From positions 1 to 38,669 of the IMG/VR virus record IMGVR_UViG_3300009551_000033: 38,669 nucleotides of DNA; one strand, written 5' to 3'. Both the position numbers and the translations under genes were made by a program. Under the pieces are notes generated by a model. The model made no database searches, had not been told where the DNA came from, and saw nothing but the letters and a program-made list of their open reading frames with translations. Source of the DNA: a virus. This document shows positions 1-38,669 of the stretch, piece after piece (position 1 is the first letter of the stretch; the number at the start of each line of letters is the position of its first letter).

Positions 1-123
1 AAGACAAGGAAGGAAACGAGCGTGAAGCCCTTGAGTTGCGCGTGGCTGATGTAGCTTTGCAAGGAGGCAGACCGCAAGAAGCGGCGCAAAAGCCAGTAGC
101 AAAAAAGCCTTCTGGTGGTGGAG
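1..123. repeat. Terminal direct repeat, left copy
   Basis: The first 123 bases are identical to bases 38547-38669. The repeat lies inside the SSB gene, and the reading frame continues correctly when the two ends are joined. The simplest explanation is an assembly overlap of a circular or circularly permuted genome. A true short terminal repeat of the packaged DNA is possible, but a repeat ending in mid-codon of an essential gene fits the overlap explanation better. Confidence 0.95.
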
Positions 124-194
124 GTAGTTTTGCCGCTATGGATGATGACATTCCTTTCGCTCCTTTCCCGCGTAAAGCCCTGCTTTCTATTTAA
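1..194 (+). CDS. ssb: Single-stranded DNA-binding protein, C-terminal part (gene spans the contig ends)
   Basis: This is the 3' part of the gene that starts at 38315. Once the terminal repeat is merged, the whole protein is about 141 residues. It reads in frame from base 3 and stops at TAA 192-194. The C-terminal part has a glycine-rich linker followed by an acidic tip containing DDDIPF, the usual SSB partner-docking motif. Unusually, about a dozen further residues follow the tip, ending in a short basic and hydrophobic stretch. It would coat single-stranded DNA during recombination and replication, together with the Erf-like protein just upstream. Confidence 0.93.
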   Translation, partial: DKEGNEREALELRVADVALQGGRPQEAAQKPVAKKPSGGGGSFAAMDDDIPFAPFPRKALLSI

Positions 195-198
195 ATAT

Positions 199-639
199 AT
201 GGATGCGACTTCTAAGAAATGTTTTAAATGCGGTACTTGGAAGCCGCATTCTGAATTCTACAAACACAAAGCAATGAAAGATGGATTGCTTGGAAAATGC
301 AAAGATTGTACTAAAAAAGATGCATCTTTACATCGATTGGAAAACCTAGAAAAAATTAGGAAATATGATAAATCTAGGTCTAAGTTACCTCATCGAATGC
401 AAAAAAGAATTGATGTTGATAAAGAATATAAGCGCAAATTTCCAGAAAGAGTTCGTGCAAATACGGCCGTTCATAATGCATTAAGGGCTAAAAAGATTTT
501 TAAATGGCCTGTTTGCGCAATCCCAGATTGCAATAATACAAATCCTGTTGCGCATCATCCAGATTATTCGCGCCCACTCGATGTTGTTTGGCTTTGTCAA
601 GCGCATCATAGACAAGCACATGCTTTGGTAAAGGATTGA
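199..639 (+). CDS. HNH-type / double zinc-ribbon endonuclease-like protein
   Basis: A protein of 146 residues. The ATG at 199 is chosen because an amino-terminal zinc ribbon starts directly after it, with CxxC pairs at about residues 8/11 and 34/37. The C-terminal part has CAIPDC, then AHHPDYS and WLCQAHHRQAH, a treble-clef HNH arrangement common in phage HNH-like proteins. No convincing Shine-Dalgarno sequence precedes it. The gene is visibly AT-richer than its neighbours and sits directly behind SSB, which suggests a recently acquired insertion (homing-type or moron). Nuclease activity is inferred from the motif only. Confidence 0.75.
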   Translation: MDATSKKCFKCGTWKPHSEFYKHKAMKDGLLGKCKDCTKKDASLHRLENLEKIRKYDKSRSKLPHRMQKRIDVDKEYKRKFPERVRANTAVHNALRAKKIFKWPVCAIPDCNNTNPVAHHPDYSRPLDVVWLCQAHHRQAHALVKD

Positions 640-640
640 A

Positions 641-934
641 ATGATTGACTTCGACCAACTAGACCCAGCAGTCATCATCGCTCGCGGACAGTATTCCACA
701 GTTCGTTCTGCACATGAAGACGCTTTGAAGGATCTGCATATTGCATGCTCAAAATTTACCGGTTTTACCACCGGTATTTTTCGAGCTGCACAGCCCGATA
801 AAGACCAATCGTTCCCAGGTGCTGACGACTTCAACAAAGGCCGGGCACTGATTGATGAAATCGAAAAGATTGTTGCGAATATCGAGGAACTTCATAAGCA
901 GAAAAATTCCTTGAAAGCTCTTGCTTGGGGCTGA
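641..934 (+). CDS. Phage protein of unknown function
   Basis: A protein of 97 residues starting one base after the HNH stop codon, with AAAGGA upstream. It is mostly helical in composition, with an acidic N-terminus (MIDFDQLDP) and a charged C-terminal helix. I do not recognise the family. Base composition returns to the genome norm here, unlike the preceding gene. Position in the early rightward arm next to SSB and Erf suggests an accessory replication or recombination role, but nothing in the sequence proves it. Confidence 0.7.
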   Translation: MIDFDQLDPAVIIARGQYSTVRSAHEDALKDLHIACSKFTGFTTGIFRAAQPDKDQSFPGADDFNKGRALIDEIEKIVANIEELHKQKNSLKALAWG

Positions 935-1003
935 TTCCTGTTCTATCCTGTCATTGGCATCTAGATTAGCTCTCGAAAAGTGCAACCCTTAGCACCTGAT
1001 GCC
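921..1003 (+). promoter_or_regulatory. Possible promoter and structured leader
   Basis: TTGCTT at 921-926 and TATCCT at 944-949 are 17 bases apart and resemble a weak sigma-70 promoter. Downstream, GGCATC (956-961) can pair with GATGCC (998-1003), enclosing a GTGC/GCAC hairpin, so the untranslated stretch before the next gene may fold. The match is modest and the interval short, so this could be chance. Confidence 0.25.
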
Positions 1004-1043
1004 ATTCTTCTTAAGGGATTTCTCATCAACTAAAGGGGCTGAT

Positions 1044-1235
1044 GTGTCTAAAGTCTATTCAAGATCCGAAATCATCGAAGTATTGTCCTACATGGACGAA
1101 TACAGCCATTCCGGTCAGCACCGTGAAGGCGCAGCGATTATTCGCCAACTCATGGCAGAAATCGAGTCACTCGAAAGCGATTGCGAACGCCGCGTGCAAA
1201 TGGCGCTGATACATGGCAAGGAGTCCAAGAAATGA
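1044..1235 (+). CDS. Small phage protein, unknown
   Basis: A protein of 63 residues. I chose GTG at 1044 because AAGGGG lies at ideal spacing before it. The longer in-frame start at 999 has no ribosome site and would add unconvincing residues. The C-terminal half is a heptad-like helix rich in Glu, Arg and Leu with one Cys. The stop codon overlaps the next ATG (ATGA at 1232-1235), indicating translational coupling. Function unknown. Confidence 0.65.
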   Translation: MSKVYSRSEIIEVLSYMDEYSHSGQHREGAAIIRQLMAEIESLESDCERRVQMALIHGKESKK

Positions 1236-1330
1236 GCCGCTTACAAGCTGCAGTCACTGCAGCGCTGGGACTGCAGCAGGACCTGGCCGCTAAGGTGGCG
1301 GCTATTCAGATTGGAGAGGTGAAGAAATGA
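1232..1330 (+). CDS. 32-residue small protein
   Basis: A very short reading frame joined to both neighbours by ATGA overlaps (1232-1235 and 1327-1330), which is the main reason to accept it. The peptide is alanine-, leucine- and glutamine-rich, probably one amphipathic helix, starting MSRLQAAVTAAL and ending GEVKK. A GGAG-like sequence for the following gene lies inside its 3' end. No family is recognisable; it may act mainly as a coupling cistron. Confidence 0.6.
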   Translation: MSRLQAAVTAALGLQQDLAAKVAAIQIGEVKK

Positions 1331-1638
1331 ACGTCAAACAACAGCAAGCAGAACATCTGGAATATCTGATGACCATTGGCCGTGGTGGCGAAATGGGCAT
1401 TGGTGGTCTCATCAAATCGCCAGAAGATGAGGCAATTTATCGCCGCCACATCGAATGGATTGCAGAGGCGATCCGTGAAGAGCAGCACGCCCGATCTATC
1501 GCAATGTGCGTTGGCGTCTGCGATAGCGTTGCAGAAGCAGGTAACGAGTTTGGGCGTGGTGCCGAAGAGTGCGCGGACAACTTGCACAAATACATCCCGG
1601 ATGCATACAAGGCCAAGTATCCGAGGGGTGAAGAATGA
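1327..1638 (+). CDS. Phage protein, unknown
   Basis: A protein of 103 residues preceded by GGAGAGG. It begins MNVKQQQAEHLEYL and has a Gly-rich segment (GRGGEMGIGG) followed by an acidic helical region. It is coupled to the preceding small gene by an ATGA overlap and to the next by four bases. It resembles the small soluble hypothetical proteins of phage early arms, but I cannot name a domain. Confidence 0.72.
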   Translation: MNVKQQQAEHLEYLMTIGRGGEMGIGGLIKSPEDEAIYRRHIEWIAEAIREEQHARSIAMCVGVCDSVAEAGNEFGRGAEECADNLHKYIPDAYKAKYPRGEE

Positions 1639-2159
1639 CGACCCCCATCGCCTGGCCTGAAGCGCAGCGCATCTGCGACATACCGGAGGTGCGCGAATCA
1701 CTGGAAAAGTTTGCTGCTGACGCGCACGACGAGAACATGCTGGCCATGGTCAGCGCGATCATGGGACATGCATTCACCCAAGGGCGCGCAGCAGGGCTGG
1801 AGGAAATCATCGACATGCTGGACAAGTTCGGCACGTTGAAATACCGCGCTGGATGCTCAACCATCAAGACCAGCCAAGAACTGCTGGAACAAGCGCATGC
1901 ATATCGCCACATGATCCACGAAGCGCTTGCAAACCTATCCCCCACCACCTCTGATGCAGGGAAGGATGATGCACTGCTGACCATTGCTCGCGATGCGCTG
2001 GAAGAAATCGCGCTGGCCGGTATGTCCGGCAGCGGACAGGAAAGCGAAGAAGGCATGCGCGATTGGCATGCACGCCGCGCCTGGGAATTCATCGGTATCG
2101 CTGCTCGTGCGAAAACCGCCATTGACGCAGCCATCGCCGCGCAAGGGGAGGGTAAGTGA
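1635..2159 (+). CDS. Phage protein, unknown, helical
   Basis: A protein of 174 residues overlapping its neighbours by four bases on each side. The sequence is predominantly helical and acidic, with a long central helix (GLEEIIDMLDKFG) and no predicted membrane segment. The order and overlaps place it in the same transcription unit as the DpdA-like gene that follows. I see no catalytic motif. Confidence 0.72.
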   Translation: MTTPIAWPEAQRICDIPEVRESLEKFAADAHDENMLAMVSAIMGHAFTQGRAAGLEEIIDMLDKFGTLKYRAGCSTIKTSQELLEQAHAYRHMIHEALANLSPTTSDAGKDDALLTIARDALEEIALAGMSGSGQESEEGMRDWHARRAWEFIGIAARAKTAIDAAIAAQGEGK

Positions 2160-2911
2160 TTCACTATCACGGACTTCCGATCACACCGGCCACAGCAGCT
2201 CTGCGCGCAATTGATGGCGGCCATGCTTTTGTGTCGTTCCAGCACCCCGAGCAACTGACAATCGCACTGGAAGCATCGCAGTCATTTGCGGTGGACAACG
2301 GGGCATTCTCAGCATGGCGTAGCGGAAAACCTATCACCGACTGGTCGCATTACTACGCGTGGGTTGGTGAGCTTCATCGTTATCCAAGCTTTGATTTTGC
2401 CGTGATCCCCGATGTGATTGATGGCGATGAAGTCGCAAATGATGCCCTGTTAGAAGAATGGCCGTGGCGAGAAAAATCGCCATGGGTCGGCGCTCCAGTC
2501 TGGCACCTGCATGAATCCCTGGAGCGCCTTGAGCGGCTTGCTTTTGCGTGGCCTCGTATCTGCCTCGGAAGTTCTGGCGAGTTCGCACAAATCGGCACGG
2601 CTGCATGGTGGACACGGATGGCAAAGGCAATGGCCATTGTATGCGACCGACAAGGTAGACCAATTTGCAAGCTGCATGGCCTTCGTATGCTCGACCCGGA
2701 AGTTTTCAGTCGCTTCCCCTTCTCTTCGGCTGACAGCACGAATATCGGGCGCAACGTGGGTATCGACTCAGCATGGCGCGGTACTTACACCCCGCCGACG
2801 AAGGAAGCACGGGCCGCATTGATGCGTGAGCGCATCGAAGCCCACCAGTCGCTGACGTTTTGGGACCGCCAGCATGCACCGATTCAAGAATCACTATTTG
2901 GGAGCCCATAA
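2156..2911 (+). CDS. tRNA-guanine transglycosylase / DpdA-like protein
   Basis: A protein of 251 residues. Three conserved-looking blocks match the TIM-barrel transglycosylase pattern: AVDNGAFSAW (Asp47, like the DSGG(F/Y)Q loop), FAVIPDVIDGDE (Asp86) and HGLRMLDP followed by SADSTN (Asp193, where the nucleophilic Asp sits). GSSGEFAQIG may form the base pocket. The Cys/His zinc site of bacterial Tgt is not seen. Phage proteins of the DpdA type put 7-deazaguanine bases into DNA as protection against restriction. No preQ0 synthesis genes (folE, queD, queE, queC) are present, so the substrate would have to come from the host. Family placement is my inference from motifs. Confidence 0.6.
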   Translation: MIHYHGLPITPATAALRAIDGGHAFVSFQHPEQLTIALEASQSFAVDNGAFSAWRSGKPITDWSHYYAWVGELHRYPSFDFAVIPDVIDGDEVANDALLEEWPWREKSPWVGAPVWHLHESLERLERLAFAWPRICLGSSGEFAQIGTAAWWTRMAKAMAIVCDRQGRPICKLHGLRMLDPEVFSRFPFSSADSTNIGRNVGIDSAWRGTYTPPTKEARAALMRERIEAHQSLTFWDRQHAPIQESLFGSP

Positions 2912-3720
2912 TGATCATGACACGAAACAAGATTGAGCAATTGAAGCGGTTGACGGAAGCACTCAGCGGCATTGAATTCAAAGCTGAATTGGGCGGCGCA
3001 TCGTTTTACGTGCTGGATTCTGAAGGTAACCCCCTCTGCAAAGCGTTTTGCATCGAGAAATGGTATGAGCCGCGTACCGTCGCAGAATTCATCGCCGCCG
3101 CCAATCCGCAAACCATCCTCTCCCTGATTGCCCTAGCAGAGCGCGCCCTGCAGCCGGAAGAGGGGCAGTCCTGCGAAATGACGCCTGAGCAGATGACGGC
3201 CTATGCGCAGAGCATTGCCGACCGCGCCTCCCAGATCGCGCTACCAGCAGGGTCGGTTCCTGAAGGATGGAAGCTGCTGCCAAAGGTCCCCGATGAAACC
3301 ATGCTGAACGCTGCTAGGGACTGGTCCGTGAAGAAGTATGGCATCGGTGTCGGCAATGATGGAGCTATCGGCTGCTACGGTGCCATGTACGACGCCGCGC
3401 AGCAGCATCCCGAAGCCTCGCCAGCGGTGGCGCAGCCGGTGGCTGTGGTGCGCGACACGTTGGGCGGGGTATATGGCGAGATCATTCGCGAGGGAGATAT
3501 CGGGACAGTGCTGCAAGAAGGAACGTTGCTCTATGCCGCTGCACCGGCAGAATTGGCGCAGCCGGTGGCGGATGAGACTATCCGCGAAATCTTCATGGCG
3601 CATGGCTTCACCATCAAGGAAGGCCAGACCGACCTGAAGCCATACGTCTATGCTGCCGCCCGTGCATTACTCGCACGCGCCGCACTCTGCCAGCCAGCAG
3701 AAGAAGGAGACAAGGCATGA
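2911..3720 (+). CDS. Ead/Ea22-like phage protein
   Basis: A protein of 269 residues. ATG at 2911 is taken because it overlaps the previous stop by one base and follows GGGAG. The layout is typical of Ea22-type early proteins: an N-terminal region ending in ANPQTILSLIALAERAL, then VPEGWKLLPKVP and a tail that repeats a QPVA segment before a final helical block. Such proteins are modular and vary between phages; their function is unknown. It forms part of the continuous early operon with four-base overlap to the next gene. Confidence 0.6.
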   Translation: MIMTRNKIEQLKRLTEALSGIEFKAELGGASFYVLDSEGNPLCKAFCIEKWYEPRTVAEFIAAANPQTILSLIALAERALQPEEGQSCEMTPEQMTAYAQSIADRASQIALPAGSVPEGWKLLPKVPDETMLNAARDWSVKKYGIGVGNDGAIGCYGAMYDAAQQHPEASPAVAQPVAVVRDTLGGVYGEIIREGDIGTVLQEGTLLYAAAPAELAQPVADETIREIFMAHGFTIKEGQTDLKPYVYAAARALLARAALCQPAEEGDKA

Positions 3721-3899
3721 ACTATCAAGATTTCCTGATGCGTTACGAGGCGTACTGCCTTGATCAGCTACGACTTGAGCCTCGCGAGAAAGGAATGCGG
3801 TTTTGGTTTGATCAGCAAAAAATGGTCATTGATGAAATGAGGCATTTTGCAAAGAAATCCAAGTTGGATTTTCCAGCAGAAGAAGGAGGGAAATCGTGA
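3717..3899 (+). CDS. Small phage protein, unknown
   Basis: A 60-residue, highly charged protein rich in aromatic residues (MNYQDFLMRYEAY). It overlaps the preceding gene by four bases. The last codons contain the AAGGAGGG ribosome site used by the methyltransferase-like gene that follows. No domain recognised. Confidence 0.7.
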   Translation: MNYQDFLMRYEAYCLDQLRLEPREKGMRFWFDQQKMVIDEMRHFAKKSKLDFPAEEGGKS

Positions 3900-4471
3900 G
3901 CGTTGCGGTTCTCTTCGCACGCCAGGATAGCGTCTACAAGACGCTGCCGGAATGCGATGTGTACGACATTGACCGCGATGCGCGTACATGGCCAGGCGGA
4001 TATCCTGTGGTGGCCCACCCTCCCTGCCGAGCATGGGGCCGGATGCGCCAATTTGCCAATCCGCGCGACGACGAAAAATCTCTAGCCCTTTTCGCTTTGG
4101 CCAAAGTTCGCACTTATGGCGGCGTTTTGGAGCATCCGGCAGAGTCTTCACTATGGGTTGAGAAGATGTTGCCAAGACCTGGCCGCGCACCAGATCAATA
4201 TGGCGGATATTCAATCCAGATTGACCAGTTCCATTTCGGTCATCGTGCAGAGAAATCGACATGGCTGTATATCGTCGGCGTTCATCCGGATGATTTGCCG
4301 GTCATTCCGAAACGCGAAGGAAAACCTACGCATTGCGTGCGCCCGACGAAGAATTATCCGCGTCTACCCTCAATTACGAAGCCTGAGCGTGAGCATACAC
4401 CAGAACCGCTGGCGCGCTGGCTGGTAGCAGTAGCAATCCTGGCTGGCAAAAAAGAAAGGAAAGCAGCATGA
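3896..4471 (+). CDS. Cytosine-C5 DNA methyltransferase-like protein, short form
   Basis: A protein of 191 residues starting at GTG 3896 with a near-perfect AAGGAGGG site. AHPPCRAWG (Cys44) resembles the PPC catalytic loop of C5 methyltransferases, GGVLEHP (Glu79) the ENV motif, and CDVYDIDRDA the motif-II loop. FGHRAEKSTWLYIVG resembles the conserved segment before the target-recognition region. The SAM-binding FxGxG motif and most of the recognition domain are absent, so it may be a degenerate or non-classical enzyme. It lies downstream of the DpdA-like gene, suggesting a shared role in DNA modification or anti-restriction. Confidence 0.55.
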   Translation: MSVAVLFARQDSVYKTLPECDVYDIDRDARTWPGGYPVVAHPPCRAWGRMRQFANPRDDEKSLALFALAKVRTYGGVLEHPAESSLWVEKMLPRPGRAPDQYGGYSIQIDQFHFGHRAEKSTWLYIVGVHPDDLPVIPKREGKPTHCVRPTKNYPRLPSITKPEREHTPEPLARWLVAVAILAGKKERKAA

Positions 4472-4575
4472 CCCCCACCGCCGCCATCCAACGCGCAGAG
4501 CAGCCGACGTGCTGCCTGTGCGGAAAGAATGGGCATTATGCATATCAATGCTCTTGGAAATGGAGAGCCCCATGA
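4468..4575 (+). CDS. 35-residue zinc-knuckle protein
   Basis: A short frame with overlapping junctions on both sides (ATGA-type). Its core, CCLCGKNGHYAYQC, fits the CX2CX4HX4C zinc-knuckle spacing exactly. Such knuckles bind single-stranded nucleic acid in other systems, for example retroviral nucleocapsid. A lone 35-residue knuckle could be a small nucleic-acid-binding factor or a protein-contact module. Role is inference. Confidence 0.6.
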   Translation: MTPTAAIQRAEQPTCCLCGKNGHYAYQCSWKWRAP

Positions 4576-4748
4576 GCAACGACAAACAATTCCATGTCAT
4601 CGAGCGTACTTTGTTTTGCAATCCACAAGAGACAACACCTGCAAAAAGTCAAAGACGAACAGAGGATTTTTGGATTGGTAACACGGTTTATCAGATCGTC
4701 GTCCCGCCCAACGTAACCAAGCTTGTCTTGAAGCTGCCGATCAAATAA
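4572..4748 (+). CDS. Small phage protein, unknown
   Basis: A protein of 58 residues. ATG 4572 has GGAG six bases upstream and overlaps the stop of the zinc-knuckle gene; in-frame ATGs further upstream lie inside that gene. The second half (GNTVYQIVVPPNVTKLVLKL) is beta-rich. No known family recognised. Confidence 0.6.
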   Translation: MSNDKQFHVIERTLFCNPQETTPAKSQRRTEDFWIGNTVYQIVVPPNVTKLVLKLPIK

Positions 4749-4758
4749 GGACACCATC

Positions 4759-5121
4759 ATGACCGACCAAGAGATTGACGAAATCGCCACGCCATTTAGC
4801 AGCTTCTGCGTGGCGTCTGGCTCGCGTGAGTTCGACCATCTGGGATTCGCCCGCGCACTCTTTTCAAAATCCGCGCAGAGCATCATGAACAACGCAGCGA
4901 TTGATGATATTGCCGCAGAAGTTTTTGGGACGATGGCGACACATCAAGAACGCCAATTTGCCCACAGAATCCTCTCCCGCGCCATCCCAGAGGGGCACGT
5001 TGTGGTGCCGAAGGAGCCGACGCCAGAGATGGAGGCCGAAGGGTTCAAGAACATAACCGGTTTGCCGCATGAAGTCTGGACAGCCATGATTGCCGCAGCA
5101 CCGGCGAATAAGGAGGGATAG
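4759..5121 (+). CDS. Phage protein with Ea22-like tail
   Basis: A protein of 120 residues. The C-terminal third, with VVPKEPTPEMEAEG and WTAMIAAAP, is the same type of tail found in Ea22-like early proteins of lambdoid phages. The N-terminal part is acidic and helical. It starts 10 bases after the preceding stop, with AAGGA upstream. Function unknown; these modules shuffle among phage early arms. Confidence 0.6.
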   Translation: MTDQEIDEIATPFSSFCVASGSREFDHLGFARALFSKSAQSIMNNAAIDDIAAEVFGTMATHQERQFAHRILSRAIPEGHVVVPKEPTPEMEAEGFKNITGLPHEVWTAMIAAAPANKEG

Positions 5122-5124
5122 AGC

Positions 5125-5319
5125 ATGTCTGAATGGATTGAGTGGAAGGGTGGGTATTTTCGAGACCGGCCAACGCCAAGCAATGTCAGGATTCAAGTTC
5201 GCTATCGAGATGGATCCGTGACGGCACCTGTTACAGGCCCAGTAAGCTACGACTGGAGCCATAGCGGCGACGATCACGACATTATCGCCTACCGCATAGT
5301 CAAGGAGAAGGAAGCATGA
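5125..5319 (+). CDS. MSEWIEWKGG-family small phage protein (copy 1)
   Basis: A 64-residue protein beginning MSEWIEWKGG and ending DIIAYRIVKEKEA. A paralogue with the same beginning and end lies on the other early arm at 33676-33858. The middle is beta-rich with W, S and H residues. This type is common in phage early regions and has no known function. It overlaps the next gene by four bases. Confidence 0.75.
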   Translation: MSEWIEWKGGYFRDRPTPSNVRIQVRYRDGSVTAPVTGPVSYDWSHSGDDHDIIAYRIVKEKEA

Positions 5320-5564
5320 AGAAACTATACCGTGTGACAGTCGAATTCGAAATGGTTGTGGAGGCCCGTGACCAAGACCATGCATGGTCTCTTGCAACCA
5401 CACATGCGCCTTCAGCAATTCCGGATTGCGCTCCTGATGTACGGGTAGGTAGCGAAATTATGTCCGTATCCGACCTGCCAGAACATTGGGACGGCATGTG
5501 CCTTCCATATGGTGGCGATGGCAATCAGCGTATCAAAGACATCATCAAGGAGAAGGCATGCTAG
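5316..5564 (+). CDS. Phage protein, LYRVxVEFEMVVEA family (copy 1)
   Basis: An 82-residue protein, MKKLYRVTVEFEMVVEA at the start and DGMCLPYGGDG near the end. A clear paralogue sits at 30204-30452 on the opposite strand. The beginning looks like an alternating beta strand. Function unknown. Its stop overlaps the small membrane gene that follows. Confidence 0.75.
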   Translation: MKKLYRVTVEFEMVVEARDQDHAWSLATTHAPSAIPDCAPDVRVGSEIMSVSDLPEHWDGMCLPYGGDGNQRIKDIIKEKAC

Positions 5565-5665
5565 ACCGCCTCCTAATCCTCCTGTGGAAAACAGGCTACT
5601 ACATACTCTTCGGAATACCTGATTGGGTGAGGGAGAGGAAGAACCGGAAGAAGGAGCAAGGATGA
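5558..5665 (+). CDS. 35-residue membrane protein
   Basis: A short frame overlapping its upstream neighbour by seven bases and the next ATG by four. AAGGAG lies upstream. Residues 4-24 form one hydrophobic aromatic-rich segment (LLILLWKTGYYILFG), followed by a strongly basic tail (RERKNRKKEQG), which by the positive-inside rule should stay in the cytoplasm. A possible small inner-membrane effector; function unknown. Confidence 0.6.
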   Translation: MLDRLLILLWKTGYYILFGIPDWVRERKNRKKEQG

Positions 5666-6306
5666 ACGCAGCAGTGAAAGAGCGACCGATTTTGTTTTCC
5701 GCGCCGATGGTGCGCGCAATCCTGTCCGGCGACAAGACCCAGACTCGGCGCATCATCAAGCAGCCGCCGAACGATCCGCATCATCTCCGCATCATCGGGC
5801 CGTCCGGCGCAGTGCATTACACCCGACCGGACGGCGACAAGCTGGTGGCAGAGGCCCGACAGACGCAAGGCTACCGCGTCCTGACATGTGCGGAATGGCT
5901 GGCCGAGCAGTGCAAGCATGGTCGGCCCGGTGATCGACTTTGGGTGAGAGAAACATGGGGCTACAACCCGGATCATCCCGGCATGGCCTGGCATGCCTGC
6001 TACCGCGCAGATCCTGGCATGGAATACGACGGCATCAAGTGGAAGCCCAGCATTCACATGCCTCGAGCAGCATGCCGGATCAAGCTGGAAATCACTGGCG
6101 TGCGCGTGGAGCGCCTGCAGGACATCAGCGATTTCGACGCTGAAGACGAAGGGACGCGCGGCTGGGCCGCCGAGGTGCAGAAAAATGGGAACAAGTTCTC
6201 CAGCATCCGCAGCGCTTGGCAGGCCATGTGGGAATCCATCAACGGTGCCGGCAGCTGGCAGGCTAATCCCTGGGTGTGGGTGCTGGAATTCAGGAGGATC
6301 GCATGA
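5662..6306 (+). CDS. ASCH-domain-like phage protein
   Basis: A protein of 214 residues, ATG at 5662 chosen from the ATGA overlap. It shows the usual blocks of this phage family: RPILFSAPMVRAILSGDKTQ, then KTQTRRIIK, GDRLWVRETWG, IHMPRAACRI, VERLQDIS and a closing NPWVWVLEFRR. ASCH domains have a PUA-like fold expected to bind RNA or modified bases, and some are nucleoside-modifying hydrolases. Its position in an operon with a DpdA-like and a methyltransferase-like gene fits a role around modified nucleic acid, but this is inference. Confidence 0.7.
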   Translation: MNAAVKERPILFSAPMVRAILSGDKTQTRRIIKQPPNDPHHLRIIGPSGAVHYTRPDGDKLVAEARQTQGYRVLTCAEWLAEQCKHGRPGDRLWVRETWGYNPDHPGMAWHACYRADPGMEYDGIKWKPSIHMPRAACRIKLEITGVRVERLQDISDFDAEDEGTRGWAAEVQKNGNKFSSIRSAWQAMWESINGAGSWQANPWVWVLEFRRIA

Positions 6307-6626
6307 GCACAGATCGCGAGCTGTTGGAGATGGCTGCCAAGGCGGCGGGGCTCCACCATGACGGTGTTGGATACGCATCTGCAACTGGAATGCCTATCAA
6401 TTGGAACCCGCTGGAAGACGATGGCGATGCAGGCCGACTTGCTATGACTCTTTGCGCCGCAGGGAAAATGAGAATCCAGATCACGGAGCAAAGCATCACC
6501 TGCTTTTACGAGCAGGATGGCGTATTCGTCCCTTGGAGCTGGGGATACGAAACATGCACGCTTTCGGAAGCATTCTGCAAATGCATCACTGGTGCAGCAG
6601 CCGAAATCGGGAGAAAAATGCCATGA
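6303..6626 (+). CDS. Phage protein of the WNPLxDDGDAxRLA type
   Basis: A 107-residue protein; ATG 6303 follows a strong AGGAGG site. It contains the INWNPLEDDGDAGRLAMTL segment seen in small proteins of many lambdoid phages (DUF2591-like). The N-terminus MSTDRELLEMAAKAAG is a helix. Function unknown. It overlaps the following short frame by four bases. Confidence 0.6.
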   Translation: MSTDRELLEMAAKAAGLHHDGVGYASATGMPINWNPLEDDGDAGRLAMTLCAAGKMRIQITEQSITCFYEQDGVFVPWSWGYETCTLSEAFCKCITGAAAEIGRKMP

Positions 6627-6721
6627 GCCGCCGCCCAAGACGAGACGAGCAGCGCCGAGCACGTGAGAGGGGGAAAGGCTGTGATGCCTTTCCTGTTTAT
6701 GCCAAATTAGGCGTACCGTAA
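6623..6721 (+). CDS. 32-residue basic peptide at end of the early arm (uncertain)
   Basis: A short frame starting at an ATGA overlap with GGGAG upstream. Its first half is very arginine-rich (MSRRPRRDEQRRARERG). It runs through a terminator-like hairpin and overlaps by 25 bases the 3' end of the convergent lectin-like gene. The overlap junction supports it; the location within the terminator speaks against it. Confidence 0.4.
   Translation: MSRRPRRDEQRRARERGKGCDAFPVYAKLGVP
6672..6699 (+). terminator. Terminator-like hairpin between convergent operons
   Basis: GGAAAGGC (6672-6679) pairs perfectly with GCCTTTCC (6686-6693) around a six-base loop, followed by TGTTTA. The U-tract is short, so strength is uncertain. 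Position between the ends of the rightward early arm and leftward late arm is where a terminator is expected. Confidence 0.5.
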
Positions 6722-7530
6722 TTTGCTGCGGCCCAAACTGCGATTTCCTCAATTTGACCGTTTGTAAGAACGGGCTGTGCATATTTTAATACCCGATAAA
6801 TGTTTCCAGTGTGATACTGAGTAAATGCACTGGAAACTAATCGAGCGCCAATGACCACATTGTTAATACCAGTGGCTAGGTCCGCTGTTCCTGTAGATTG
6901 ATATGGCGTGCCAACTCCATCAAAGAACAAATAAGAGTTGCCAATACCTGGCAAATACGTCCCGATGGCAATATGAATATTTGTATCGTTACCTTGTCCT
7001 GAATTGGCATCCGCAATCAAGCTATTGTTGTCTGCTTTTCGTGCAGTAACATAAGAACCAACATTATTAATCTTTAGAATTTCTTGACGGTTCGTACCAC
7101 TTGCAGAAGCACTGTTCATTTCTCCAAATAGACCAGTAGTCATTGCCAAAGCTGGGCCAGCACTATCAAAAATTACTACCTGCGTGCCTCCTGCCTGACC
7201 ACCTAGAGCATTCATATATTGACTAGACGTTCCCAAAAACGAAGCAACATATTTACCATTTACAAGGGTACGAGTAGGACCGGACCCAGATGTAAGGGCT
7301 AAAGACGTACCATCAGCGCCTGCAAGCGTTGTAATGTTGTTACCAGTCATAGTAACTAGCGACGTATTATCAGGATCCCATGAGTAAAGAAGTGCAGGAC
7401 TACCGCTAATATTCGGCGCTGGCGTTCCAAATCCAAATGTCTGAATAACTGGAATGGTGTTACCGCCGCTTGTACTTTTTGTGCGGTTATGATTACGATA
7501 CGTTCCGTGACGCCATACTCGATAAGTCAT
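6697..7530 (-). CDS. Putative lectin-fold (LamG-like) virion or receptor-binding protein
   Basis: A protein of 277 residues, the last gene of the late operon. The pattern is like concanavalin/LamG-type jelly rolls in phage fibres: SPALLYSWDPDNTSLV, GKYVASFLG, IHIAIGTYL, then TGNIYRVLKYAQPVLTNG and a C-terminal helix IEEIAVWAAANYG. It contains many Asn, Thr, Gly and Ser residues. Its location after the lysis genes, like separate adhesin genes in some podoviruses, suggests a cell-surface-binding accessory. Specific ligand unknown. Confidence 0.6.
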   Translation of the reverse strand: MTYRVWRHGTYRNHNRTKSTSGGNTIPVIQTFGFGTPAPNISGSPALLYSWDPDNTSLVTMTGNNITTLAGADGTSLALTSGSGPTRTLVNGKYVASFLGTSSQYMNALGGQAGGTQVVIFDSAGPALAMTTGLFGEMNSASASGTNRQEILKINNVGSYVTARKADNNSLIADANSGQGNDTNIHIAIGTYLPGIGNSYLFFDGVGTPYQSTGTADLATGINNVVIGARLVSSAFTQYHTGNIYRVLKYAQPVLTNGQIEEIAVWAAANYGTPNLA

Positions 7531-7533
7531 GAT

Positions 7534-8055
7534 TTAACTCTGGCTTAAATTTTTGATAGTTTCGTCTTTGGCCTTATTAGACCGAGTAGTACCAAATTCA
7601 AAATTGTAGATGGTATCTAAATAACCAAGGAATCGACCAAGCACCAGCGTCGCAATCCCTTTCATGTACTCGTTGATATTCGGATCTTTCCAGACAAGCC
7701 AGACCAGTCCGCTAATCATCGCTATAGCCAAGAAAAACATAAAGTCTGCGCGGTAGTTTTTTTGACCAGTTTGAACGATTTTCACATCCCTATCGCGGGC
7801 GCTTTGCACATCAAGCAAGTAAGCTTTTTCGATATCAATCTGTTGCGCAGCGATGGCTTGTTGAAACTCCAAAACCTTGTTTGGATCGGCCTGAATGGCT
7901 GCTAAAGCTGTCTGACCATCTGACGTACCCGTAACAGCCTTTGCAACGTCAATTACTTTTCCTGCTACGTCTGCAGCTTTATCACTTCCAGTGATCCATT
8001 TTGCAATGACAGGAACGAATTGAGAAAGGCCAAGCGCCAAACTGATAGGATCCAT
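7534..8055 (-). CDS. Holin, 3TM/GTA-type
   Basis: A protein of 173 residues. The ATG at 8055 shares a base with the endolysin stop codon (TGATG), so it was chosen over the upstream in-frame start. The N-terminus DPISLALGLSQFVPVIAKW and the AADVAGKVIDVAKAVTG block match 3TM holins of the gene-transfer-agent type. A clear membrane helix lies around FMFFLAIAMISGLVWLVW, with a second weaker one after it. It would permeabilise the inner membrane to release endolysin. Confidence 0.75.
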   Translation of the reverse strand: MDPISLALGLSQFVPVIAKWITGSDKAADVAGKVIDVAKAVTGTSDGQTALAAIQADPNKVLEFQQAIAAQQIDIEKAYLLDVQSARDRDVKIVQTGQKNYRADFMFFLAIAMISGLVWLVWKDPNINEYMKGIATLVLGRFLGYLDTIYNFEFGTTRSNKAKDETIKNLSQS

Positions 8056-8573
8056 CACAATACCTCTTTCGCTTTTGCCCACAAGGCTTGTCGGTCCTCT
8101 AGGCCATTTGTACCGCCATTAATCCGCTTGGTAATCGCTAGAAAATTTCCTTGATCAGCTAGCTCATTCAACCCGCGATCTTTCCAAAACCATGCGGCTG
8201 ATCGGCTTGCATTTACCGGCTCTTCAACTACTTCCGGATGCTCCAAACAGTCAATACCAAGAGCCATCATCAACGCAACATAATTAGCTTTTCCGGTGAT
8301 CTGAATCAGCCCTCGACCTTTGTACTTGACTCCATCGCCTGGCATCGTGTTTCCAAGGTCTTTACGGCCCTCATACGCTGTTCCAGAGGCTAACTCTCGT
8401 ACATATCTTAGCTGACCGGATTCATGGCCTATTTGAGCGATAAAAGCCGCTTGGCGTGCTTTCGTGTTAATCTCAAATTCAGCCATTGCGTCTGATAAAG
8501 GAACGGCAAATATGTCCGCCTTCTGACCGGCTTGCGGCATTATTTTTCTGAGTTGATCAGCAGTCAGCGCCAT
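8055..8573 (-). CDS. Endolysin, glycoside hydrolase family 19 (chitinase-like)
   Basis: A protein of 172 residues, the usual size of single-domain GH19 endolysins. AFIAQIGHESGQL carries the probable general acid (Glu51) and VRELASGTAYEGR the second acid (Glu60). KYKGRGLIQITGKANY and the SAAWFWKDRGLN segment are family hallmarks. There is no signal peptide, so it would depend on the holin encoded directly downstream. It would cleave the glycan strands of peptidoglycan. Confidence 0.92.
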   Translation of the reverse strand: MALTADQLRKIMPQAGQKADIFAVPLSDAMAEFEINTKARQAAFIAQIGHESGQLRYVRELASGTAYEGRKDLGNTMPGDGVKYKGRGLIQITGKANYVALMMALGIDCLEHPEVVEEPVNASRSAAWFWKDRGLNELADQGNFLAITKRINGGTNGLEDRQALWAKAKEVL

Positions 8574-8740
8574 TCTTTAACTCCACCATGATGAGAACAT
8601 GTCCCAGACCTATTTTTGCTCAGGCTTACGGTTCCATCGTTACATATTGCTTTAATGCCTTTTTGACTTGTGTATATATCAAATAGTATATATATACAAA
8701 CGAGTATTACAACAATGAAACACGCCGATGCGTATCTCAT
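8564..8740 (-). CDS. DUF3761-like small membrane or exported protein
   Basis: A 58-residue frame between the coiled-coil membrane gene and the endolysin. It shares one base with the upstream stop (TAATG) and overlaps the endolysin start by ten bases. Residues 6-20 are strongly hydrophobic (ACFIVVILVCIYILF); the rest carries CNDGTVSLSKNRSGTCSHHG and then GV.W, a recognisable DUF3761 pattern with two Cys and two His. It probably enters the periplasm tethered by its N-terminus. A spanin-like or accessory lysis role is inferred from position only. Confidence 0.7.
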   Translation of the reverse strand: MRYASACFIVVILVCIYILFDIYTSQKGIKAICNDGTVSLSKNRSGTCSHHGGVKEWR

Positions 8741-9030
8741 TACTTTCTCTCTAAAAGCCGATCTACCTTTGCAGAAACGTCTTTGATCAAAGATTTCACT
8801 TCTGATACAGCGTTAGAAGTTTCAACTTTGTTCTCTTTAACCGTTTCTCGTAATTGATCATTTGCACCACGTTGATATGTGAGAGCAAGTTCAACATTGC
8901 TCAATCGCACATTCATGCTGACATATACAGCAAGCATTGATCCTGCCAACCCGATAATAGAAACCAGGCCAGCAATCGTAACTTTCCTGTCCAAAGACCA
9001 ATTCTGAGTATTCAAGGATACGGAATCCAT
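8740..9030 (-). CDS. Membrane-anchored coiled-coil protein of the lysis region
   Basis: A protein of 96 residues. One transmembrane helix at about residues 17-37 (VTIAGLVSIIGLAGSMLAVYV) is followed by a long charged heptad-type helix to the end. This is the outline of Rz-like or antiholin-type membrane proteins, but no specific family is clear. It lies at the head of the lysis group and overlaps its upstream neighbour by 19 bases. Confidence 0.65.
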   Translation of the reverse strand: MDSVSLNTQNWSLDRKVTIAGLVSIIGLAGSMLAVYVSMNVRLSNVELALTYQRGANDQLRETVKENKVETSNAVSEVKSLIKDVSAKVDRLLERK

Positions 9031-9191
9031 TTTTCACCATCCCATTGCCATTCGCCCGGCGTCAAATTGAAATCCTCTGGCTCTTCTCTTTGAATGTCGC
9101 AGTTCGGCGGGATCTGCCCAATCCTACAATTTGAAGAGGCATATCCCCAACTCATTAAGACATTTGTGACCGGGTCTCTATAGGAATACAT
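9012..9191 (-). CDS. Small acidic protein next to the tail fibre
   Basis: A 59-residue frame with a good AAGGAG site ahead of ATG 9191, between the fibre gene and the lysis genes. It is acidic, has two Cys near the middle, and ends in TPGEWQWDGEKWIPYP. It could be a tiny tail-fibre chaperone or virion accessory, but there is no proof. Kept for the ribosome site, gap-filling position and codon pattern. Confidence 0.55.
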   Translation of the reverse strand: MYSYRDPVTNVLMSWGYASSNCRIGQIPPNCDIQREEPEDFNLTPGEWQWDGEKWIPYP

Positions 9192-9202
9192 TTATGTTCT
9201 CC

Positions 9203-10312
9203 TTAGCAATCGCCATTGAATACGCCATACCCACTCACATAAATAGTCGCTGATACAGCCGAAACATTAGCTGGGCTTGCAATGTTTTGGTTTAGGTATA
9301 AAAATGTTTGGCCAACGTTAGGCATATTGCAAATCTTGCCTGAAGTAAATGACAATGAAGATGCACTAGCGACATAAACGTTATTAGACGAATAATCAGA
9401 TCCAGACAAAATTCTAGTGATAAAAGTCACAAGACCAGTGCCATTAGCATTTGTCGTTGCAGATGCGCTGAACTGAATGTCAAATCTTCCAGAAACAGCA
9501 GAAGTCGGGACTTGACTAGTTACTGTTACCGAAGTTTCTGTAGTCGCACCGCCAGCATTCAATACTATTTGTTGTTGATCATATGAAATATATGAACCCC
9601 TGCTTCTTGTTCGCAGAAGGTTGCTTGAAGAGTTCCAGAAATAAGCACCTGCAAATGCCCATGCGATATACCCTGGCGGCAACGCTGGCGCATTAGGAGG
9701 AGCGGTCAAAGATGAAATCGTGGCAATAGTTGTACCATTTGAAATGAAATACAGGTACACCCAGCTACTAGCAGGGAATGCTGCTGTTTGATCTCGCCCA
9801 TTGATGATCGGGCCAGCAGTAGACAAATTGTTAGTAATTACACCTGTGTTTGCAAATGTGTAACTTTGCCCAAGATTATTCCGAGTTGTCACGCTTACCG
9901 CTGACATATCATATTGAGTCAGCGGAGAAGAAGAATTATTTGCGCCTACATATCCGAGAACTCGACCAGCAGGCGTAGTCAACGATGAGACACTAGAAGG
10001 CCCCGATGCACCTTGTAAATTGTCGATTGTCCAGATAGGATTACTAGGAGGGTCCGTATCAGTAGCAGGCGCAAGAACAACTTTGTAAAGCTGACCCTGC
10101 GTAAACCATAATTCCGTTGGCGGCTCACCCAATGCATTCAAAATGACAGGGTTTGGATTAGCAACAGTACCCGTAGAATCGGTATAGGTGTTTTGCTTAG
10201 TGCTGGTGCTTCCAGCAACATAGAAGAACATCTTTCCGCCAACAAGCGGATTGCCAGCAGCATCAACTTGTTGAGGTTTGGGTCCAAACGGGGAAACACT
10301 AACTGTAGGCAT
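9203..10312 (-). CDS. Tail fibre / tailspike-like protein
   Basis: A protein of 369 residues with AAGGAT before the ATG. The first 90 residues, with GNPLVGGKMFFYVAGST, TYTDSTGTVANPNPVILNALGEP and LYKVVL, form the particle-binding domain typical of podovirus tailspikes. The rest is a Ser/Thr/Asn-rich beta domain with no visible catalytic motif. It would bind the host surface and is a target of host-range variation. It is smaller than the P22 tailspike (667 residues), so the receptor-binding end is unrelated. Confidence 0.82.
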   Translation of the reverse strand: MPTVSVSPFGPKPQQVDAAGNPLVGGKMFFYVAGSTSTKQNTYTDSTGTVANPNPVILNALGEPPTELWFTQGQLYKVVLAPATDTDPPSNPIWTIDNLQGASGPSSVSSLTTPAGRVLGYVGANNSSSPLTQYDMSAVSVTTRNNLGQSYTFANTGVITNNLSTAGPIINGRDQTAAFPASSWVYLYFISNGTTIATISSLTAPPNAPALPPGYIAWAFAGAYFWNSSSNLLRTRSRGSYISYDQQQIVLNAGGATTETSVTVTSQVPTSAVSGRFDIQFSASATTNANGTGLVTFITRILSGSDYSSNNVYVASASSLSFTSGKICNMPNVGQTFLYLNQNIASPANVSAVSATIYVSGYGVFNGDC

Positions 10313-10326
10313 TTATTTATCCTTCT

Positions 10327-10464
10327 ATGAACTACACTAATTACTTGATCTGGAAAGCACTTGCATTGATTGCAATTGTAGCGGTTTGGCAGTTCTATGT
10401 CGGATTTACTGAGCGCCGAGAATCGGAGCGGCGCGAGTCACAGCCTGACCACCTTGATTCCTGA
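10327..10464 (+). CDS. 45-residue membrane protein, antisense within the late operon (uncertain)
   Basis: A plus-strand frame in the 93-base gap between the fibre gene and the large ejection gene, running 59 bases into the latter on the opposite strand. It would encode MNYTNYLIWKALALIAIVAV, then WQFYVGFT and a charged Arg/Glu tail: one good transmembrane helix with a cytoplasmic tail. No ribosome site precedes it; the upstream bases are the complement of the fibre gene's own site. A real anti-parallel gene is possible, chance also. Confidence 0.4.
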   Translation: MNYTNYLIWKALALIAIVAVWQFYVGFTERRESERRESQPDHLDS

Positions 10465-12616
10465 GTAATTCCATCAGCTTATTAGAAGCCTGCACACGTT
10501 CTGGTTCTTTCAGCACAGCATTTTGCGGGCTTAACAACAGATTAATGAGGCGATCTCGGATTGCTTCATTTGAATTGCCATATGCAAGTTTTCCTACTTG
10601 ACCGACAATCCCCGAAATACCGGTTCTATCCGCAGCAGAAGAAAGCAACTTCCCTCCAGCACTTTCAAGAATGTTGTTGGTTGCCAAGTTTTGGAATGTA
10701 TTTGAGCCTGCAGATTTTCCTAATCCTTGATTACTTTCGCGGATCAAATCATCTTTAATTGATTGCAATGCTGCATATTGCTCATTGCTTAACATCGATT
10801 TAAGTGTTGCATTTTTTAAACCAGTCGCTTCTTTTGCTGTGTCATCAGTTAATGCGCGAACAAAAGAATTTGGTGTAATATTTCCTGTTACTTTATTGGT
10901 TGCTTTATCCAAAATAGTAGAGGCGATATCCATCTGATTAATTGGACGGTTCAATTCAATATGGCTTTGACGTGCCTTTTGATATGCATCTGGAAGCATA
11001 TCTAAAAGCCTATTTCTTGTTGCATTAATAGCAGATGCTTCACGACCTTTTATCCCCAAAGTCGGATCTGCCATCAAGGCATCCATTGCCATTTTTAATG
11101 TATGAGCATCTCTAACAGGGATGCTGTCTACAGGCGGAATTTCTGTATATCCTGATAGTGGCACTTTATTTTCAAGAGTTGCAGAAACATCCGGCCCAAT
11201 AACATGCGCCGTATCTGATACGGGACCAGTAGAATATTTAACTTCTGTTGGAGCAACATTTTCCGTCATCCCAGCACCTAAATTACGCGGCGCATTTTCT
11301 TGCAAAACAGAGGAAACGCTTACAGGGCGTTCAATAGGGATATTTACACTTTCGCCAGGCTTGATATACATAGATGGAGTTGCAGTTCTTTCTCCAACAT
11401 ATATAGACTTTGGCCTCATTTGCTCTAATGTTGACGAAAACGGAATAGAAAGCTCACTTGCTAAACCTTGGGCTCGCGATTCAGCGCGCCGCATAGAAGG
11501 ACGACTAGCAAGACGAACCAACTCTTCTGTCACTGGTTGCTGTTCTTTAAATGCTTCGCCATATAAACGCGCAGATTCTTGCTCCAACTTTTCCTTAAGA
11601 GCTGTTTTTTGTGCTTGCGTCCCTGCCATATTTTGCAATACCGCAGCTCTTGCTTCGTTATTAGCAATTGCGCGTTCAATAAATGAATTTGGACGGACAT
11701 CGCGCGCAGCCCGTTCAAGAGTCGCAATACCAGGATTTGCAGTTGCTGCGGCAAGTGTAGGCAAAGACCCTGGCACCAATTCAGCAGCATTAATTTCAGT
11801 CGGGCCACCTTCAGCAAATTTACGCAAAATGCGGTTTGCAATTTCTTCTTGTCCTGATGCTGTAAAAGGTTTGACCAAAGATCCAGCAACATTGCCAGCA
11901 TAGCGAGCACCCGCACCAACCCCCTTCAGAACTGGTGGAAGAGCGCCCCCAATCAACGCAGAAGCACCAGCAGATTCAGGATCCACTAAAGCGCCAGAAG
12001 CGCCGCCAGTAGCAGCCCCGCCAACCACGCGTGTAGCAAGGTTTTGCAGACCGCCTTGAGTAGCGCCAGTACGGAATCCGCTAGATGCCAAAGATTCTGC
12101 CAAAGGTGTAAGCACAGGACTTGCTGCAGGCAGCGCACGGGCTCCAAGCTTGGCTACTTGCCCTAATGCTCCACCCACCGGCAAAGTGGCCGCAATCTCT
12201 CCACCAAGCTCGCCAGCGCCAGTGGCAATAGGACTAGCGGCCTTATATGGAGCTACTTCTGATTTTAGATTTTGCAGCCCTTGTTCAGCATCTTTAACCA
12301 ACCAACGGCCAGCAGCAGTCCCGCTATTGTCTTGGCCTGTAATAACAGATGTGAGGTTTCTCTCAGGCGGAGAAATCAAATCAGCAACAGCATTAATGCC
12401 TTTACCAAGATAGCGCTGCGCGTTAAGCGCGACGGTTCCAACACCTTTTCCTAAGCCAGCGCCAAAACTGACCAAAGAACTATCCTCGCCAACCGCTTTT
12501 TCTCTTGGCGGATCATTTTGAGCATTGCCGTTTGAATACTTCAACCACGGGCCATCTTCTCTCGGCTGCGGATTAGCCTGACTTTGTGCTTGATATTTTT
12601 CCCATGGGGCAGCCAT
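10406..12616 (-). CDS. Large internal virion / DNA ejection protein
   Basis: A protein of 736 residues starting at ATG 12616, which shares a base with the preceding stop (TAATG). It begins with PWEKYQ and a PWLKY repeat, then a long Ala/Gly-rich helical region with GAGLGKGVG and many small-residue segments typical of membrane-active ejection proteins. The rest is helical with Gln/Asn. It is the third of three consecutive ejection-type genes, the position held by P22 gp16. It would leave the particle with the DNA to form a channel through the host envelope; inferred from context. Confidence 0.7.
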   Translation of the reverse strand: MAAPWEKYQAQSQANPQPREDGPWLKYSNGNAQNDPPREKAVGEDSSLVSFGAGLGKGVGTVALNAQRYLGKGINAVADLISPPERNLTSVITGQDNSGTAAGRWLVKDAEQGLQNLKSEVAPYKAASPIATGAGELGGEIAATLPVGGALGQVAKLGARALPAASPVLTPLAESLASSGFRTGATQGGLQNLATRVVGGAATGGASGALVDPESAGASALIGGALPPVLKGVGAGARYAGNVAGSLVKPFTASGQEEIANRILRKFAEGGPTEINAAELVPGSLPTLAAATANPGIATLERAARDVRPNSFIERAIANNEARAAVLQNMAGTQAQKTALKEKLEQESARLYGEAFKEQQPVTEELVRLASRPSMRRAESRAQGLASELSIPFSSTLEQMRPKSIYVGERTATPSMYIKPGESVNIPIERPVSVSSVLQENAPRNLGAGMTENVAPTEVKYSTGPVSDTAHVIGPDVSATLENKVPLSGYTEIPPVDSIPVRDAHTLKMAMDALMADPTLGIKGREASAINATRNRLLDMLPDAYQKARQSHIELNRPINQMDIASTILDKATNKVTGNITPNSFVRALTDDTAKEATGLKNATLKSMLSNEQYAALQSIKDDLIRESNQGLGKSAGSNTFQNLATNNILESAGGKLLSSAADRTGISGIVGQVGKLAYGNSNEAIRDRLINLLLSPQNAVLKEPERVQASNKLMELLRNQGGQAVTRAAPILGAQ

Positions 12617-13911
12617 TAACGCTTCCTCCAATTTTTCTGATCTGCAGGATCTCCACCAAGAAACTCGTAACCATTATCAATGGTGCCTTTGCGCGGAGTT
12701 TTTGGCCCAACAGGAGCATTTACAGCAGGCTGTTGCGGGGCAGGGAACACGAGTGACGGATCACCTCCTGAGCGTCCTGCAATATCGCTATAGCCTTGTC
12801 GAGCTTGTGAATACTGATCTTCAAATGTTTTGACACGGCCTTGGGCTTCAGCAAGGATTTGTGATTTGACTTCCGGGGTCAATCGACCGCCACCCTGGAT
12901 ATATTGGGCATACCCCTTAATACGCTCAGGAATATTCGGGCTATTCGCCACAGTGGCATATTCGCCTTCTCTAACAACGCTATTAGGGTCATATAGCTTT
13001 GCAATGCCATATACCAAGTTGATATCTGATTGGGTGCTATTGCGCGTTACTGCATCTTCAATTGCTTTATAAGCAGGGAGTGCCTGTTTATAGTTTTTAA
13101 CTTCCGGCAACTGATCGAATTCTTTCCGAAGTTGAGTAGAAATTTCAGAAGTTTTCCCTGCATTTTGAATAGCATTTGCTTCACGTTGACGGGCATCGGT
13201 AAGATCCTGTCCGCGACGCTGAGTCGCTGCTGACAACGATGCATCAGGACTTACAGTGTTTTGCATCGAGCTAACCACTTGAGCAGGGCCGCCAAGACCA
13301 GGCAATGCAATGGTATCGGTAGTGCCACCAAGATTTCTTGTCTGATAAGTTGGCTTGTTTTGTTCGATATACTTGGTCGCGCCCAATGCGTTCTGTTGCT
13401 TCCATTGCTGGAACAACATTGGATCCGTAGGAATGCGTGCAAGAGCCTGCTCAAGAGGCATCATGCTTGACTTGATCTTGCCTACAATCGGGTCTTGATA
13501 ACCTGCTTGGATCCACAATGCTGCATCTTGAGGATTGTTCACATTGGCAAGCATGTCACGATCACGCGCAATCGCCTGATTTTGAATTTCGCTTTGCTTG
13601 TACTGTGTTTCGGCTTGATGTTTAGAAATCTCCGCTTGAGTTTTATCTGTATCAAGATAGTTCTTTTGCGCAGTCTGGTATGCCCGTACATTACCGCCAG
13701 TCGCCAGTGCTTGCAGATATTTGTTCCGATCACCACCAGATGCAGCAAATGCTTCCCGCGCACTTTGGTCATCAGCCAATTGCTGCTGCTGAAGTTGACC
13801 TTGAGTCATCAGTTGCTTTAGCTGCAGTGCCTTACCATACTGCGCCATAGGATCAGGAGCTTCTACTGCAGCAGGGCGACCTTGCAAGATGATGTCAGTA
13901 TTAAGTGCCAT
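12616..13911 (-). CDS. DNA ejection / internal virion protein
   Basis: A protein of 431 residues. The N-terminal third is a Gln-rich helix (QLKQLMTQGQLQQQQLADD); the middle contains DINLVYGIAKLYDPNSVVREGEY and a QGGGRLTP segment that recurs in phage ejection and structural proteins. The C-terminus is Pro-rich and basic. It lies between two other ejection-type genes, matching the P22 gp7-gp20-gp16 arrangement in number and order though not in obvious sequence. Confidence 0.7.
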   Translation of the reverse strand: MALNTDIILQGRPAAVEAPDPMAQYGKALQLKQLMTQGQLQQQQLADDQSAREAFAASGGDRNKYLQALATGGNVRAYQTAQKNYLDTDKTQAEISKHQAETQYKQSEIQNQAIARDRDMLANVNNPQDAALWIQAGYQDPIVGKIKSSMMPLEQALARIPTDPMLFQQWKQQNALGATKYIEQNKPTYQTRNLGGTTDTIALPGLGGPAQVVSSMQNTVSPDASLSAATQRRGQDLTDARQREANAIQNAGKTSEISTQLRKEFDQLPEVKNYKQALPAYKAIEDAVTRNSTQSDINLVYGIAKLYDPNSVVREGEYATVANSPNIPERIKGYAQYIQGGGRLTPEVKSQILAEAQGRVKTFEDQYSQARQGYSDIAGRSGGDPSLVFPAPQQPAVNAPVGPKTPRKGTIDNGYEFLGGDPADQKNWRKR

Positions 13912-13913
13912 TT

Positions 13914-14897
13914 TTAGTATCCACTTGCGCTAGAGAAATCGGATGTCGTAAAGCCGCCGCGACTGCCATACATGGACGAAGTATTATTGTTTTGAGAAAG
14001 CAACTGTTTCAGCAAATCATTTGAATTGTAATTGTTATATAAACCATTCAACCCAGATACAGTAGATCCAGCGGCATTAGCTGCTCCAATAGTCCCTGCA
14101 GATTGAGCACTCCCAGCGCCTGTAATCAAGTTGCTTTGTGCATTGGCACTATTAGCACCTGTGCCTGACAAAGTTCCAGCAGCAGAAAGACCAGTATTGC
14201 TAGCGCCGGTCAATTTGTTATAAATGTTCGTCTGGTCTTGGTTATAACGCGTATAAGCATCATTGGCTTTAGTGGAACCATAATCATTTGCATATTGCGT
14301 CAAGGCTTTGAGCGTAGCGCCAGAGTCATAATTACCAGACTGCAAAGCACGCTGATTGATCGCATTTGTTCCTTGATCAAGGCCAAACTTCAAACCCGAG
14401 TTATAGACAACATCATTAGCCAAGTCATTGGCGTCAAACTTCTTAAGCAGAGAACCATAATTAGGATCGGCTTCGGCAGTTGCTTGATCTGCAGAAGGAT
14501 CGTTCAAATACTGGAATGCCCGGCCTTCATTCTTGCCGTACATCTGGTAATGGTCCCATGCCGATTGGCCCCATTTAGACTTATCGGCAACATCAGGATT
14601 AGCCGCTAGATAAGCTGCTTCATTGAAGTTGTCTTGCGTCTTTGCACTATTTTGACCAGCATATGTCGTCGGACTAGTAGAGAGCCCAAGCATATAAGCC
14701 AGCTTGTTATTGGCAGCAGTACCGTTTTGCAGATACGGATTAATGTTGTTCTGCGTGTCTTGGTATTGCGCTTTTTGAAGCGCAAGAGCATCCTGCGCAG
14801 ATTGCGCTTGTGAATCAGCAGCACTTTTTGCTGCATCGGCCTGCATAGAACCAGCAACAACAGTTCCTACAGCAGCGGCGGCATATCCCCACGGCAT
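13914..14897 (-). CDS. DNA ejection-type virion protein
   Basis: A protein of 327 residues. The N-terminus, MPWGYAAAAVGTVVAGSMQ, is a small-residue membrane-active helix as in gp7/gp20-like proteins. A block of YLAANPDVA and HYQMYGKNEGR follows, a repeat found in several phage ejection proteins. The C-terminal half is Gly/Ser/Asn-rich and low in complexity. First of the three ejection-type genes. Confidence 0.65.
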   Translation of the reverse strand: MPWGYAAAAVGTVVAGSMQADAAKSAADSQAQSAQDALALQKAQYQDTQNNINPYLQNGTAANNKLAYMLGLSTSPTTYAGQNSAKTQDNFNEAAYLAANPDVADKSKWGQSAWDHYQMYGKNEGRAFQYLNDPSADQATAEADPNYGSLLKKFDANDLANDVVYNSGLKFGLDQGTNAINQRALQSGNYDSGATLKALTQYANDYGSTKANDAYTRYNQDQTNIYNKLTGASNTGLSAAGTLSGTGANSANAQSNLITGAGSAQSAGTIGAANAAGSTVSGLNGLYNNYNSNDLLKQLLSQNNNTSSMYGSRGGFTTSDFSSASGY

Positions 14898-14899
14898 GA

Positions 14900-15430
14900 T
14901 TAATCCTCCTTACGAATGCACACAATCATGGTGATTCGCTCATAATTTGTAGGGTTTGTCACCCAATGCAGGAACTGGTTATTAAACCAATAAAGATCAC
15001 CAGGCTTTGATTCAAGAGAGCCATCTTCAAAGCAAAACTCTTGCCCCGGCGCGCTCGTAATCTGGATTGCATATTTTTGATACTTGGCTGCATGCCAACC
15101 AGGATCAATATGGGGACGGCACTCTTTGCCAGCAGGAATACGCGTGATCAGCACGCCACCCAGCTCTGTTCCTCCAACCGCATGCATCACATCAAGGCAG
15201 ATCTTCTTGATCCGCAGAATATCGGCAGATGGATACCAAACAGATGATTGTTCTTGTGTCGGATTGGAAGGTACAAAGCGCGCCCAGATATCATCTAGCC
15301 CATAATGAGGGCTGTCTTTTGATTCAGTACGGGCGGTGTTTTCATTCCACAGTTCAGGATGTTGATGAAGCGCCCAATAAATAGGTGCAACATTCAATCC
15401 TTGTGCAATGAGCTTGATATGGTCAGACAT
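14900..15430 (-). CDS. 2-oxoglutarate/Fe(II) oxygenase-like (Asp/Asn beta-hydroxylase type)
   Basis: A protein of 176 residues; ATG 15430 lies eight bases inside the upstream cupin gene. The double-stranded beta-helix motif is complete: PHIDPG gives His107 and Asp109, LHWVTN gives His155, and NYERI gives Arg165 for 2-oxoglutarate. The GQEFCFEDGSLESKPGDLYW strand-loop is typical. A hydroxylase of virion or host proteins, or of nucleic acid, is possible. Its location between the tail hub and ejection genes suggests a late-stage substrate, perhaps a particle protein. Substrate is unknown. Confidence 0.75.
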   Translation of the reverse strand: MSDHIKLIAQGLNVAPIYWALHQHPELWNENTARTESKDSPHYGLDDIWARFVPSNPTQEQSSVWYPSADILRIKKICLDVMHAVGGTELGGVLITRIPAGKECRPHIDPGWHAAKYQKYAIQITSAPGQEFCFEDGSLESKPGDLYWFNNQFLHWVTNPTNYERITMIVCIRKED

Positions 15431-15755
15431 GGCCGCCTTCGATAATGACGTTATCGATTTTCTCCGGATCAGTGCAATCCGTTGCATGGCAGCATAACCA
15501 TACGACATCCGTCAAGGCATGAACCTGATGGATTTTATCTGCTTGGACCGTGAGCGCTTCAGGGCCTACCATCGTTCGGGTCACGTGCCCGTCGATAACC
15601 AATTCTACCTTACCAGACGCCAAATACGACAAATGCTCAAAATTATGCTTGTGCTTTTCACCCATTTCACCAGCCTTGAAATGAGTTTCTTTGATGTAAA
15701 TTCCGCCGCCAAAATGATGCTTGATTGGAAGAGAGCTAACGTCAATTTCTTTCAA
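15423..15755 (-). CDS. Cupin-fold protein
   Basis: A protein of 110 residues with a single cupin: metal-site residues His35, His37 and His41 in GEKHKHNFEHLSY, then SGKVELVIDG, a glycine turn and the second motif HQVHALTDVVWLCCHA. It has about the minimal length for one cupin. It overlaps the oxygenase gene by eight bases, so the two are probably translated together and may act on one pathway. The C-terminal Cys cluster is unusual. Catalytic or merely sugar-/metal-binding function cannot be decided. Confidence 0.75.
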   Translation of the reverse strand: MKEIDVSSLPIKHHFGGGIYIKETHFKAGEMGEKHKHNFEHLSYLASGKVELVIDGHVTRTMVGPEALTVQADKIHQVHALTDVVWLCCHATDCTDPEKIDNVIIEGGHV

Positions 15756-15988
15756 ACTGCACCTCCTGATGCATTAACCCATCCTGGCCCCTTGTACCAA
15801 ATAGGGATGCCAAGAGAAGTATCAAAATAAGTCCGTCCCACCCAAAGAAGCTTTGTCGGACGGTTCGCTGTAGTTCCGCTTTGCGTCAATGCAAAGCAAA
15901 TCGTGTACACAGATTGGAAAAATGCCTGCCAACCATTTCCAAGTACGGTTTCTACGTTAGTAGCTGGGACTGGGTTGATAAGTGCCAT
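15752..15988 (-). CDS. Small virion-associated protein, unknown
   Basis: A 78-residue protein coupled on both sides (shared base with the tail-hub stop, four bases with the cupin). The end, RPTKLLWVGRTYFDT and IPIWYKGPGWVNASG, resembles short carbohydrate-binding or fibre-tip segments found in phage proteins. A small tail accessory (for example a needle or plug) is plausible from its place after the gp10-like gene, but this is inference. Confidence 0.65.
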   Translation of the reverse strand: MALINPVPATNVETVLGNGWQAFFQSVYTICFALTQSGTTANRPTKLLWVGRTYFDTSLGIPIWYKGPGWVNASGGAV

Positions 15989-17394
15989 TAGTTATCCGGA
16001 TTGATAGTTGCGCTAATCAAAGTAAAACTGAACGGGTCATTCATCCGAAGCTTGAATACAAAATCACGCGACGTTCCAAGCCTATTCCACTCAACAACAC
16101 GCCTGTAATTACCAGTCGGGCCCACATCAACAAGCATTTCAGCACCATATGTTCGCCCATTGTCACGCGACACAGACAGCCCAATTTGCGGACGTTCTAA
16201 GCCTGGATCGCCCATGCCAACTTGCATATCTACACGAACTTTACCAATCGACAATTGCAATAGATCTGGATCGCTGACATTCTCACTGATGATCTGAGAT
16301 TCGATCTGATCGCCGTTATCTGTGTAGGCAGTATTGGTAAGCCTATACAGCATCCCATTCGAATAATCAGAAACAATCGTGTACGTCATAAACGACATAC
16401 CAAGATTGGATCTGTGACGCGTAATACCAAAACTCTTTAGTCGAGACCAGATCTGAGTAAATCCGTCATAAAGCCAAGTATCGCCAGCAGTCGGGAAGTT
16501 GATGACATACATGGCATGACCGCCAAGCATGTACGAATATGACACCGCATCACTTACCGTTGAATATCCGTTGATAATATTGTCTACATCTGGATTACTT
16601 AGCTTAAGTGGCGAATAACCATCCAACTTAGCAATCATGACTTGACCAAGCTTATTACGAGCCAAGAACGCTAGTGAGTTGTCATATTCAGCGACACTCC
16701 AAATAGCCGCCAAACCCCACTTAGTGGCTGTCCCTTGAATTGATGCAAAAGCCTGATTGGTATCAGTACTGACGCCAAAAAATTCAGTAGTTCTCGTACC
16801 AAAAAGAACCGCCTGACCATTCAAATTCCATACTGCTACGTTTGGATCCGGATTGGTCTCAGCATTGGTAAAATTAAGCGCATCCCATGACAAACCGTCA
16901 TATGCATCGGACCAATAGAAACGGCTTTGCTGGGCAAACGTGACAATGAATCGCCCGGCCAAAAAAGTAACAGTGGTTGGACTAGCTGGAAAGTCTGTAT
17001 CAGTGATCTGGCTGAAAACACCAGTGGTCGTATTGTAGATATACCCAAACGTACCATCCACAATCATGATCTGATTGCCGTTATCAGCAATCGAGCATTG
17101 GCCTGTGAATGTCAGAAGAGTTCCGATAGCCGTTAAAGATCCAGCCGCACCTACCTGATAAAACTTGTTTTGAAACACTGCATATGCAGATTCGTTTTTA
17201 TCGAATGCATAAAGTGCTCTGGCCGGAGAAGTTCCGCCATCAACAAACGACACAAGCCCCGGCGTTTTGTATCCAACAATCGTCGATTTCTCACCTGCAG
17301 GACGCGTCTCAAAATACATATTTTGAGGGTTCTTTGCAGTGACATATGGGGACTTGCTTGCCATCCCCATGCCGAATAGTTGGATACGAGCCAT
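15988..17394 (-). CDS. P22 gp10-like tail hub / packaged-DNA stabilisation protein
   Basis: A protein of 468 residues, very near the 472 of P22 gp10. The family outline is clear: an N-terminal SPYVTAKNPQNMYFE, a beta-propeller-type series of short strands, and IGKVRVDMQVGMGDPG with QIGLSVSRDNGRTYG near the end. In P22 this protein closes the portal and carries the tailspikes and needle. Order (gp4-like, GroES-like, then this) keeps it in its P22 place with one insertion. Confidence 0.85.
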   Translation of the reverse strand: MARIQLFGMGMASKSPYVTAKNPQNMYFETRPAGEKSTIVGYKTPGLVSFVDGGTSPARALYAFDKNESAYAVFQNKFYQVGAAGSLTAIGTLLTFTGQCSIADNGNQIMIVDGTFGYIYNTTTGVFSQITDTDFPASPTTVTFLAGRFIVTFAQQSRFYWSDAYDGLSWDALNFTNAETNPDPNVAVWNLNGQAVLFGTRTTEFFGVSTDTNQAFASIQGTATKWGLAAIWSVAEYDNSLAFLARNKLGQVMIAKLDGYSPLKLSNPDVDNIINGYSTVSDAVSYSYMLGGHAMYVINFPTAGDTWLYDGFTQIWSRLKSFGITRHRSNLGMSFMTYTIVSDYSNGMLYRLTNTAYTDNGDQIESQIISENVSDPDLLQLSIGKVRVDMQVGMGDPGLERPQIGLSVSRDNGRTYGAEMLVDVGPTGNYRRVVEWNRLGTSRDFVFKLRMNDPFSFTLISATINPDN

Positions 17395-17801
17395 TAATCC
17401 TCCGGAGGAGCGTTCTTAATGAACACCGGATTGCCGTCTCGCGAAAAACCAGCAAGATCGCCTTCGCGGCAAAGAATATAACGCTTACCCTCAATCATGA
17501 TTGGCTCGCCACCAGATTGATATTTACCGAACGTAACCCAATCACCTACTTTCACACGCATTGGTACTTCGTGGCCGCCCATATGATGACCGGAAGCATC
17601 AAGATAAGAAGAAAACACCCGGCCAGGCCCAACAGCAACAACACGACCGCAAGGAAACTTTTGTTCGCTGCCAACCAAGATAATCCCACCACCGGTCTTT
17701 TCTTCCTTATGCTGCTCAATCACCACAATGTCCGACAAAGGAATCATCGGGAAACCTTCAGCGGCTTGACCTTCAAGTTTTGCTTCAAATTGTTCAGACA
17801 T
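17394..17801 (-). CDS. GroES-like co-chaperonin
   Basis: A protein of 135 residues. The GroES fold signature is strong: MIPLSDIVVIEQ, a Gly-rich mobile-loop-like EEKTGGGIILVG, GRVVAVGPGRV, VKVGDWVTFGKY and a closing YILCREGDLAG. It is longer than host GroES (97 residues) because of an extended N-terminus, an insertion after the GPGR turn and a C-terminal extension. No GroEL is present, so it would work with host GroEL, as T4 gp31 does, probably to fold the coat or another virion protein. It shares a base with the gp10-like start (the two genes abut). Confidence 0.82.
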   Translation of the reverse strand: MSEQFEAKLEGQAAEGFPMIPLSDIVVIEQHKEEKTGGGIILVGSEQKFPCGRVVAVGPGRVFSSYLDASGHHMGGHEVPMRVKVGDWVTFGKYQSGGEPIMIEGKRYILCREGDLAGFSRDGNPVFIKNAPPED

Positions 17802-17818
17802 GTAATACCCCTTTAAAG

Positions 17819-18517
17819 TTAAAAGCCCTTATATAAAAAGGCGTTTGAAATATCGTCGTATTTTTGGTCGAATGGAGTGTTCATTTCCAAAGGCTGGAAA
17901 TTGGTTCTCTTCAACACTGCTTTTGCTTTTGTTGCTTTTGCTTGCAGCGATGCAGGCGGCTCACCGCCCTTAAAACTTTCCCAAATTTCTACCGCCAAAT
18001 TACTTACGATTGCTGACTCATAGCCTGCTGGCATCACCAAATCATCCGAAAGTGTCAATGCCGTAGTGCCGCCCAGCGGATAATTTGCTGTTACCGTACA
18101 TGTGAAATCAGCATACGGGACAGGGTAAAAATTCATTTCCCCATCAGGGAAATTCGGGTTGTAATAACATTGATCAGGAATGGATTGGGTCAGCTTGTAG
18201 CTGATTTCATTCCACTTATAAAGATCGATGAAAGTCACATCGTAATCAATGTTATTCAGCCGCACCTTCATCGCGGTAATTGCAGTTGGACGGCCTTTAG
18301 GAAGTACGCTTGTAAGGTACGTCGCAACGCCAGCCGTCATTGTAAACGTCGCCACTTCATTGTTGAAGATCATTTGCCGTTCGTTCGTCCACGAATCAAG
18401 CATTCGATTCAGCCAACGAAGAATCAGTTGAGCATCCCCAGCATACAATGTCTGATCTTGGCCCAATACTTTGGCTTCAAACGCTGCATCCTGGCAGAGA
18501 GTAGCGACGGTAGTCAT
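17819..18517 (-). CDS. P22 gp4-like portal-tail adaptor
   Basis: A protein of 232 residues. TTVATLCQDAAFEAKVLG, then LILRWLNRMLDSWTNER and a YYNPNFPDGEMNFYPVP segment are typical of podovirus gp4-type adaptors that bind below the portal ring. It is longer than P22 gp4 (166 residues). Located after the coat and one small gene, as in P22. It shares one base with the upstream gene. Confidence 0.8.
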   Translation of the reverse strand: MTTVATLCQDAAFEAKVLGQDQTLYAGDAQLILRWLNRMLDSWTNERQMIFNNEVATFTMTAGVATYLTSVLPKGRPTAITAMKVRLNNIDYDVTFIDLYKWNEISYKLTQSIPDQCYYNPNFPDGEMNFYPVPYADFTCTVTANYPLGGTTALTLSDDLVMPAGYESAIVSNLAVEIWESFKGGEPPASLQAKATKAKAVLKRTNFQPLEMNTPFDQKYDDISNAFLYKGF

Positions 18518-18912
18518 TAATCAGCCTTTGCAGGGCGACCGCGGCGGGGAGCAGGAGAAATTACTTCGCCTTGATCTGCAGATGCGTCAGCACCAAATTC
18601 AGCTTCTTTCATCTGAAGCATCTGTTCAAAAGATGGTGCGCCAATAAATCCAAATGGTTCCGGAGAATCAAGCCATGCCTCTCCAAGTGCAGCCTCTTCT
18701 TGCACGGTATTCACTTGCTTTGCTCGGATGCCGCGCTCATCACCAAAATACTTCATCTTCGGATATTCCTGATGATAATAACGGGGTTCCGGCTCCATCT
18801 TCCCATTTGGGAGCTTCTTACCAAAGAACTTATGCACGGGCGGTTCCCAAGACCCTTCATCCACGGTCAATTGGGGTTGCATAACATTGCTATAGTCAAT
18901 CTGAGTATTCAT
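18517..18912 (-). CDS. Small virion-region protein, unknown
   Basis: A 131-residue, Pro- and Glu-rich protein with an acidic middle and a basic tail (PRRGRPAKAD). It contains PEPRYYHQEYPKMKYFGDE, a lightly conserved motif of small proteins next to podovirus coat genes. A possible head-completion or decoration protein; not assignable from sequence. It follows the coat terminator hairpin. Confidence 0.6.
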   Translation of the reverse strand: MNTQIDYSNVMQPQLTVDEGSWEPPVHKFFGKKLPNGKMEPEPRYYHQEYPKMKYFGDERGIRAKQVNTVQEEAALGEAWLDSPEPFGFIGAPSFEQMLQMKEAEFGADASADQGEVISPAPRRGRPAKAD

Positions 18913-18930
18913 CTATCGCCTCAACACCCC

Positions 18931-18974
18931 TTAAAAAACCAGCGCGCAGAAAGGGGAGGAACTACGCGCCGGTT
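18931..18974 (-). terminator. Intrinsic terminator after the coat gene
   Basis: On the minus strand AACCGGCGCG pairs with CGCGCTGGTT (ten pairs including one G-T), around an 18-base loop, followed directly by a run of Ts. It lies in the 85-base gap after the coat protein stop. It would allow extra coat transcripts relative to downstream genes, with partial read-through. Confidence 0.7.
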
Positions 18975-18997
18975 GGCTATTCGCCGAAACTTACTGT

Positions 18998-20239
18998 TTA
19001 TGCACTGACTTGCTGAGTTGCTTGTTCTGGGTACGGGGTCGCCCAGCCATACAAAGCGTCAACACGATTCCCAACGGTATCAGAAGAGATCGCAGCCTGG
19101 CGGAAGACACGCAGCGAGAAGCCATCTTGAGCACGCACAGCACCCCAGCCACCGAACTCAGCCAGGTCAACCATCTTGACGACAGCCAGTTCAAATGCAT
19201 CCTCATGCCAGCCAAGGTTACGAGCATACGAGGTGTTGGCAGTACCGGAAACAGTCAGCAGAGCACCCGATGCCGGAGCGCTGGTAACGTTTTGGAACGG
19301 ACCAGCGGAGATAATCGCCGGGCTGATGGGGATGGTGGCGTTACCCGAACCATCGGACGAGGTATCGGAGATCGCCACAAACTGCATCAGTTGGCCGGTC
19401 GATTGCTTGGTGACAGGGTTGACGGAGAACACGTTTGCAATGGTGAACACATCGCCAGCACGCAGACGCAGACCAACAGCAGCAGTCCAACCGTTGGTGA
19501 TCAGGTTGCCGGTGTTAGCCCAACCAGAAACCAGCGATTGACCAGCGCCGTTCACAGCCGGCGTACCACCCAGCGGCCCAACCAGTTGACGGGCAACGTT
19601 CTGAGACATGGCGATCTTCAGACCAAGAGTATTGGTGCTGTCAACGAAGATGCCATCTTCATACTGTTGACCAACCAGTTTTTGCTGATTGAAGAAGCCA
19701 GTCAGCGATGCGATTTGCGATGCGGTAGTACCTTGATCGCCAACATAGTAGCGGCCACCATCGCGCGGAGCGGAGAAGTCATCCAGCTTCTTGCCGATAT
19801 CCAGCAGGAACGAAACGTTGTTCGGCGAAGTGCCCGGAGTACCGGTCAGGTTGCCAACGGTGTTTTTCGCGTTGATATAGCCATCGATATCGATCTGTTG
19901 GGCCAGTTGGATAGCACCGGGCTTGATAACACGATCCGAGAAGTCTTGCAGTTTCAGGGTCAGATCAGCACTGGTGAACGAAGTATCGATGTGCTTTTGC
20001 TGGTTGACAACCAGAGGAATCGAGGTTTCGGTGTAGTCTTGGCCGGAGAAAGCTTGACCAGTCGAGACAGTGAAACGAGCAGGGCGGCGGATATTGATGG
20101 TATCGCCGATCTTCATCGCTTCTTTGCCGAATTCCTTCTGCCATTTGCGAGAAACCTTCTTGCCCAGGACGATATTGTTCGCCAGGACTCGAAGAGTTTC
20201 ATCAGTGTACATTACCGGGTTCTGAAAGCCATTTGCCAT
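18998..20239 (-). CDS. P22-like major coat protein
   Basis: A 413-residue protein, close to the 430 of P22 coat (gp5). N-terminal MANGFQNPVMYTDETLRVLA, then KWQKEFGKEAMKIGDTINIRRP and SFTSADLTLKLQDFSDRVI match the P22-type HK97 fold with its insertion domain. The C-terminal block GWHEDAFELAVVKM and SLRVFRQAAI is also typical. It would form the icosahedral shell. Downstream of scaffold and followed by a terminator. Confidence 0.9.
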   Translation of the reverse strand: MANGFQNPVMYTDETLRVLANNIVLGKKVSRKWQKEFGKEAMKIGDTINIRRPARFTVSTGQAFSGQDYTETSIPLVVNQQKHIDTSFTSADLTLKLQDFSDRVIKPGAIQLAQQIDIDGYINAKNTVGNLTGTPGTSPNNVSFLLDIGKKLDDFSAPRDGGRYYVGDQGTTASQIASLTGFFNQQKLVGQQYEDGIFVDSTNTLGLKIAMSQNVARQLVGPLGGTPAVNGAGQSLVSGWANTGNLITNGWTAAVGLRLRAGDVFTIANVFSVNPVTKQSTGQLMQFVAISDTSSDGSGNATIPISPAIISAGPFQNVTSAPASGALLTVSGTANTSYARNLGWHEDAFELAVVKMVDLAEFGGWGAVRAQDGFSLRVFRQAAISSDTVGNRVDALYGWATPYPEQATQQVSA

Positions 20240-20251
20240 GATTAATTTCCT

Positions 20252-21100
20252 TTAACGAAGATTTTTTCTTGCCCACGCATAGTATTTTTCCGGATCAGAA
20301 GGCGGGCCATCAGAGGCCGCACTTTTCGAACTTGAAACCGGCTTACCAGGCGGTGGCGCAGATGTTGCTTTAGGAGCGCTCTTGAGTCCGGCGAGCATTT
20401 CACCGATAAGAACACCGTGCATATATTCGGGGGCACTTTTAAACTTTGCCTCCAAGCCAGGATTCTTAGCCAGATGGTAAGTAATCAGCGGACCTTGTTC
20501 CAGATTCACAATCATGTCCACTACATTAGCGGGCAGATCAGGTTCCCAGTCCTCAATCACTTCACGGAAATCCGGGATCTCTCTTTCAAGAGCTGCGCGG
20601 CGATCCATGAACGCTTTTTCACTTTCCCTACGGTTCTTCTCAGCCTGTTCCATTTGGGACAGTTTTTTCTGTTCGGAACCATATCCAGCTAGTTTTGCAG
20701 ACGCGATCTCTTCGGCCTTATGAAGAACCTTGGCTTCCAAGTAGTCTTCATAAGACTCAAAGTCTTCACGGCGCGGTGCTTGATTTGTTTCAGGTCGTTG
20801 GGTAGAAGCTTTACGGGCCTCTTCCAACTGCCGCTGCAATTCATTAGCACGCGCCTCTTCTCGGTATCGTTGCGCAGTCAGTTCATTAATCCGAGCTTGG
20901 ACTTTTTGCTGACGACGCTCCTCACGCAAGCGACTACGCTCTGCATCCTCGGCTAGCGCACGAGCATTCTTTTCCTCTTCACTTTCCTGTTCTTGCGGCG
21001 TGCCTGAGTCACCATCTTGAGGAATTTCCTCACTAACAGGCTTAACCTCTTCGCTTACTCCCGAAGGTTGGAGTTCGTTTTCAATTTCCATGGTTTCCAT
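20252..21100 (-). CDS. Scaffolding protein
   Basis: A 282-residue acidic, mostly helical protein with a long coiled coil (RINELTAQRYREEARANELQ) and a charged C-terminal end (DPEKYYAWARKNLR), the usual shape of P22-type scaffolds (303 residues). It sits immediately before the coat gene. It would direct shell assembly and leave through the portal. The start could be three codons later (ATG 21091); neither has a strong ribosome site. Confidence 0.8.
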   Translation of the reverse strand: METMEIENELQPSGVSEEVKPVSEEIPQDGDSGTPQEQESEEEKNARALAEDAERSRLREERRQQKVQARINELTAQRYREEARANELQRQLEEARKASTQRPETNQAPRREDFESYEDYLEAKVLHKAEEIASAKLAGYGSEQKKLSQMEQAEKNRRESEKAFMDRRAALEREIPDFREVIEDWEPDLPANVVDMIVNLEQGPLITYHLAKNPGLEAKFKSAPEYMHGVLIGEMLAGLKSAPKATSAPPPGKPVSSSKSAASDGPPSDPEKYYAWARKNLR

Positions 21101-21141
21101 GTTTCAGAACCCGGCTGACGGCCAACCGGTGAGCCATTTTT

Positions 21142-21882
21142 TTACGGGTAAATAGTGACGCGCAGCGATTCCAGTTGCGCAGTATCAGTGCCAGTTGCCT
21201 TGGTAACGCCAATGACGAATTCGGTTTCTTGGCCGATATAGTCACGAGTCAGCGTCGGAAGCGCGGTAGTGGTCGAGCCAACACCGCCTTGAGCAGAAGT
21301 TTGCGAAGCCAATACACCAGTGCCAACCAGAGTAACGCCATCCCCACGGCCTGCAATCGTGGTCTCAAAAGCATAGTTAGCAATCGATGCCAGAGACGGC
21401 GAAGTAGCCAGGGCAGTACCAGCAATACCGTTTGCATAAACGTTCAGGGTCTTGACGGTGGCAGAGTTGGTAACGCTAACGGTGCCCTCGATTTCCATGC
21501 GGAAGTTGGAGGTCAGATAGTTAGGCGGAACCTTGAAACCAGCCAGATAAGAAGCAGTGGTTTGGTTTGGCGAAGCCATCGGCGCATTGATGCTGACCAT
21601 GCTATTGACTGCACCAACGTTAGAGCCGCCAAGGTCAGAAATGAATGCGTTAGCCTGCGACGTCACAGCAGTGATACGCACCCATGCATTGGTAGTGGTA
21701 CGCACGCAGCCACCAGTTTGACCGGTAAGTTGAGTAGTCCACGGGCCAGTTTGAGTCGGAGCCGATTCAATAGTGACAGATCCACCCAAAACGGACGGAG
21801 CTGCAGTAATCGACAGTTGCGGTGTAACGGCAATCGGTCCAACCGTCGAACCCGCATTTACTTGGTAATAAGTTGTTGCCAT
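21142..21882 (-). CDS. Beta-rich appendage / head decoration protein candidate
   Basis: A 246-residue protein, start at ATG 21882 after a GGAG site rather than the longer in-frame start. It is rich in Thr, Ala, Gly and Val in alternating strands (SITAAPSVLGGSVTIESAPT) with no cysteine pairs, helices or enzyme motif. Composition resembles head decoration or fibre proteins. It is one of four added genes between portal and scaffold. Confidence 0.6.
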   Translation of the reverse strand: MATTYYQVNAGSTVGPIAVTPQLSITAAPSVLGGSVTIESAPTQTGPWTTQLTGQTGGCVRTTTNAWVRITAVTSQANAFISDLGGSNVGAVNSMVSINAPMASPNQTTASYLAGFKVPPNYLTSNFRMEIEGTVSVTNSATVKTLNVYANGIAGTALATSPSLASIANYAFETTIAGRGDGVTLVGTGVLASQTSAQGGVGSTTTALPTLTRDYIGQETEFVIGVTKATGTDTAQLESLRVTIYP

Positions 21883-21972
21883 AAGTTTCTCCAAATAGAG
21901 ATTCAATGATTGGGTTTTGCCTGATCTTTTTCGCTCATTACGACTGAAGACCAGTATTCAGTCGGCGCGATT

Positions 21973-22257
21973 TCAATAATAAAAACTGACGTTCAAAATG
22001 GCTCCTGCAGTAGCACTGATAAAACGCAGCGCGGTCAGCGGGCCATCGTAAAACACAGGCGTATTCGTCGGCAAAAGCATGCCTACAGTTGCTGTCGGGG
22101 CCGTGCCATCATCACGCCAACGCACATTTTGACCTTCCGCAACCATAATGATGTATTGCGGTCGTTGGCCTGCTGGCGGCGTGATATTCGGGATCGTTAA
22201 TTGCGCCCCTGTATCCATCGTTGCCGCTACAATTTGCTGGTATCCACATGGAGTCAT
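21973..22257 (-). CDS. Small beta-rich virion protein
   Basis: A 94-residue protein. The segment VRWRDDGTAPTATVGMLL and ALRFISATAGAILNVSFYY are typical of small beta-barrel virion proteins in many phages; each molecule resembles one jelly-roll or decoration subunit. The 66-base gap after it contains a seven-pair hairpin with an eight-base loop and no gene. Confidence 0.65.
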   Translation of the reverse strand: MTPCGYQQIVAATMDTGAQLTIPNITPPAGQRPQYIIMVAEGQNVRWRDDGTAPTATVGMLLPTNTPVFYDGPLTALRFISATAGAILNVSFYY

Positions 22258-22266
22258 GACCGTTCC

Positions 22267-23280
22267 TTACATCGTGATTTCTTGACCAGCGCGATAGCTG
22301 AAAGTCGGTGCGCCAGTGTTTTGAACAGTGCGCAAACGAGCGTAATATCCTGCCGGGATCCAACCACCACACATCTTCGTAGTCGGCTGAACGCCTTGCA
22401 AAGCAACTGCCAGCGTGTAAGTCTGACCATCACCACAAATGGAAACCGTTTGAACATTGGCAGTGAATCCACTATCGCTGGCAATCTCAAAGATCACATC
22501 GCAATTCTGACCACCAGAAATAGTTGCGGTGATAGTGCATTGAACGCTGTAAAAAGCCAGCGCAGGCCGCGTAGAACTGACCTGATAAATGGTGTTGAGC
22601 GAGCGAGTTGCACTAGCCTGAGACGGAGTGACAGCACCTGCTGGCGTAGGCACGTTAAGAACGCCTGTGCTGCTGTTGTAAGTGGCTGCACCACTTCCAG
22701 TAGTCGTCAGAGAAATAGCGTTCCTAGCCCCCGCTTGATTCAGATAGTTCGAATCATTAGTGAAGCTGGAAACAGCAGTAGGGAACGTGAACAATGTGCC
22801 GTCGCCACGAACATATTGAAGCGATGTACCAGACGGGCTATTGAACTTTGTCGCCAGTCCAGAAGTCAGCGCGCCTGTAGTGGCGTAGTTACCAAGCGTA
22901 GTAGTCAGCGCAGAGCTAGTGACGTAGTTTGCATCATTGCTGAAGTACGAAACGCCTGTCGGGAAGGTCGCCAAAGTCCCATCACCCCGTACATACTGGC
23001 CCGAATTGCCAGTCGGCGTATCAAACTTGCCTGCTAACGTGGCAGGATTGACGCCGATAACCTGGCCCGTCATTCGGATAGTCGAATCGTAAGTAGCCAG
23101 ACGAGGAAGATTTGAGCTTGCCTCATAAACATAAATACCATCTGCACCACCCGTAGGAAGAGGAAGCAGACGGTTAATCATGCTTGTGCCGAATTGGTCA
23201 TACTGTTGAGCGTTCAAATCCCAAGGGGCCGCATTAGCAAACCCAGAGATAAACGCCAACACAAAGAGAGCTTTTTTCAT
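22267..23280 (-). CDS. Virion appendage-like protein with a Sec-type signal peptide
   Basis: A 337-residue protein starting at ATG 23280 (overlapping the preceding stop as TAATG). The first 17 residues, MKKALFVLAFISGFANA, form a textbook signal peptide with an AxA cleavage site. After it, a PWDL...YDQFGTS segment leads to two copies of a repeat with QYVRGDGTL and FPT, then NDANY/NDSNY, as in phage fibre stalks. A signal peptide on a protein inside a virion operon is unusual; it may be exported or be left over from a host-type gene. Confidence 0.65.
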   Translation of the reverse strand: MKKALFVLAFISGFANAAPWDLNAQQYDQFGTSMINRLLPLPTGGADGIYVYEASSNLPRLATYDSTIRMTGQVIGVNPATLAGKFDTPTGNSGQYVRGDGTLATFPTGVSYFSNDANYVTSSALTTTLGNYATTGALTSGLATKFNSPSGTSLQYVRGDGTLFTFPTAVSSFTNDSNYLNQAGARNAISLTTTGSGAATYNSSTGVLNVPTPAGAVTPSQASATRSLNTIYQVSSTRPALAFYSVQCTITATISGGQNCDVIFEIASDSGFTANVQTVSICGDGQTYTLAVALQGVQPTTKMCGGWIPAGYYARLRTVQNTGAPTFSYRAGQEITM

Positions 23281-24320
23281 TATTGGGAATCCGTTGTGCA
23301 AAGTTCAAGAACGAAATCTTGCAACGTCACAACTTCCGTGCCACCAGTCATCTGCGATGTGATCGACATATACATGCCATTTACATTCATGTCAGATACC
23401 GTCACTGCCGCCGGGTATGCTCCTGCACTTGCACCGTTGAAACTCACATCAGTGGATGCATTACCTTGCTTCTGAATGGTAGTTGCAGAGTTACGCTTGA
23501 ACTCCATGATGAAGCCAAGCGATTGATTGGTTGTTGCAAGCGTGGTTACAGTAGCGAGAATCGGATCCGCCGTAGTTCCCAGAGGGCCGAATCGAACACG
23601 GATTGTAGAGCTGTCCGAGGCAGCATTTTTAGAGAGAGAAACCCACAAACGCAGGCGGTCATAGTCACCGATGACGCCAGCAGGAATCAAAACGTGATTG
23701 GGGTTAAGGTTTTGCTCAGTTGTATTAGCAACGGCTGCATTAGCAGTATCAACGGCATCCAAGCAAATAGAACCTGCCATTGGCTTCCAGCGAGTTCCGT
23801 TGTAGAAGAAGAAATTACCGCCGCCAGTTGAAGTACTGCCGCCGCCAACATCAGAGAATCGAGCAATATTCCCCGTTACTGCAGCCGCTCCTGTAGGACG
23901 GTTAGCCCAAGTGTAAGTAGGAATAGCGGAAGATGTGACGCCACCAGGGCCGCTCAACCCGATGTAATTGCCATTCGCATCGAAAACATAGGTTGCTTGA
24001 TTAGAAATCCACGGCATCAGCGGATTTGAACGAGAACCCGTCACATCGCCAACAGTGAATGCAATGTTTCCAGCTGTACATACAAAACGGATAAACATTA
24101 CATATTCTGACGTATCCGAAGTCGTCACATTGACAGACCCCTTTGGCCAGCGGACCCAAACAGCGAGGCCATTTGTGATATCAGTCATCGGACTTTGGCT
24201 ATATTCAACATAGCCAGTACCACCGCCTACAGCCTGAGGAGTCAAAGTGACAACATTACCAATGCCAACAGGATACGGTTGGGATGTTCGACCGGCGCTA
24301 ACGTTGACTTGGATTGCCAT
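23280..24320 (-). CDS. Beta-rich appendage or head-fibre candidate
   Basis: A 346-residue protein. A first domain with VEYSQSPMTDITNG and WVRWPKGSVNVTTS is followed by a Gly/Ser-rich linker (VGGGSTSTGGGN) and a C-terminal jelly-roll-like domain. No P22 equivalent. It shares a base with the signal-peptide gene, so both probably act in one appendage. Confidence 0.6.
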   Translation of the reverse strand: MAIQVNVSAGRTSQPYPVGIGNVVTLTPQAVGGGTGYVEYSQSPMTDITNGLAVWVRWPKGSVNVTTSDTSEYVMFIRFVCTAGNIAFTVGDVTGSRSNPLMPWISNQATYVFDANGNYIGLSGPGGVTSSAIPTYTWANRPTGAAAVTGNIARFSDVGGGSTSTGGGNFFFYNGTRWKPMAGSICLDAVDTANAAVANTTEQNLNPNHVLIPAGVIGDYDRLRLWVSLSKNAASDSSTIRVRFGPLGTTADPILATVTTLATTNQSLGFIMEFKRNSATTIQKQGNASTDVSFNGASAGAYPAAVTVSDMNVNGMYMSITSQMTGGTEVVTLQDFVLELCTTDSQ

Positions 24321-24350
24321 GATTGTTCCTATTGTTGGGCTGCCGTTATT

Positions 24351-26471
24351 TTACATAATATCACTGTCGTTTTGTACAGTTCCTTCTTGCTCTTGAGCAG
24401 GAACTGCTTTACCACTAGCCGACAATTCTTTCGGTGTGGTCAGTTGCGCGAGCAAAAGGTTTGTTTCCGCATCAATGCGAGCAGCTTCAATCTTGGCGGC
24501 CGCATCAATCTGCGCTTTCTTCAGCGCTGTTTGTGCATCCAACTCGGACTGCTGCAGCTTTACTTGAGCATCAACTTGAGCCGCTTGAATCTTATCTTGC
24601 GCGCCCGACTCAAGTTCCTTGATCTTTTGTTGCATCTGATCCATGGTTTGCTTGGCTTGCTCAAGCGCTTGCTGTTGCTGTTGCATTTGCTGCATCGTCT
24701 GCGGATCCATTGGCGGCTTGCCATCCTGCTTAGAAGCATCAGCTTGTTGAACTTGCGGGGGCAACAGAGCTTTCAATCGGTCTGCAATAAGGTCCGCATC
24801 AGCGATGTCAAGCGATTTCACCATCAGATCACCAGCCACCTGAGCAGCAGGCGGGAATGCTTGAACAAATTGCATCAACTTATCGGATGTTTCTTGGCGC
24901 TTGGTCGCATAGCTAGGCCCAGATTCGCTAACAACGGCGTATTTGCCAACGGTAATATCGTTGTTCTTGATAGCCTGCAGCGGATTATCCGGGTTTGGCA
25001 TCGCCTGATTGATCATGACCATCTTGCGCGTATCATCAGGATTGATGACTTGCACCATTTGTTCGGCATCGTAATAAACAGGGAATGCGACACCAAGAAT
25101 GCGTCCAGTGAGCGCAATTCCTCGTGCCAGATGGTCAACAAAGTTGAAAGTTGCGTTGTCGCCCTGGCGCTCACGAGCAACGATGGCCTTTCCGGACTGT
25201 TCATTGCCCTTTTGCCCAAGTGATTGCTCATACATGCCGATGGTTGACTTGATCATGCCAATCATCATCTGACACCAGTTGTTCCAACCAGCATCCGGCA
25301 TTGAAGGAGCGGTACGCTGCGGCGGGGGCGCAAGGTTGCCATCAACAGTCGTCGGCTTGTAAATGAGCGCCGAGAAGTTACGGTTATTGGCATCGCGCCA
25401 CATGTCTTCGTAACCTTCGTTCTGCCCTTCAGCCATGACCCAAGGTGCGCGAGGAGTCAGCGACAAATGGATAGCTTGCTGAGTCATGCCAAAATTCAGC
25501 ATGGACTGAGCATCACGAGCATGACGAGTCAGACCCTGATAGCAGCGCTTCCCGTTGATGATCATGTCATCGCCAGGAACAATTACCACCGGGATATACG
25601 GGCCAGGCCATTCATACCGGTCAAGCACCTCATATCCGTTGATCGTGAACCATTCGACCTTGTAAGTATCGACATCACGTTCACGCTTGATCGCCACGCC
25701 TTCCGGCCAATCAGCCTCATCCGGCATTTCGTCCTTGAACCCTACCGTGCCATCAGTCATTTCAACCAATGAGCGCTTTACGCATACGCGACGGTAATAG
25801 TCAGCAACGATGATCGATTCAGTTGTATCAGCCCAGCATGATTCAAGAGATTCAAAGTTTACCGCTTGAGCATTCGGCCATTTACGCTTGAATTCCTCAA
25901 TGGTGTATCGGCATGTCACAAAGACAAAGTTACGATCCGATCCGTCAGGTTGCTCATAATCAAGATCTGCATAGACGTTGAGCATGTCATCAATTGGCTT
26001 AATGACAAGCTTTTGATTGAAGCTATCATCAGATGCGTATTCAGAGCAAATCCGCCATGCACCACGCCCACCAACCACGGCTGACTTGAATGCATTATCG
26101 TAAATAGCTTCAGCGCCGGACTCATTCTCGATGTTCCGGGCCATGCCTTGCATGATTTCAGCTACTTCTTTGGATGCTTCGCCGCTTGCCGGGAAATACC
26201 GTATACCTGGGCGATTTTGGAGTTGGTCATTGACGACCTGAGAGACAAACTGCTTAAGCTGATTGAACTCTAAACAAAGTTCTTTCCATGCTGAGCGTGT
26301 AGCCCTGACCTCTTCAGGCCATTGACTGCCTGGCGAATAGACAAATAGCGTATCCGCGCGATAATTCTCGCGGTTCTCTCTATCATCCGCCTGAATCCGC
26401 TCAAATCGCTCTGTTGCTTCATCGAGGATTTCGCGGTCTTCGTCGGTAATTTCGCGGGGACCATTTGACAT
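24351..26471 (-). CDS. P22-like portal protein
   Basis: A 706-residue protein (P22 portal, 725). ATG 26471 is preferred; a GTG at 26489 would add six residues, and neither start has a strong ribosome site. Family segments are EITDEDREILDEATERFERI, WKELCLEFNQLKQFVSQVVN, and SLTPRAPWVMAEGQNEGYEDMW. The C-terminus is a Gln-rich coiled coil (QTMQQMQQQQQALEQAKQTM), comparable to the P22 barrel. It forms the DNA entry ring at one vertex and docks with terminase, encoded just upstream. Confidence 0.88.
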   Translation of the reverse strand: MSNGPREITDEDREILDEATERFERIQADDRENRENYRADTLFVYSPGSQWPEEVRATRSAWKELCLEFNQLKQFVSQVVNDQLQNRPGIRYFPASGEASKEVAEIMQGMARNIENESGAEAIYDNAFKSAVVGGRGAWRICSEYASDDSFNQKLVIKPIDDMLNVYADLDYEQPDGSDRNFVFVTCRYTIEEFKRKWPNAQAVNFESLESCWADTTESIIVADYYRRVCVKRSLVEMTDGTVGFKDEMPDEADWPEGVAIKRERDVDTYKVEWFTINGYEVLDRYEWPGPYIPVVIVPGDDMIINGKRCYQGLTRHARDAQSMLNFGMTQQAIHLSLTPRAPWVMAEGQNEGYEDMWRDANNRNFSALIYKPTTVDGNLAPPPQRTAPSMPDAGWNNWCQMMIGMIKSTIGMYEQSLGQKGNEQSGKAIVARERQGDNATFNFVDHLARGIALTGRILGVAFPVYYDAEQMVQVINPDDTRKMVMINQAMPNPDNPLQAIKNNDITVGKYAVVSESGPSYATKRQETSDKLMQFVQAFPPAAQVAGDLMVKSLDIADADLIADRLKALLPPQVQQADASKQDGKPPMDPQTMQQMQQQQQALEQAKQTMDQMQQKIKELESGAQDKIQAAQVDAQVKLQQSELDAQTALKKAQIDAAAKIEAARIDAETNLLLAQLTTPKELSASGKAVPAQEQEGTVQNDSDIM

Positions 26472-26507
26472 AATGTCGGATTCTAGCACTCTTTATATAG
26501 AAATCAA

Positions 26508-27866
26508 TCAGTAACGGCCTGGGTAACTGTTGGATGAAGGCATATAGTCTGCGACGTTGAATTTCTTCTTTTCGCGTCGGTCCTCAACTAGTGCAGGGAA
26601 TAACTCAGTCAGCGCCCAAATCAATGCATCAGCTCGGTTTGGGGATCTATCGCCAACATATCCAACGGTTGAGAATGCACATAGCTCATCTTCAAGATCA
26701 TGGAAATCACCCACATGGCGCACCTTTCCTTGATCGTAAAGCGCCGAGAATGGCTCGGCCCGAACTACTTTCCCGCGTGATGCCGTGACCTGCTTATAAG
26801 GTGTGCGCGGTCTAGCTGTCTGGATGACATGCTTAACCATTGCTCCACCGTAATTAATTTCGCCAACGATAACATCAGCTTGATGACGATCATACGCATC
26901 AGTAGCAACGCGCCCCCAGGTTGAAGGACCTGCTTTCACCGTGCAGTCTTCCAGCACATACGCATTCCCATCCGATCCAAGGCCAGCCACGATAATGCCA
27001 ATAGCATCATTGTCTGCGTTGTCTACATCGTCAGAGCCAGACGGATCCACCGCGACAACCAGCCTAATCAGGTCTGGCATTGTTGTACTATCGGTAACGC
27101 GCCACTTGTCCATAGTTTCGTCATGGAATAGCGCGTTTGGATTAGCGTCAGCAAACTCCCCTTTGAGGAAGCGCTTTTGCAGGCGTGGAGAGAGATTTTT
27201 CAGCGTATCCAGATACCCAGCTGACAAGTTCTCAGCGTTGTCGATAGGATTGATCTGGAAATAGACATAGTCATTCGGGTTTGAGATCGGCTTCTTAGTC
27301 TCTGGATCGCGCTTCTCAATGAATTGCATATACGACCAATGCACCTTTGACGGCGGGTTGCAGTCGTAATACATGCGTGGCTTGAGGTCTGTTGGCTGAC
27401 GGCCAGTGATGATCTGTTGTGCCTTCTGCGCCAGGCGAGTGACCGCCACTCCGACAGAGCCCCACGGAATCTGGCTGGATTCGTTCAGGTAGATCGTCAC
27501 GAATTCCATACCGAGAATCTTCTCGGTGCGTTCTTTGTCATCCAGCCCACCGAACCAGATCTGGCTGCCATTCTCAAACTCAGCGAACCAGTCTGTCTTG
27601 TTCATGTTGTACTTCACCCCAGCAAAAGCGACCTTCATTACCTTAGGGAAAGTATCCATGACCACCGAGTTCTTTACCGCATTGAACCTAAAGCGCAAGA
27701 CGACATGACGAGACCCAGGCGCTTTCAAAGCCCGAAGGATAACGTTGCGTACTAAGAGGAATGTTTTGCCGCTTCGACTTCCGCCGAAGAGCATGATGTG
27801 TGTAGCATCAGACGCAAGCTTCTCTTGCGCCTCTGCCTGCTTTGGGTTGAGCTTAAATCCGCTCAT
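26508..27866 (-). CDS. Terminase large subunit (P22-type)
   Basis: A 452-residue protein. The ATPase half has Walker A GGSRSGKT (residues 28-35) and Walker B VTIYLNES. The nuclease half has the acidic clusters VVAVDPSGSD, VIVGEINYGG and NRADALIWALTELF. A headful-type motor is expected from its similarity to P22 gp2, which fits the circularly permuted-looking contig. It overlaps the small-subunit gene by 14 bases. Confidence 0.92.
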   Translation of the reverse strand: MSGFKLNPKQAEAQEKLASDATHIMLFGGSRSGKTFLLVRNVILRALKAPGSRHVVLRFRFNAVKNSVVMDTFPKVMKVAFAGVKYNMNKTDWFAEFENGSQIWFGGLDDKERTEKILGMEFVTIYLNESSQIPWGSVGVAVTRLAQKAQQIITGRQPTDLKPRMYYDCNPPSKVHWSYMQFIEKRDPETKKPISNPNDYVYFQINPIDNAENLSAGYLDTLKNLSPRLQKRFLKGEFADANPNALFHDETMDKWRVTDSTTMPDLIRLVVAVDPSGSDDVDNADNDAIGIIVAGLGSDGNAYVLEDCTVKAGPSTWGRVATDAYDRHQADVIVGEINYGGAMVKHVIQTARPRTPYKQVTASRGKVVRAEPFSALYDQGKVRHVGDFHDLEDELCAFSTVGYVGDRSPNRADALIWALTELFPALVEDRREKKKFNVADYMPSSNSYPGRY

Positions 27867-28152
27867 CTACTGCAGATGCAACGATTTGGACAGGTCCACC
27901 GCCTTCCCCTGTGTGCTCAATACGAGCTTGCTTAGGGATATGGTACTCAATCGCCTTCAAATACAGATCGGCCGCTTTGGCCGGATCTGGCTTTACCCCG
28001 TTTTCAGGGTCTCCGTCAGCCGTCGCCTGAAGCCATTCCTGAAGCTTTGAGACGTTTGCCTCTGCGAACATAGCTATAGCAGCACGAACGTCTTGCGTGG
28101 CCTTGTTGGGCGTTCCCTTCACCCTGCCGCCGAACTTTTCACCCTTCGGCAT
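27853..28152 (-). CDS. Terminase small subunit-like protein
   Basis: A 99-residue protein; ATG 28152 is chosen since MPKGEKFGGRVKGTPNKATQ is the usual beginning of this family. A DNA-binding basic N-terminus is followed by a helical pair (DLYLKAIEYHIPKQ) and a Gly-rich tail. It lies directly before the large subunit, as in P22, but is shorter than P22 gp3 (162 residues). DNA recognition is inferred. Confidence 0.68.
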   Translation of the reverse strand: MPKGEKFGGRVKGTPNKATQDVRAAIAMFAEANVSKLQEWLQATADGDPENGVKPDPAKAADLYLKAIEYHIPKQARIEHTGEGGGPVQIVASAVDERI

Positions 28153-28408
28153 TTTCCACACCATTATTTACTACAATAGTTTCTTGCTTATCGTCAACAA
28201 CATTGATAGCAACCCCTGGCCCAGGCGCATCCCAAACAATTCCTTTTGCACAAAAATGTTTTTCCCCATCTAGCTTACAACGTAATGATTCTGCGTCATC
28301 TTTGGTGATAACTACGCGTTGCTCTTTCAAAGGGATTTTATTATCACGTTGGATCTTCAGCTGCGCCAACATTTCTTTCACTACATCATCTGCTGTTTTG
28401 ACTGACAT
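28139..28408 (-). CDS. First late gene, unknown
   Basis: An 89-residue protein with GAGAGG before its ATG, overlapping the small terminase gene by 14 bases. It starts with a charged helix (ADDVVKEMLAQLKIQRD) and continues beta-rich with HFCAKGIVWDAPG. Not recognised. Its place suggests a terminase accessory. Confidence 0.65.
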   Translation of the reverse strand: MSVKTADDVVKEMLAQLKIQRDNKIPLKEQRVVITKDDAESLRCKLDGEKHFCAKGIVWDAPGPGVAINVVDDKQETIVVNNGVENAEG

Positions 28409-28445
28409 AATTGCCTCTCGCGATTGAGTATTTCGCCTTTATTTC

Positions 28446-28473
28446 CTCATATCAACATTAAACGTTATGTAAA
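28446..28473 (-). promoter_or_regulatory. Candidate late promoter
   Basis: On the minus strand TTTACA (28473-28468) and TATGAG (28451-28446) are 16 bases apart, upstream of the first late gene and downstream of the ncRNA terminator. Box matches are moderate; a phage-specific late activator may be needed. Confidence 0.4.
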
Positions 28474-28516
28474 ATGTCGTGCCTGATTTATTCTAGCAGT
28501 TTTAGCTCAAGGCATA

Positions 28517-28544
28517 AAAGAAAATCCCCAGCCGAAGCCGGGGA
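28517..28544 (-). terminator. Strong intrinsic terminator ending the large RNA / early arm
   Basis: Minus strand TCCCCGGC pairs with GCTGGGGA around a TTCG loop (28544-28525; one G-T pair), followed by TTTTCTTTT (28524-28517 with following bases). It insulates the late operon from leftward early transcription. Confidence 0.9.
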
Positions 28545-28998
28545 CTATTGACGGCCGGTGCTGAGCTCCGGCTTGCCCTAGCGTCATCGTTAGCTTTGGG
28601 CACAAGGCGGAGTCGAACCGCCCTAGTCGTTGCATAAACTCGGTCACATGCCCGAGCACTCTGCACCTTGGCTCCTCGCGCGCGCATCAGCCTGCGCATT
28701 CGTCAATTGGTTATTGGTGGCCCGCGCTACCAGGCAAAGGCTTTTCGGTGACCGCTGCGTACTTTTCAGCACCGCGAAGTATCCCTGAGCGTTTCTCATG
28801 CACTTGCATTACACCAATATCAAAGCTGGTCTGGGTTTACAGACTATCCAGTTCATGAGCACTGGTAACATCCCTGCTTGCCTCATCCAAGCGGCAGCTT
28901 TGATATTGATGCAAAAACATCGGCCTTTCACCGACTGGCGCGCCGTAAGGGGGTTAGCGCGTCTGTTGAGGGAAGAAGAGAGGGGGAACCTCAACGGT
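28517..28998 (-). ncRNA. Large structured non-coding RNA candidate (about 480 nt)
   Basis: A gene-free stretch with a promoter-like sequence (29030-29002) and an intrinsic terminator (28544-28517). A 14-pair helix, CAATATCAAAGCTG at 28815-28828 with its complement at 28895-28908, is extended by TTGCAT (28804-28809) with ATGCAA (28909-28914) across a five-base bulge. It encloses three hairpins: 28829-28844, 28848-28865 and 28876-28892. The loops of the last two (GCTCATGA and GATGAGG on the minus strand) are complementary over five bases, a possible kissing pair. A further T-arm-like hairpin lies at 28606-28622. Other hairpins lie at 28964-28995 and 28735-28775. Size and setting recall large ornate phage RNAs (GOLLD, ROOL), but no family was tested. 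Confidence 0.7.
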
Positions 28999-29001
28999 TA
29001 T

Positions 29002-29030
29002 ATTTTAGCTGCTGGCTTAAGGGTATTCAA
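29002..29030 (-). promoter_or_regulatory. Promoter for the large RNA
   Basis: Minus-strand TTGAAT (29030-29025), a 17-base spacer and TAAAAT (29007-29002, five of six consensus bases). Transcription would start about 28999-28995, right after the last gene of the leftward early arm. This makes an independent RNA likely. Confidence 0.6.
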
Positions 29031-29031
29031 G

Positions 29032-29397
29032 CTATTCCTCAATTTCTATTTGCACGGCAATAGCAAGATAATCTGATGACCCTTTGGCTGTTTCATAAGC
29101 ATCAATCATTGATTCATAAGGACGTGTATTGCAACGAATTTCTTCGTGCTCTTTGTTATACCAAATATTGATATATCCGAGTCGCTTCTGTGGCTTCATG
29201 AAGAGGTCATGACGAGAATCAATATTCTCTCCTAATTTCCCATTTTCATAAGAGCAGCCAACAATGCCGCGCTGCATCCAAACAACACGGAAACCTTCGC
29301 TTGCCTCTGGAATGTGGGTCACGAATTTTGCTTCCGTCCCATCCCTCGTAACAATAGGGGCTCCGGCTTTTGCTGCTTCCAGATCAAACTTTCTCAT
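29032..29397 (-). CDS. Phage protein of the MRKFDLEAAKAGAP family
   Basis: A 121-residue protein. ATG 29397 is used because MRKFDLEAAKAGAPIVTRDG is the common beginning of this family and because it makes an ATGA overlap with the gene upstream. A small beta-rich N-terminal domain is followed by DLFMKPQKRLGYINIWYN. The family recurs in phage early regions; function unknown. It is the last gene before the large RNA. Confidence 0.72.
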   Translation of the reverse strand: MRKFDLEAAKAGAPIVTRDGTEAKFVTHIPEASEGFRVVWMQRGIVGCSYENGKLGENIDSRHDLFMKPQKRLGYINIWYNKEHEEIRCNTRPYESMIDAYETAKGSSDYLAIAVQIEIEE

Positions 29398-29540
29398 TGC
29401 CTCCACTCCCGACCTGCTTTATAAGCGCAGGCAATTGCCATCAATGCGTTAAAGATGGCTAAAAAATAGAATTTGTCATGTATGGAAAATGCCATTCCAA
29501 CTTGACACCAAATGCTCAAAAATAAAAAACCATATGGCAT
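29394..29540 (-). CDS. 48-residue membrane protein
   Basis: A short frame with GAGGGGGA upstream and an ATGA overlap with the next gene. It has two hydrophobic segments (GFLFLSIWCQVGMAF and FLAIFNALMAIACAY), separated by a short polar turn, and a basic end (KAGREWRQ). Probably a two-helix inner-membrane protein. Function unknown; one of several tiny membrane genes in this arm. Confidence 0.62.
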   Translation of the reverse strand: MPYGFLFLSIWCQVGMAFSIHDKFYFLAIFNALMAIACAYKAGREWRQ

Positions 29541-29541
29541 C

Positions 29542-29769
29542 TCAATCCCCCTCATCCTCTGCTATGGCTGCGGCTAGGCATAGGGCCATGCAAGATTCTT
29601 CGCCATATGCAGCGTGGCAATATCCAACATCCCAAATAAATTCATTGATGCGGTCTTGCTCATATCTGCGCAATTCGAACTTTTGACCAGCAATTGTTAA
29701 AGCAAACTTCTCTTCCGGATCGAGCGCCAACTCAGCCGCCAGGCGCAGGACTTCGCTACTCTTTACCAT
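29542..29769 (-). CDS. Small phage protein, unknown
   Basis: A 75-residue acidic protein (MVKSSEVLRLAAELALDPEE) with a beta strand pair at GQKFELRRYEQ and Cys-containing helix at the end. Overlaps the preceding membrane gene by 14 bases. No known function. Confidence 0.68.
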   Translation of the reverse strand: MVKSSEVLRLAAELALDPEEKFALTIAGQKFELRRYEQDRINEFIWDVGYCHAAYGEESCMALCLAAAIAEDEGD

Positions 29770-29983
29770 TACGCCTCCGGATAATTATTTTGTTTTCATG
29801 GGATTCCACAAACCCAATTAGCGCAAAGATCAATGCAATTGGTCCCAAATACAGACCGCCAAGAATAAACATTGCAATGTCTGATGCATGCGCGTCATGT
29901 TCGCGAGTCCACCAATATGCCAATGACAAAAAACCTATGGCGATCCATAGCGAGACAGCAACAACCAAAACAAACGTACTCAT
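29756..29983 (-). CDS. Small two-helix membrane protein
   Basis: A 75-residue protein. Hydrophobic segments VLVVAVSLWIAIGFLSLAYW and FILGGLYLGPIALIFALIGF are joined by a His/Asp-rich loop, with a basic C-terminus (IIIRRRNGKE). A typical small phage membrane protein; no enzyme motif. It overlaps both neighbours, so belongs to one operon. Confidence 0.7.
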   Translation of the reverse strand: MSTFVLVVAVSLWIAIGFLSLAYWWTREHDAHASDIAMFILGGLYLGPIALIFALIGFVESHENKIIIRRRNGKE

Positions 29984-30207
29984 TGCTTCTCCTCATTAGG
30001 TTCTGTCAGGCCGCGCCAGGGACGATCTTGTTGGCGGGATGGTATGTCACTAAATCCTCCGTCCTCGTCTCCATAAAACCATTCCATTCCATTCCACCAG
30101 TCACGGGCGTCGTTGCCTTTTACCCATTTGTATTCCCGCTCATACCATCCAACCCTTACCGGCTGTCCGTCTACTTTGGGGTCAAACCATGGGGTCAGGT
30201 TAGTCAT
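29980..30207 (-). CDS. Small Trp-rich phage protein
   Basis: A 75-residue protein, MTNLTPWFDPKVDGQPVRVG with WYEREY and WWNGMEW; several Trp and acidic residues. The TPWFDPKxxGxPVRVGWYE pattern is common in phage early genes. Function unknown. Overlaps flanking genes by four bases. Confidence 0.7.
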   Translation of the reverse strand: MTNLTPWFDPKVDGQPVRVGWYEREYKWVKGNDARDWWNGMEWFYGDEDGGFSDIPSRQQDRPWRGLTEPNEEKQ

Positions 30208-30452
30208 TTGGATTGCTCCTGAAGAATTTGGCCGATCCGTTTTTCACCATCACCGCCATAAGGCAAACACATTTCATCCCATCCATCAGGCAATTCAACA
30301 GCATGCTTTACAACGCCATATACAGCAGTTTCAGGCGGATTATCTGAAACGCACTCTGCAGCATGTTCAACAGCAACAAAATGCGCTTCCATTTCATTTT
30401 TAGCTTCTACGACCATTTCAAACTCTACTGAAACCCTGTATAGCCTTTTCAT
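30204..30452 (-). CDS. Phage protein, LYRVxVEFEMVVEA family (copy 2)
   Basis: An 82-residue protein; ATG 30452 is preceded by GAGAGGG. It is the paralogue of 5316-5564: MKRLYRVSVEFEMVVEA at the start and DEMCLPYGGDG near the end, with a divergent middle. Two copies on opposite early arms suggest an ancient duplication or separate acquisition. Confidence 0.78.
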   Translation of the reverse strand: MKRLYRVSVEFEMVVEAKNEMEAHFVAVEHAAECVSDNPPETAVYGVVKHAVELPDGWDEMCLPYGGDGEKRIGQILQEQSK

Positions 30453-30468
30453 TCCCTCTCTCCTGTAG

Positions 30469-30549
30469 TTACATCGACCAATATGCAATAACCATCAATG
30501 CTGCAGGTAAGCCTGTTGCCCACCAGATCAGCCAGTTGTCTGTTTTCAT
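30469..30549 (-). CDS. 26-residue membrane peptide
   Basis: A very short frame starting at an ATGA overlap with GGAG upstream. NWLIWWATGLPAALMVIAYW is one aromatic-rich transmembrane helix. No further domain. Support is the junction, ribosome site and helix; function unknown. Confidence 0.5.
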   Translation of the reverse strand: MKTDNWLIWWATGLPAALMVIAYWSM

Positions 30550-30794
30550 GCTGGCTCCTTCAGCTTTTGTTCTGTTTCTTCTTCCATTGGAAGGCCAGAA
30601 ATGGGGCGCAAATACTCATCCAAAGCAGCATCGCAAGTCACTCCATTGGGATTTACGAGCTTTGGCCTGATGAACCATGCATTTTCGCCATACCATTCAA
30701 GGTATTGAATGGTATTCACAATCTTTCCTAAGCTCCATTCTTGCCCTTTTGTACAACCAATTATGATAGCTAGATCGCCTTGTTTGCAGTTCAT
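30546..30794 (-). CDS. Small phage protein, SH3-like outline
   Basis: An 82-residue protein. CKQGDLAIIIGC and GKIVNTIQYLEWYGENAW form a small beta-barrel pattern, and the C-terminus is acidic. Similar short proteins with this beginning occur in phage early arms. No function known. Confidence 0.68.
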   Translation of the reverse strand: MNCKQGDLAIIIGCTKGQEWSLGKIVNTIQYLEWYGENAWFIRPKLVNPNGVTCDAALDEYLRPISGLPMEEETEQKLKEPA

Positions 30795-31102
30795 ACGTAG
30801 CCTCTTTCGGTCCTAGCACCTTCACACAGTCTGGCAAATGCGCCCAAATCGTACCTGTATTCCTTGAATTCCGGCCTGTATGGCACCGGCATTCTTGGAT
30901 CCACCGATACCACTGGTTGTACGTAATACGATGTCATCCGCGCCGTTTTGGTTCTTGTTACCTTTCCTTGTTCAACCAGGCCCTCAAGGAACTTTTTGGC
31001 GTTTTCCTCGGTAATGTGGATCTTTGCTCCAAACCCTCGCGCCGTGTAATTCTTCTCTGCCAGCATCCGGAGGGCGCGCTCTTCAAGGTTTCTATGTTCC
31101 AT
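30791..31102 (-). CDS. Winged-helix-like small phage protein
   Basis: A 103-residue protein with GGAG before the start. The N-terminal part, LEERALRMLAEKNYTARG, then AKKFLEGLVEQGKVTRTKT and TSYYV, has the helix-helix-wing outline of winged helix domains. The end is a Pro-rich tail. Possible DNA binding, not proven. Confidence 0.6.
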   Translation of the reverse strand: MEHRNLEERALRMLAEKNYTARGFGAKIHITEENAKKFLEGLVEQGKVTRTKTARMTSYYVQPVVSVDPRMPVPYRPEFKEYRYDLGAFARLCEGARTERGYV

Positions 31103-31118
31103 TAGTCGCTCCTGATTG

Positions 31119-31232
31119 TTAATTACAAGTCAATTCCATGTAATAACCAATCAATCCACCTACAAAAGCGCCAACCAAAATAGCAGCAATGAAACAAAAA
31201 CTTGCGATAAACAACTCAAAATAACCACGCAT
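31119..31232 (-). CDS. 37-residue membrane protein
   Basis: ATG 31232 follows AGGGG. One long hydrophobic helix (ELFIASFCFIAAILVGAFVG, continuing GLIGYY) occupies most of the protein, with a GxxxG-like pattern suited to self-association. The longer in-frame start lacks support. Function unknown. Confidence 0.6.
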   Translation of the reverse strand: MRGYFELFIASFCFIAAILVGAFVGGLIGYYMELTCN

Positions 31233-31243
31233 TTCATTCCCCT

Positions 31244-31414
31244 TTATTGACCAAACACCCAAAACAGCGCCGGGATGCCAAACACAATGAACAGAATCAC
31301 CGACCACAGAAATACACAGTAATCAGTCGGCATCTTGTGATCGTTCTCAGCCCAGATAATGATGGCCTCCATCGACTCTGGTTCTTCCCAGCTTACTTTT
31401 CCCTCTTCTTTCAT
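31244..31414 (-). CDS. 56-residue membrane protein
   Basis: A short frame with AAGGGG before ATG 31414. The first 30 residues are acidic and polar (MKEEGKVSWEEPESMEAI); the second half is one helix (VFLWSVILFIVFGIPALFWV). Probably an inner-membrane protein with a cytoplasmic N-terminus. Function unknown. Confidence 0.65.
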   Translation of the reverse strand: MKEEGKVSWEEPESMEAIIIWAENDHKMPTDYCVFLWSVILFIVFGIPALFWVFGQ

Positions 31415-31466
31415 GATTTCCCCTTGGTTAGTCCCGGCCGAAACCAGGTGATATGCAAATCAACCG

Positions 31467-31802
31467 TCAATAGAAGTCGTGCAGGCGCTGCTTCAGGGCA
31501 TAACCCATCAGTGGCCAGATCTTCTGGATGGCGTTTTTGCGCGCGATCTTGTGACCAATCTCAGCATCGAAGTTTTCTTGGCTGGCGCATGCCGATTCGC
31601 CGGTCACGGTGAAACCATTTTTTAACGTCAGAACACAGATTGTCAGCAACTTTGCGCTGTCACTCACAGGGCAGTCTTTCAAAACGTTCCCAACAACAAA
31701 GCTGACTTCGCTGTCGATGTTGGCCTCGATGTCAGCGAGAGTAATGCGCTGGGCAGTAAGGCCCTTTTCTTGGATTTCTTTTTCAATTGCTTGGTAGTTC
31801 AT
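31467..31802 (-). CDS. N4 gp49 / Sf6 gp66 family protein
   Basis: A 111-residue protein. The block NGFTVTGESACASQENFD, then EIGHKIARKNAIQKIWPLMG is the signature of the phage N4 gp49/Sf6 gene-66 family. The N-terminus is less conserved. This family is spread through early regions of unrelated phages; its biochemical role is unknown. Confidence 0.8.
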   Translation of the reverse strand: MNYQAIEKEIQEKGLTAQRITLADIEANIDSEVSFVVGNVLKDCPVSDSAKLLTICVLTLKNGFTVTGESACASQENFDAEIGHKIARKNAIQKIWPLMGYALKQRLHDFY

Positions 31803-31828
31803 GTGTTTCTCCTATGGAATGTATTCCC

Positions 31829-32188
31829 TTAGTGTTTAAGAATGTTGCTTTGCTTCATCATGGCCCGGAATTCCTCATATCCCCCTGCGATCTTTTCTGA
31901 TGTTTCGTAGGACTGGATCAGGTCTTTAGTACGCTGCACAGGGTCAAAAACAGGTTCTGCAGGGGCTACCTTGCGATCAGGTTGCACTGGAAATACCCCT
32001 ACCCAGCTACGCATAATCGACTGTTCCAAGATCTTCTTTACGTCCATCCCCTGCGTTCGGAATTCGTCTAGCCTCTTCACCAACAACTTCTTTGCGTAAT
32101 CAGTGGCTTGATGCTTCTTTCCCATCTGTTTGCGCATTGCCAAATATGCATTCCACTCATCTACTGGCAGCCATTCTGGTATTTCCAT
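31829..32188 (-). CDS. Replication-protein O C-terminus-like protein
   Basis: A 119-residue protein. ATG 32188 has AAGGAGAG at good spacing; longer in-frame reading through the structured leader is not credible. MEIPEWLPVDEWNAYLAMRK, AKKLLVKRLDEFRTQGMD and ILEQSIMRSWVGVFPV match the C-terminal part of many phage O/primosomal-type replication proteins. The N-terminal origin-binding domain is missing, so this may be a fragment or a stand-alone adaptor to host replication proteins. Confidence 0.62.
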   Translation of the reverse strand: MEIPEWLPVDEWNAYLAMRKQMGKKHQATDYAKKLLVKRLDEFRTQGMDVKKILEQSIMRSWVGVFPVQPDRKVAPAEPVFDPVQRTKDLIQSYETSEKIAGGYEEFRAMMKQSNILKH

Positions 32189-32458
32189 TAATACTCTCCT
32201 TTGTTTATATTTCACCCAAACGCCCCCTAACCCCATAGCATATGGAGAAGAGAGAGATTGAGCGTCACCCCTGTTACCAGGATCTTGGTCAGCTAAGAGA
32301 TCAAAACTCTTACGCCCTCGTCTACCAAGTTCACGCCAGACGGAGGATTGTAGGAATTGCACCTTGGGATTTCTCCCTACCTCTACCCATCTTCTTCCAC
32401 GCTGCCGGGTCGCACTTAGTTTCGTCTGGAGTACGGACTGTTCGGCAGCTATAGACGT
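32189..32458 (-). other. Structured leader before the replication-like gene
   Basis: No credible gene in this 270-base stretch. GCTGCCG (32401-32407) pairs with CGGCAGC (32443-32449). CCAGACG (32336-32342) can pair with CGTCTGG (32423-32429). CTTGGT (32284-32289) can pair with ACCAAG (32324-32329), enclosing a five-pair, seven-base-loop hairpin, or instead form a local ACCAGGATCTTGGT hairpin. These alternatives look like a switching leader, either a tail of the small RNA upstream or a cis-regulatory region. Confidence 0.5.
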
Positions 32459-32578
32459 AAAAAAAGCCCGAATATACTTTAGGAGGCTGGCGCTGGCGGC
32501 GCGGGTAAGGTCTCTTTGCATGGGGATCGATACCCAAGATTCCTAACCGTTGCAGCCTCCTAAAACACATTCGGGCTT
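32459..32578 (-). terminator. Terminator of the small RNA
   Basis: The ten-pair helix 32569-32578/32464-32473 is followed on the minus strand by seven Ts (32465-32459). A 12-pair inner helix (32553-32564/32478-32489) stacks behind it. It also ends transcripts arriving from the genes to the right. Confidence 0.85.
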
Positions 32579-32625
32579 GCTACTACTCTACCGATCTATT
32601 TGCATTTGTCTGCTGCCACACAGAC
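32459..32625 (-). ncRNA. Stand-alone small RNA (about 165 nt)
   Basis: A promoter-like sequence (32660-32632) and an intrinsic terminator bracket a stretch without a gene. The 3' structure is a long helix: AAGCCCGAAT and ATTCGGGCTT (ten pairs), then a four-base internal loop and 12 more pairs, around a 63-base loop with smaller hairpins. The 5' part forms GTCTG/CAGAC inside TACTC/GAGTA. Features are those of an independent regulatory RNA; target unknown. Confidence 0.72.
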
Positions 32626-32631
32626 GAGTAA

Positions 32632-32660
32632 ATTATTGTCTAAACGGCCCAGCTTTGCAA
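32632..32660 (-). promoter_or_regulatory. Promoter of the small RNA
   Basis: Minus-strand TTGCAA (32660-32655), 17-base spacer, AATAAT (32637-32632, five of six). Start expected near 32625. It lies 57 bases after the stop of the preceding small gene. Confidence 0.65.
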
Positions 32661-32716
32661 GGGTTTTCTTACAAAATCTCATCAACGCCCGACACTGTTG
32701 CAATTTCCTGTATGTC

Positions 32717-32893
32717 CTACTTTTTCTCAATCAATAATTGACTGATTGGAACTATTTTCAACAACGATTGCCATCGATAGTAAGCTTCTCGGGGCGTCGG
32801 GGCCGCAACGCCTCTGAGGATGTGCTTTTCTTTCGGGCTGTTAGTGCATAACCAGGCTCGAGGCCCGCACTTTCTAAGATGAGGCTTGCTCAT
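32717..32893 (-). CDS. Small basic phage protein
   Basis: A 58-residue protein from ATG 32893, overlapping the NinG end by 20 bases. MSKPHLRKCGPRAWLCTNS and the TPREAYYRWQ end are a pattern I associate with small phage proteins that look like a minimal zinc- or nucleic-acid-binding module (two Cys, many basic residues). Function unknown. Confidence 0.6.
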   Translation of the reverse strand: MSKPHLRKCGPRAWLCTNSPKEKHILRGVAAPTPREAYYRWQSLLKIVPISQLLIEKK

Positions 32894-33482
32894 TTTCAAT
32901 TTCCTTTCTCATGAGTACAAATTGTTTCTTCATTTCAACTAATTCAGGGATCGTCCACTTTGGGGAGGACTGATCTGCTTCTAATGACTCCACCGTAGCG
33001 GCTCCTCTTCGTAAAACGAGGCCAATTCGATAATCCACCGCTCGACCCGCACCGTATCGATTACATTTTTTACATTGCCCATGGGCGTTGTCGATATGAA
33101 AGCGTAACTGCGGCGCACTGCCAACTGATCGATAATGGCCACAGTCAAACCCGCCTCCAACGGTTTCTTGTGCGAGTGGAACTCCGCACGATATGCACGG
33201 CTTATCGCGGTCCCTAGCGCGGATATAGGCGTTGAAAGCAATCTGGCACTCCTTGATATAGTCCGACCTCGTTTTAAGCTTCTGGCGGCGTTCTGATGCG
33301 TTCTTGCGGTCTTCCTTTGCCACCTTTGCCAGACGCTTTTCCCTTTCATGCAGGCCCCAAGCTATGGCGCACTCCTCTTTTCCGCACACCTTATGAGAAA
33401 TACTGCGGGGTTCAAATTCAGCGCGGCATGTTTTAATCGCGCATTTCCTTCTCTTCTTTTTTTTAAACGCAGTTCTTATCAT
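32874..33482 (-). CDS. ninG: NinG (Rap)-like recombination protein
   Basis: A 202-residue protein; ATG 33482 overlaps the upstream stop (ATGA) and gives the length of lambda NinG (204). CAIKTCRAEF and HKVCGKEECA form the first Cys-rich part; SDYIKECQIAFNAYIRARDR, PCISCG, FDCGHYRSVGSAPQLRF and GQCKKCNRYGAG are the known NinG blocks. Lambda Rap is a Holliday-junction/D-loop endonuclease. It works in the same arm as NinB and opposite Erf/SSB. Confidence 0.9.
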   Translation of the reverse strand: MIRTAFKKKKRRKCAIKTCRAEFEPRSISHKVCGKEECAIAWGLHEREKRLAKVAKEDRKNASERRQKLKTRSDYIKECQIAFNAYIRARDRDKPCISCGVPLAQETVGGGFDCGHYRSVGSAPQLRFHIDNAHGQCKKCNRYGAGRAVDYRIGLVLRRGAATVESLEADQSSPKWTIPELVEMKKQFVLMRKEIENEQASS

Positions 33483-33679
33483 TTTTTTGGCGGCTCCGGC
33501 AGTGGCATCCAATGTGTTGGATTAAGCACATTTTGCCAGCAATCTTCGCTCCAAACCCATGAGCGCCAATCTCCATATATCCAACATGCAATTGTCAATT
33601 CAGAATCTTCATCTGGAACATATAAAATCACATAACTGCCATCTTTAGGCGCTGTGGAAATTGGCTTCCATTGGCTCAT
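33479..33679 (-). CDS. DUF551 family protein
   Basis: A 66-residue protein. MSQWKPISTAPKDGSYVILY at the start and THWMPLPEPP at the end are the DUF551 pattern. Common in phages and prophages, function unknown. Overlaps NinG and the next gene upstream by four bases. Confidence 0.85.
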   Translation of the reverse strand: MSQWKPISTAPKDGSYVILYVPDEDSELTIACWIYGDWRSWVWSEDCWQNVLNPTHWMPLPEPPKK

Positions 33680-33858
33680 TTGTTTTCCTTCACAATACGG
33701 TAAGCGACAATGTCACCAACCGATCCAGTATGTCCCCAAAATGCACCGATAGCACATTCCAAATGTTTTACAACGCCAGATTTCATTTTTATATCAACAG
33801 GTTTTTTAATATCAACTGGCGGATTTTTTCCGCCTTTCCACTCAATCCATTCGCTCAT
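33676..33858 (-). CDS. MSEWIEWKGG-family small phage protein (copy 2)
   Basis: A 60-residue protein with GGAG before ATG 33858. The beginning MSEWIEWKGG and the end DIVAYRIVKENK match the gene at 5125-5319; the middle differs. The two paralogues lie on opposite early arms. Function unknown. Confidence 0.75.
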   Translation of the reverse strand: MSEWIEWKGGKNPPVDIKKPVDIKMKSGVVKHLECAIGAFWGHTGSVGDIVAYRIVKENK

Positions 33859-33891
33859 TTGTTTCTCCATTTTATGTAAATCGCATAAACT

Positions 33892-34320
33892 TCATAAAAA
33901 TTCTAGGATCACCCTATGTTGCTTTGCAAAATGTTCCTGCATCAACTTCAGATATTCGGTCTTTTGCTTCACATTCATGCGGCTGGTGACTGGCAAAACT
34001 CGCATGGCCGCAAGCTTTTGTTCATACGTCAGCGATTTCCTGATGGCCGAATCGTAAAGCTGTTTGAATTCCTCATCTGATTGGCGCAGGATCGGTACTC
34101 CAAAGTTAAGCTTGCAGAAACATTTCCATCCAAGCTCTGTTTCCTGTGGCAATTCCCTAGCCAGTTGGGCATACCAAAGGTGCGATCCGGCGTTTTGGTC
34201 TAGCGAGCGATCCTTACCCGTCTTCACCGCTATACGCAAAAATCTTTCCGTTAAGTACGCTTGACGCAATGCGCCGATAGCACGTTGTAGGGATTCATCG
34301 CTGTTCACAATTAGGTTCAC
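33892..34320 (-). CDS. NinB-like recombination protein
   Basis: A 142-residue protein, near lambda NinB size (146). DRSLDQNAGSHLWYAQLARE resembles the RSLDQN...W block of NinB, and SRMNVKQKTEYLKLMQEHFA the SRM...FAELLE block. NinB (Orf) binds single-stranded DNA and SSB in lambda recombination. With NinG, Erf-like and SSB it completes a recombination set. It overlaps the next gene upstream by four bases. Confidence 0.68.
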   Translation of the reverse strand: MNLIVNSDESLQRAIGALRQAYLTERFLRIAVKTGKDRSLDQNAGSHLWYAQLARELPQETELGWKCFCKLNFGVPILRQSDEEFKQLYDSAIRKSLTYEQKLAAMRVLPVTSRMNVKQKTEYLKLMQEHFAKQHRVILEFL

Positions 34321-34724
34321 GGTTGAATCCAGGTCATAAGTGGGTCACGGAATGGTTTAAAGTTTCGCTTTCTATACGCACGATTCTTTTCACCCTTATA
34401 TTCTTCGTACTTTTCTTTGTCTTTCTTCAATCGCTTCCACGCCCTGACGTTTAAATCACGTTTGGGAATGCCAGAAGGTTTTTTTGCATCCGGCAAATTT
34501 CCAACAGTGAAAATTGCTTTACGTGACCCTTCCCCATTCGTCTTCCATCCACAAATATGAATTAGCTTTTGCGATTTCGCATAATACAAATATGCATAAG
34601 TTGCTGATGCGGTGATACACATATGAGGCGCTAGCTCATCGCAATCCATCGGAGTAACAAGCAATTCCAAAAGCTTGTTAAGCTTTGCAACAGATCGGCT
34701 ATCAGTGCATTTAATCTTTGCCAT
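34317..34724 (-). CDS. Winged-helix-type phage protein, unknown
   Basis: A 135-residue basic protein. The N-terminal half (VAKLNKLLELLVTPMDCDEL, then MCITASATYAYLYYAKSQKL) looks like a helix-turn-helix/wing, and the rest is highly basic (KRLKKDKEKYEEYKGEKNRA). It probably binds nucleic acid. Not recognised as a named family. Confidence 0.6.
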   Translation of the reverse strand: MAKIKCTDSRSVAKLNKLLELLVTPMDCDELAPHMCITASATYAYLYYAKSQKLIHICGWKTNGEGSRKAIFTVGNLPDAKKPSGIPKRDLNVRAWKRLKKDKEKYEEYKGEKNRAYRKRNFKPFRDPLMTWIQP

Positions 34725-34734
34725 GATTCCCCCG

Positions 34735-34938
34735 TTAGTACCGTCCGCTTGTCAGTGCGTTATTTGATTGTCTTATTGCATATGCAGAAAAAGCATTTTG
34801 CTGCTGCTCTAATCGCTCAATTCGCTCAAGTAGCGACTGCAAAATAGCGATTGTTTTTTCTTCCCTCGTGATAGCTTCATCACGCGATCTTTTAAGTTCG
34901 TCAATCAATGCCATCAAGTGGCTATCGTTATGTGTCAT
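34735..34938 (-). CDS. Small coiled-coil protein
   Basis: A 67-residue protein from ATG 34938 after AAGGAG. Residues 8-48 are a heptad-like charged helix (ALIDELKRSRDEAITREEKT), ending in Gln-rich and polar residues. It shares a base with the zinc-ribbon gene upstream. Function unknown. Confidence 0.68.
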   Translation of the reverse strand: MTHNDSHLMALIDELKRSRDEAITREEKTIAILQSLLERIERLEQQQNAFSAYAIRQSNNALTSGRY

Positions 34939-35102
34939 CACATTCTCCTTGCGCACTGTGCGCAGATCGTTTCATCACCTTTGAACTGACCCAAACTTCT
35001 CCTTCGTTTGCATACCTGACAGTTGCGTTGCGCATGGTTAAACTGCGGGCTGTTGTTGGTTACACGGCGGAATGCTGCAATATCGCGGGGGCTGGTGTTC
35101 AT
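34938..35102 (-). CDS. 54-residue zinc-ribbon protein
   Basis: A short frame with two CxxC pairs, CQVC and CAQC, framing KRRRSLGQFKGDETI. Overlaps at both ends (ATGA and TGATG). Probably a minimal zinc ribbon that binds nucleic acid or a polymerase subunit; no role can be proved. Confidence 0.65.
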   Translation of the reverse strand: MNTSPRDIAAFRRVTNNSPQFNHAQRNCQVCKRRRSLGQFKGDETICAQCARRM

Positions 35103-35563
35103 TTCTTTGCGCCCTTGAAATAGTTGTACAGCTTGTCTACCGTCATTTCAAAATCCCAACCTTTTTGTAAAAAACTTTTAATGTGACTGATTTTTACGTT
35201 TGAATTTTTTGCAACGATTTTTTTATCAATGGAAGATGACAAGTTGAGAATTACAAATTGTCTTTTTTCCATATATTCATTGCGTGTGTCATATGCTTTT
35301 TTTCTTCCTTCGGCAAAATTTATATTTCTTTTATCACGCTTATTGTTCCAAACAGGGTTTTCCTCTTTTATCGCAATATATTCCGCGTCAATAGCTTCTT
35401 GTTTTGATTCAAAATGCTGAATGGTTATATAAGAAATGTCACGCCTCCAATCTGCTTTTAATGCATGTGAATATTGGCGCTTAAATAAATCTTTAGTTAA
35501 TCCAACGTAAAGCAATTGGCCATTTTTATCAAAATGCCGATAAACACTAAGAAGCTCATTCAT
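35099..35563 (-). CDS. GIY-YIG nuclease-like protein
   Basis: A 154-residue protein. LSVYRHFDKNGQLLYVGLT matches the GIY...YIG pair in a modified form (VYR and YVG), followed by the catalytic-type Arg (KRQYSH), the Glu (DAEYIAIKEE) and the final Asn (NPVWNN). The C-terminal part after residue 90 is a basic DNA-binding-like extension. It is visibly AT-richer than its neighbours, as is the HNH gene at 199-639, suggesting horizontal acquisition. Confidence 0.78.
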   Translation of the reverse strand: MNELLSVYRHFDKNGQLLYVGLTKDLFKRQYSHALKADWRRDISYITIQHFESKQEAIDAEYIAIKEENPVWNNKRDKRNINFAEGRKKAYDTRNEYMEKRQFVILNLSSSIDKKIVAKNSNVKISHIKSFLQKGWDFEMTVDKLYNYFKGAKK

Positions 35564-35736
35564 TTAATGCTCCTGAAGTAATCAGCAAGCGCTTTGACCT
35601 TTTCATAGCTTGGATTTTTTGTTTCACCGGTTTTGATTTTTTGAATCGTCATATAAGCAATGCCGGATTCAAAGGCTACCTGGCGCACATTACAAATTCG
35701 AAGCATATTCCGCACATAAGTTAGATCGTCGTTCAT
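35560..35736 (-). CDS. Small helix-turn-helix regulator (XRE-like)
   Basis: A 58-residue protein, first gene of the leftward early arm, with GGAG before its ATG. NVRQVAFESGIAYMTIQKIK is a clear helix-turn-helix and EKVKALADYF the closing helix. It is of Cro size, with no oligomerisation or RecA-cleavage domain. It probably binds the palindrome in front of it and controls the divergent promoters. Confidence 0.75.
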   Translation of the reverse strand: MNDDLTYVRNMLRICNVRQVAFESGIAYMTIQKIKTGETKNPSYEKVKALADYFRSIK

Positions 35737-35761
35737 TTATACTCCTTGGTTACTTTGGTGC

Positions 35762-35790
35762 AGTATTGCATAATTAAATTTACCTTGCAA
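35762..35790 (-). promoter_or_regulatory. Leftward early promoter
   Basis: Minus-strand TTGCAA (35790-35785), 17-base spacer and AATACT (35767-35762), upstream of the HTH gene. The -35 box lies inside the palindromic operator. Confidence 0.6.
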
Positions 35791-35793
35791 GGT
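35782..35793. promoter_or_regulatory. Palindromic operator
   Basis: ACCTTGCAAGGT is a perfect 12-bp palindrome, extended to TTTACCTTGCAAGGTTAAA with one mismatch. It overlaps the leftward -35 box. A likely site for the HTH regulator encoded next to it. Confidence 0.6.
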
Positions 35794-35802
35794 TAAAAAG
35801 GC

Positions 35803-35830
35803 TTGCTTTTATTTTTAGTTAGGATAAGAT
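35803..35830 (+). promoter_or_regulatory. Rightward early promoter
   Basis: TTGCTT (35803-35808) and TAAGAT (35825-35830) with a 16-base spacer; start near 35837. It would drive the arm with the alanine-repeat, Erf and SSB genes. Confidence 0.5.
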
Positions 35831-35896
35831 GACTACATCGCAGCACACAAACAAATGTGCAACCTGGCAGTAACCACCAATCACAGGGGAATTGAG

Positions 35897-36412
35897 ATGC
35901 AAACCACACTGAACAAAATCCGCGAGCATTCACCGTGCCATGAAGGCTGGTCTAAGTTGCTGCGCACCCTCAACAAGACCAAGGCCGACGATGAACCGCT
36001 GTCCATCATCACCGTTTTGGACAGTAATGGACTGGATGACGCGCTGTGGTGCTTGCGCGCCGTCGCCGGACATGACCGTGAAATTCGCCTCTTCGCTGTG
36101 TGGTGCGCTCGTCAAGTTGAGCACCTGATGAAGGATCAACGAAGCAAAAATGCGATTGATGTCGTGGAGCGTTTTGCAAATGGCGAGGCAACACAAGATC
36201 AGTTGGCCGCTGCCAGGGCCGCTGCCAGGGCCGCTTCCTGGGCCGCTGCCTGGGCCGCTGCCTGGGCCGCTGCCAGGGCCGCTGCCTGGGACGCTGCCAG
36301 GGCCGCTGCCAGGGCCGCTGCCAGGGCCGCTTCCTGGGCCGCTGCCTGGGCCGCTCAAGAAAAAGAACTGCGCCGCATCTGCGCTCAGATCGAAATGCGC
36401 GCTACTGCCTGA
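35897..36412 (+). CDS. Phage protein with alanine-rich repeat tail
   Basis: A 171-residue protein. ATG 35897 has AGGGG upstream; the earlier in-frame ATG has no ribosome site. The N-terminus (GWSKLLRTLNKTKADDEPLS, then LDDALWCLRAVAGHDREIRL) is a helical domain widespread in phages. The C-terminal part is a chain of AAAR/AAAW repeats encoded by a 12-bp tandem DNA repeat, ending in a charged helix. First gene of the rightward early arm, so made early. Function unknown. Confidence 0.75.
   Translation: MQTTLNKIREHSPCHEGWSKLLRTLNKTKADDEPLSIITVLDSNGLDDALWCLRAVAGHDREIRLFAVWCARQVEHLMKDQRSKNAIDVVERFANGEATQDQLAAARAAARAASWAAAWAAAWAAARAAAWDAARAAARAAARAASWAAAWAAQEKELRRICAQIEMRATA
36209..36352. repeat. 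12-bp tandem repeat with 12 phased CCWGG sites
   Basis: GCCGCTGCCAGG-like units repeat about 12 times, each with one CCWGG (from 36213 to 36349, exactly every 12 bases). It encodes the Ala/Trp/Arg repeat of the protein above. Copy number is likely to vary by slippage. Confidence 0.9.
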
Positions 36413-36436
36413 CCACCACCACGCATAGAGATAACC

Positions 36437-36688
36437 ATGGCAACTATTTCAAGAATCAAACCAGGGCAAGTTTTATACACGGTGACTCGCCAACAAATGG
36501 GAAACACCACAATCCGGCGCGGCGTATTGCATAGCGTTGTCGTTAAAGAAGTTGATCCTGAAGGCCAATATGTGATCGCTTCTTGGAACAGCAATGTGCC
36601 ACGCAAGTTTTATGAACGCGAAGTCGCCAAATGGAAAGTAAAAAAGCCTGAGCCAAGGACAACAACCCTGGGCATTCCCAACTACTGA
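36437..36688 (+). CDS. Small phage protein, beta-rich
   Basis: An 83-residue protein with a basic, beta-rich sequence (IKPGQVLYTVTRQQMGNTTI). The pattern resembles small KOW/SH3-like phage proteins. The ribosome site is weak. Located between the repeat protein and the genes before Erf. Function unknown. Confidence 0.68.
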   Translation: MATISRIKPGQVLYTVTRQQMGNTTIRRGVLHSVVVKEVDPEGQYVIASWNSNVPRKFYEREVAKWKVKKPEPRTTTLGIPNY

Positions 36689-36698
36689 TCGGGAAATC

Positions 36699-37052
36699 AT
36701 GGACGTATTAAACAAAGCCCAGCGCGCCTATGACCGAGAAGAGCCGACAACTCGGAGCGTGGTTGATCTGGCTCATTTCCAGATTGAGCGCCATATCTTT
36801 GAATTCGCCACCAGCGAAGAAGACGCCAAAGAGTTCTTGATCAGCAGGGGGGTTTCAGAGGACGCACTTTCTTACTTCGCTGACCTTTTGCGCGTGCTGG
36901 CTAAGGACTTCGTTGCGGGGAAAGGTTGCAGTCCTGAGTTCTGGCAAATCGCTAGCAGGCATGCACATGAAATTGCGGATGAAGCTGCACATGCTGAGGA
37001 TGCGCTGCATCACATTTTTGGCGGCTCAATGAGCATGTTTCATCGGCTGTAA
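36699..37052 (+). CDS. Phage protein, unknown
   Basis: A 117-residue helical protein, starting 10 bases after the previous stop. It carries acidic segments and a His-rich C-terminus (HAHEIADEAAHAEDALHHIF) that could bind metal. Not recognised. The structured element at 37062 follows it. Confidence 0.65.
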   Translation: MDVLNKAQRAYDREEPTTRSVVDLAHFQIERHIFEFATSEEDAKEFLISRGVSEDALSYFADLLRVLAKDFVAGKGCSPEFWQIASRHAHEIADEAAHAEDALHHIFGGSMSMFHRL

Positions 37053-37061
37053 AGGTTAGGG

Positions 37062-37148
37062 CCACTCACCAAATACGGATTAGCCCCGTATTTCAACTGA
37101 GTACAAGTCAGACATCGAATAAACCCTGCTTCATGGGAGGGTGAGTGG
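37062..37148 (+). other. Cloverleaf-like structured element
   Basis: In the 122-base gap before the next gene, CCACTCACC (37062-37070) pairs with GGTGAGTGG (37140-37148). Inside are an eight-pair hairpin with a seven-base loop (37071-37093), a four-pair hairpin with a seven-base loop (37097-37111), and a third weaker hairpin (37123-37142) that competes with part of the closing helix. No T-tract or tRNA consensus. It may be a 5' regulatory RNA or a processed small RNA. Confidence 0.5.
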
Positions 37149-37174
37149 ATCCTAAATTATTGAGAGGGAATGAT

Positions 37175-37450
37175 ATGAAATTCGACATTCGCAAGATCAG
37201 CGATAGCTATATCAATGTAACTGCCAAAGAAGGCACGACATCCATTGATATGGACTGGCTTGGAAAAGACGAAGCTAGAGTGCTGCTTGATTCGCTTAGT
37301 TCCACATGTGAAGACTTGCGCGATTTTATTGGCATTGATGATCCGCGCACCCCGCTTTTGGATGGACTGAAAGAAATACAGGAATTCCTCAATGATGGTG
37401 ATTTTGAGGCGGCCCGACAGTCTGTAAATGAAGCTCTTGGCCAGCCGTGA
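37175..37450 (+). CDS. Phage protein, unknown
   Basis: A 91-residue protein with GAGAGGG before ATG 37175. MKFDIRKISDSYINVTAKEG is beta-rich and the rest helical and acidic. The ten-residue longer in-frame start lacks a ribosome site. Not recognised. Confidence 0.65.
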   Translation: MKFDIRKISDSYINVTAKEGTTSIDMDWLGKDEARVLLDSLSSTCEDLRDFIGIDDPRTPLLDGLKEIQEFLNDGDFEAARQSVNEALGQP

Positions 37451-37458
37451 GTTAAGCC

Positions 37459-37536
37459 ATGAACACTCAAACCAAATACCTATGCTGCATATTCATTATC
37501 GTATGCATTGCTGGTTATATTGAAAGGATGACATGA
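37459..37536 (+). CDS. 25-residue membrane peptide
   Basis: A very short frame, overlapping the next ATG (ATGA). CCIFIIVCIAGYI is one short hydrophobic helix with three Cys. The ribosome site is weak; support comes from the overlap and the helix. Confidence 0.45.
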   Translation: MNTQTKYLCCIFIIVCIAGYIERMT

Positions 37537-37718
37537 GCTTAGCCCAGCAACGTCATGCTGAATGGGTAGCCAAAGGCAAACCCGTGATGACTGACAAACA
37601 GCGCCAGGAATGGCGAGCAAGCCGCCAAAAGCCTGTAGAATCGTTCACTGTTCAATTGAGCGATGCAGACAAATCTCAAATTGAACGTAACCTGCAGGCA
37701 GGCGTAATCAAGTTTTAA
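37533..37718 (+). CDS. Small basic phage protein
   Basis: A 61-residue, mostly helical, basic protein (MSLAQQRHAEWVAKGKPVMT, then DKQRQEWRASRQ). Lies just before the Erf gene. No domain recognised; nucleic-acid binding would fit composition. Confidence 0.65.
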   Translation: MSLAQQRHAEWVAKGKPVMTDKQRQEWRASRQKPVESFTVQLSDADKSQIERNLQAGVIKF

Positions 37719-37734
37719 TTTTCTAGGAATAGCG

Positions 37735-38322
37735 ATGACAACTGAAGTCTACAAAGCCATTGCGGCTATCACCAAAGCATTTTCGTCCACAGGCATCAGC
37801 AAGGACAGCAAAAATCAACAGCAAGGATTCATGTATCGCGGCATCGACAGCGTTTATAACGCTTTGTCGGGGAAGCTGGCCGAGCATGAGCTTTGCATCC
37901 TTCCCCGCTGCACTGAACGCGTCGTAAGCGAACAAGTATCGTCCAAAGGCGGAAAACTGTTCTATGTGACGGTCAAGGTCGATTACGAATTCGTGTCAGC
38001 TAAAGACGGTTCCAAACATGTCATCACTACCTACGGTGAGGCAATGGATTCTGGAGACAAAGCCACAAACAAAGCTATGTCCGTCGCGTACAAATACGCA
38101 GCTTTCCAAGCATTCTGCATCCCCACCGAAGAAAACACCGTCGATCCTGACGCGGAAACTCATTCCGTTGATGCGTTGATGGCGCTTGTCGCTGAAATGG
38201 ACAATGCAACCACGCTTGACGAACTCAAAGCATCGTTTGCCAAGGCATGGAAGGCAAGCAATAAAAACGCCAGCATCAAGAGTCATTACGAAAAACTGAA
38301 AGGAGCTTTCACCGATGAATAA
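37735..38322 (+). CDS. erf: Erf-family single-strand annealing protein
   Basis: A 195-residue protein (P22 Erf is 204). GFMYRGIDSVYNALSGKLAE, then YVTVKVDYEFVSAKDGS and TYGEAMDSGDKATNKAMSVA with AYKYAAFQAFCIPTE are the family's core. Erf anneals complementary strands, and in P22 circularises incoming DNA. It overlaps SSB by eight bases, forming a recombination pair. Confidence 0.92.
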   Translation: MTTEVYKAIAAITKAFSSTGISKDSKNQQQGFMYRGIDSVYNALSGKLAEHELCILPRCTERVVSEQVSSKGGKLFYVTVKVDYEFVSAKDGSKHVITTYGEAMDSGDKATNKAMSVAYKYAAFQAFCIPTEENTVDPDAETHSVDALMALVAEMDNATTLDELKASFAKAWKASNKNASIKSHYEKLKGAFTDE

Positions 38323-38669
38323 CATCACAGTAGCAGGTCAATTAGGCCGCGATTCCGAAGTCCGTTATCTGCAAAACGGTGATGCTGTATGCGGGTTTAG
38401 CGTGGCCGACAATCAAGGCGGCAAGGACAAGCCGACTTTGTGGTGGTCCTGTGTGTTGTTCGGCAAACGCGCTGAGACGCTGTCGCAATACCTGGTGAAA
38501 GGTCAGCAAGTTTCGGTTAGCGGATCCCTGACAAAGCGCATTTGGAAAGACAAGGAAGGAAACGAGCGTGAAGCCCTTGAGTTGCGCGTGGCTGATGTAG
38601 CTTTGCAAGGAGGCAGACCGCAAGAAGCGGCGCAAAAGCCAGTAGCAAAAAAGCCTTCTGGTGGTGGAG
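38315..38669 (+). CDS. ssb: Single-stranded DNA-binding protein, N-terminal part
   Basis: The 5' part of the SSB gene, cut by the contig end and continued at 1-194. MNNITVAGQLGRDSEVRYLQ, then DKPTLWWSCVLFGKRAETLS and VKGQQVSVSGSL are OB-fold SSB segments. It starts inside the end of the Erf gene, showing translational coupling. Confidence 0.93.
   Translation, partial: MNNITVAGQLGRDSEVRYLQNGDAVCGFSVADNQGGKDKPTLWWSCVLFGKRAETLSQYLVKGQQVSVSGSLTKRIWKDKEGNEREALELRVADVALQGGRPQEAAQKPVAKKPSGGG
38547..38669. repeat. Terminal direct repeat, right copy
   Basis: Identical to bases 1-123 (see there); the two copies delimit one genome unit. Confidence 0.95.

Follow-up and report, generated by a model that had tools for sequence, protein, structure and literature searches.

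A lone dpdA gene in a P22-like virus contig probably encodes a DNA transglycosylase that uses host-made or imported 7-deazaguanine

We analyzed a window of 38,669 bases, a linear virus contig that is possibly incomplete, and find that it encodes a singleton DpdA, a protein of an already described kind. We judge it rather likely that this small phage DpdA swaps guanine in DNA for host-made or imported 7-deazaguanine, and that it does so sparsely. Many phages carry a lone dpdA gene; what is new here is gene context, namely the pairing of dpdA with a transporter gene and a queC-queE-queD run behind a dpdA relative.

The dpdA-like open reading frame (Table 1) is a genuine gene. A strong Shine-Dalgarno sequence (AAGGGGAGGGTAA) precedes its start codon, and comparison with 78-81%-identical relatives gives a pN/pS of 0.16-0.20, indicating purifying selection. 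Using tblastn, we found relatives of the protein in 102 phage records, including temperate lambdoid and P22-like phages of Salmonella, Shigella, E. coli, and Klebsiella as well as Vibrio phages, and at least 586 viral contigs carry relatives. One short record, OR850331.1 (1719 bp, 'Staphylococcus phage SA 1298 Kay'), holds a Salmonella-phage-type dpdA; its label is probably wrong. Phage Orion, which also carries a singleton dpdA, has unmodified DNA (PMC6884629), and a broken dpdA copy is found in Herbaspirillum aquaticum, as might be expected if the window gene were an inactive remnant retained by chance. The low pN/pS, the invariance of all motifs, and the hundreds of relatives make this barely credible, and the host of Orion lacks the pathway. 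In the H. aquaticum copy (L069, 8001-8319), the last third of dpdA is left as a 99%-identical 3' fragment with different DNA upstream, either a recombination scar or a decayed prophage gene. Among the dpdA loci fetched, we found no relatives of the gene upstream of the window dpdA, so this gene is not a conserved partner of dpdA. We likewise rejected any conserved partner beside the window dpdA, as none of its immediate neighbors recurs next to dpdA elsewhere.

Table 1. Coordinates of the dpdA-like gene, its upstream neighbor, and conserved codons in the window.
Feature	Position	Strand	Description
Upstream gene	1635..2159	+	174 aa, product of unknown function; 4 bp overlap (GTGA) with dpdA start
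dpdA-like gene (P0001)	2156..2911	+	251 aa, GTG start; phrog_887 match, TGT-like AlphaFold model
D47 codon (VDNGAF)	2294..2296	+	Invariant; counterpart of Asp in TGT DSGGF and 9g DpdA LDSGAF
D86 codon (IPDVIDG)	2411..2413	+	Invariant; proposed guanine-recognition Asp, from motif order; TGT correspondence inferred
H117 codon (VWHLHES)	2504..2506	+	Invariant; present in 9g too (CFHAGE)
GSSG loop, residues 138-141	2567..2578	+	Occupies TGT GGLSVGE loop position
H174 codon (KLHGLR)	2675..2677	+	Invariant; on 9g DpdA His196, DpdA-typical histidine (PMC6884629)
D193 codon (SADSTN)	2732..2734	+	Invariant; proposed nucleophile (9g CDSSS, TGT FDCVMPTRN)

The window protein matches phrog_887 (queuine tRNA-ribosyltransferase) with an E-value of 8.6e-72, as does the DpdA of phage 9g (E = 2e-98), and a profile of the window family finds 9g DpdA with collinear motifs (hmmsearch E = 1.3e-16; hhalign 7.4e-10). 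Its identity to DpdA is 38.8% for phage MED16 (over 94%), 35.3% for phage 7-11, and 26% for 9g, the relatives with chemistry behind them all being less than ~40% identical to it. The protein matched no family in Pfam, NCBIfam, or PADLOC, including the bacterial TGT family PF01702 in Pfam, and searches of PDB sequences with protein and profile queries returned nothing credible. When we used hhalign with five host TGTs, only the DSGGF block aligned (p = 0.014), a marginal sequence link to bacterial TGT. The two proteins are alike in active-site motif order and, by prediction, in their barrel fold, but the window protein is shorter, lacks the zinc subdomain, and has very low sequence identity to bacterial TGT.

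Across 54 diverse relatives, the invariant positions are D47, W54, D86, P114, H117, H174, L176, R177, P188, D193, and S194. The window protein and 9g DpdA have the same motif order (LDSGAF, CFHAGE, KVHGF, and SCDSS in 9g), which is also that of TGT (DSGGF, FDECTPY, GGLSVGE, MGVGTPEDL, and FDCVMPTRN); the residue roles that we propose are carried over by analogy from TGT. DpdA2 lacks a residue equivalent to 9g His196 (PMC6884629), whereas in the window protein H174 aligns with it. The CxCxxC zinc motif of bacterial and archaeal TGTs is absent from the window protein, and also from the DpdA proteins of 9g, MED16, and 7-11. This absence says little, since 9g DpdA, a proven inserter of preQ0 into DNA, also lacks the motif; phage DpdA proteins usually have no zinc site.

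An AlphaFold prediction from 54 input sequences (the window protein plus viral or genome-contig relatives) yielded a confident model (pLDDT 94.1, pTM 0.91), in which eight strands terminate at or near conserved residues. In Foldseek searches with this model, TrpA and other barrels headed the list and archaeosine TGT came 21st. After re-alignment with VIA-align, all 50 matches listed were TGT, archaeosine TGT, or Cap10 (Z 14.2-15.4, rmsd 3.2-4.9, 212-233 residues aligned), and the predicted fold is a TGT-like barrel without the zinc subdomain. A first-pass annotation had called the protein DpdA/Tgt-like after noticing three acid-containing blocks and no zinc site. The three blocks (D47, D86, and D193) are present and invariant, the zinc motif is indeed missing, and the assignment is borne out by the PHROG in common with 9g DpdA and by the TGT-like predicted fold. 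The two proposed catalytic aspartates (D47 and D193) and the DpdA-typical histidine are further features that it shares with phage DpdA.

The top match from VIA-align was Cap10 (9ntn_A, Z 15.4), equaled by TGT; fold alone cannot separate the two. In type IV CBASS, the TGT-like Cap10 modifies another protein with a deazaguanine, and the match raises the idea that the window protein works in this way too. We find that idea hardly plausible: the window ORFs include no QueC-like Cap9, CdnD partner, or CD-NTase family, no conserved target gene adjoins dpdA in relatives, where the linked genes are for precursor synthesis or transport, and dADG is present in relatives' DNA.

Measurements in related phages point to DNA as the substrate. 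Group 3, or 'singleton', DpdA was described from 76 phages with dpdA and without preQ0 genes, including a separate gamma-proteobacterial cluster (Hutinet 2019, PMC6884629). The window has the same gene content, with dpdA but no preQ0 or G+ genes among its 63 ORFs, in a record that may be incomplete. Salmonella phage 7-11, a member of group 3 without preQ0 genes, has 50 dADG per 10^6 nt in virion DNA (PMC6884629). Pantoea phage MED16, with dpdA alone, has 354 dADG per 10^6 nt, or 0.13% dADG, and its DNA is still cut by most enzymes tested (PMC8306585). By arithmetic on the published values, these levels correspond to ~33 marks per double-stranded genome in MED16 and ~9 in 7-11. They lie in the same low range as those produced by 9g DpdA alone in E. 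coli from host preQ0 (84-790 dPreQ0 per 10^6 nt), while 9g DpdA plus gat-queC gives tens of thousands of dG+ (PMC6884629). Since 9g DpdA modifies little alone and far more with gat-queC, the low levels fit a limited precursor supply. The low dADG of MED16 and 7-11 was measured in phages with intact dpdA and could come from the host.

The window protein resembles each of these relatives in part. It shares with 7-11 DpdA a PHROG, 35% identity, a length of ~235-250 aa, the lack of a zinc motif, and a phage without preQ0 genes; unlike 7-11, the window phage is P22-like with a probably beta-proteobacterial host. In MED16, as in the window, dpdA is the only such gene, and the two proteins have all motifs in common, but MED16 is another phage type and also carries an adenine methyltransferase. 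The likeness to 9g DpdA extends to phrog_887, collinear motifs, the His196 equivalent, and the missing zinc motif, although 9g DpdA is longer (317 aa), only 26% identical, and accompanied by folE-queD-gat-queC-queE.

The dADG in the virion DNA of two relatives' phages (PMC6884629, PMC8306585) also makes an RNA target less likely than DNA, and in this respect the alternative offered by the first-pass annotation, that the protein acts on RNA, loses ground. A TGT-like enzyme acting on host or phage tRNA, for instance so as to change decoding in the infected cell, would agree with the TGT fold found by VIA-align, with the name of phrog_887, and with the presence of Tgt and the Q pathway in hosts. 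We nonetheless consider it unlikely, as the phages that carry the closest characterized relatives have modified DNA, 9g DpdA fails to complement an E. coli tgt mutant (PMC6884629), the TGT zinc subdomain is missing, H174 corresponds to the DpdA-typical His196, and we found no tRNA gene in the window.

For the favored activity on DNA, we infer the substrate, preQ0 as the base, the residue roles, and the benefit to the phage. By the mechanism of TGT, D193 would attack C1', guanine would leave, and the precursor would enter, with D47 and D86 providing acid/base catalysis and base recognition. The base put in would be a 7-deazaguanine, preQ0, perhaps converted later to ADG. Its source would be the host queuosine pathway (folE-queD-queE-queC) or an imported precursor, as the window phage appears to make none. 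Phage DNA would end up sparsely marked, with either the supply of precursor or the choice of sites as the limit, and the marks may protect it from some host nucleases.

The window also carries genes for a P22-like portal and coat, Erf, NinG, and an O-like initiator, and a near-identity DNA search of phages with its first 25 kb found no match. Prophages in Cupriavidus, Burkholderia, and Roseateles carry relatives of 72-80% identity; with the Herbaspirillum aquaticum fragment, these indicate that the phage probably has a host in the Burkholderiales (Herbaspirillum or another). All five genomes with related prophages (one of them a remnant) encode FolE, QueD, QueC, QueF, and Tgt. Among the 63 window ORFs, we found no Pfam match to FolE, PTPS/QueD, QueE-like radical SAM, QueC, QueF, TGT, or Vut_1, and phage Que proteins and a VUT transporter profile used as queries gave no match in the window. 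The earlier statement that 7-deazaguanine pathway genes are missing thus holds for this possibly incomplete record, and the proposal made with it, that the phage takes host preQ0 or queuosine intermediates, gains support from the host precursor genes and from linked genes in relatives.

In L019 and L139, a dpdA relative of 69% identity is directly followed by queC (PF06508, E = 1.8e-38), a QueE-like radical SAM gene, and queD (PF01242, E = 1.2e-29). In L019 (IMGVR_UViG_3300037471_001733, 6001-10009), RdgC and a Mom-like gene come next, a possible combined DNA-modification island. A queE-like gene lies directly 3' of dpdA in L235, and a short queD-like gene directly precedes dpdA in Caulobacter phage DMCA (L073) and in L239.

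Many relatives carry their own YhhQ-like importer, which could supply the precursor. In 38 loci (37 plus Phleasolo), dpdA has a Vut_1/YhhQ-like gene no more than 300 bp away, and such a gene occurs nowhere else in 2.17 Mb; either of the two may come first, and the stop of one often overlaps the start of the other. At 80% identity, the 38 transporter-linked dpdA genes group into 13 clusters that are scattered across the tree; one cluster is L129, whose protein shares 72% identity with the window protein. As label counts on the tree show no clustering beyond chance, the transporter appears to have been gained and lost often. Reverse searches from the transporter found dpdA directly upstream in all 80 loci fetched, many of which are closely related to one another. 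Of ten transporters tested, nine score above the Pfam Vut_1 cut-off, and the best NCBIfam models for the linked transporters are queuosine precursor and preQ0/preQ1 transporters, with scores below cut-off. The small YhhQ/VUT-like membrane protein belongs to phrog_4899 (unknown function in PHROGs), and adjoins dpdA in L150, L055, L143, L001, L229, L240, and others. An exception is phage mEp021 (L323, 1429-2696), where the transporter gene has a cytosine-methyltransferase-like neighbor and the stretch read contains no dpdA. YhhQ-like transporters are known from phages with preQ0 genes, Vid5 (PMC6266253) and EC151 (PMC8310023), and YhhQ was reported not to correlate with any group (Hutinet et al. 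2019, PMC6884629). Within partial literature coverage, we found no prior report of the tight pairing of a YhhQ-like gene with a lone dpdA.

These linked genes also bear on the opposite activity, in which the protein would remove 7-deazaguanine from host or phage DNA and restore guanine, as a counter-defense against host dpd marking. TGT chemistry is a base exchange, the window has no synthesis genes, and one related host genome contains a QueD-QueC-TGT-like cluster, all of which would suit removal; the importers and the queC, queE, and queD genes beside relatives' dpdA serve insertion instead, and we regard removal as very improbable. For insertion, the reciprocal linkage to YhhQ-like genes and the one queC-queE-queD case suggest substrates of the preQ0 type and open the idea of precursor supply to testing. 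More tentatively, and with some doubt, dpdA and the small YhhQ-like transporter may form a mobile two-gene salvage cassette across many phages that, rather than shielding the whole genome, uses imported or host 7-deazaguanine to mark a small number of specific sites, with the window gene as its one-gene form.

Several other genes in the window drew our attention. The 191-aa product of 3896-4471 has an HPPCRAWG motif, with phrog_12600 as its main match and a weak match to the DNA-methyltransferase phrog_757 (E = 0.029), and may be a degenerate C5-methyltransferase. ORF 5623-6306 encodes an ASCH/PUA-like phage protein (phrog_874) with a weak ASCH match; such domains may bind modified bases. One ORF matches Cpn10 (GroES-like; E = 2.3e-15), here in a P22-like phage, and the Pfam scan gave a weak match to Asp/Arg beta-hydroxylase. 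Outside the window, Cupriavidus necator A5-1 (G002:C8:323216-326254) has QueD and QueC adjacent to a weak match to TGT, a possible bacterial dpd-type system.

Follow-up and report, generated by a model that had tools for sequence, protein, structure and literature searches.

A GroES-type co-chaperonin with an enlarged roof among the virion genes of a P22-type virus, probably a lid for host GroEL

How a virus of the P22 type might use a co-chaperonin gene of its own, placed among its head and tail genes with no chaperonin beside it, is the question raised by a stretch of viral DNA of 38,669 nucleotides (IMG/VR record IMGVR_UViG_3300009551_000033, positions 1 to 38,669, referred to here as the window). 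The coat protein of P22 is a model for chaperonin-assisted folding. The original prediction had described a clear co-chaperonin with extra N- and C-terminal segments between gp4- and gp10-like genes, in a record lacking GroEL, and on each of these points it has held up (Table 1). The favored reading, which is probable rather than secure, is that the gene supplies a phage lid of the GroES type, produced together with the virion proteins, which would cap host GroEL and serve in folding proteins of the head and tail, the P22-fold coat being the likeliest of these. The parts of this reading differ in strength. Action of the protein as a GroEL lid is very likely; the chances that the coat would be its main client stand at about even.

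Table 1. Positions of the co-chaperonin gene, its segments and its neighbors in the window
Feature	Position	Strand	Details
gp10-like head closure/stabilization protein	15988..17394	-	468 aa; downstream of GroES; PF11134 Phage_stabilise 3.6e-6; PHROG 578 head closure 3e-97
Cpn10/GroES-type co-chaperonin gene	17394..17801	-	135 aa, ATG start; Pfam PF00166, PHROG 3188, GroES fold from the model and from comparison with PDB
C-terminal tail	17397..17447	-	Residues 119-135, outside Pfam match; similar length in 6/6 lineages
Enlarged roof segment	17547..17621	-	Residues 61-85; hairpin in model, strands 60-67/73-80, DASGH (68-72) at tip
Mobile loop	17649..17699	-	Residues 35-51; GG-I-I-L; from alignments
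N-terminal extension	17748..17801	-	Residues 1-18, outside Pfam match; variable across clade except conserved FP at 17-18
Gap between gp4-like gene and GroES	17802..17818	-	17 nt; contains Shine-Dalgarno-like AAAGGGG
gp4-like head-tail adaptor	17819..18517	-	232 aa; upstream of GroES; SU10_adaptor 2.8e-9; PHROG 637 head-tail adaptor Ad3 1.3e-4
P22-type coat protein, presumed client	18998..20239	-	413 aa; PF11651 1.6e-39

That the gene product is a genuine Cpn10/GroES protein is confirmed by both sequence and predicted structure. Its match to the Pfam Cpn10 model (56.8 bits, E = 2.3e-15, curated cut-off 21.1) covers residues 19-118, PHROG 3188, annotated “co-chaperonin GroES,” matches at E = 5.1e-15, and all 17 solved structures matched in a sequence search at E ≤ 0.001 are co-chaperonins, with Cpn10 of T. 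thermophilus at the top (5.6e-12). The AlphaFold2 monomer, predicted from an input that included 18 phage sequences, is a barrel (mean pLDDT 77.9, pTM 0.70) assigned to the Cpn10 β-barrel fold by both Foldseek (31 PDB matches at E ≤ 0.001; 5opx, 6.2e-7) and VIA-align 2, in which co-chaperonins come first (Z 11.3, 98 residues, 2.4 Å); a fold of some other type, named at the outset as grounds for abandoning the prediction, was not what emerged. Alcohol-dehydrogenase-type chains fill the lower VIA rows, with Z up to 6.6. The gene is the single Cpn10 detected in the whole record, and a Cpn60/GroEL search that was positive in 14 of 14 control genomes gave no match in it. An antisense open reading frame at 17346-17816 (+) was dismissed as a mechanical overlap with the gene. 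Formation of a heptameric ring and ATP-dependent binding to GroEL would be expected of such a protein, the models themselves being of single chains.

Family match, barrel fold and a mobile loop of the GG-I-x-L type are shared with bacterial GroES, from which the window protein differs in being virus-borne, in having terminal extensions, in having no GroEL beside its gene and, above all, in its roof. Across 53 aligned Cpn10 domains, the roof segment, taken as the residues that G60 and G86 of the window protein enclose, measures 25 residues in all six lineages of the window clade, as against 15 residues in 29 of 30 bacterial GroES proteins and 14 in the other. It is 12-16 residues long in eight marine-type phage proteins, three further Cpn10s found on bacterial contigs have 15, 17 and 19 residues, and the six other Cpn10s from P22-type phages divide evenly between lengths of 15 and of 6-7. 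The model of the window protein presents the roof as a long β-hairpin with moderate confidence (block means 73-74), and a tip motif, [DN]A[SA]G, is conserved in the clade. In the model of the L005-type protein, which has a lower mean pLDDT (71.5) and values below 50 in the mobile loop (34-48), strands again occupy both roof arms and the tip is longer. The GG-I-I-L of the window mobile loop we take to be the GroEL-contact motif; GG-I-x-[LF] is found in 6/6 lineages, and the hydrophobic tripeptide in the window is I-I-L. Counted by eye on the alignment, the loop has 17 residues, compared with 18 in bacterial copies. It is through this loop that GroES contacts the GroEL apical domain, according to the account in PMC5780408.

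T4 gp31 had been put forward as the precedent for a phage-supplied lid needed for coat folding. As described in PMC6318259, gp31 is essential for the folding of gp23 and is able to replace GroES; it is without roof loops, and its mobile loop is longer, features thought to enlarge the chamber for gp23. Both proteins are phage GroES-type lids without a phage GroEL, and their folds match (VIA Z 7.5-8.3), with 12-14% identity in the structural alignment. However, the roof that gp31 lacks is not only present in the window protein but 10 residues longer than in bacteria, and the mobile loop is of ordinary length. The precedent is therefore a fair one for a possible mode of action and a poor one for the roof, whose enlargement the original prediction had missed and which sets the protein apart from gp31 in the feature usually invoked, as PMC6318259 presents it, for the special role of gp31. 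Judged by its parts, in sequence and model, the window protein would work like GroES, without the two features that distinguish gp31.

The surroundings of the gene are those of a virion operon. On the minus strand the order runs from terminase through P22-type portal (2.9e-153), scaffold, P22-type coat, a 131-aa gene and the gp4-like adaptor to GroES and the gp10-like head closure gene, followed by a 78-aa gene, a cupin gene, a hydroxylase-like gene and an ejection-type protein. Portal, coat and gp4/gp10 tail genes are thus present in the order of a P22-type carrier, the gp4-like gene matching an SU10-type adaptor, not P22 gp4 itself. The Shine-Dalgarno-like motif lies 6 nt ahead of the GroES ATG, and the GroES stop and gp10 start overlap in TAATG. 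Promoter-like sites (4, with 7.7 expected) and terminator-like sites (9, with 7.0 expected) give no evidence for either signal. An exact direct repeat of 123 nt at the termini (1-123 = 38547-38669) indicates that the record is probably a complete genome. In the proposed mechanism a GroES-type ring would cap host GroEL, presumably late in infection, and the capped GroEL would help to fold the phage head and tail proteins, most likely among them the coat.

Related viral records show how closely the gene is tied to this position. Scans of viral contigs gave 10 loci with the coat profile, 5 with gp10 and 71 with GroES, the last mostly marine-type sequences. Cpn10 is present in 6 of the 11 records from the coat and gp10 scans and in two further records (L032 and L033), and in all eight it lies between gp4 and gp10; Cpn60 was found in none of these eight, some of which are short fragments. 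Besides L002, a near-identical copy of the window, they represent five lineages (L004, L005/L007, L006, L008 and L032/L033) with coats 63-87% identical to that of the window. In the five records where Cpn10 was not found, L009-L012 (coats 42-47% identical) and L016 (gp10 47%), gp4 and gp10 are directly adjacent. Among the records examined, the gp4-gp10 position of GroES is peculiar to the window clade. One lineage alone among the relatives, L008, has an extra 193-aa open reading frame between gp4 and GroES (L008:10562-11143). Nine unannotated phage records similar to the window protein were also found by tblastn, and may, at a guess, be bacterial carry-over.

These comparisons bear on two readings in which the protein would not be a working lid at all. 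Its place among virion genes would suit a virion structural protein reusing the GroES fold, but this is very unlikely, as the mobile-loop motif is kept in 6/6 lineages and relatives with adjacent gp4 and gp10 have no GroES, which argues that it is not a required tail joint. Still less credible is a recently captured host groES carried as a passenger, for which the bacterial ancestry of the Cpn10 family is the point in favor. The six window-clade proteins form one clade (support 100/97) with mutual identities of 43-84%, in a tree that rests on 92 columns and has several long branches. In one informative pair, L005-L006, nonsynonymous and synonymous divergence (pN 0.13, pS 0.70 in GroES; pN 0.11, pS 0.62 in the coat) points to purifying selection on GroES; beyond this pair dN/dS is unreliable because synonymous sites are near saturation. 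A bacterial near-copy was likewise not seen, there being no match at E ≤ 1e-20 among the candidates listed from 396, 385 and 369 sampled genomes, in searches run without a bacterial positive control. With the same profile, the phage members from which it was built score between 1e-63 and 1e-70, and one housekeeping GroES reaches 1.3e-12. The passenger reading is disfavored by synteny, by selection and by the structure of the clade. With regard to deeper ancestry, trees forcing the window clade together with the six other P22-phage Cpn10s (p-AU 0.551, a slightly better tree) or with the marine set (p 0.287) are not rejected, and a common origin of the window-clade and other phage Cpn10s is neither shown nor rejected by the sequences.

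If the protein is a lid, what it helps to fold becomes the central issue. The coat is favored because of the gp31 precedent for gp23 and because GroEL/S in vivo binds and rescues destabilized P22 coat, more so than wild type, as reviewed in PMC2267774. The GroEL cage is said to take about 60 kDa (PMC5780408), a size into which a 413-aa coat fits, so that enlargement of the cage would be unneeded. As GroEL/S has been linked chiefly to mutant P22 coat, a coat of the P22 fold could do without a special lid. Also counting against a link between coat and lid, the relatives with coats of 42-47% identity do without Cpn10 at the gp4-gp10 site, and ten of the 14 named phages carrying a P22-type coat have no detectable Cpn10. 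Moreover, GroES and coat identities show no co-divergence over 15 non-independent pairs of lineages (Spearman -0.05), a result that speaks against close co-evolution of lid and coat and would suit either local gene exchange or adjustment of the lid to the GroELs of different hosts. The starkest mismatch is seen in L004, whose coat is the nearest (87%) and whose GroES is the furthest removed (47%).

Such uncoupling is what would be expected of a lid matched to host GroEL or to infection load, supplementing or displacing host GroES while GroEL serves many phage proteins. Over the same 15 non-independent pairs, GroES identity is likewise uncoupled from that of portal (0.00), scaffold (0.21), gp4 (0.07) and gp10 (0.17), the mobile loop of L004 itself differs (two extra residues, I-I-F), and GroES occurs in phages with unrelated coats. 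Fixation of the gene within the virion operon in 6/6 lineages, and its retention with this coat group only in the records examined, speak against this explanation, which is judged a possible but lesser candidate. Less probable again is a main client among the products of neighboring genes, gp4 and gp10 included. GroES lies between these two genes and overlaps the gp10 start, and both products are of cage-compatible size, but gp4 and gp10 diverge to 29-41% identity between lineages, where GroES stays at 43% or above. Because other P22-type phages place Cpn10 beside the terminase or portal, neighborhood is in any case a weak guide to the client. A lid for host GroEL that assists the virion proteins, with the coat as leading candidate, remains the preferred reading.

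Co-chaperonin genes in other phages place the finding in a broader context. The original prediction regarded such a gene in a P22-type virion operon as unusual, which overstated its rarity. From coat and gp10 matches, 14 diverse named phages with P22-type coats were chosen before their Cpn10 status was known, and four of them have one: Xanthomonas phage PBR31, DSL-LC05, ctn9Y15 and cta1H496, the remaining ten being without detectable Cpn10. This is a count within P22-type coat phages and claims no enrichment over phages at large. All four records annotate GroES; unlike in the window, the gene lies upstream of the terminase, on the side away from the portal, in PBR31, ctn9Y15 and cta1H496, and between terminase and portal in DSL-LC05. 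The main text of the DSL-LC05 paper (PMC10611076) gave no mention of GroES or chaperones in a term search. Of 52 loci in bacterial genomes that have a P22-type coat, at least two also have Cpn10, inside the fetched flanks in Paraburkholderia L111 and further out on the same contig in Methylococcales L117/L201; this is a lower bound, since inspection beyond the flanks covered only eight weak-scoring regions. GroES is also found among head genes in ct2G2228, ct2os315 and HTVC027P (upstream of the capsid gene in the last) and between terminase and presumed head genes in Caulobacter phage RW; it is described as part of the core genome of HTVC023P-type pelagiphages (PMC9599517) and is marked on roseophage genome maps (PMC10149686). 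The placement of GroES near head genes thus recurs among phages and was already known, and the bare finding of a phage with GroES is ordinary. Marine-type GroES proteins are only 27-30% identical to the window protein and lack its enlarged roof. In a literature search that covered few subscription journals, no paper turned up that dealt with a phage co-chaperonin having an enlarged roof, or with a GroES gene inside a P22-type operon.

The roof varies in both directions among these P22 relatives, being enlarged in the window clade, ordinary in PBR31 and absent in DSL-LC05, ctn9Y15 and cta1H496. One speculative suggestion is that P22-type phages have changed the GroEL lid both ways, by a larger roof hairpin and C-terminal tail in the window clade and by deletion of the roof in others, so that the roof might act as a dial that sets the volume of the cage or its specificity for clients. 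Were this true, the enlarged roof would mark a lid specialized for the virion proteins of the clade by a route opposite to the opened roof of gp31. Lids with enlarged, ordinary and missing roofs offer a natural series for probing the function of the GroES roof, and the same series may be used to ask which of the two, client or host GroEL, a phage lid is matched to. The three roofless proteins (L165, L166 and L167) are also without a clear GG-I-x-L mobile loop. In L166 (ctn9Y15, MW202674.1) the annotation splits the P22-type coat gene into two parts separated by a small open reading frame, and the coat match is in two pieces as well.

Attempts to identify the host yielded no tRNA in the window and no match to the GroES profile in genome contigs. 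Two further features of the window are of separate interest. The cupin and aspartyl/asparaginyl hydroxylase-like genes of the virion operon (14900-15755, minus strand) overlap each other, and both fall just below the Pfam cut-off; L002 has both, the cupin gene occurs in four of the other five lineages and the hydroxylase in three, with the L032/L033 records possibly ending before both. An open reading frame at 35855-36412 (+) contains, at 36205-36355, a tandem repeat of 12 nt (GGCCGCTGCCAG/TG type) in at least 10 units, which encodes an alanine-rich repeat.

Follow-up and report, generated by a model that had tools for sequence, protein, structure and literature searches.

GOLLD and ROOL are noncoding RNAs of phages and prophages, often encoded near tRNA islands, that combine kissing loops with an unconserved linker, which in GOLLD sometimes contains a tRNA (PMC12286853). 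AgvB and AsxR (RF02702, RF02703) are convergent, Hfq-bound phage anti-sRNAs of 51–60 nt that lambdoid prophages encode 3′ of pR′ (PMC4104026). In the lambda-type late leader, which runs from pR′ to tR′ and includes 6S RNA, a promoter is followed by an untranslated leader, a terminator and the late genes. The RNA described here resembles each of these in part. With GOLLD and ROOL it shares phage carriage, proximity to tRNA islands, kissing loops and a hypervariable linker, a likeness that is analogous and not homologous: there is no sequence or model match, and a core of approximately 55 nt plus insert compares with more than 500 nt. GOLLD and ROOL form homo-oligomeric RNA cages. The order of elements is that of the lambda leader, and a homolog in coliphage HK620 lies exactly at the leader position; however, the new class has a conserved structured core and many copies in other contexts, and the lambda leader is likened by position. 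AgvB and AsxR are likewise noncoding and 3′ of pR′, but differ in length, convergence and Hfq binding, and their Rfam models were not among the matches to the window up to E 5.

The window analyzed, a 38,669-nt stretch, is a complete phage genome with a 123-bp direct terminal repeat, and carries late genes, including a P22-like portal, on the minus strand. The gap preceding the terminase genes contains no ORF longer than 92 aa, in agreement with the initial annotation, which had seen no credible gene there. The promoter and terminator that it proposed are both present on the minus strand (Table 1), giving the lambdoid pR′ late-leader order of promoter, gene-free leader, terminator, and late genes. 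As bare patterns neither exceeds chance (promoter, 3 against 2.1 expected; terminator, 2 against 1.7 expected), but their weight is raised by HK620, in which a homologous RNA lies in the same order between the annotated pR′ and late terminator. The interval originally delimited, 28517–28998, is a fair estimate of the predicted transcript, although it did not single out the conserved part, 28546–28708. No PHROG or Pfam match was found upstream of the RNA (29032–29406), where a Q antiterminator gene was sought.

Table 1. Predicted features of the RNA locus, in order of transcription (window coordinates)
Feature	Coordinates	Strand	Basis
Promoter-like site TTGAAT-17-TAAAAT, candidate late promoter (pR′ equivalent)	29002..29030	-	9/12 matches
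5′ hairpin UUGAGG...CCUCAA, pyrimidine loop	28966..28994	-	Fold
Possible GC-rich hairpin, CCCCC loop	28937..28963	-	Sequence; uncertain
GAAA-loop hairpin directly 5′ of long helix	28919..28935	-	Sequence
Subdomain of the initial annotation: long helix and three hairpins	28806..28912	-	z −4.23; identical L084 the sole homolog
Degenerate first/second core, closing pairs UAUUGGUG/CACCAAUA	28712..28819	-	R3, filters off, 12.4 bits, local E 0.0022
Conserved class core	28546..28708	-	Model R3, 57.3 bits, E 4.5e-13
P1 5′ strand, pairs with 28546–28553	28701..28708	-	8/8 P1 pairs with both-side changes in class
P2 hairpin GCGCA-GGCUGA-UGCGC; GCUGA kisses P3	28682..28697	-	5/5 pairs with both-side changes
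Hypervariable insert between P2 and P3	28573..28681	-	Holds T-arm and anticodon-arm-like hairpin
P3 hairpin GCCGG-AGCUCAGCA-CCGGC; UCAGC kisses P2	28554..28572	-	3/5 pairs with compensatory changes
P1 3′ strand	28546..28553	-	Covariation
Intrinsic terminator: stem 28546–28523, then U-rich run	28516..28546	-	Replaced by tRNA start in L084
Possible extended −10 (TGCTAGAAT) for downstream late genes	28490..28498	-	Sequence only

The full RNA folds better than its shuffled counterparts (z −2.57), while the 3′ third, taken alone, does not (z −0.63). The MFE structure pairs 28937–28963 with the 28680s instead, leaving the GC-rich hairpin uncertain. By eye, the GAAA-loop hairpin resembles in position the GACAGCC..GGAAAGAC..GGC hairpin of some relatives. 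The TAGAAT of the possible extended −10 is also found in contig L082.

Evidence for a conserved structure comes from the core, whose consensus comprises P1, an AAU linker, P2 (GCGCA-GGCUGA-UGCGC), the insert, AA, P3 (GCCGG-AGAUCAGCA-CCGGC), and P1′. The P2 loop GGCUGA and the P3 loop, of pattern AG.UCAGCA, supply a five-base-pair kissing interaction, GCUGA/UCAGC, which is present in the window. P1 pairs AUUGACG with CGUCAAU in the window and, for example, GUGGUG with CACCAC in other copies. Two alignments were compiled. A6 contains 41 sequences, collected with the help of sequence anchors placed in P2 and P3 and hand-picked among the matches listed, leaving out rows with an evidently misplaced P2 anchor; P3 and the kissing pair are constant in it because the copies were selected on them. 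Each P1 pair and each P2 pair changes on both sides in A6, 94% of its cells are paired (29–42% with slid partners), and its covariation score was reached by no shuffle. A7 contains 24 more diverse copies, and its pairing percentages lean towards the structure because structural criteria were used in choosing them; here compensatory changes extend to P3 and the kissing pair. Over both alignments, 94–97% of pair cells are kept against 30–42% in slid controls, and covariation is 0.31–0.41 against 0.09–0.11 when shuffled.

The kissing pair itself is compensated in L014 (CCUGA/UCAGG) and L156 (GCUUA/UAAGC), the latter detected by covariance model. A complementarity-based scan of 2.9 Mb that did not fix the kissing sequence returned 92 GCUGA/UCAGC cases and the L014 variant; one further match, in L254, has a different kissing pair and looks like chance. 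The covariance model R3, built from A7 with the window excluded from training, recovers the window core (Table 1). The existence of the RNA and its class membership are thus well supported by sequence comparison, and we regard the assignment of the window to the class, with the core structure given, as close to certain. The degenerate core further upstream is without kissing loops, and some bases of the long helix also take part in its outer pairs. A closing helix upstream (P0) of at least 10 bp is commoner than in a control (48% of copies against 20%) and is not universal. A strand switch of the P1 5′ strand with an upstream copy found no support, the complement being present upstream in 10 of 133 copies against 13 in the control.

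Relatives were elusive at the level of DNA. The whole 546-nt stretch showed no similarity to phages and plasmids, and no convincing match to 50 viral records and 147 genomes, several of the genome matches falling in two blocks now recognized as core. Direct DNA searches returned only the contig L084, with an identical RNA and from the same metagenome as L082; at L084 7985–8014, the start of a tRNA gene stands in place of the terminator. The close phage L082/L002, with a 99% identical TerL, carries unrelated sequence up to the terminator edge, so that the RNA behaves as an exchangeable cassette. The border is sharp: L082 1–104 diverges from the window (28495–28546) exactly 3′ of the terminator. 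Two short blocks in the 3′ third of the RNA recur in phages whose NinG genes are related, and these are the two hairpins of the core. A pattern scan of viral contigs anchored on P3 yielded at least 116 distinct copies in loci, and a second was anchored on P2, among the matches listed; the L014 copy is at the equivalent place upstream of a related terminase. Weak R3 matches in Rhodanobacteraceae genomes (E 1e-6 to 1e-3, many of 41 nt) were set aside, being probably chance matches or repeats of another kind.

In TerL-related phages, the position that the RNA occupies in the window, ahead of the terminase genes, is taken by a tRNA with a CUA anticodon, a possible amber suppressor labeled Pyl by ARAGORN (L085 5612–5686; L022 751–825; L032 17–106). 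In L004, which has a closely related TerL, a tRNA-Ser (UGA; about 2406–2490) adjoins a tRNA-Tyr at this position; its long variable arm was recognized by eye, and ARAGORN had missed the gene.

With a single blastn query (E ≤ 1), core blocks turned up in 151 records of phages and 291 of plasmids, as well as in 755 of 5,426 complete Escherichia coli genomes (~14%, about one in seven), the weakest of these matches covering a single block. R3 confirmed the core in nine of the ten named-phage stretches searched. In HK620, the core is flanked by pR′ with qut on one side and by the late terminator on the other; in IME10 and PAJU2, it occupies the interval from Q to the lysis genes. It adjoins tRNA genes in P1-like RCS47 and is approximately 2 kb from them in Klebsiella phage Magnus. 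Other copies neighbor tRNA genes of P1-like and Ackermannviridae phages, belong to early operons, or are located among head genes. Phage records are blank at the core or have short hypothetical genes called there. In the IMG/VR loci, tRNA genes are enriched eightfold within 500 nt of cores, 19 of 19 on the same strand. Among the matches listed, a same-strand terminator follows the core in 29 of 112 copies, compared with 4 of 112 antisense. Together with T-arms found in the sense strand only, these same-strand terminators and tRNA genes argue that the element acts as RNA rather than DNA and set its strand. In Pantoea phage PA-1 (L312 3161–3226), an int-alpA RNA (RF02996, above gathering) is located 8 nt downstream of the core.

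The insert varies from 3 to 347 nt across the class, a range that takes in some chance matches. In the window it contains a T-arm, GGCGG-UUCGACU-CCGCC, at 28606–28622 and an anticodon-arm-like hairpin at 28639–28656; a similar insert is found in L287. An acceptor-like 7-bp pairing (28661–28667/28599–28605) is possible and not predicted, with zero probability in the thermodynamic ensemble. T-arms occur at 0.76 per kb in inserts against 0.032 per kb in neighboring DNA, a 24-fold difference, with none antisense, and T-arm modules are also enriched in the upstream arm, sense strand only, which in L120 scores as a tRNA (E 3.4e-8). By a strict rule, a T-arm is present in only 9 of 146 inserts among the matches listed, so tRNA-like cargo is not general. 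To judge from their sequences, inserts move between phages. L014 and L327 have a common insert on different cores. A 33-nt strip of the HK620 insert matches a tRNA cluster of Vi01-like phages, at a site annotated tRNA-OTHER in Kuttervirus SPHG3 (L303 4026–4059; L305 2501–2533).

The core is distinct from the subdomain on which the initial annotation had focused. The long helix (28895–28912/28806–28828; 17 uninterrupted pairs plus looser ones), the three 5-bp hairpins that it closes (28876–28892, 28848–28865, 28829–28844), and the five complementary bases between the first two loops (GAUGAGG and GCUCAUGA) are all in the sequence as described, and the subdomain folds better than 200 of 200 shuffles. 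AUGAG/CUCAU is a possible, candidate 5-bp loop–loop pair; by a rough estimate, such complementarity alone is expected by chance in roughly 1 in 30. As a signature of the class, helix and loop pair did not extend beyond one identical contig: a model of 28806–28912 (R1) returned only L084 and noise from 83 TerL-relative loci, 79 NinG loci, and 117 genomes, and no diverged homologs were found. As only an identical copy exists, proof of the class comes from the neighboring core.

The suggestion that this might be a new class was sound, in that Rfam 15 has no family covering the core or the class and the window RNA has no match above threshold. The comparisons proposed at the outset were run: models for GOLLD, ROOL, and HEARO gave no match to the window at gathering score or at E ≤ 5, ARAGORN found neither tRNA nor tmRNA, and the best Rfam tRNA match was tRNA-Sec at 23.9 bits (gathering 47). 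Position and logic justify the analogy first drawn with GOLLD and ROOL, while constancy of size does not, given the range of insert lengths. A search of the open-access literature, with subscription papers outside its scope, found no description of the sequence or the concept. What appears to be new is the class; noncoding RNAs of this general kind, encoded by phages close to tRNA islands, are already known.

We consider it most likely that the locus gives a structural RNA that works in trans and is transcribed as a late leader, with a kissing core framing variable cargo. A noncoding RNA of approximately 480 nt would be read on the minus strand, starting at a late, pR′-like promoter and stopping at an intrinsic terminator ahead of the terminase genes. 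In its conserved core, closing helix P1 brings P2 and P3 together and the loops of the two hairpins kiss over five pairs; the insert between them varies freely from phage to phage, and the sequence upstream of the core is variable too. The RNA would act as such and in trans, either in the lysogen or late in infection. Its kissing core may serve as a rigid frame, and possibly as a multimerization element, that presents or protects variable and sometimes tRNA-like RNA cargo; the T-arm insert and large upstream arm of the window would then be cargo-like elaborations. Such working would resemble that of GOLLD and ROOL, a conserved kissing-loop shell with a hypervariable linker, without kinship. 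A scaffold with cargo is suggested by the constant frame and free insert, following the logic proposed for GOLLD and ROOL (PMC12286853). For the account as a whole, a late-leader RNA of an uncatalogued class acting in trans as a kissing frame with cargo, we see the case as evenly balanced; the scaffold and cargo mechanism is put forward more tentatively, at somewhat less than even confidence. A doubtful extension would make the kissing core a frame of general use for cargo that is exchangeable and in some cases tRNA-like, acting in trans on translation or host defense late in infection and often accompanied by tRNA genes and a separable tmRNA-like module.

Late-leader position is common to HK620, IME10, PAJU2, L014, and the window, and the structure might instead act in cis, controlling transcription between late promoter and late genes through RNA-based antitermination, attenuation, or Q loading. 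Comparable cis elements are the lambda 6S leader region and the HK022 put RNAs. In favor of a cis leader are the sites of the HK620 copy, flanked by pR′/qut and terminator, of the IME10 and PAJU2 copies, flanked by Q and lysis genes, and of the copies in L014 and the window, which precede terminase genes. Against it, copies also adjoin tRNA genes, belong to early operons, or are located among head genes; no Q match was found upstream in the window, and a free insert of such variable length fits a leader element poorly. The range of genomic contexts favors a trans-acting RNA over a Q-specific leader element, and we hold the cis reading to be rather unlikely. Variable arms could also mimic tRNAs or other host RNAs as a decoy or sponge that absorbs an anticodon nuclease, an RNase, or a small RNA. 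The hypervariability would suit an arms race, and the sense-only enrichment of T-arm modules in inserts and upstream arm, with the tRNA score of the L120 arm, points the same way; most copies being without a tRNA-like module by the strict rule, such a role is unlikely, though, like the cis one, a live alternative.

The T-arm in the window insert, the tRNA genes nearby, and the tmRNA-like tag modules that 12 of 151 loci carry 5′ of the core raise the question of whether the RNA is a remnant or part of a phage tRNA or tmRNA gene rather than a class of its own. The window has no cloverleaf, CCA end, or tag, with all scores below threshold; no plausible tag frame or PK1-like motif was found in the RNA and 900 nt upstream, and ARAGORN detects neither gene. 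Most cores are without the tag module, which in turn exists in stretches of Felixounavirus, Kuttervirus, and Gamaleyavirus that have no core, and the core's own covariation shows that it is under selection. This origin is largely contradicted and very improbable. That the gap is a spacer with chance structure would accord with promoter and terminator scores at chance level and with the unremarkable fold of the 3′ third; it is contradicted by independent covariation across very diverse phages and by the match of R3 to a window it had not seen, and its probability is close to negligible. Uncatalogued though it is, this strongly covarying RNA is carried by the classical phage HK620, by P1-like phages, and by many E. 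coli genomes. The role of ornate phage RNAs has long been open, and the class offers an example in E. coli phages that are easy to handle, together with natural compensatory variants showing exactly which loop mutations to make.

The tmRNA-like module of some enteric phages, situated 5′ of the core or without it, is matched by 793 phage records, and most of those listed leave it unannotated. It consists of a PK1-like element and a tag frame (ANDEQFLAVA, ANEEMYLAVA, ANDDVVLMAA, ANDDLMMVAA, ANDNVFLAVA) whose stop codon lies within a small hairpin (L304 2712–2925; L303 3693–3840; L308 2299–2405; L432 about 1440–1660). A canonical tRNA-like domain was not recognized, Rfam tmRNA_permuted matches the module below threshold only, and ARAGORN reported no tmRNA in the three stretches checked (Felixounavirus, Kuttervirus, Gamaleyavirus). 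In L304 and L432, the module has its own promoter. Elsewhere in the window, 35855–36412 encodes a protein with long Ala/Trp/Arg repeats (AAARAASWAAAW...) belonging to PHROG 18326.

Follow-up and report, generated by a model that had tools for sequence, protein, structure and literature searches.

The element described here lies on the minus strand of the viral record IMGVR_UViG_3300009551_000033, whose 38,669 bases were analysed as a whole and are referred to as the window. NinB, NinG and a 58-aa open reading frame (ORF) are found upstream of the element on the same strand, and the terminase is found downstream, also on the same strand. The features of the locus, in minus-strand order, are as follows.

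32874 to 33512, minus strand: NinG/Rap endonuclease gene, identified by protein search, upstream of the element
32717 to 32893, minus strand: 58-aa ORF directly upstream of the element
32655 to 32660, minus strand: -35 hexamer TTGCAA, read from the sequence and retained in L164, L084, L085 and L037
32632 to 32637, minus strand: -10 hexamer AATAAT, spacer 17, from the promoter scan
32459 to 32631, minus strand: RNA-coding stretch of 173 nt, from the first base past the -10 to the end of the T-run; homologue at L164 3829-3997
32608 to 32625, minus strand: P1, the 5′ hairpin GUCUGU-GUGGCA-GCAGAC, from the fold
32614 to 32619, minus strand: P1 loop GUGGCA, in which UGGC (32618-32615) is the proposed kissing strand to hairpin B
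32553 to 32578, minus strand: 5′ arm of the terminator helix (P2/P3), 26 pairs, MFE fold
32490 to 32552, minus strand: apex of 63 bases, MFE fold
32504 to 32548, minus strand: apical hairpin A, irregular, with a 5-nt bulge on its 3′ side, MFE fold
32490 to 32502, minus strand: apical hairpin B, GCGC-CGCCA-GCGC, MFE fold; loop GCCA (32497-32494) is the proposed kissing partner
32464 to 32489, minus strand: 3′ arm of the terminator helix, MFE fold
32459 to 32465, minus strand: T7 tract, read from the sequence; the last helix pairs overlap it
31829 to 32188, minus strand: 119-aa protein matching the C-terminal part of an O-like replication initiation protein, the first recognised downstream gene

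An earlier note on this DNA had proposed an independent small RNA gene, in which TTGCAA and AATAAT hexamers 17 bases apart and a terminator with seven Ts enclose about 165 bases. This arrangement was borne out on the minus strand, the earlier note having named no strand; a plus-strand reading was dropped for want of a T-run. The window transcript is expected from the sequence to be about 165 nt long, and P1 is located at the expected RNA start. The long terminator helix of the earlier note is present in the MFE fold, but its supposed internal loop proved to be three G-U wobbles in the middle of a continuous helix of 26 consecutive pairs (32578-32553 with 32489-32464), and the proposed 10 + 12 pairs are corrected to 13 and 12 on either side of the wobbles. 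The 63-base multi-hairpin apex was found as described, with two hairpins in the MFE fold, while P1 and its proposed contact with the apex had been overlooked. The fold z-score of the 167 nt at 32625-32459 was -5.83 and that of the terminator part was -7.21, with 0 of 200 shuffles equally stable in each case. The promoter scored 9/12; matches this good are expected by chance 0.8 times per 851 scanned bases, 6 of 300 shuffled windows scored at least as high, and the promoter is credible mainly because the homologues keep it.

A tRNA search of the window found none, and comparison of the window with Rfam 15 gave 0 matches at the gathering threshold; for 32150-32950 at E ≤ 10, the only match was to a plant miRNA hairpin model (20.3 bits, gathering threshold 200). 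A scan of the minus strand between the window terminator and the next gene found no promoter-like site. The window RNA has no copy or complement of at least 13 nt elsewhere in the window.

Fifteen distinct elements were identified: that of the window and those named L164, L084, L085, L086, L030, L088, L091, L037, L066, L290, L299, L319, L372 and L384. Their common layout starts with a promoter-like site and the 5′ hairpin P1, followed by a terminator helix of 19-28 pairs; the helix encloses an apex, part of which is proposed to pair with the P1 loop. In 15 of 15 elements the P1 loop starts 12-15 nt past the -10 (13 nt in the window), and all end in a T-run of T4-T7. The close homologue L164 shows 79.9% DNA identity over 224 nt and retains the promoter, P1 and the terminator fold; the other 13 phage records are remoter, and their letters mostly differ although the architecture is the same. 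In L084, L085 and L086, a small ORF and a promoter-like site are followed by an element with a different body in the same layout. The promoter of L030 is weak (7/12, equalled in 71 of 300 random windows), and that of L086 scores under the strict scan threshold.

The terminator descriptor used in the search specified a two-tier helix of at least 18 pairs, at least five Ts and an apex of 20-100 nt. The results showed 11 matching places, corresponding to seven distinct elements, in 4.53 Mb (both strands of L004-L267 and the window) and no match in 2.26 Mb of shuffled sequence. L030 was first seen by a helix scan and then recovered by the descriptor together with L088 and L091; a wider version of the descriptor added L037 and L066. 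A 15-letter string from the 3′ flank occurs in at least 120 stretches of viral contigs, and in five of the 120 stretches listed an element lies directly upstream of it (L290, L299, L319, L372 and L384). The descriptor matches L200, L044, L045, L010, L116 and L240 were judged false on individual inspection; further matches were L048/L049/L051, L067, L089 and other low scorers.

The earlier note had suggested looking for covariance among homologous phages, and the helices were found to covary. Alignment A4 comprises seven members (L290, L372, L384, L319, L299, L088 and L084) and uses the structure of the L372 row. In A4, 92.7% of 220 cells are paired, the covariation score is 0.301 compared with 0.194 (sd 0.022) in shuffles, none of 500 of which reached 0.301, and two-sided changes occur in 9 pairs compared with 4.7 in shuffles (3/500). 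Slid controls matter because relatedness by itself can lift sequences above shuffles even where there is no structure; when the partners were shifted by 1-3 columns, 32-59% of cells were paired. In the kissing helix of A4, 83.3% of cells are paired, and one pair occurs as AU (three times), CG, GC and UA. Model R1, built from A4, recovered the non-training members L085 (E 8e-7), L030 (2e-4) and L091 (0.0015). On the window, R1 found the correct place with 11.8 bits and an E of 0.0016 when only 321 of its bases were searched with filters off; in an R1 search of 603,641 bases at E ≤ 1, the window was not listed.

These results bear on another explanation, an ordinary strong terminator downstream of a chance promoter. 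Promoter matches alone are indeed near chance, but L164 has the same promoter, P1 and apex, the helices covary and the shape is rare in the descriptor search, so that this explanation is highly unlikely. The architecture of the homologues and the helix covariation support the earlier proposal of a discrete small RNA, predicted from sequence, with structure exceeding what a terminator needs.

The P1 loop appears from sequence comparison to pair with the terminator tip in the family. An automated test using MFE loops, in which the match was re-optimised for each shuffle, gave a Fisher p of 1e-4 for 10 members, and again 1e-4 without L164; single-member p values ranged from 0.008 to 0.58, with 0.16 for the window. 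A cruder duplex test of eight members gave a weak result (single p 0.001-0.77, Fisher 0.002; window 0.48). In a hand-set six-letter register, each of the 15 members has 4-6 Watson-Crick pairs. When partners were permuted, 0 of 200,000 permutations reached the total of 72/78 over 13 distinct combinations (60/66 without L037 and L066), a figure that is too favourable because the six-letter partners were hand-picked for match, the automated test being the fairer one. The pairing in the window comprises only 4 of the 6 base pairs of the hand-set register and is not significant alone. The six-letter partner has a second copy in the window and in L164; the hairpin B loop of the window element is at nt 134-138 of the RNA-coding stretch.

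The first recognised downstream genes are replication or recombination genes in 11 of the 15 records. RecT plus an exonuclease are found downstream of the L384 and L290 elements, a single-strand annealing protein downstream of L372, a regulator followed by a helicase-loader-related protein downstream of L299, and HNH followed by replication initiation downstream of L037. Downstream of L086 lies a DnaD-like loader, of which L085 has a 69% identical homologue; replication initiation follows the elements of L030, L084 and the window, and L164 carries the homologue. The distance from the T-run to the start codon of the replication gene is 16 nt in L086 and 20 nt in L085, leaving no room for another promoter. 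L066 differs in context, its replication genes preceding the element and GroES/terminase following it; the four downstream proteins tested in L088 and L091 had no PHROG match, and the L319 record stops 541 nt past the element. The element is not strictly tied to the replication gene, since among the 96 replication-gene loci L172-L267 (duplicates skipped) the element was found only in the known contigs L172 and L173.

Upstream, relatives of the 58-aa ORF lie directly before the element in L086, L164, L084 and L085. This protein family (PHLR..WLCT..ERH.LRG..TP..A) was found solely beside the element, in five phages, and the 58-aa protein had no match in PHROG. In the stretches compared, the window, L084, L085, L086 and L164 share three protein families, namely NinG, a 54-aa protein and the small ORF protein. 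L164 and L084 are near-identical for about 70 bp upstream, as far as the -35/-10 spacer, and their RNA bodies beyond are unrelated; judged from the two sequences, the break in identity is a possible cassette exchange point.

Several other features were seen near individual elements. In L084, positions 7218-7342 match Rfam RF02932 (Betaproteobacteria-1 RNA) with 51.8 bits, starting 12 nt past the element's T-run. This is a separate motif, and a link to the family was rejected, as it adjoins the element in L084 only and is absent from the other member records searched; no paper turned up when the literature was searched for the name RF02932. In L164, a second strongly folded non-coding stretch (3998-4250, z -5.28), enclosed by an 18-base inverted repeat, lies between the terminator and the replication gene. 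The terminase frame of L066 (8022-10496, 824 aa) has an internal insert that gives the impression, from its translation, of an intein. A 395-aa reading frame directly upstream of the L030 element (527-1714) presumably resembles the RNA ligase RtcB.

The locus was initially read as a late leader comparable to lambda PR'-tR' (6S RNA), with a Q protein opening it. The position of the window element, after NinG and upstream of a same-strand terminase, agrees with this. However, the terminase, detected in 6 of 14 records, is on the element's strand in four and on the opposite strand in two (G010 and G011), and the downstream genes are mostly those of replication or recombination; no Q-like protein was seen among the window proteins scanned (two sets of 10). 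The late-leader reading, which misfits the family, was lowered on account of the opposite-strand terminase and the downstream genes, and we now give it very little credence. According to the excerpted text of PMC7873438, lambda 6S RNA and StxS arise where a phage promoter and an intrinsic terminator produce a short constitutive leader capable of acting in trans. The unit of promoter and intrinsic terminator is the same in the present family, whereas theirs precedes late genes and the family's mostly replication or recombination genes. We know of no conserved pairing between a 5′ hairpin and the apex in 6S or StxS.

We favour, with about even confidence, the explanation that the element is an attenuator-type 5′ leader, or gate, of a phage transcription unit, which also yields a discrete RNA. 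What was observed is the architecture, which is conserved and covaries, together with where the genes lie; transcription, termination, read-through and a trigger of read-through are inferred. RNA polymerase would start directly upstream of P1, and the nascent RNA would fold P1 first and the apex second. The P1 loop would then pair with the apical loop or strand to form a kissing pseudoknot, and closure of the long helix would cause a stop at the T-run, giving a compact RNA some 110-165 nt long. The downstream recombination or replication genes would be reached only once termination is overcome by a phage factor, a host factor or a change of RNA fold; the terminated RNA would be the off-state product and may additionally act in trans. 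In L085 and L086, the promoter, the strong terminator and a gene within 16-20 nt imply that expression would need read-through, and this favours a gate. Also in its favour, the minus-strand scan found no promoter-like site between the window terminator and the next gene. Against it, the context is not fixed (L066, L088, L091 and L319), no antiterminator came to light, the promoter of L030 is weak and that of L086 falls under the strict scan threshold, and the kissing pairing of the window is not significant alone. In addition, transcription of the upstream nin genes could reach the downstream genes in the window, which counts against a gate.

The main rival is a free-standing gene for a trans-acting small RNA. 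Such a gene would be driven from its own promoter, its RNA would be shielded at the two ends by the 5′ hairpin and the 3′ terminator, and the structured part between them would bind a protein or base-pair with RNAs of the host or the phage. The promoter-like site and strong terminator, the varying neighbours and a kept architecture with varying body sequence agree with such a gene, as do the single copies per record found by R1 in those 9 of 12 records that it matched, antisense self-hits aside. StxS offers a precedent of a terminated phage leader acting in trans and, being both, makes a gate and a trans-acting RNA compatible (PMC7873438, excerpted text). On the other side are the abutment of terminator and replication gene in L085 and L086, the 11 of 15 elements that precede DNA-metabolism genes, and the lack of recurrence or complement within the window; a free-standing gene is thus possible but rather doubtful. 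Given the context and the abutment, a leader role is no less likely than that of a free-standing regulator, and the word "independent" in the earlier note is therefore doubtful.

RNA-only processive antitermination was also considered, in which P1 and the knot would modify RNA polymerase to pass the present and later terminators. The put RNA consists of two adjacent stem-loops, a layout that differs from that of the element. Established antiterminators made of RNA include put of HK022, EAR and canT of Tn916, and canT works beside terminators insulating replication genes (PMC11658703, excerpted text). Like these, the family has a structured RNA with little conserved sequence at the extreme 5′ end of a phage or mobile-element operon; unlike them, its structured RNA is itself a conserved intrinsic terminator with T4-T7 in every member, and read-through is only hypothetical here. 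We therefore consider a put-like role improbable.

A further parallel is the repZ leader/Inc RNA of ColIb-P9 (IncI-alpha), where a pseudoknot controls a replication initiator. Control of repZ is translational, via an antisense RNA; in the present family no antisense partner was seen, the window again being without a copy or complement of at least 13 nt outside the element, although an antisense transcript overlapping the element may exist. The P1 loops of L084 and L086 carry the ColIb-P9 motif UUGGCG, which is named in a title cited by PMC10724649, while the window loop is GUGGCA.

The element family had no match in Rfam 15 as searched here, and nine joined elements had none in a nucleotide search of the phage collection. 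A search for bacterial prophages with R1 covered 399 genomes from a single order and gave matches in two, both of which were ordinary short terminators on inspection. No similar phage leader was recognised in a literature search judged by the titles and abstract starts of open-licence papers. The parts, terminator leaders and kissing loops, are of known kinds; as far as this limited search goes, their combination is not described. More tentatively than for the gate itself, the elements may represent a so far undescribed class of phage RNA switch, in which a kissing contact between the apex of a terminator and the 5′ hairpin on the same RNA gates a recombination or replication operon and the body diverges fast or is replaced. 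Replacement or divergence of the body between close relatives is indicated by L164 and L084, which share near-identical DNA up to the -35 region and have unrelated bodies of the same shape; a variable body is as expected for a specificity determinant of the immunity or incompatibility type.

With their conserved shape and variable letters, the elements form a natural set of variants for the effect of co-transcriptional kissing on intrinsic termination. Lambda-like nin genes are present in most of the phages concerned (NinG was found in 9 of the 12 records searched), and if the gate is real, an RNA tertiary contact would control entry into the transcription of their replication and recombination genes.
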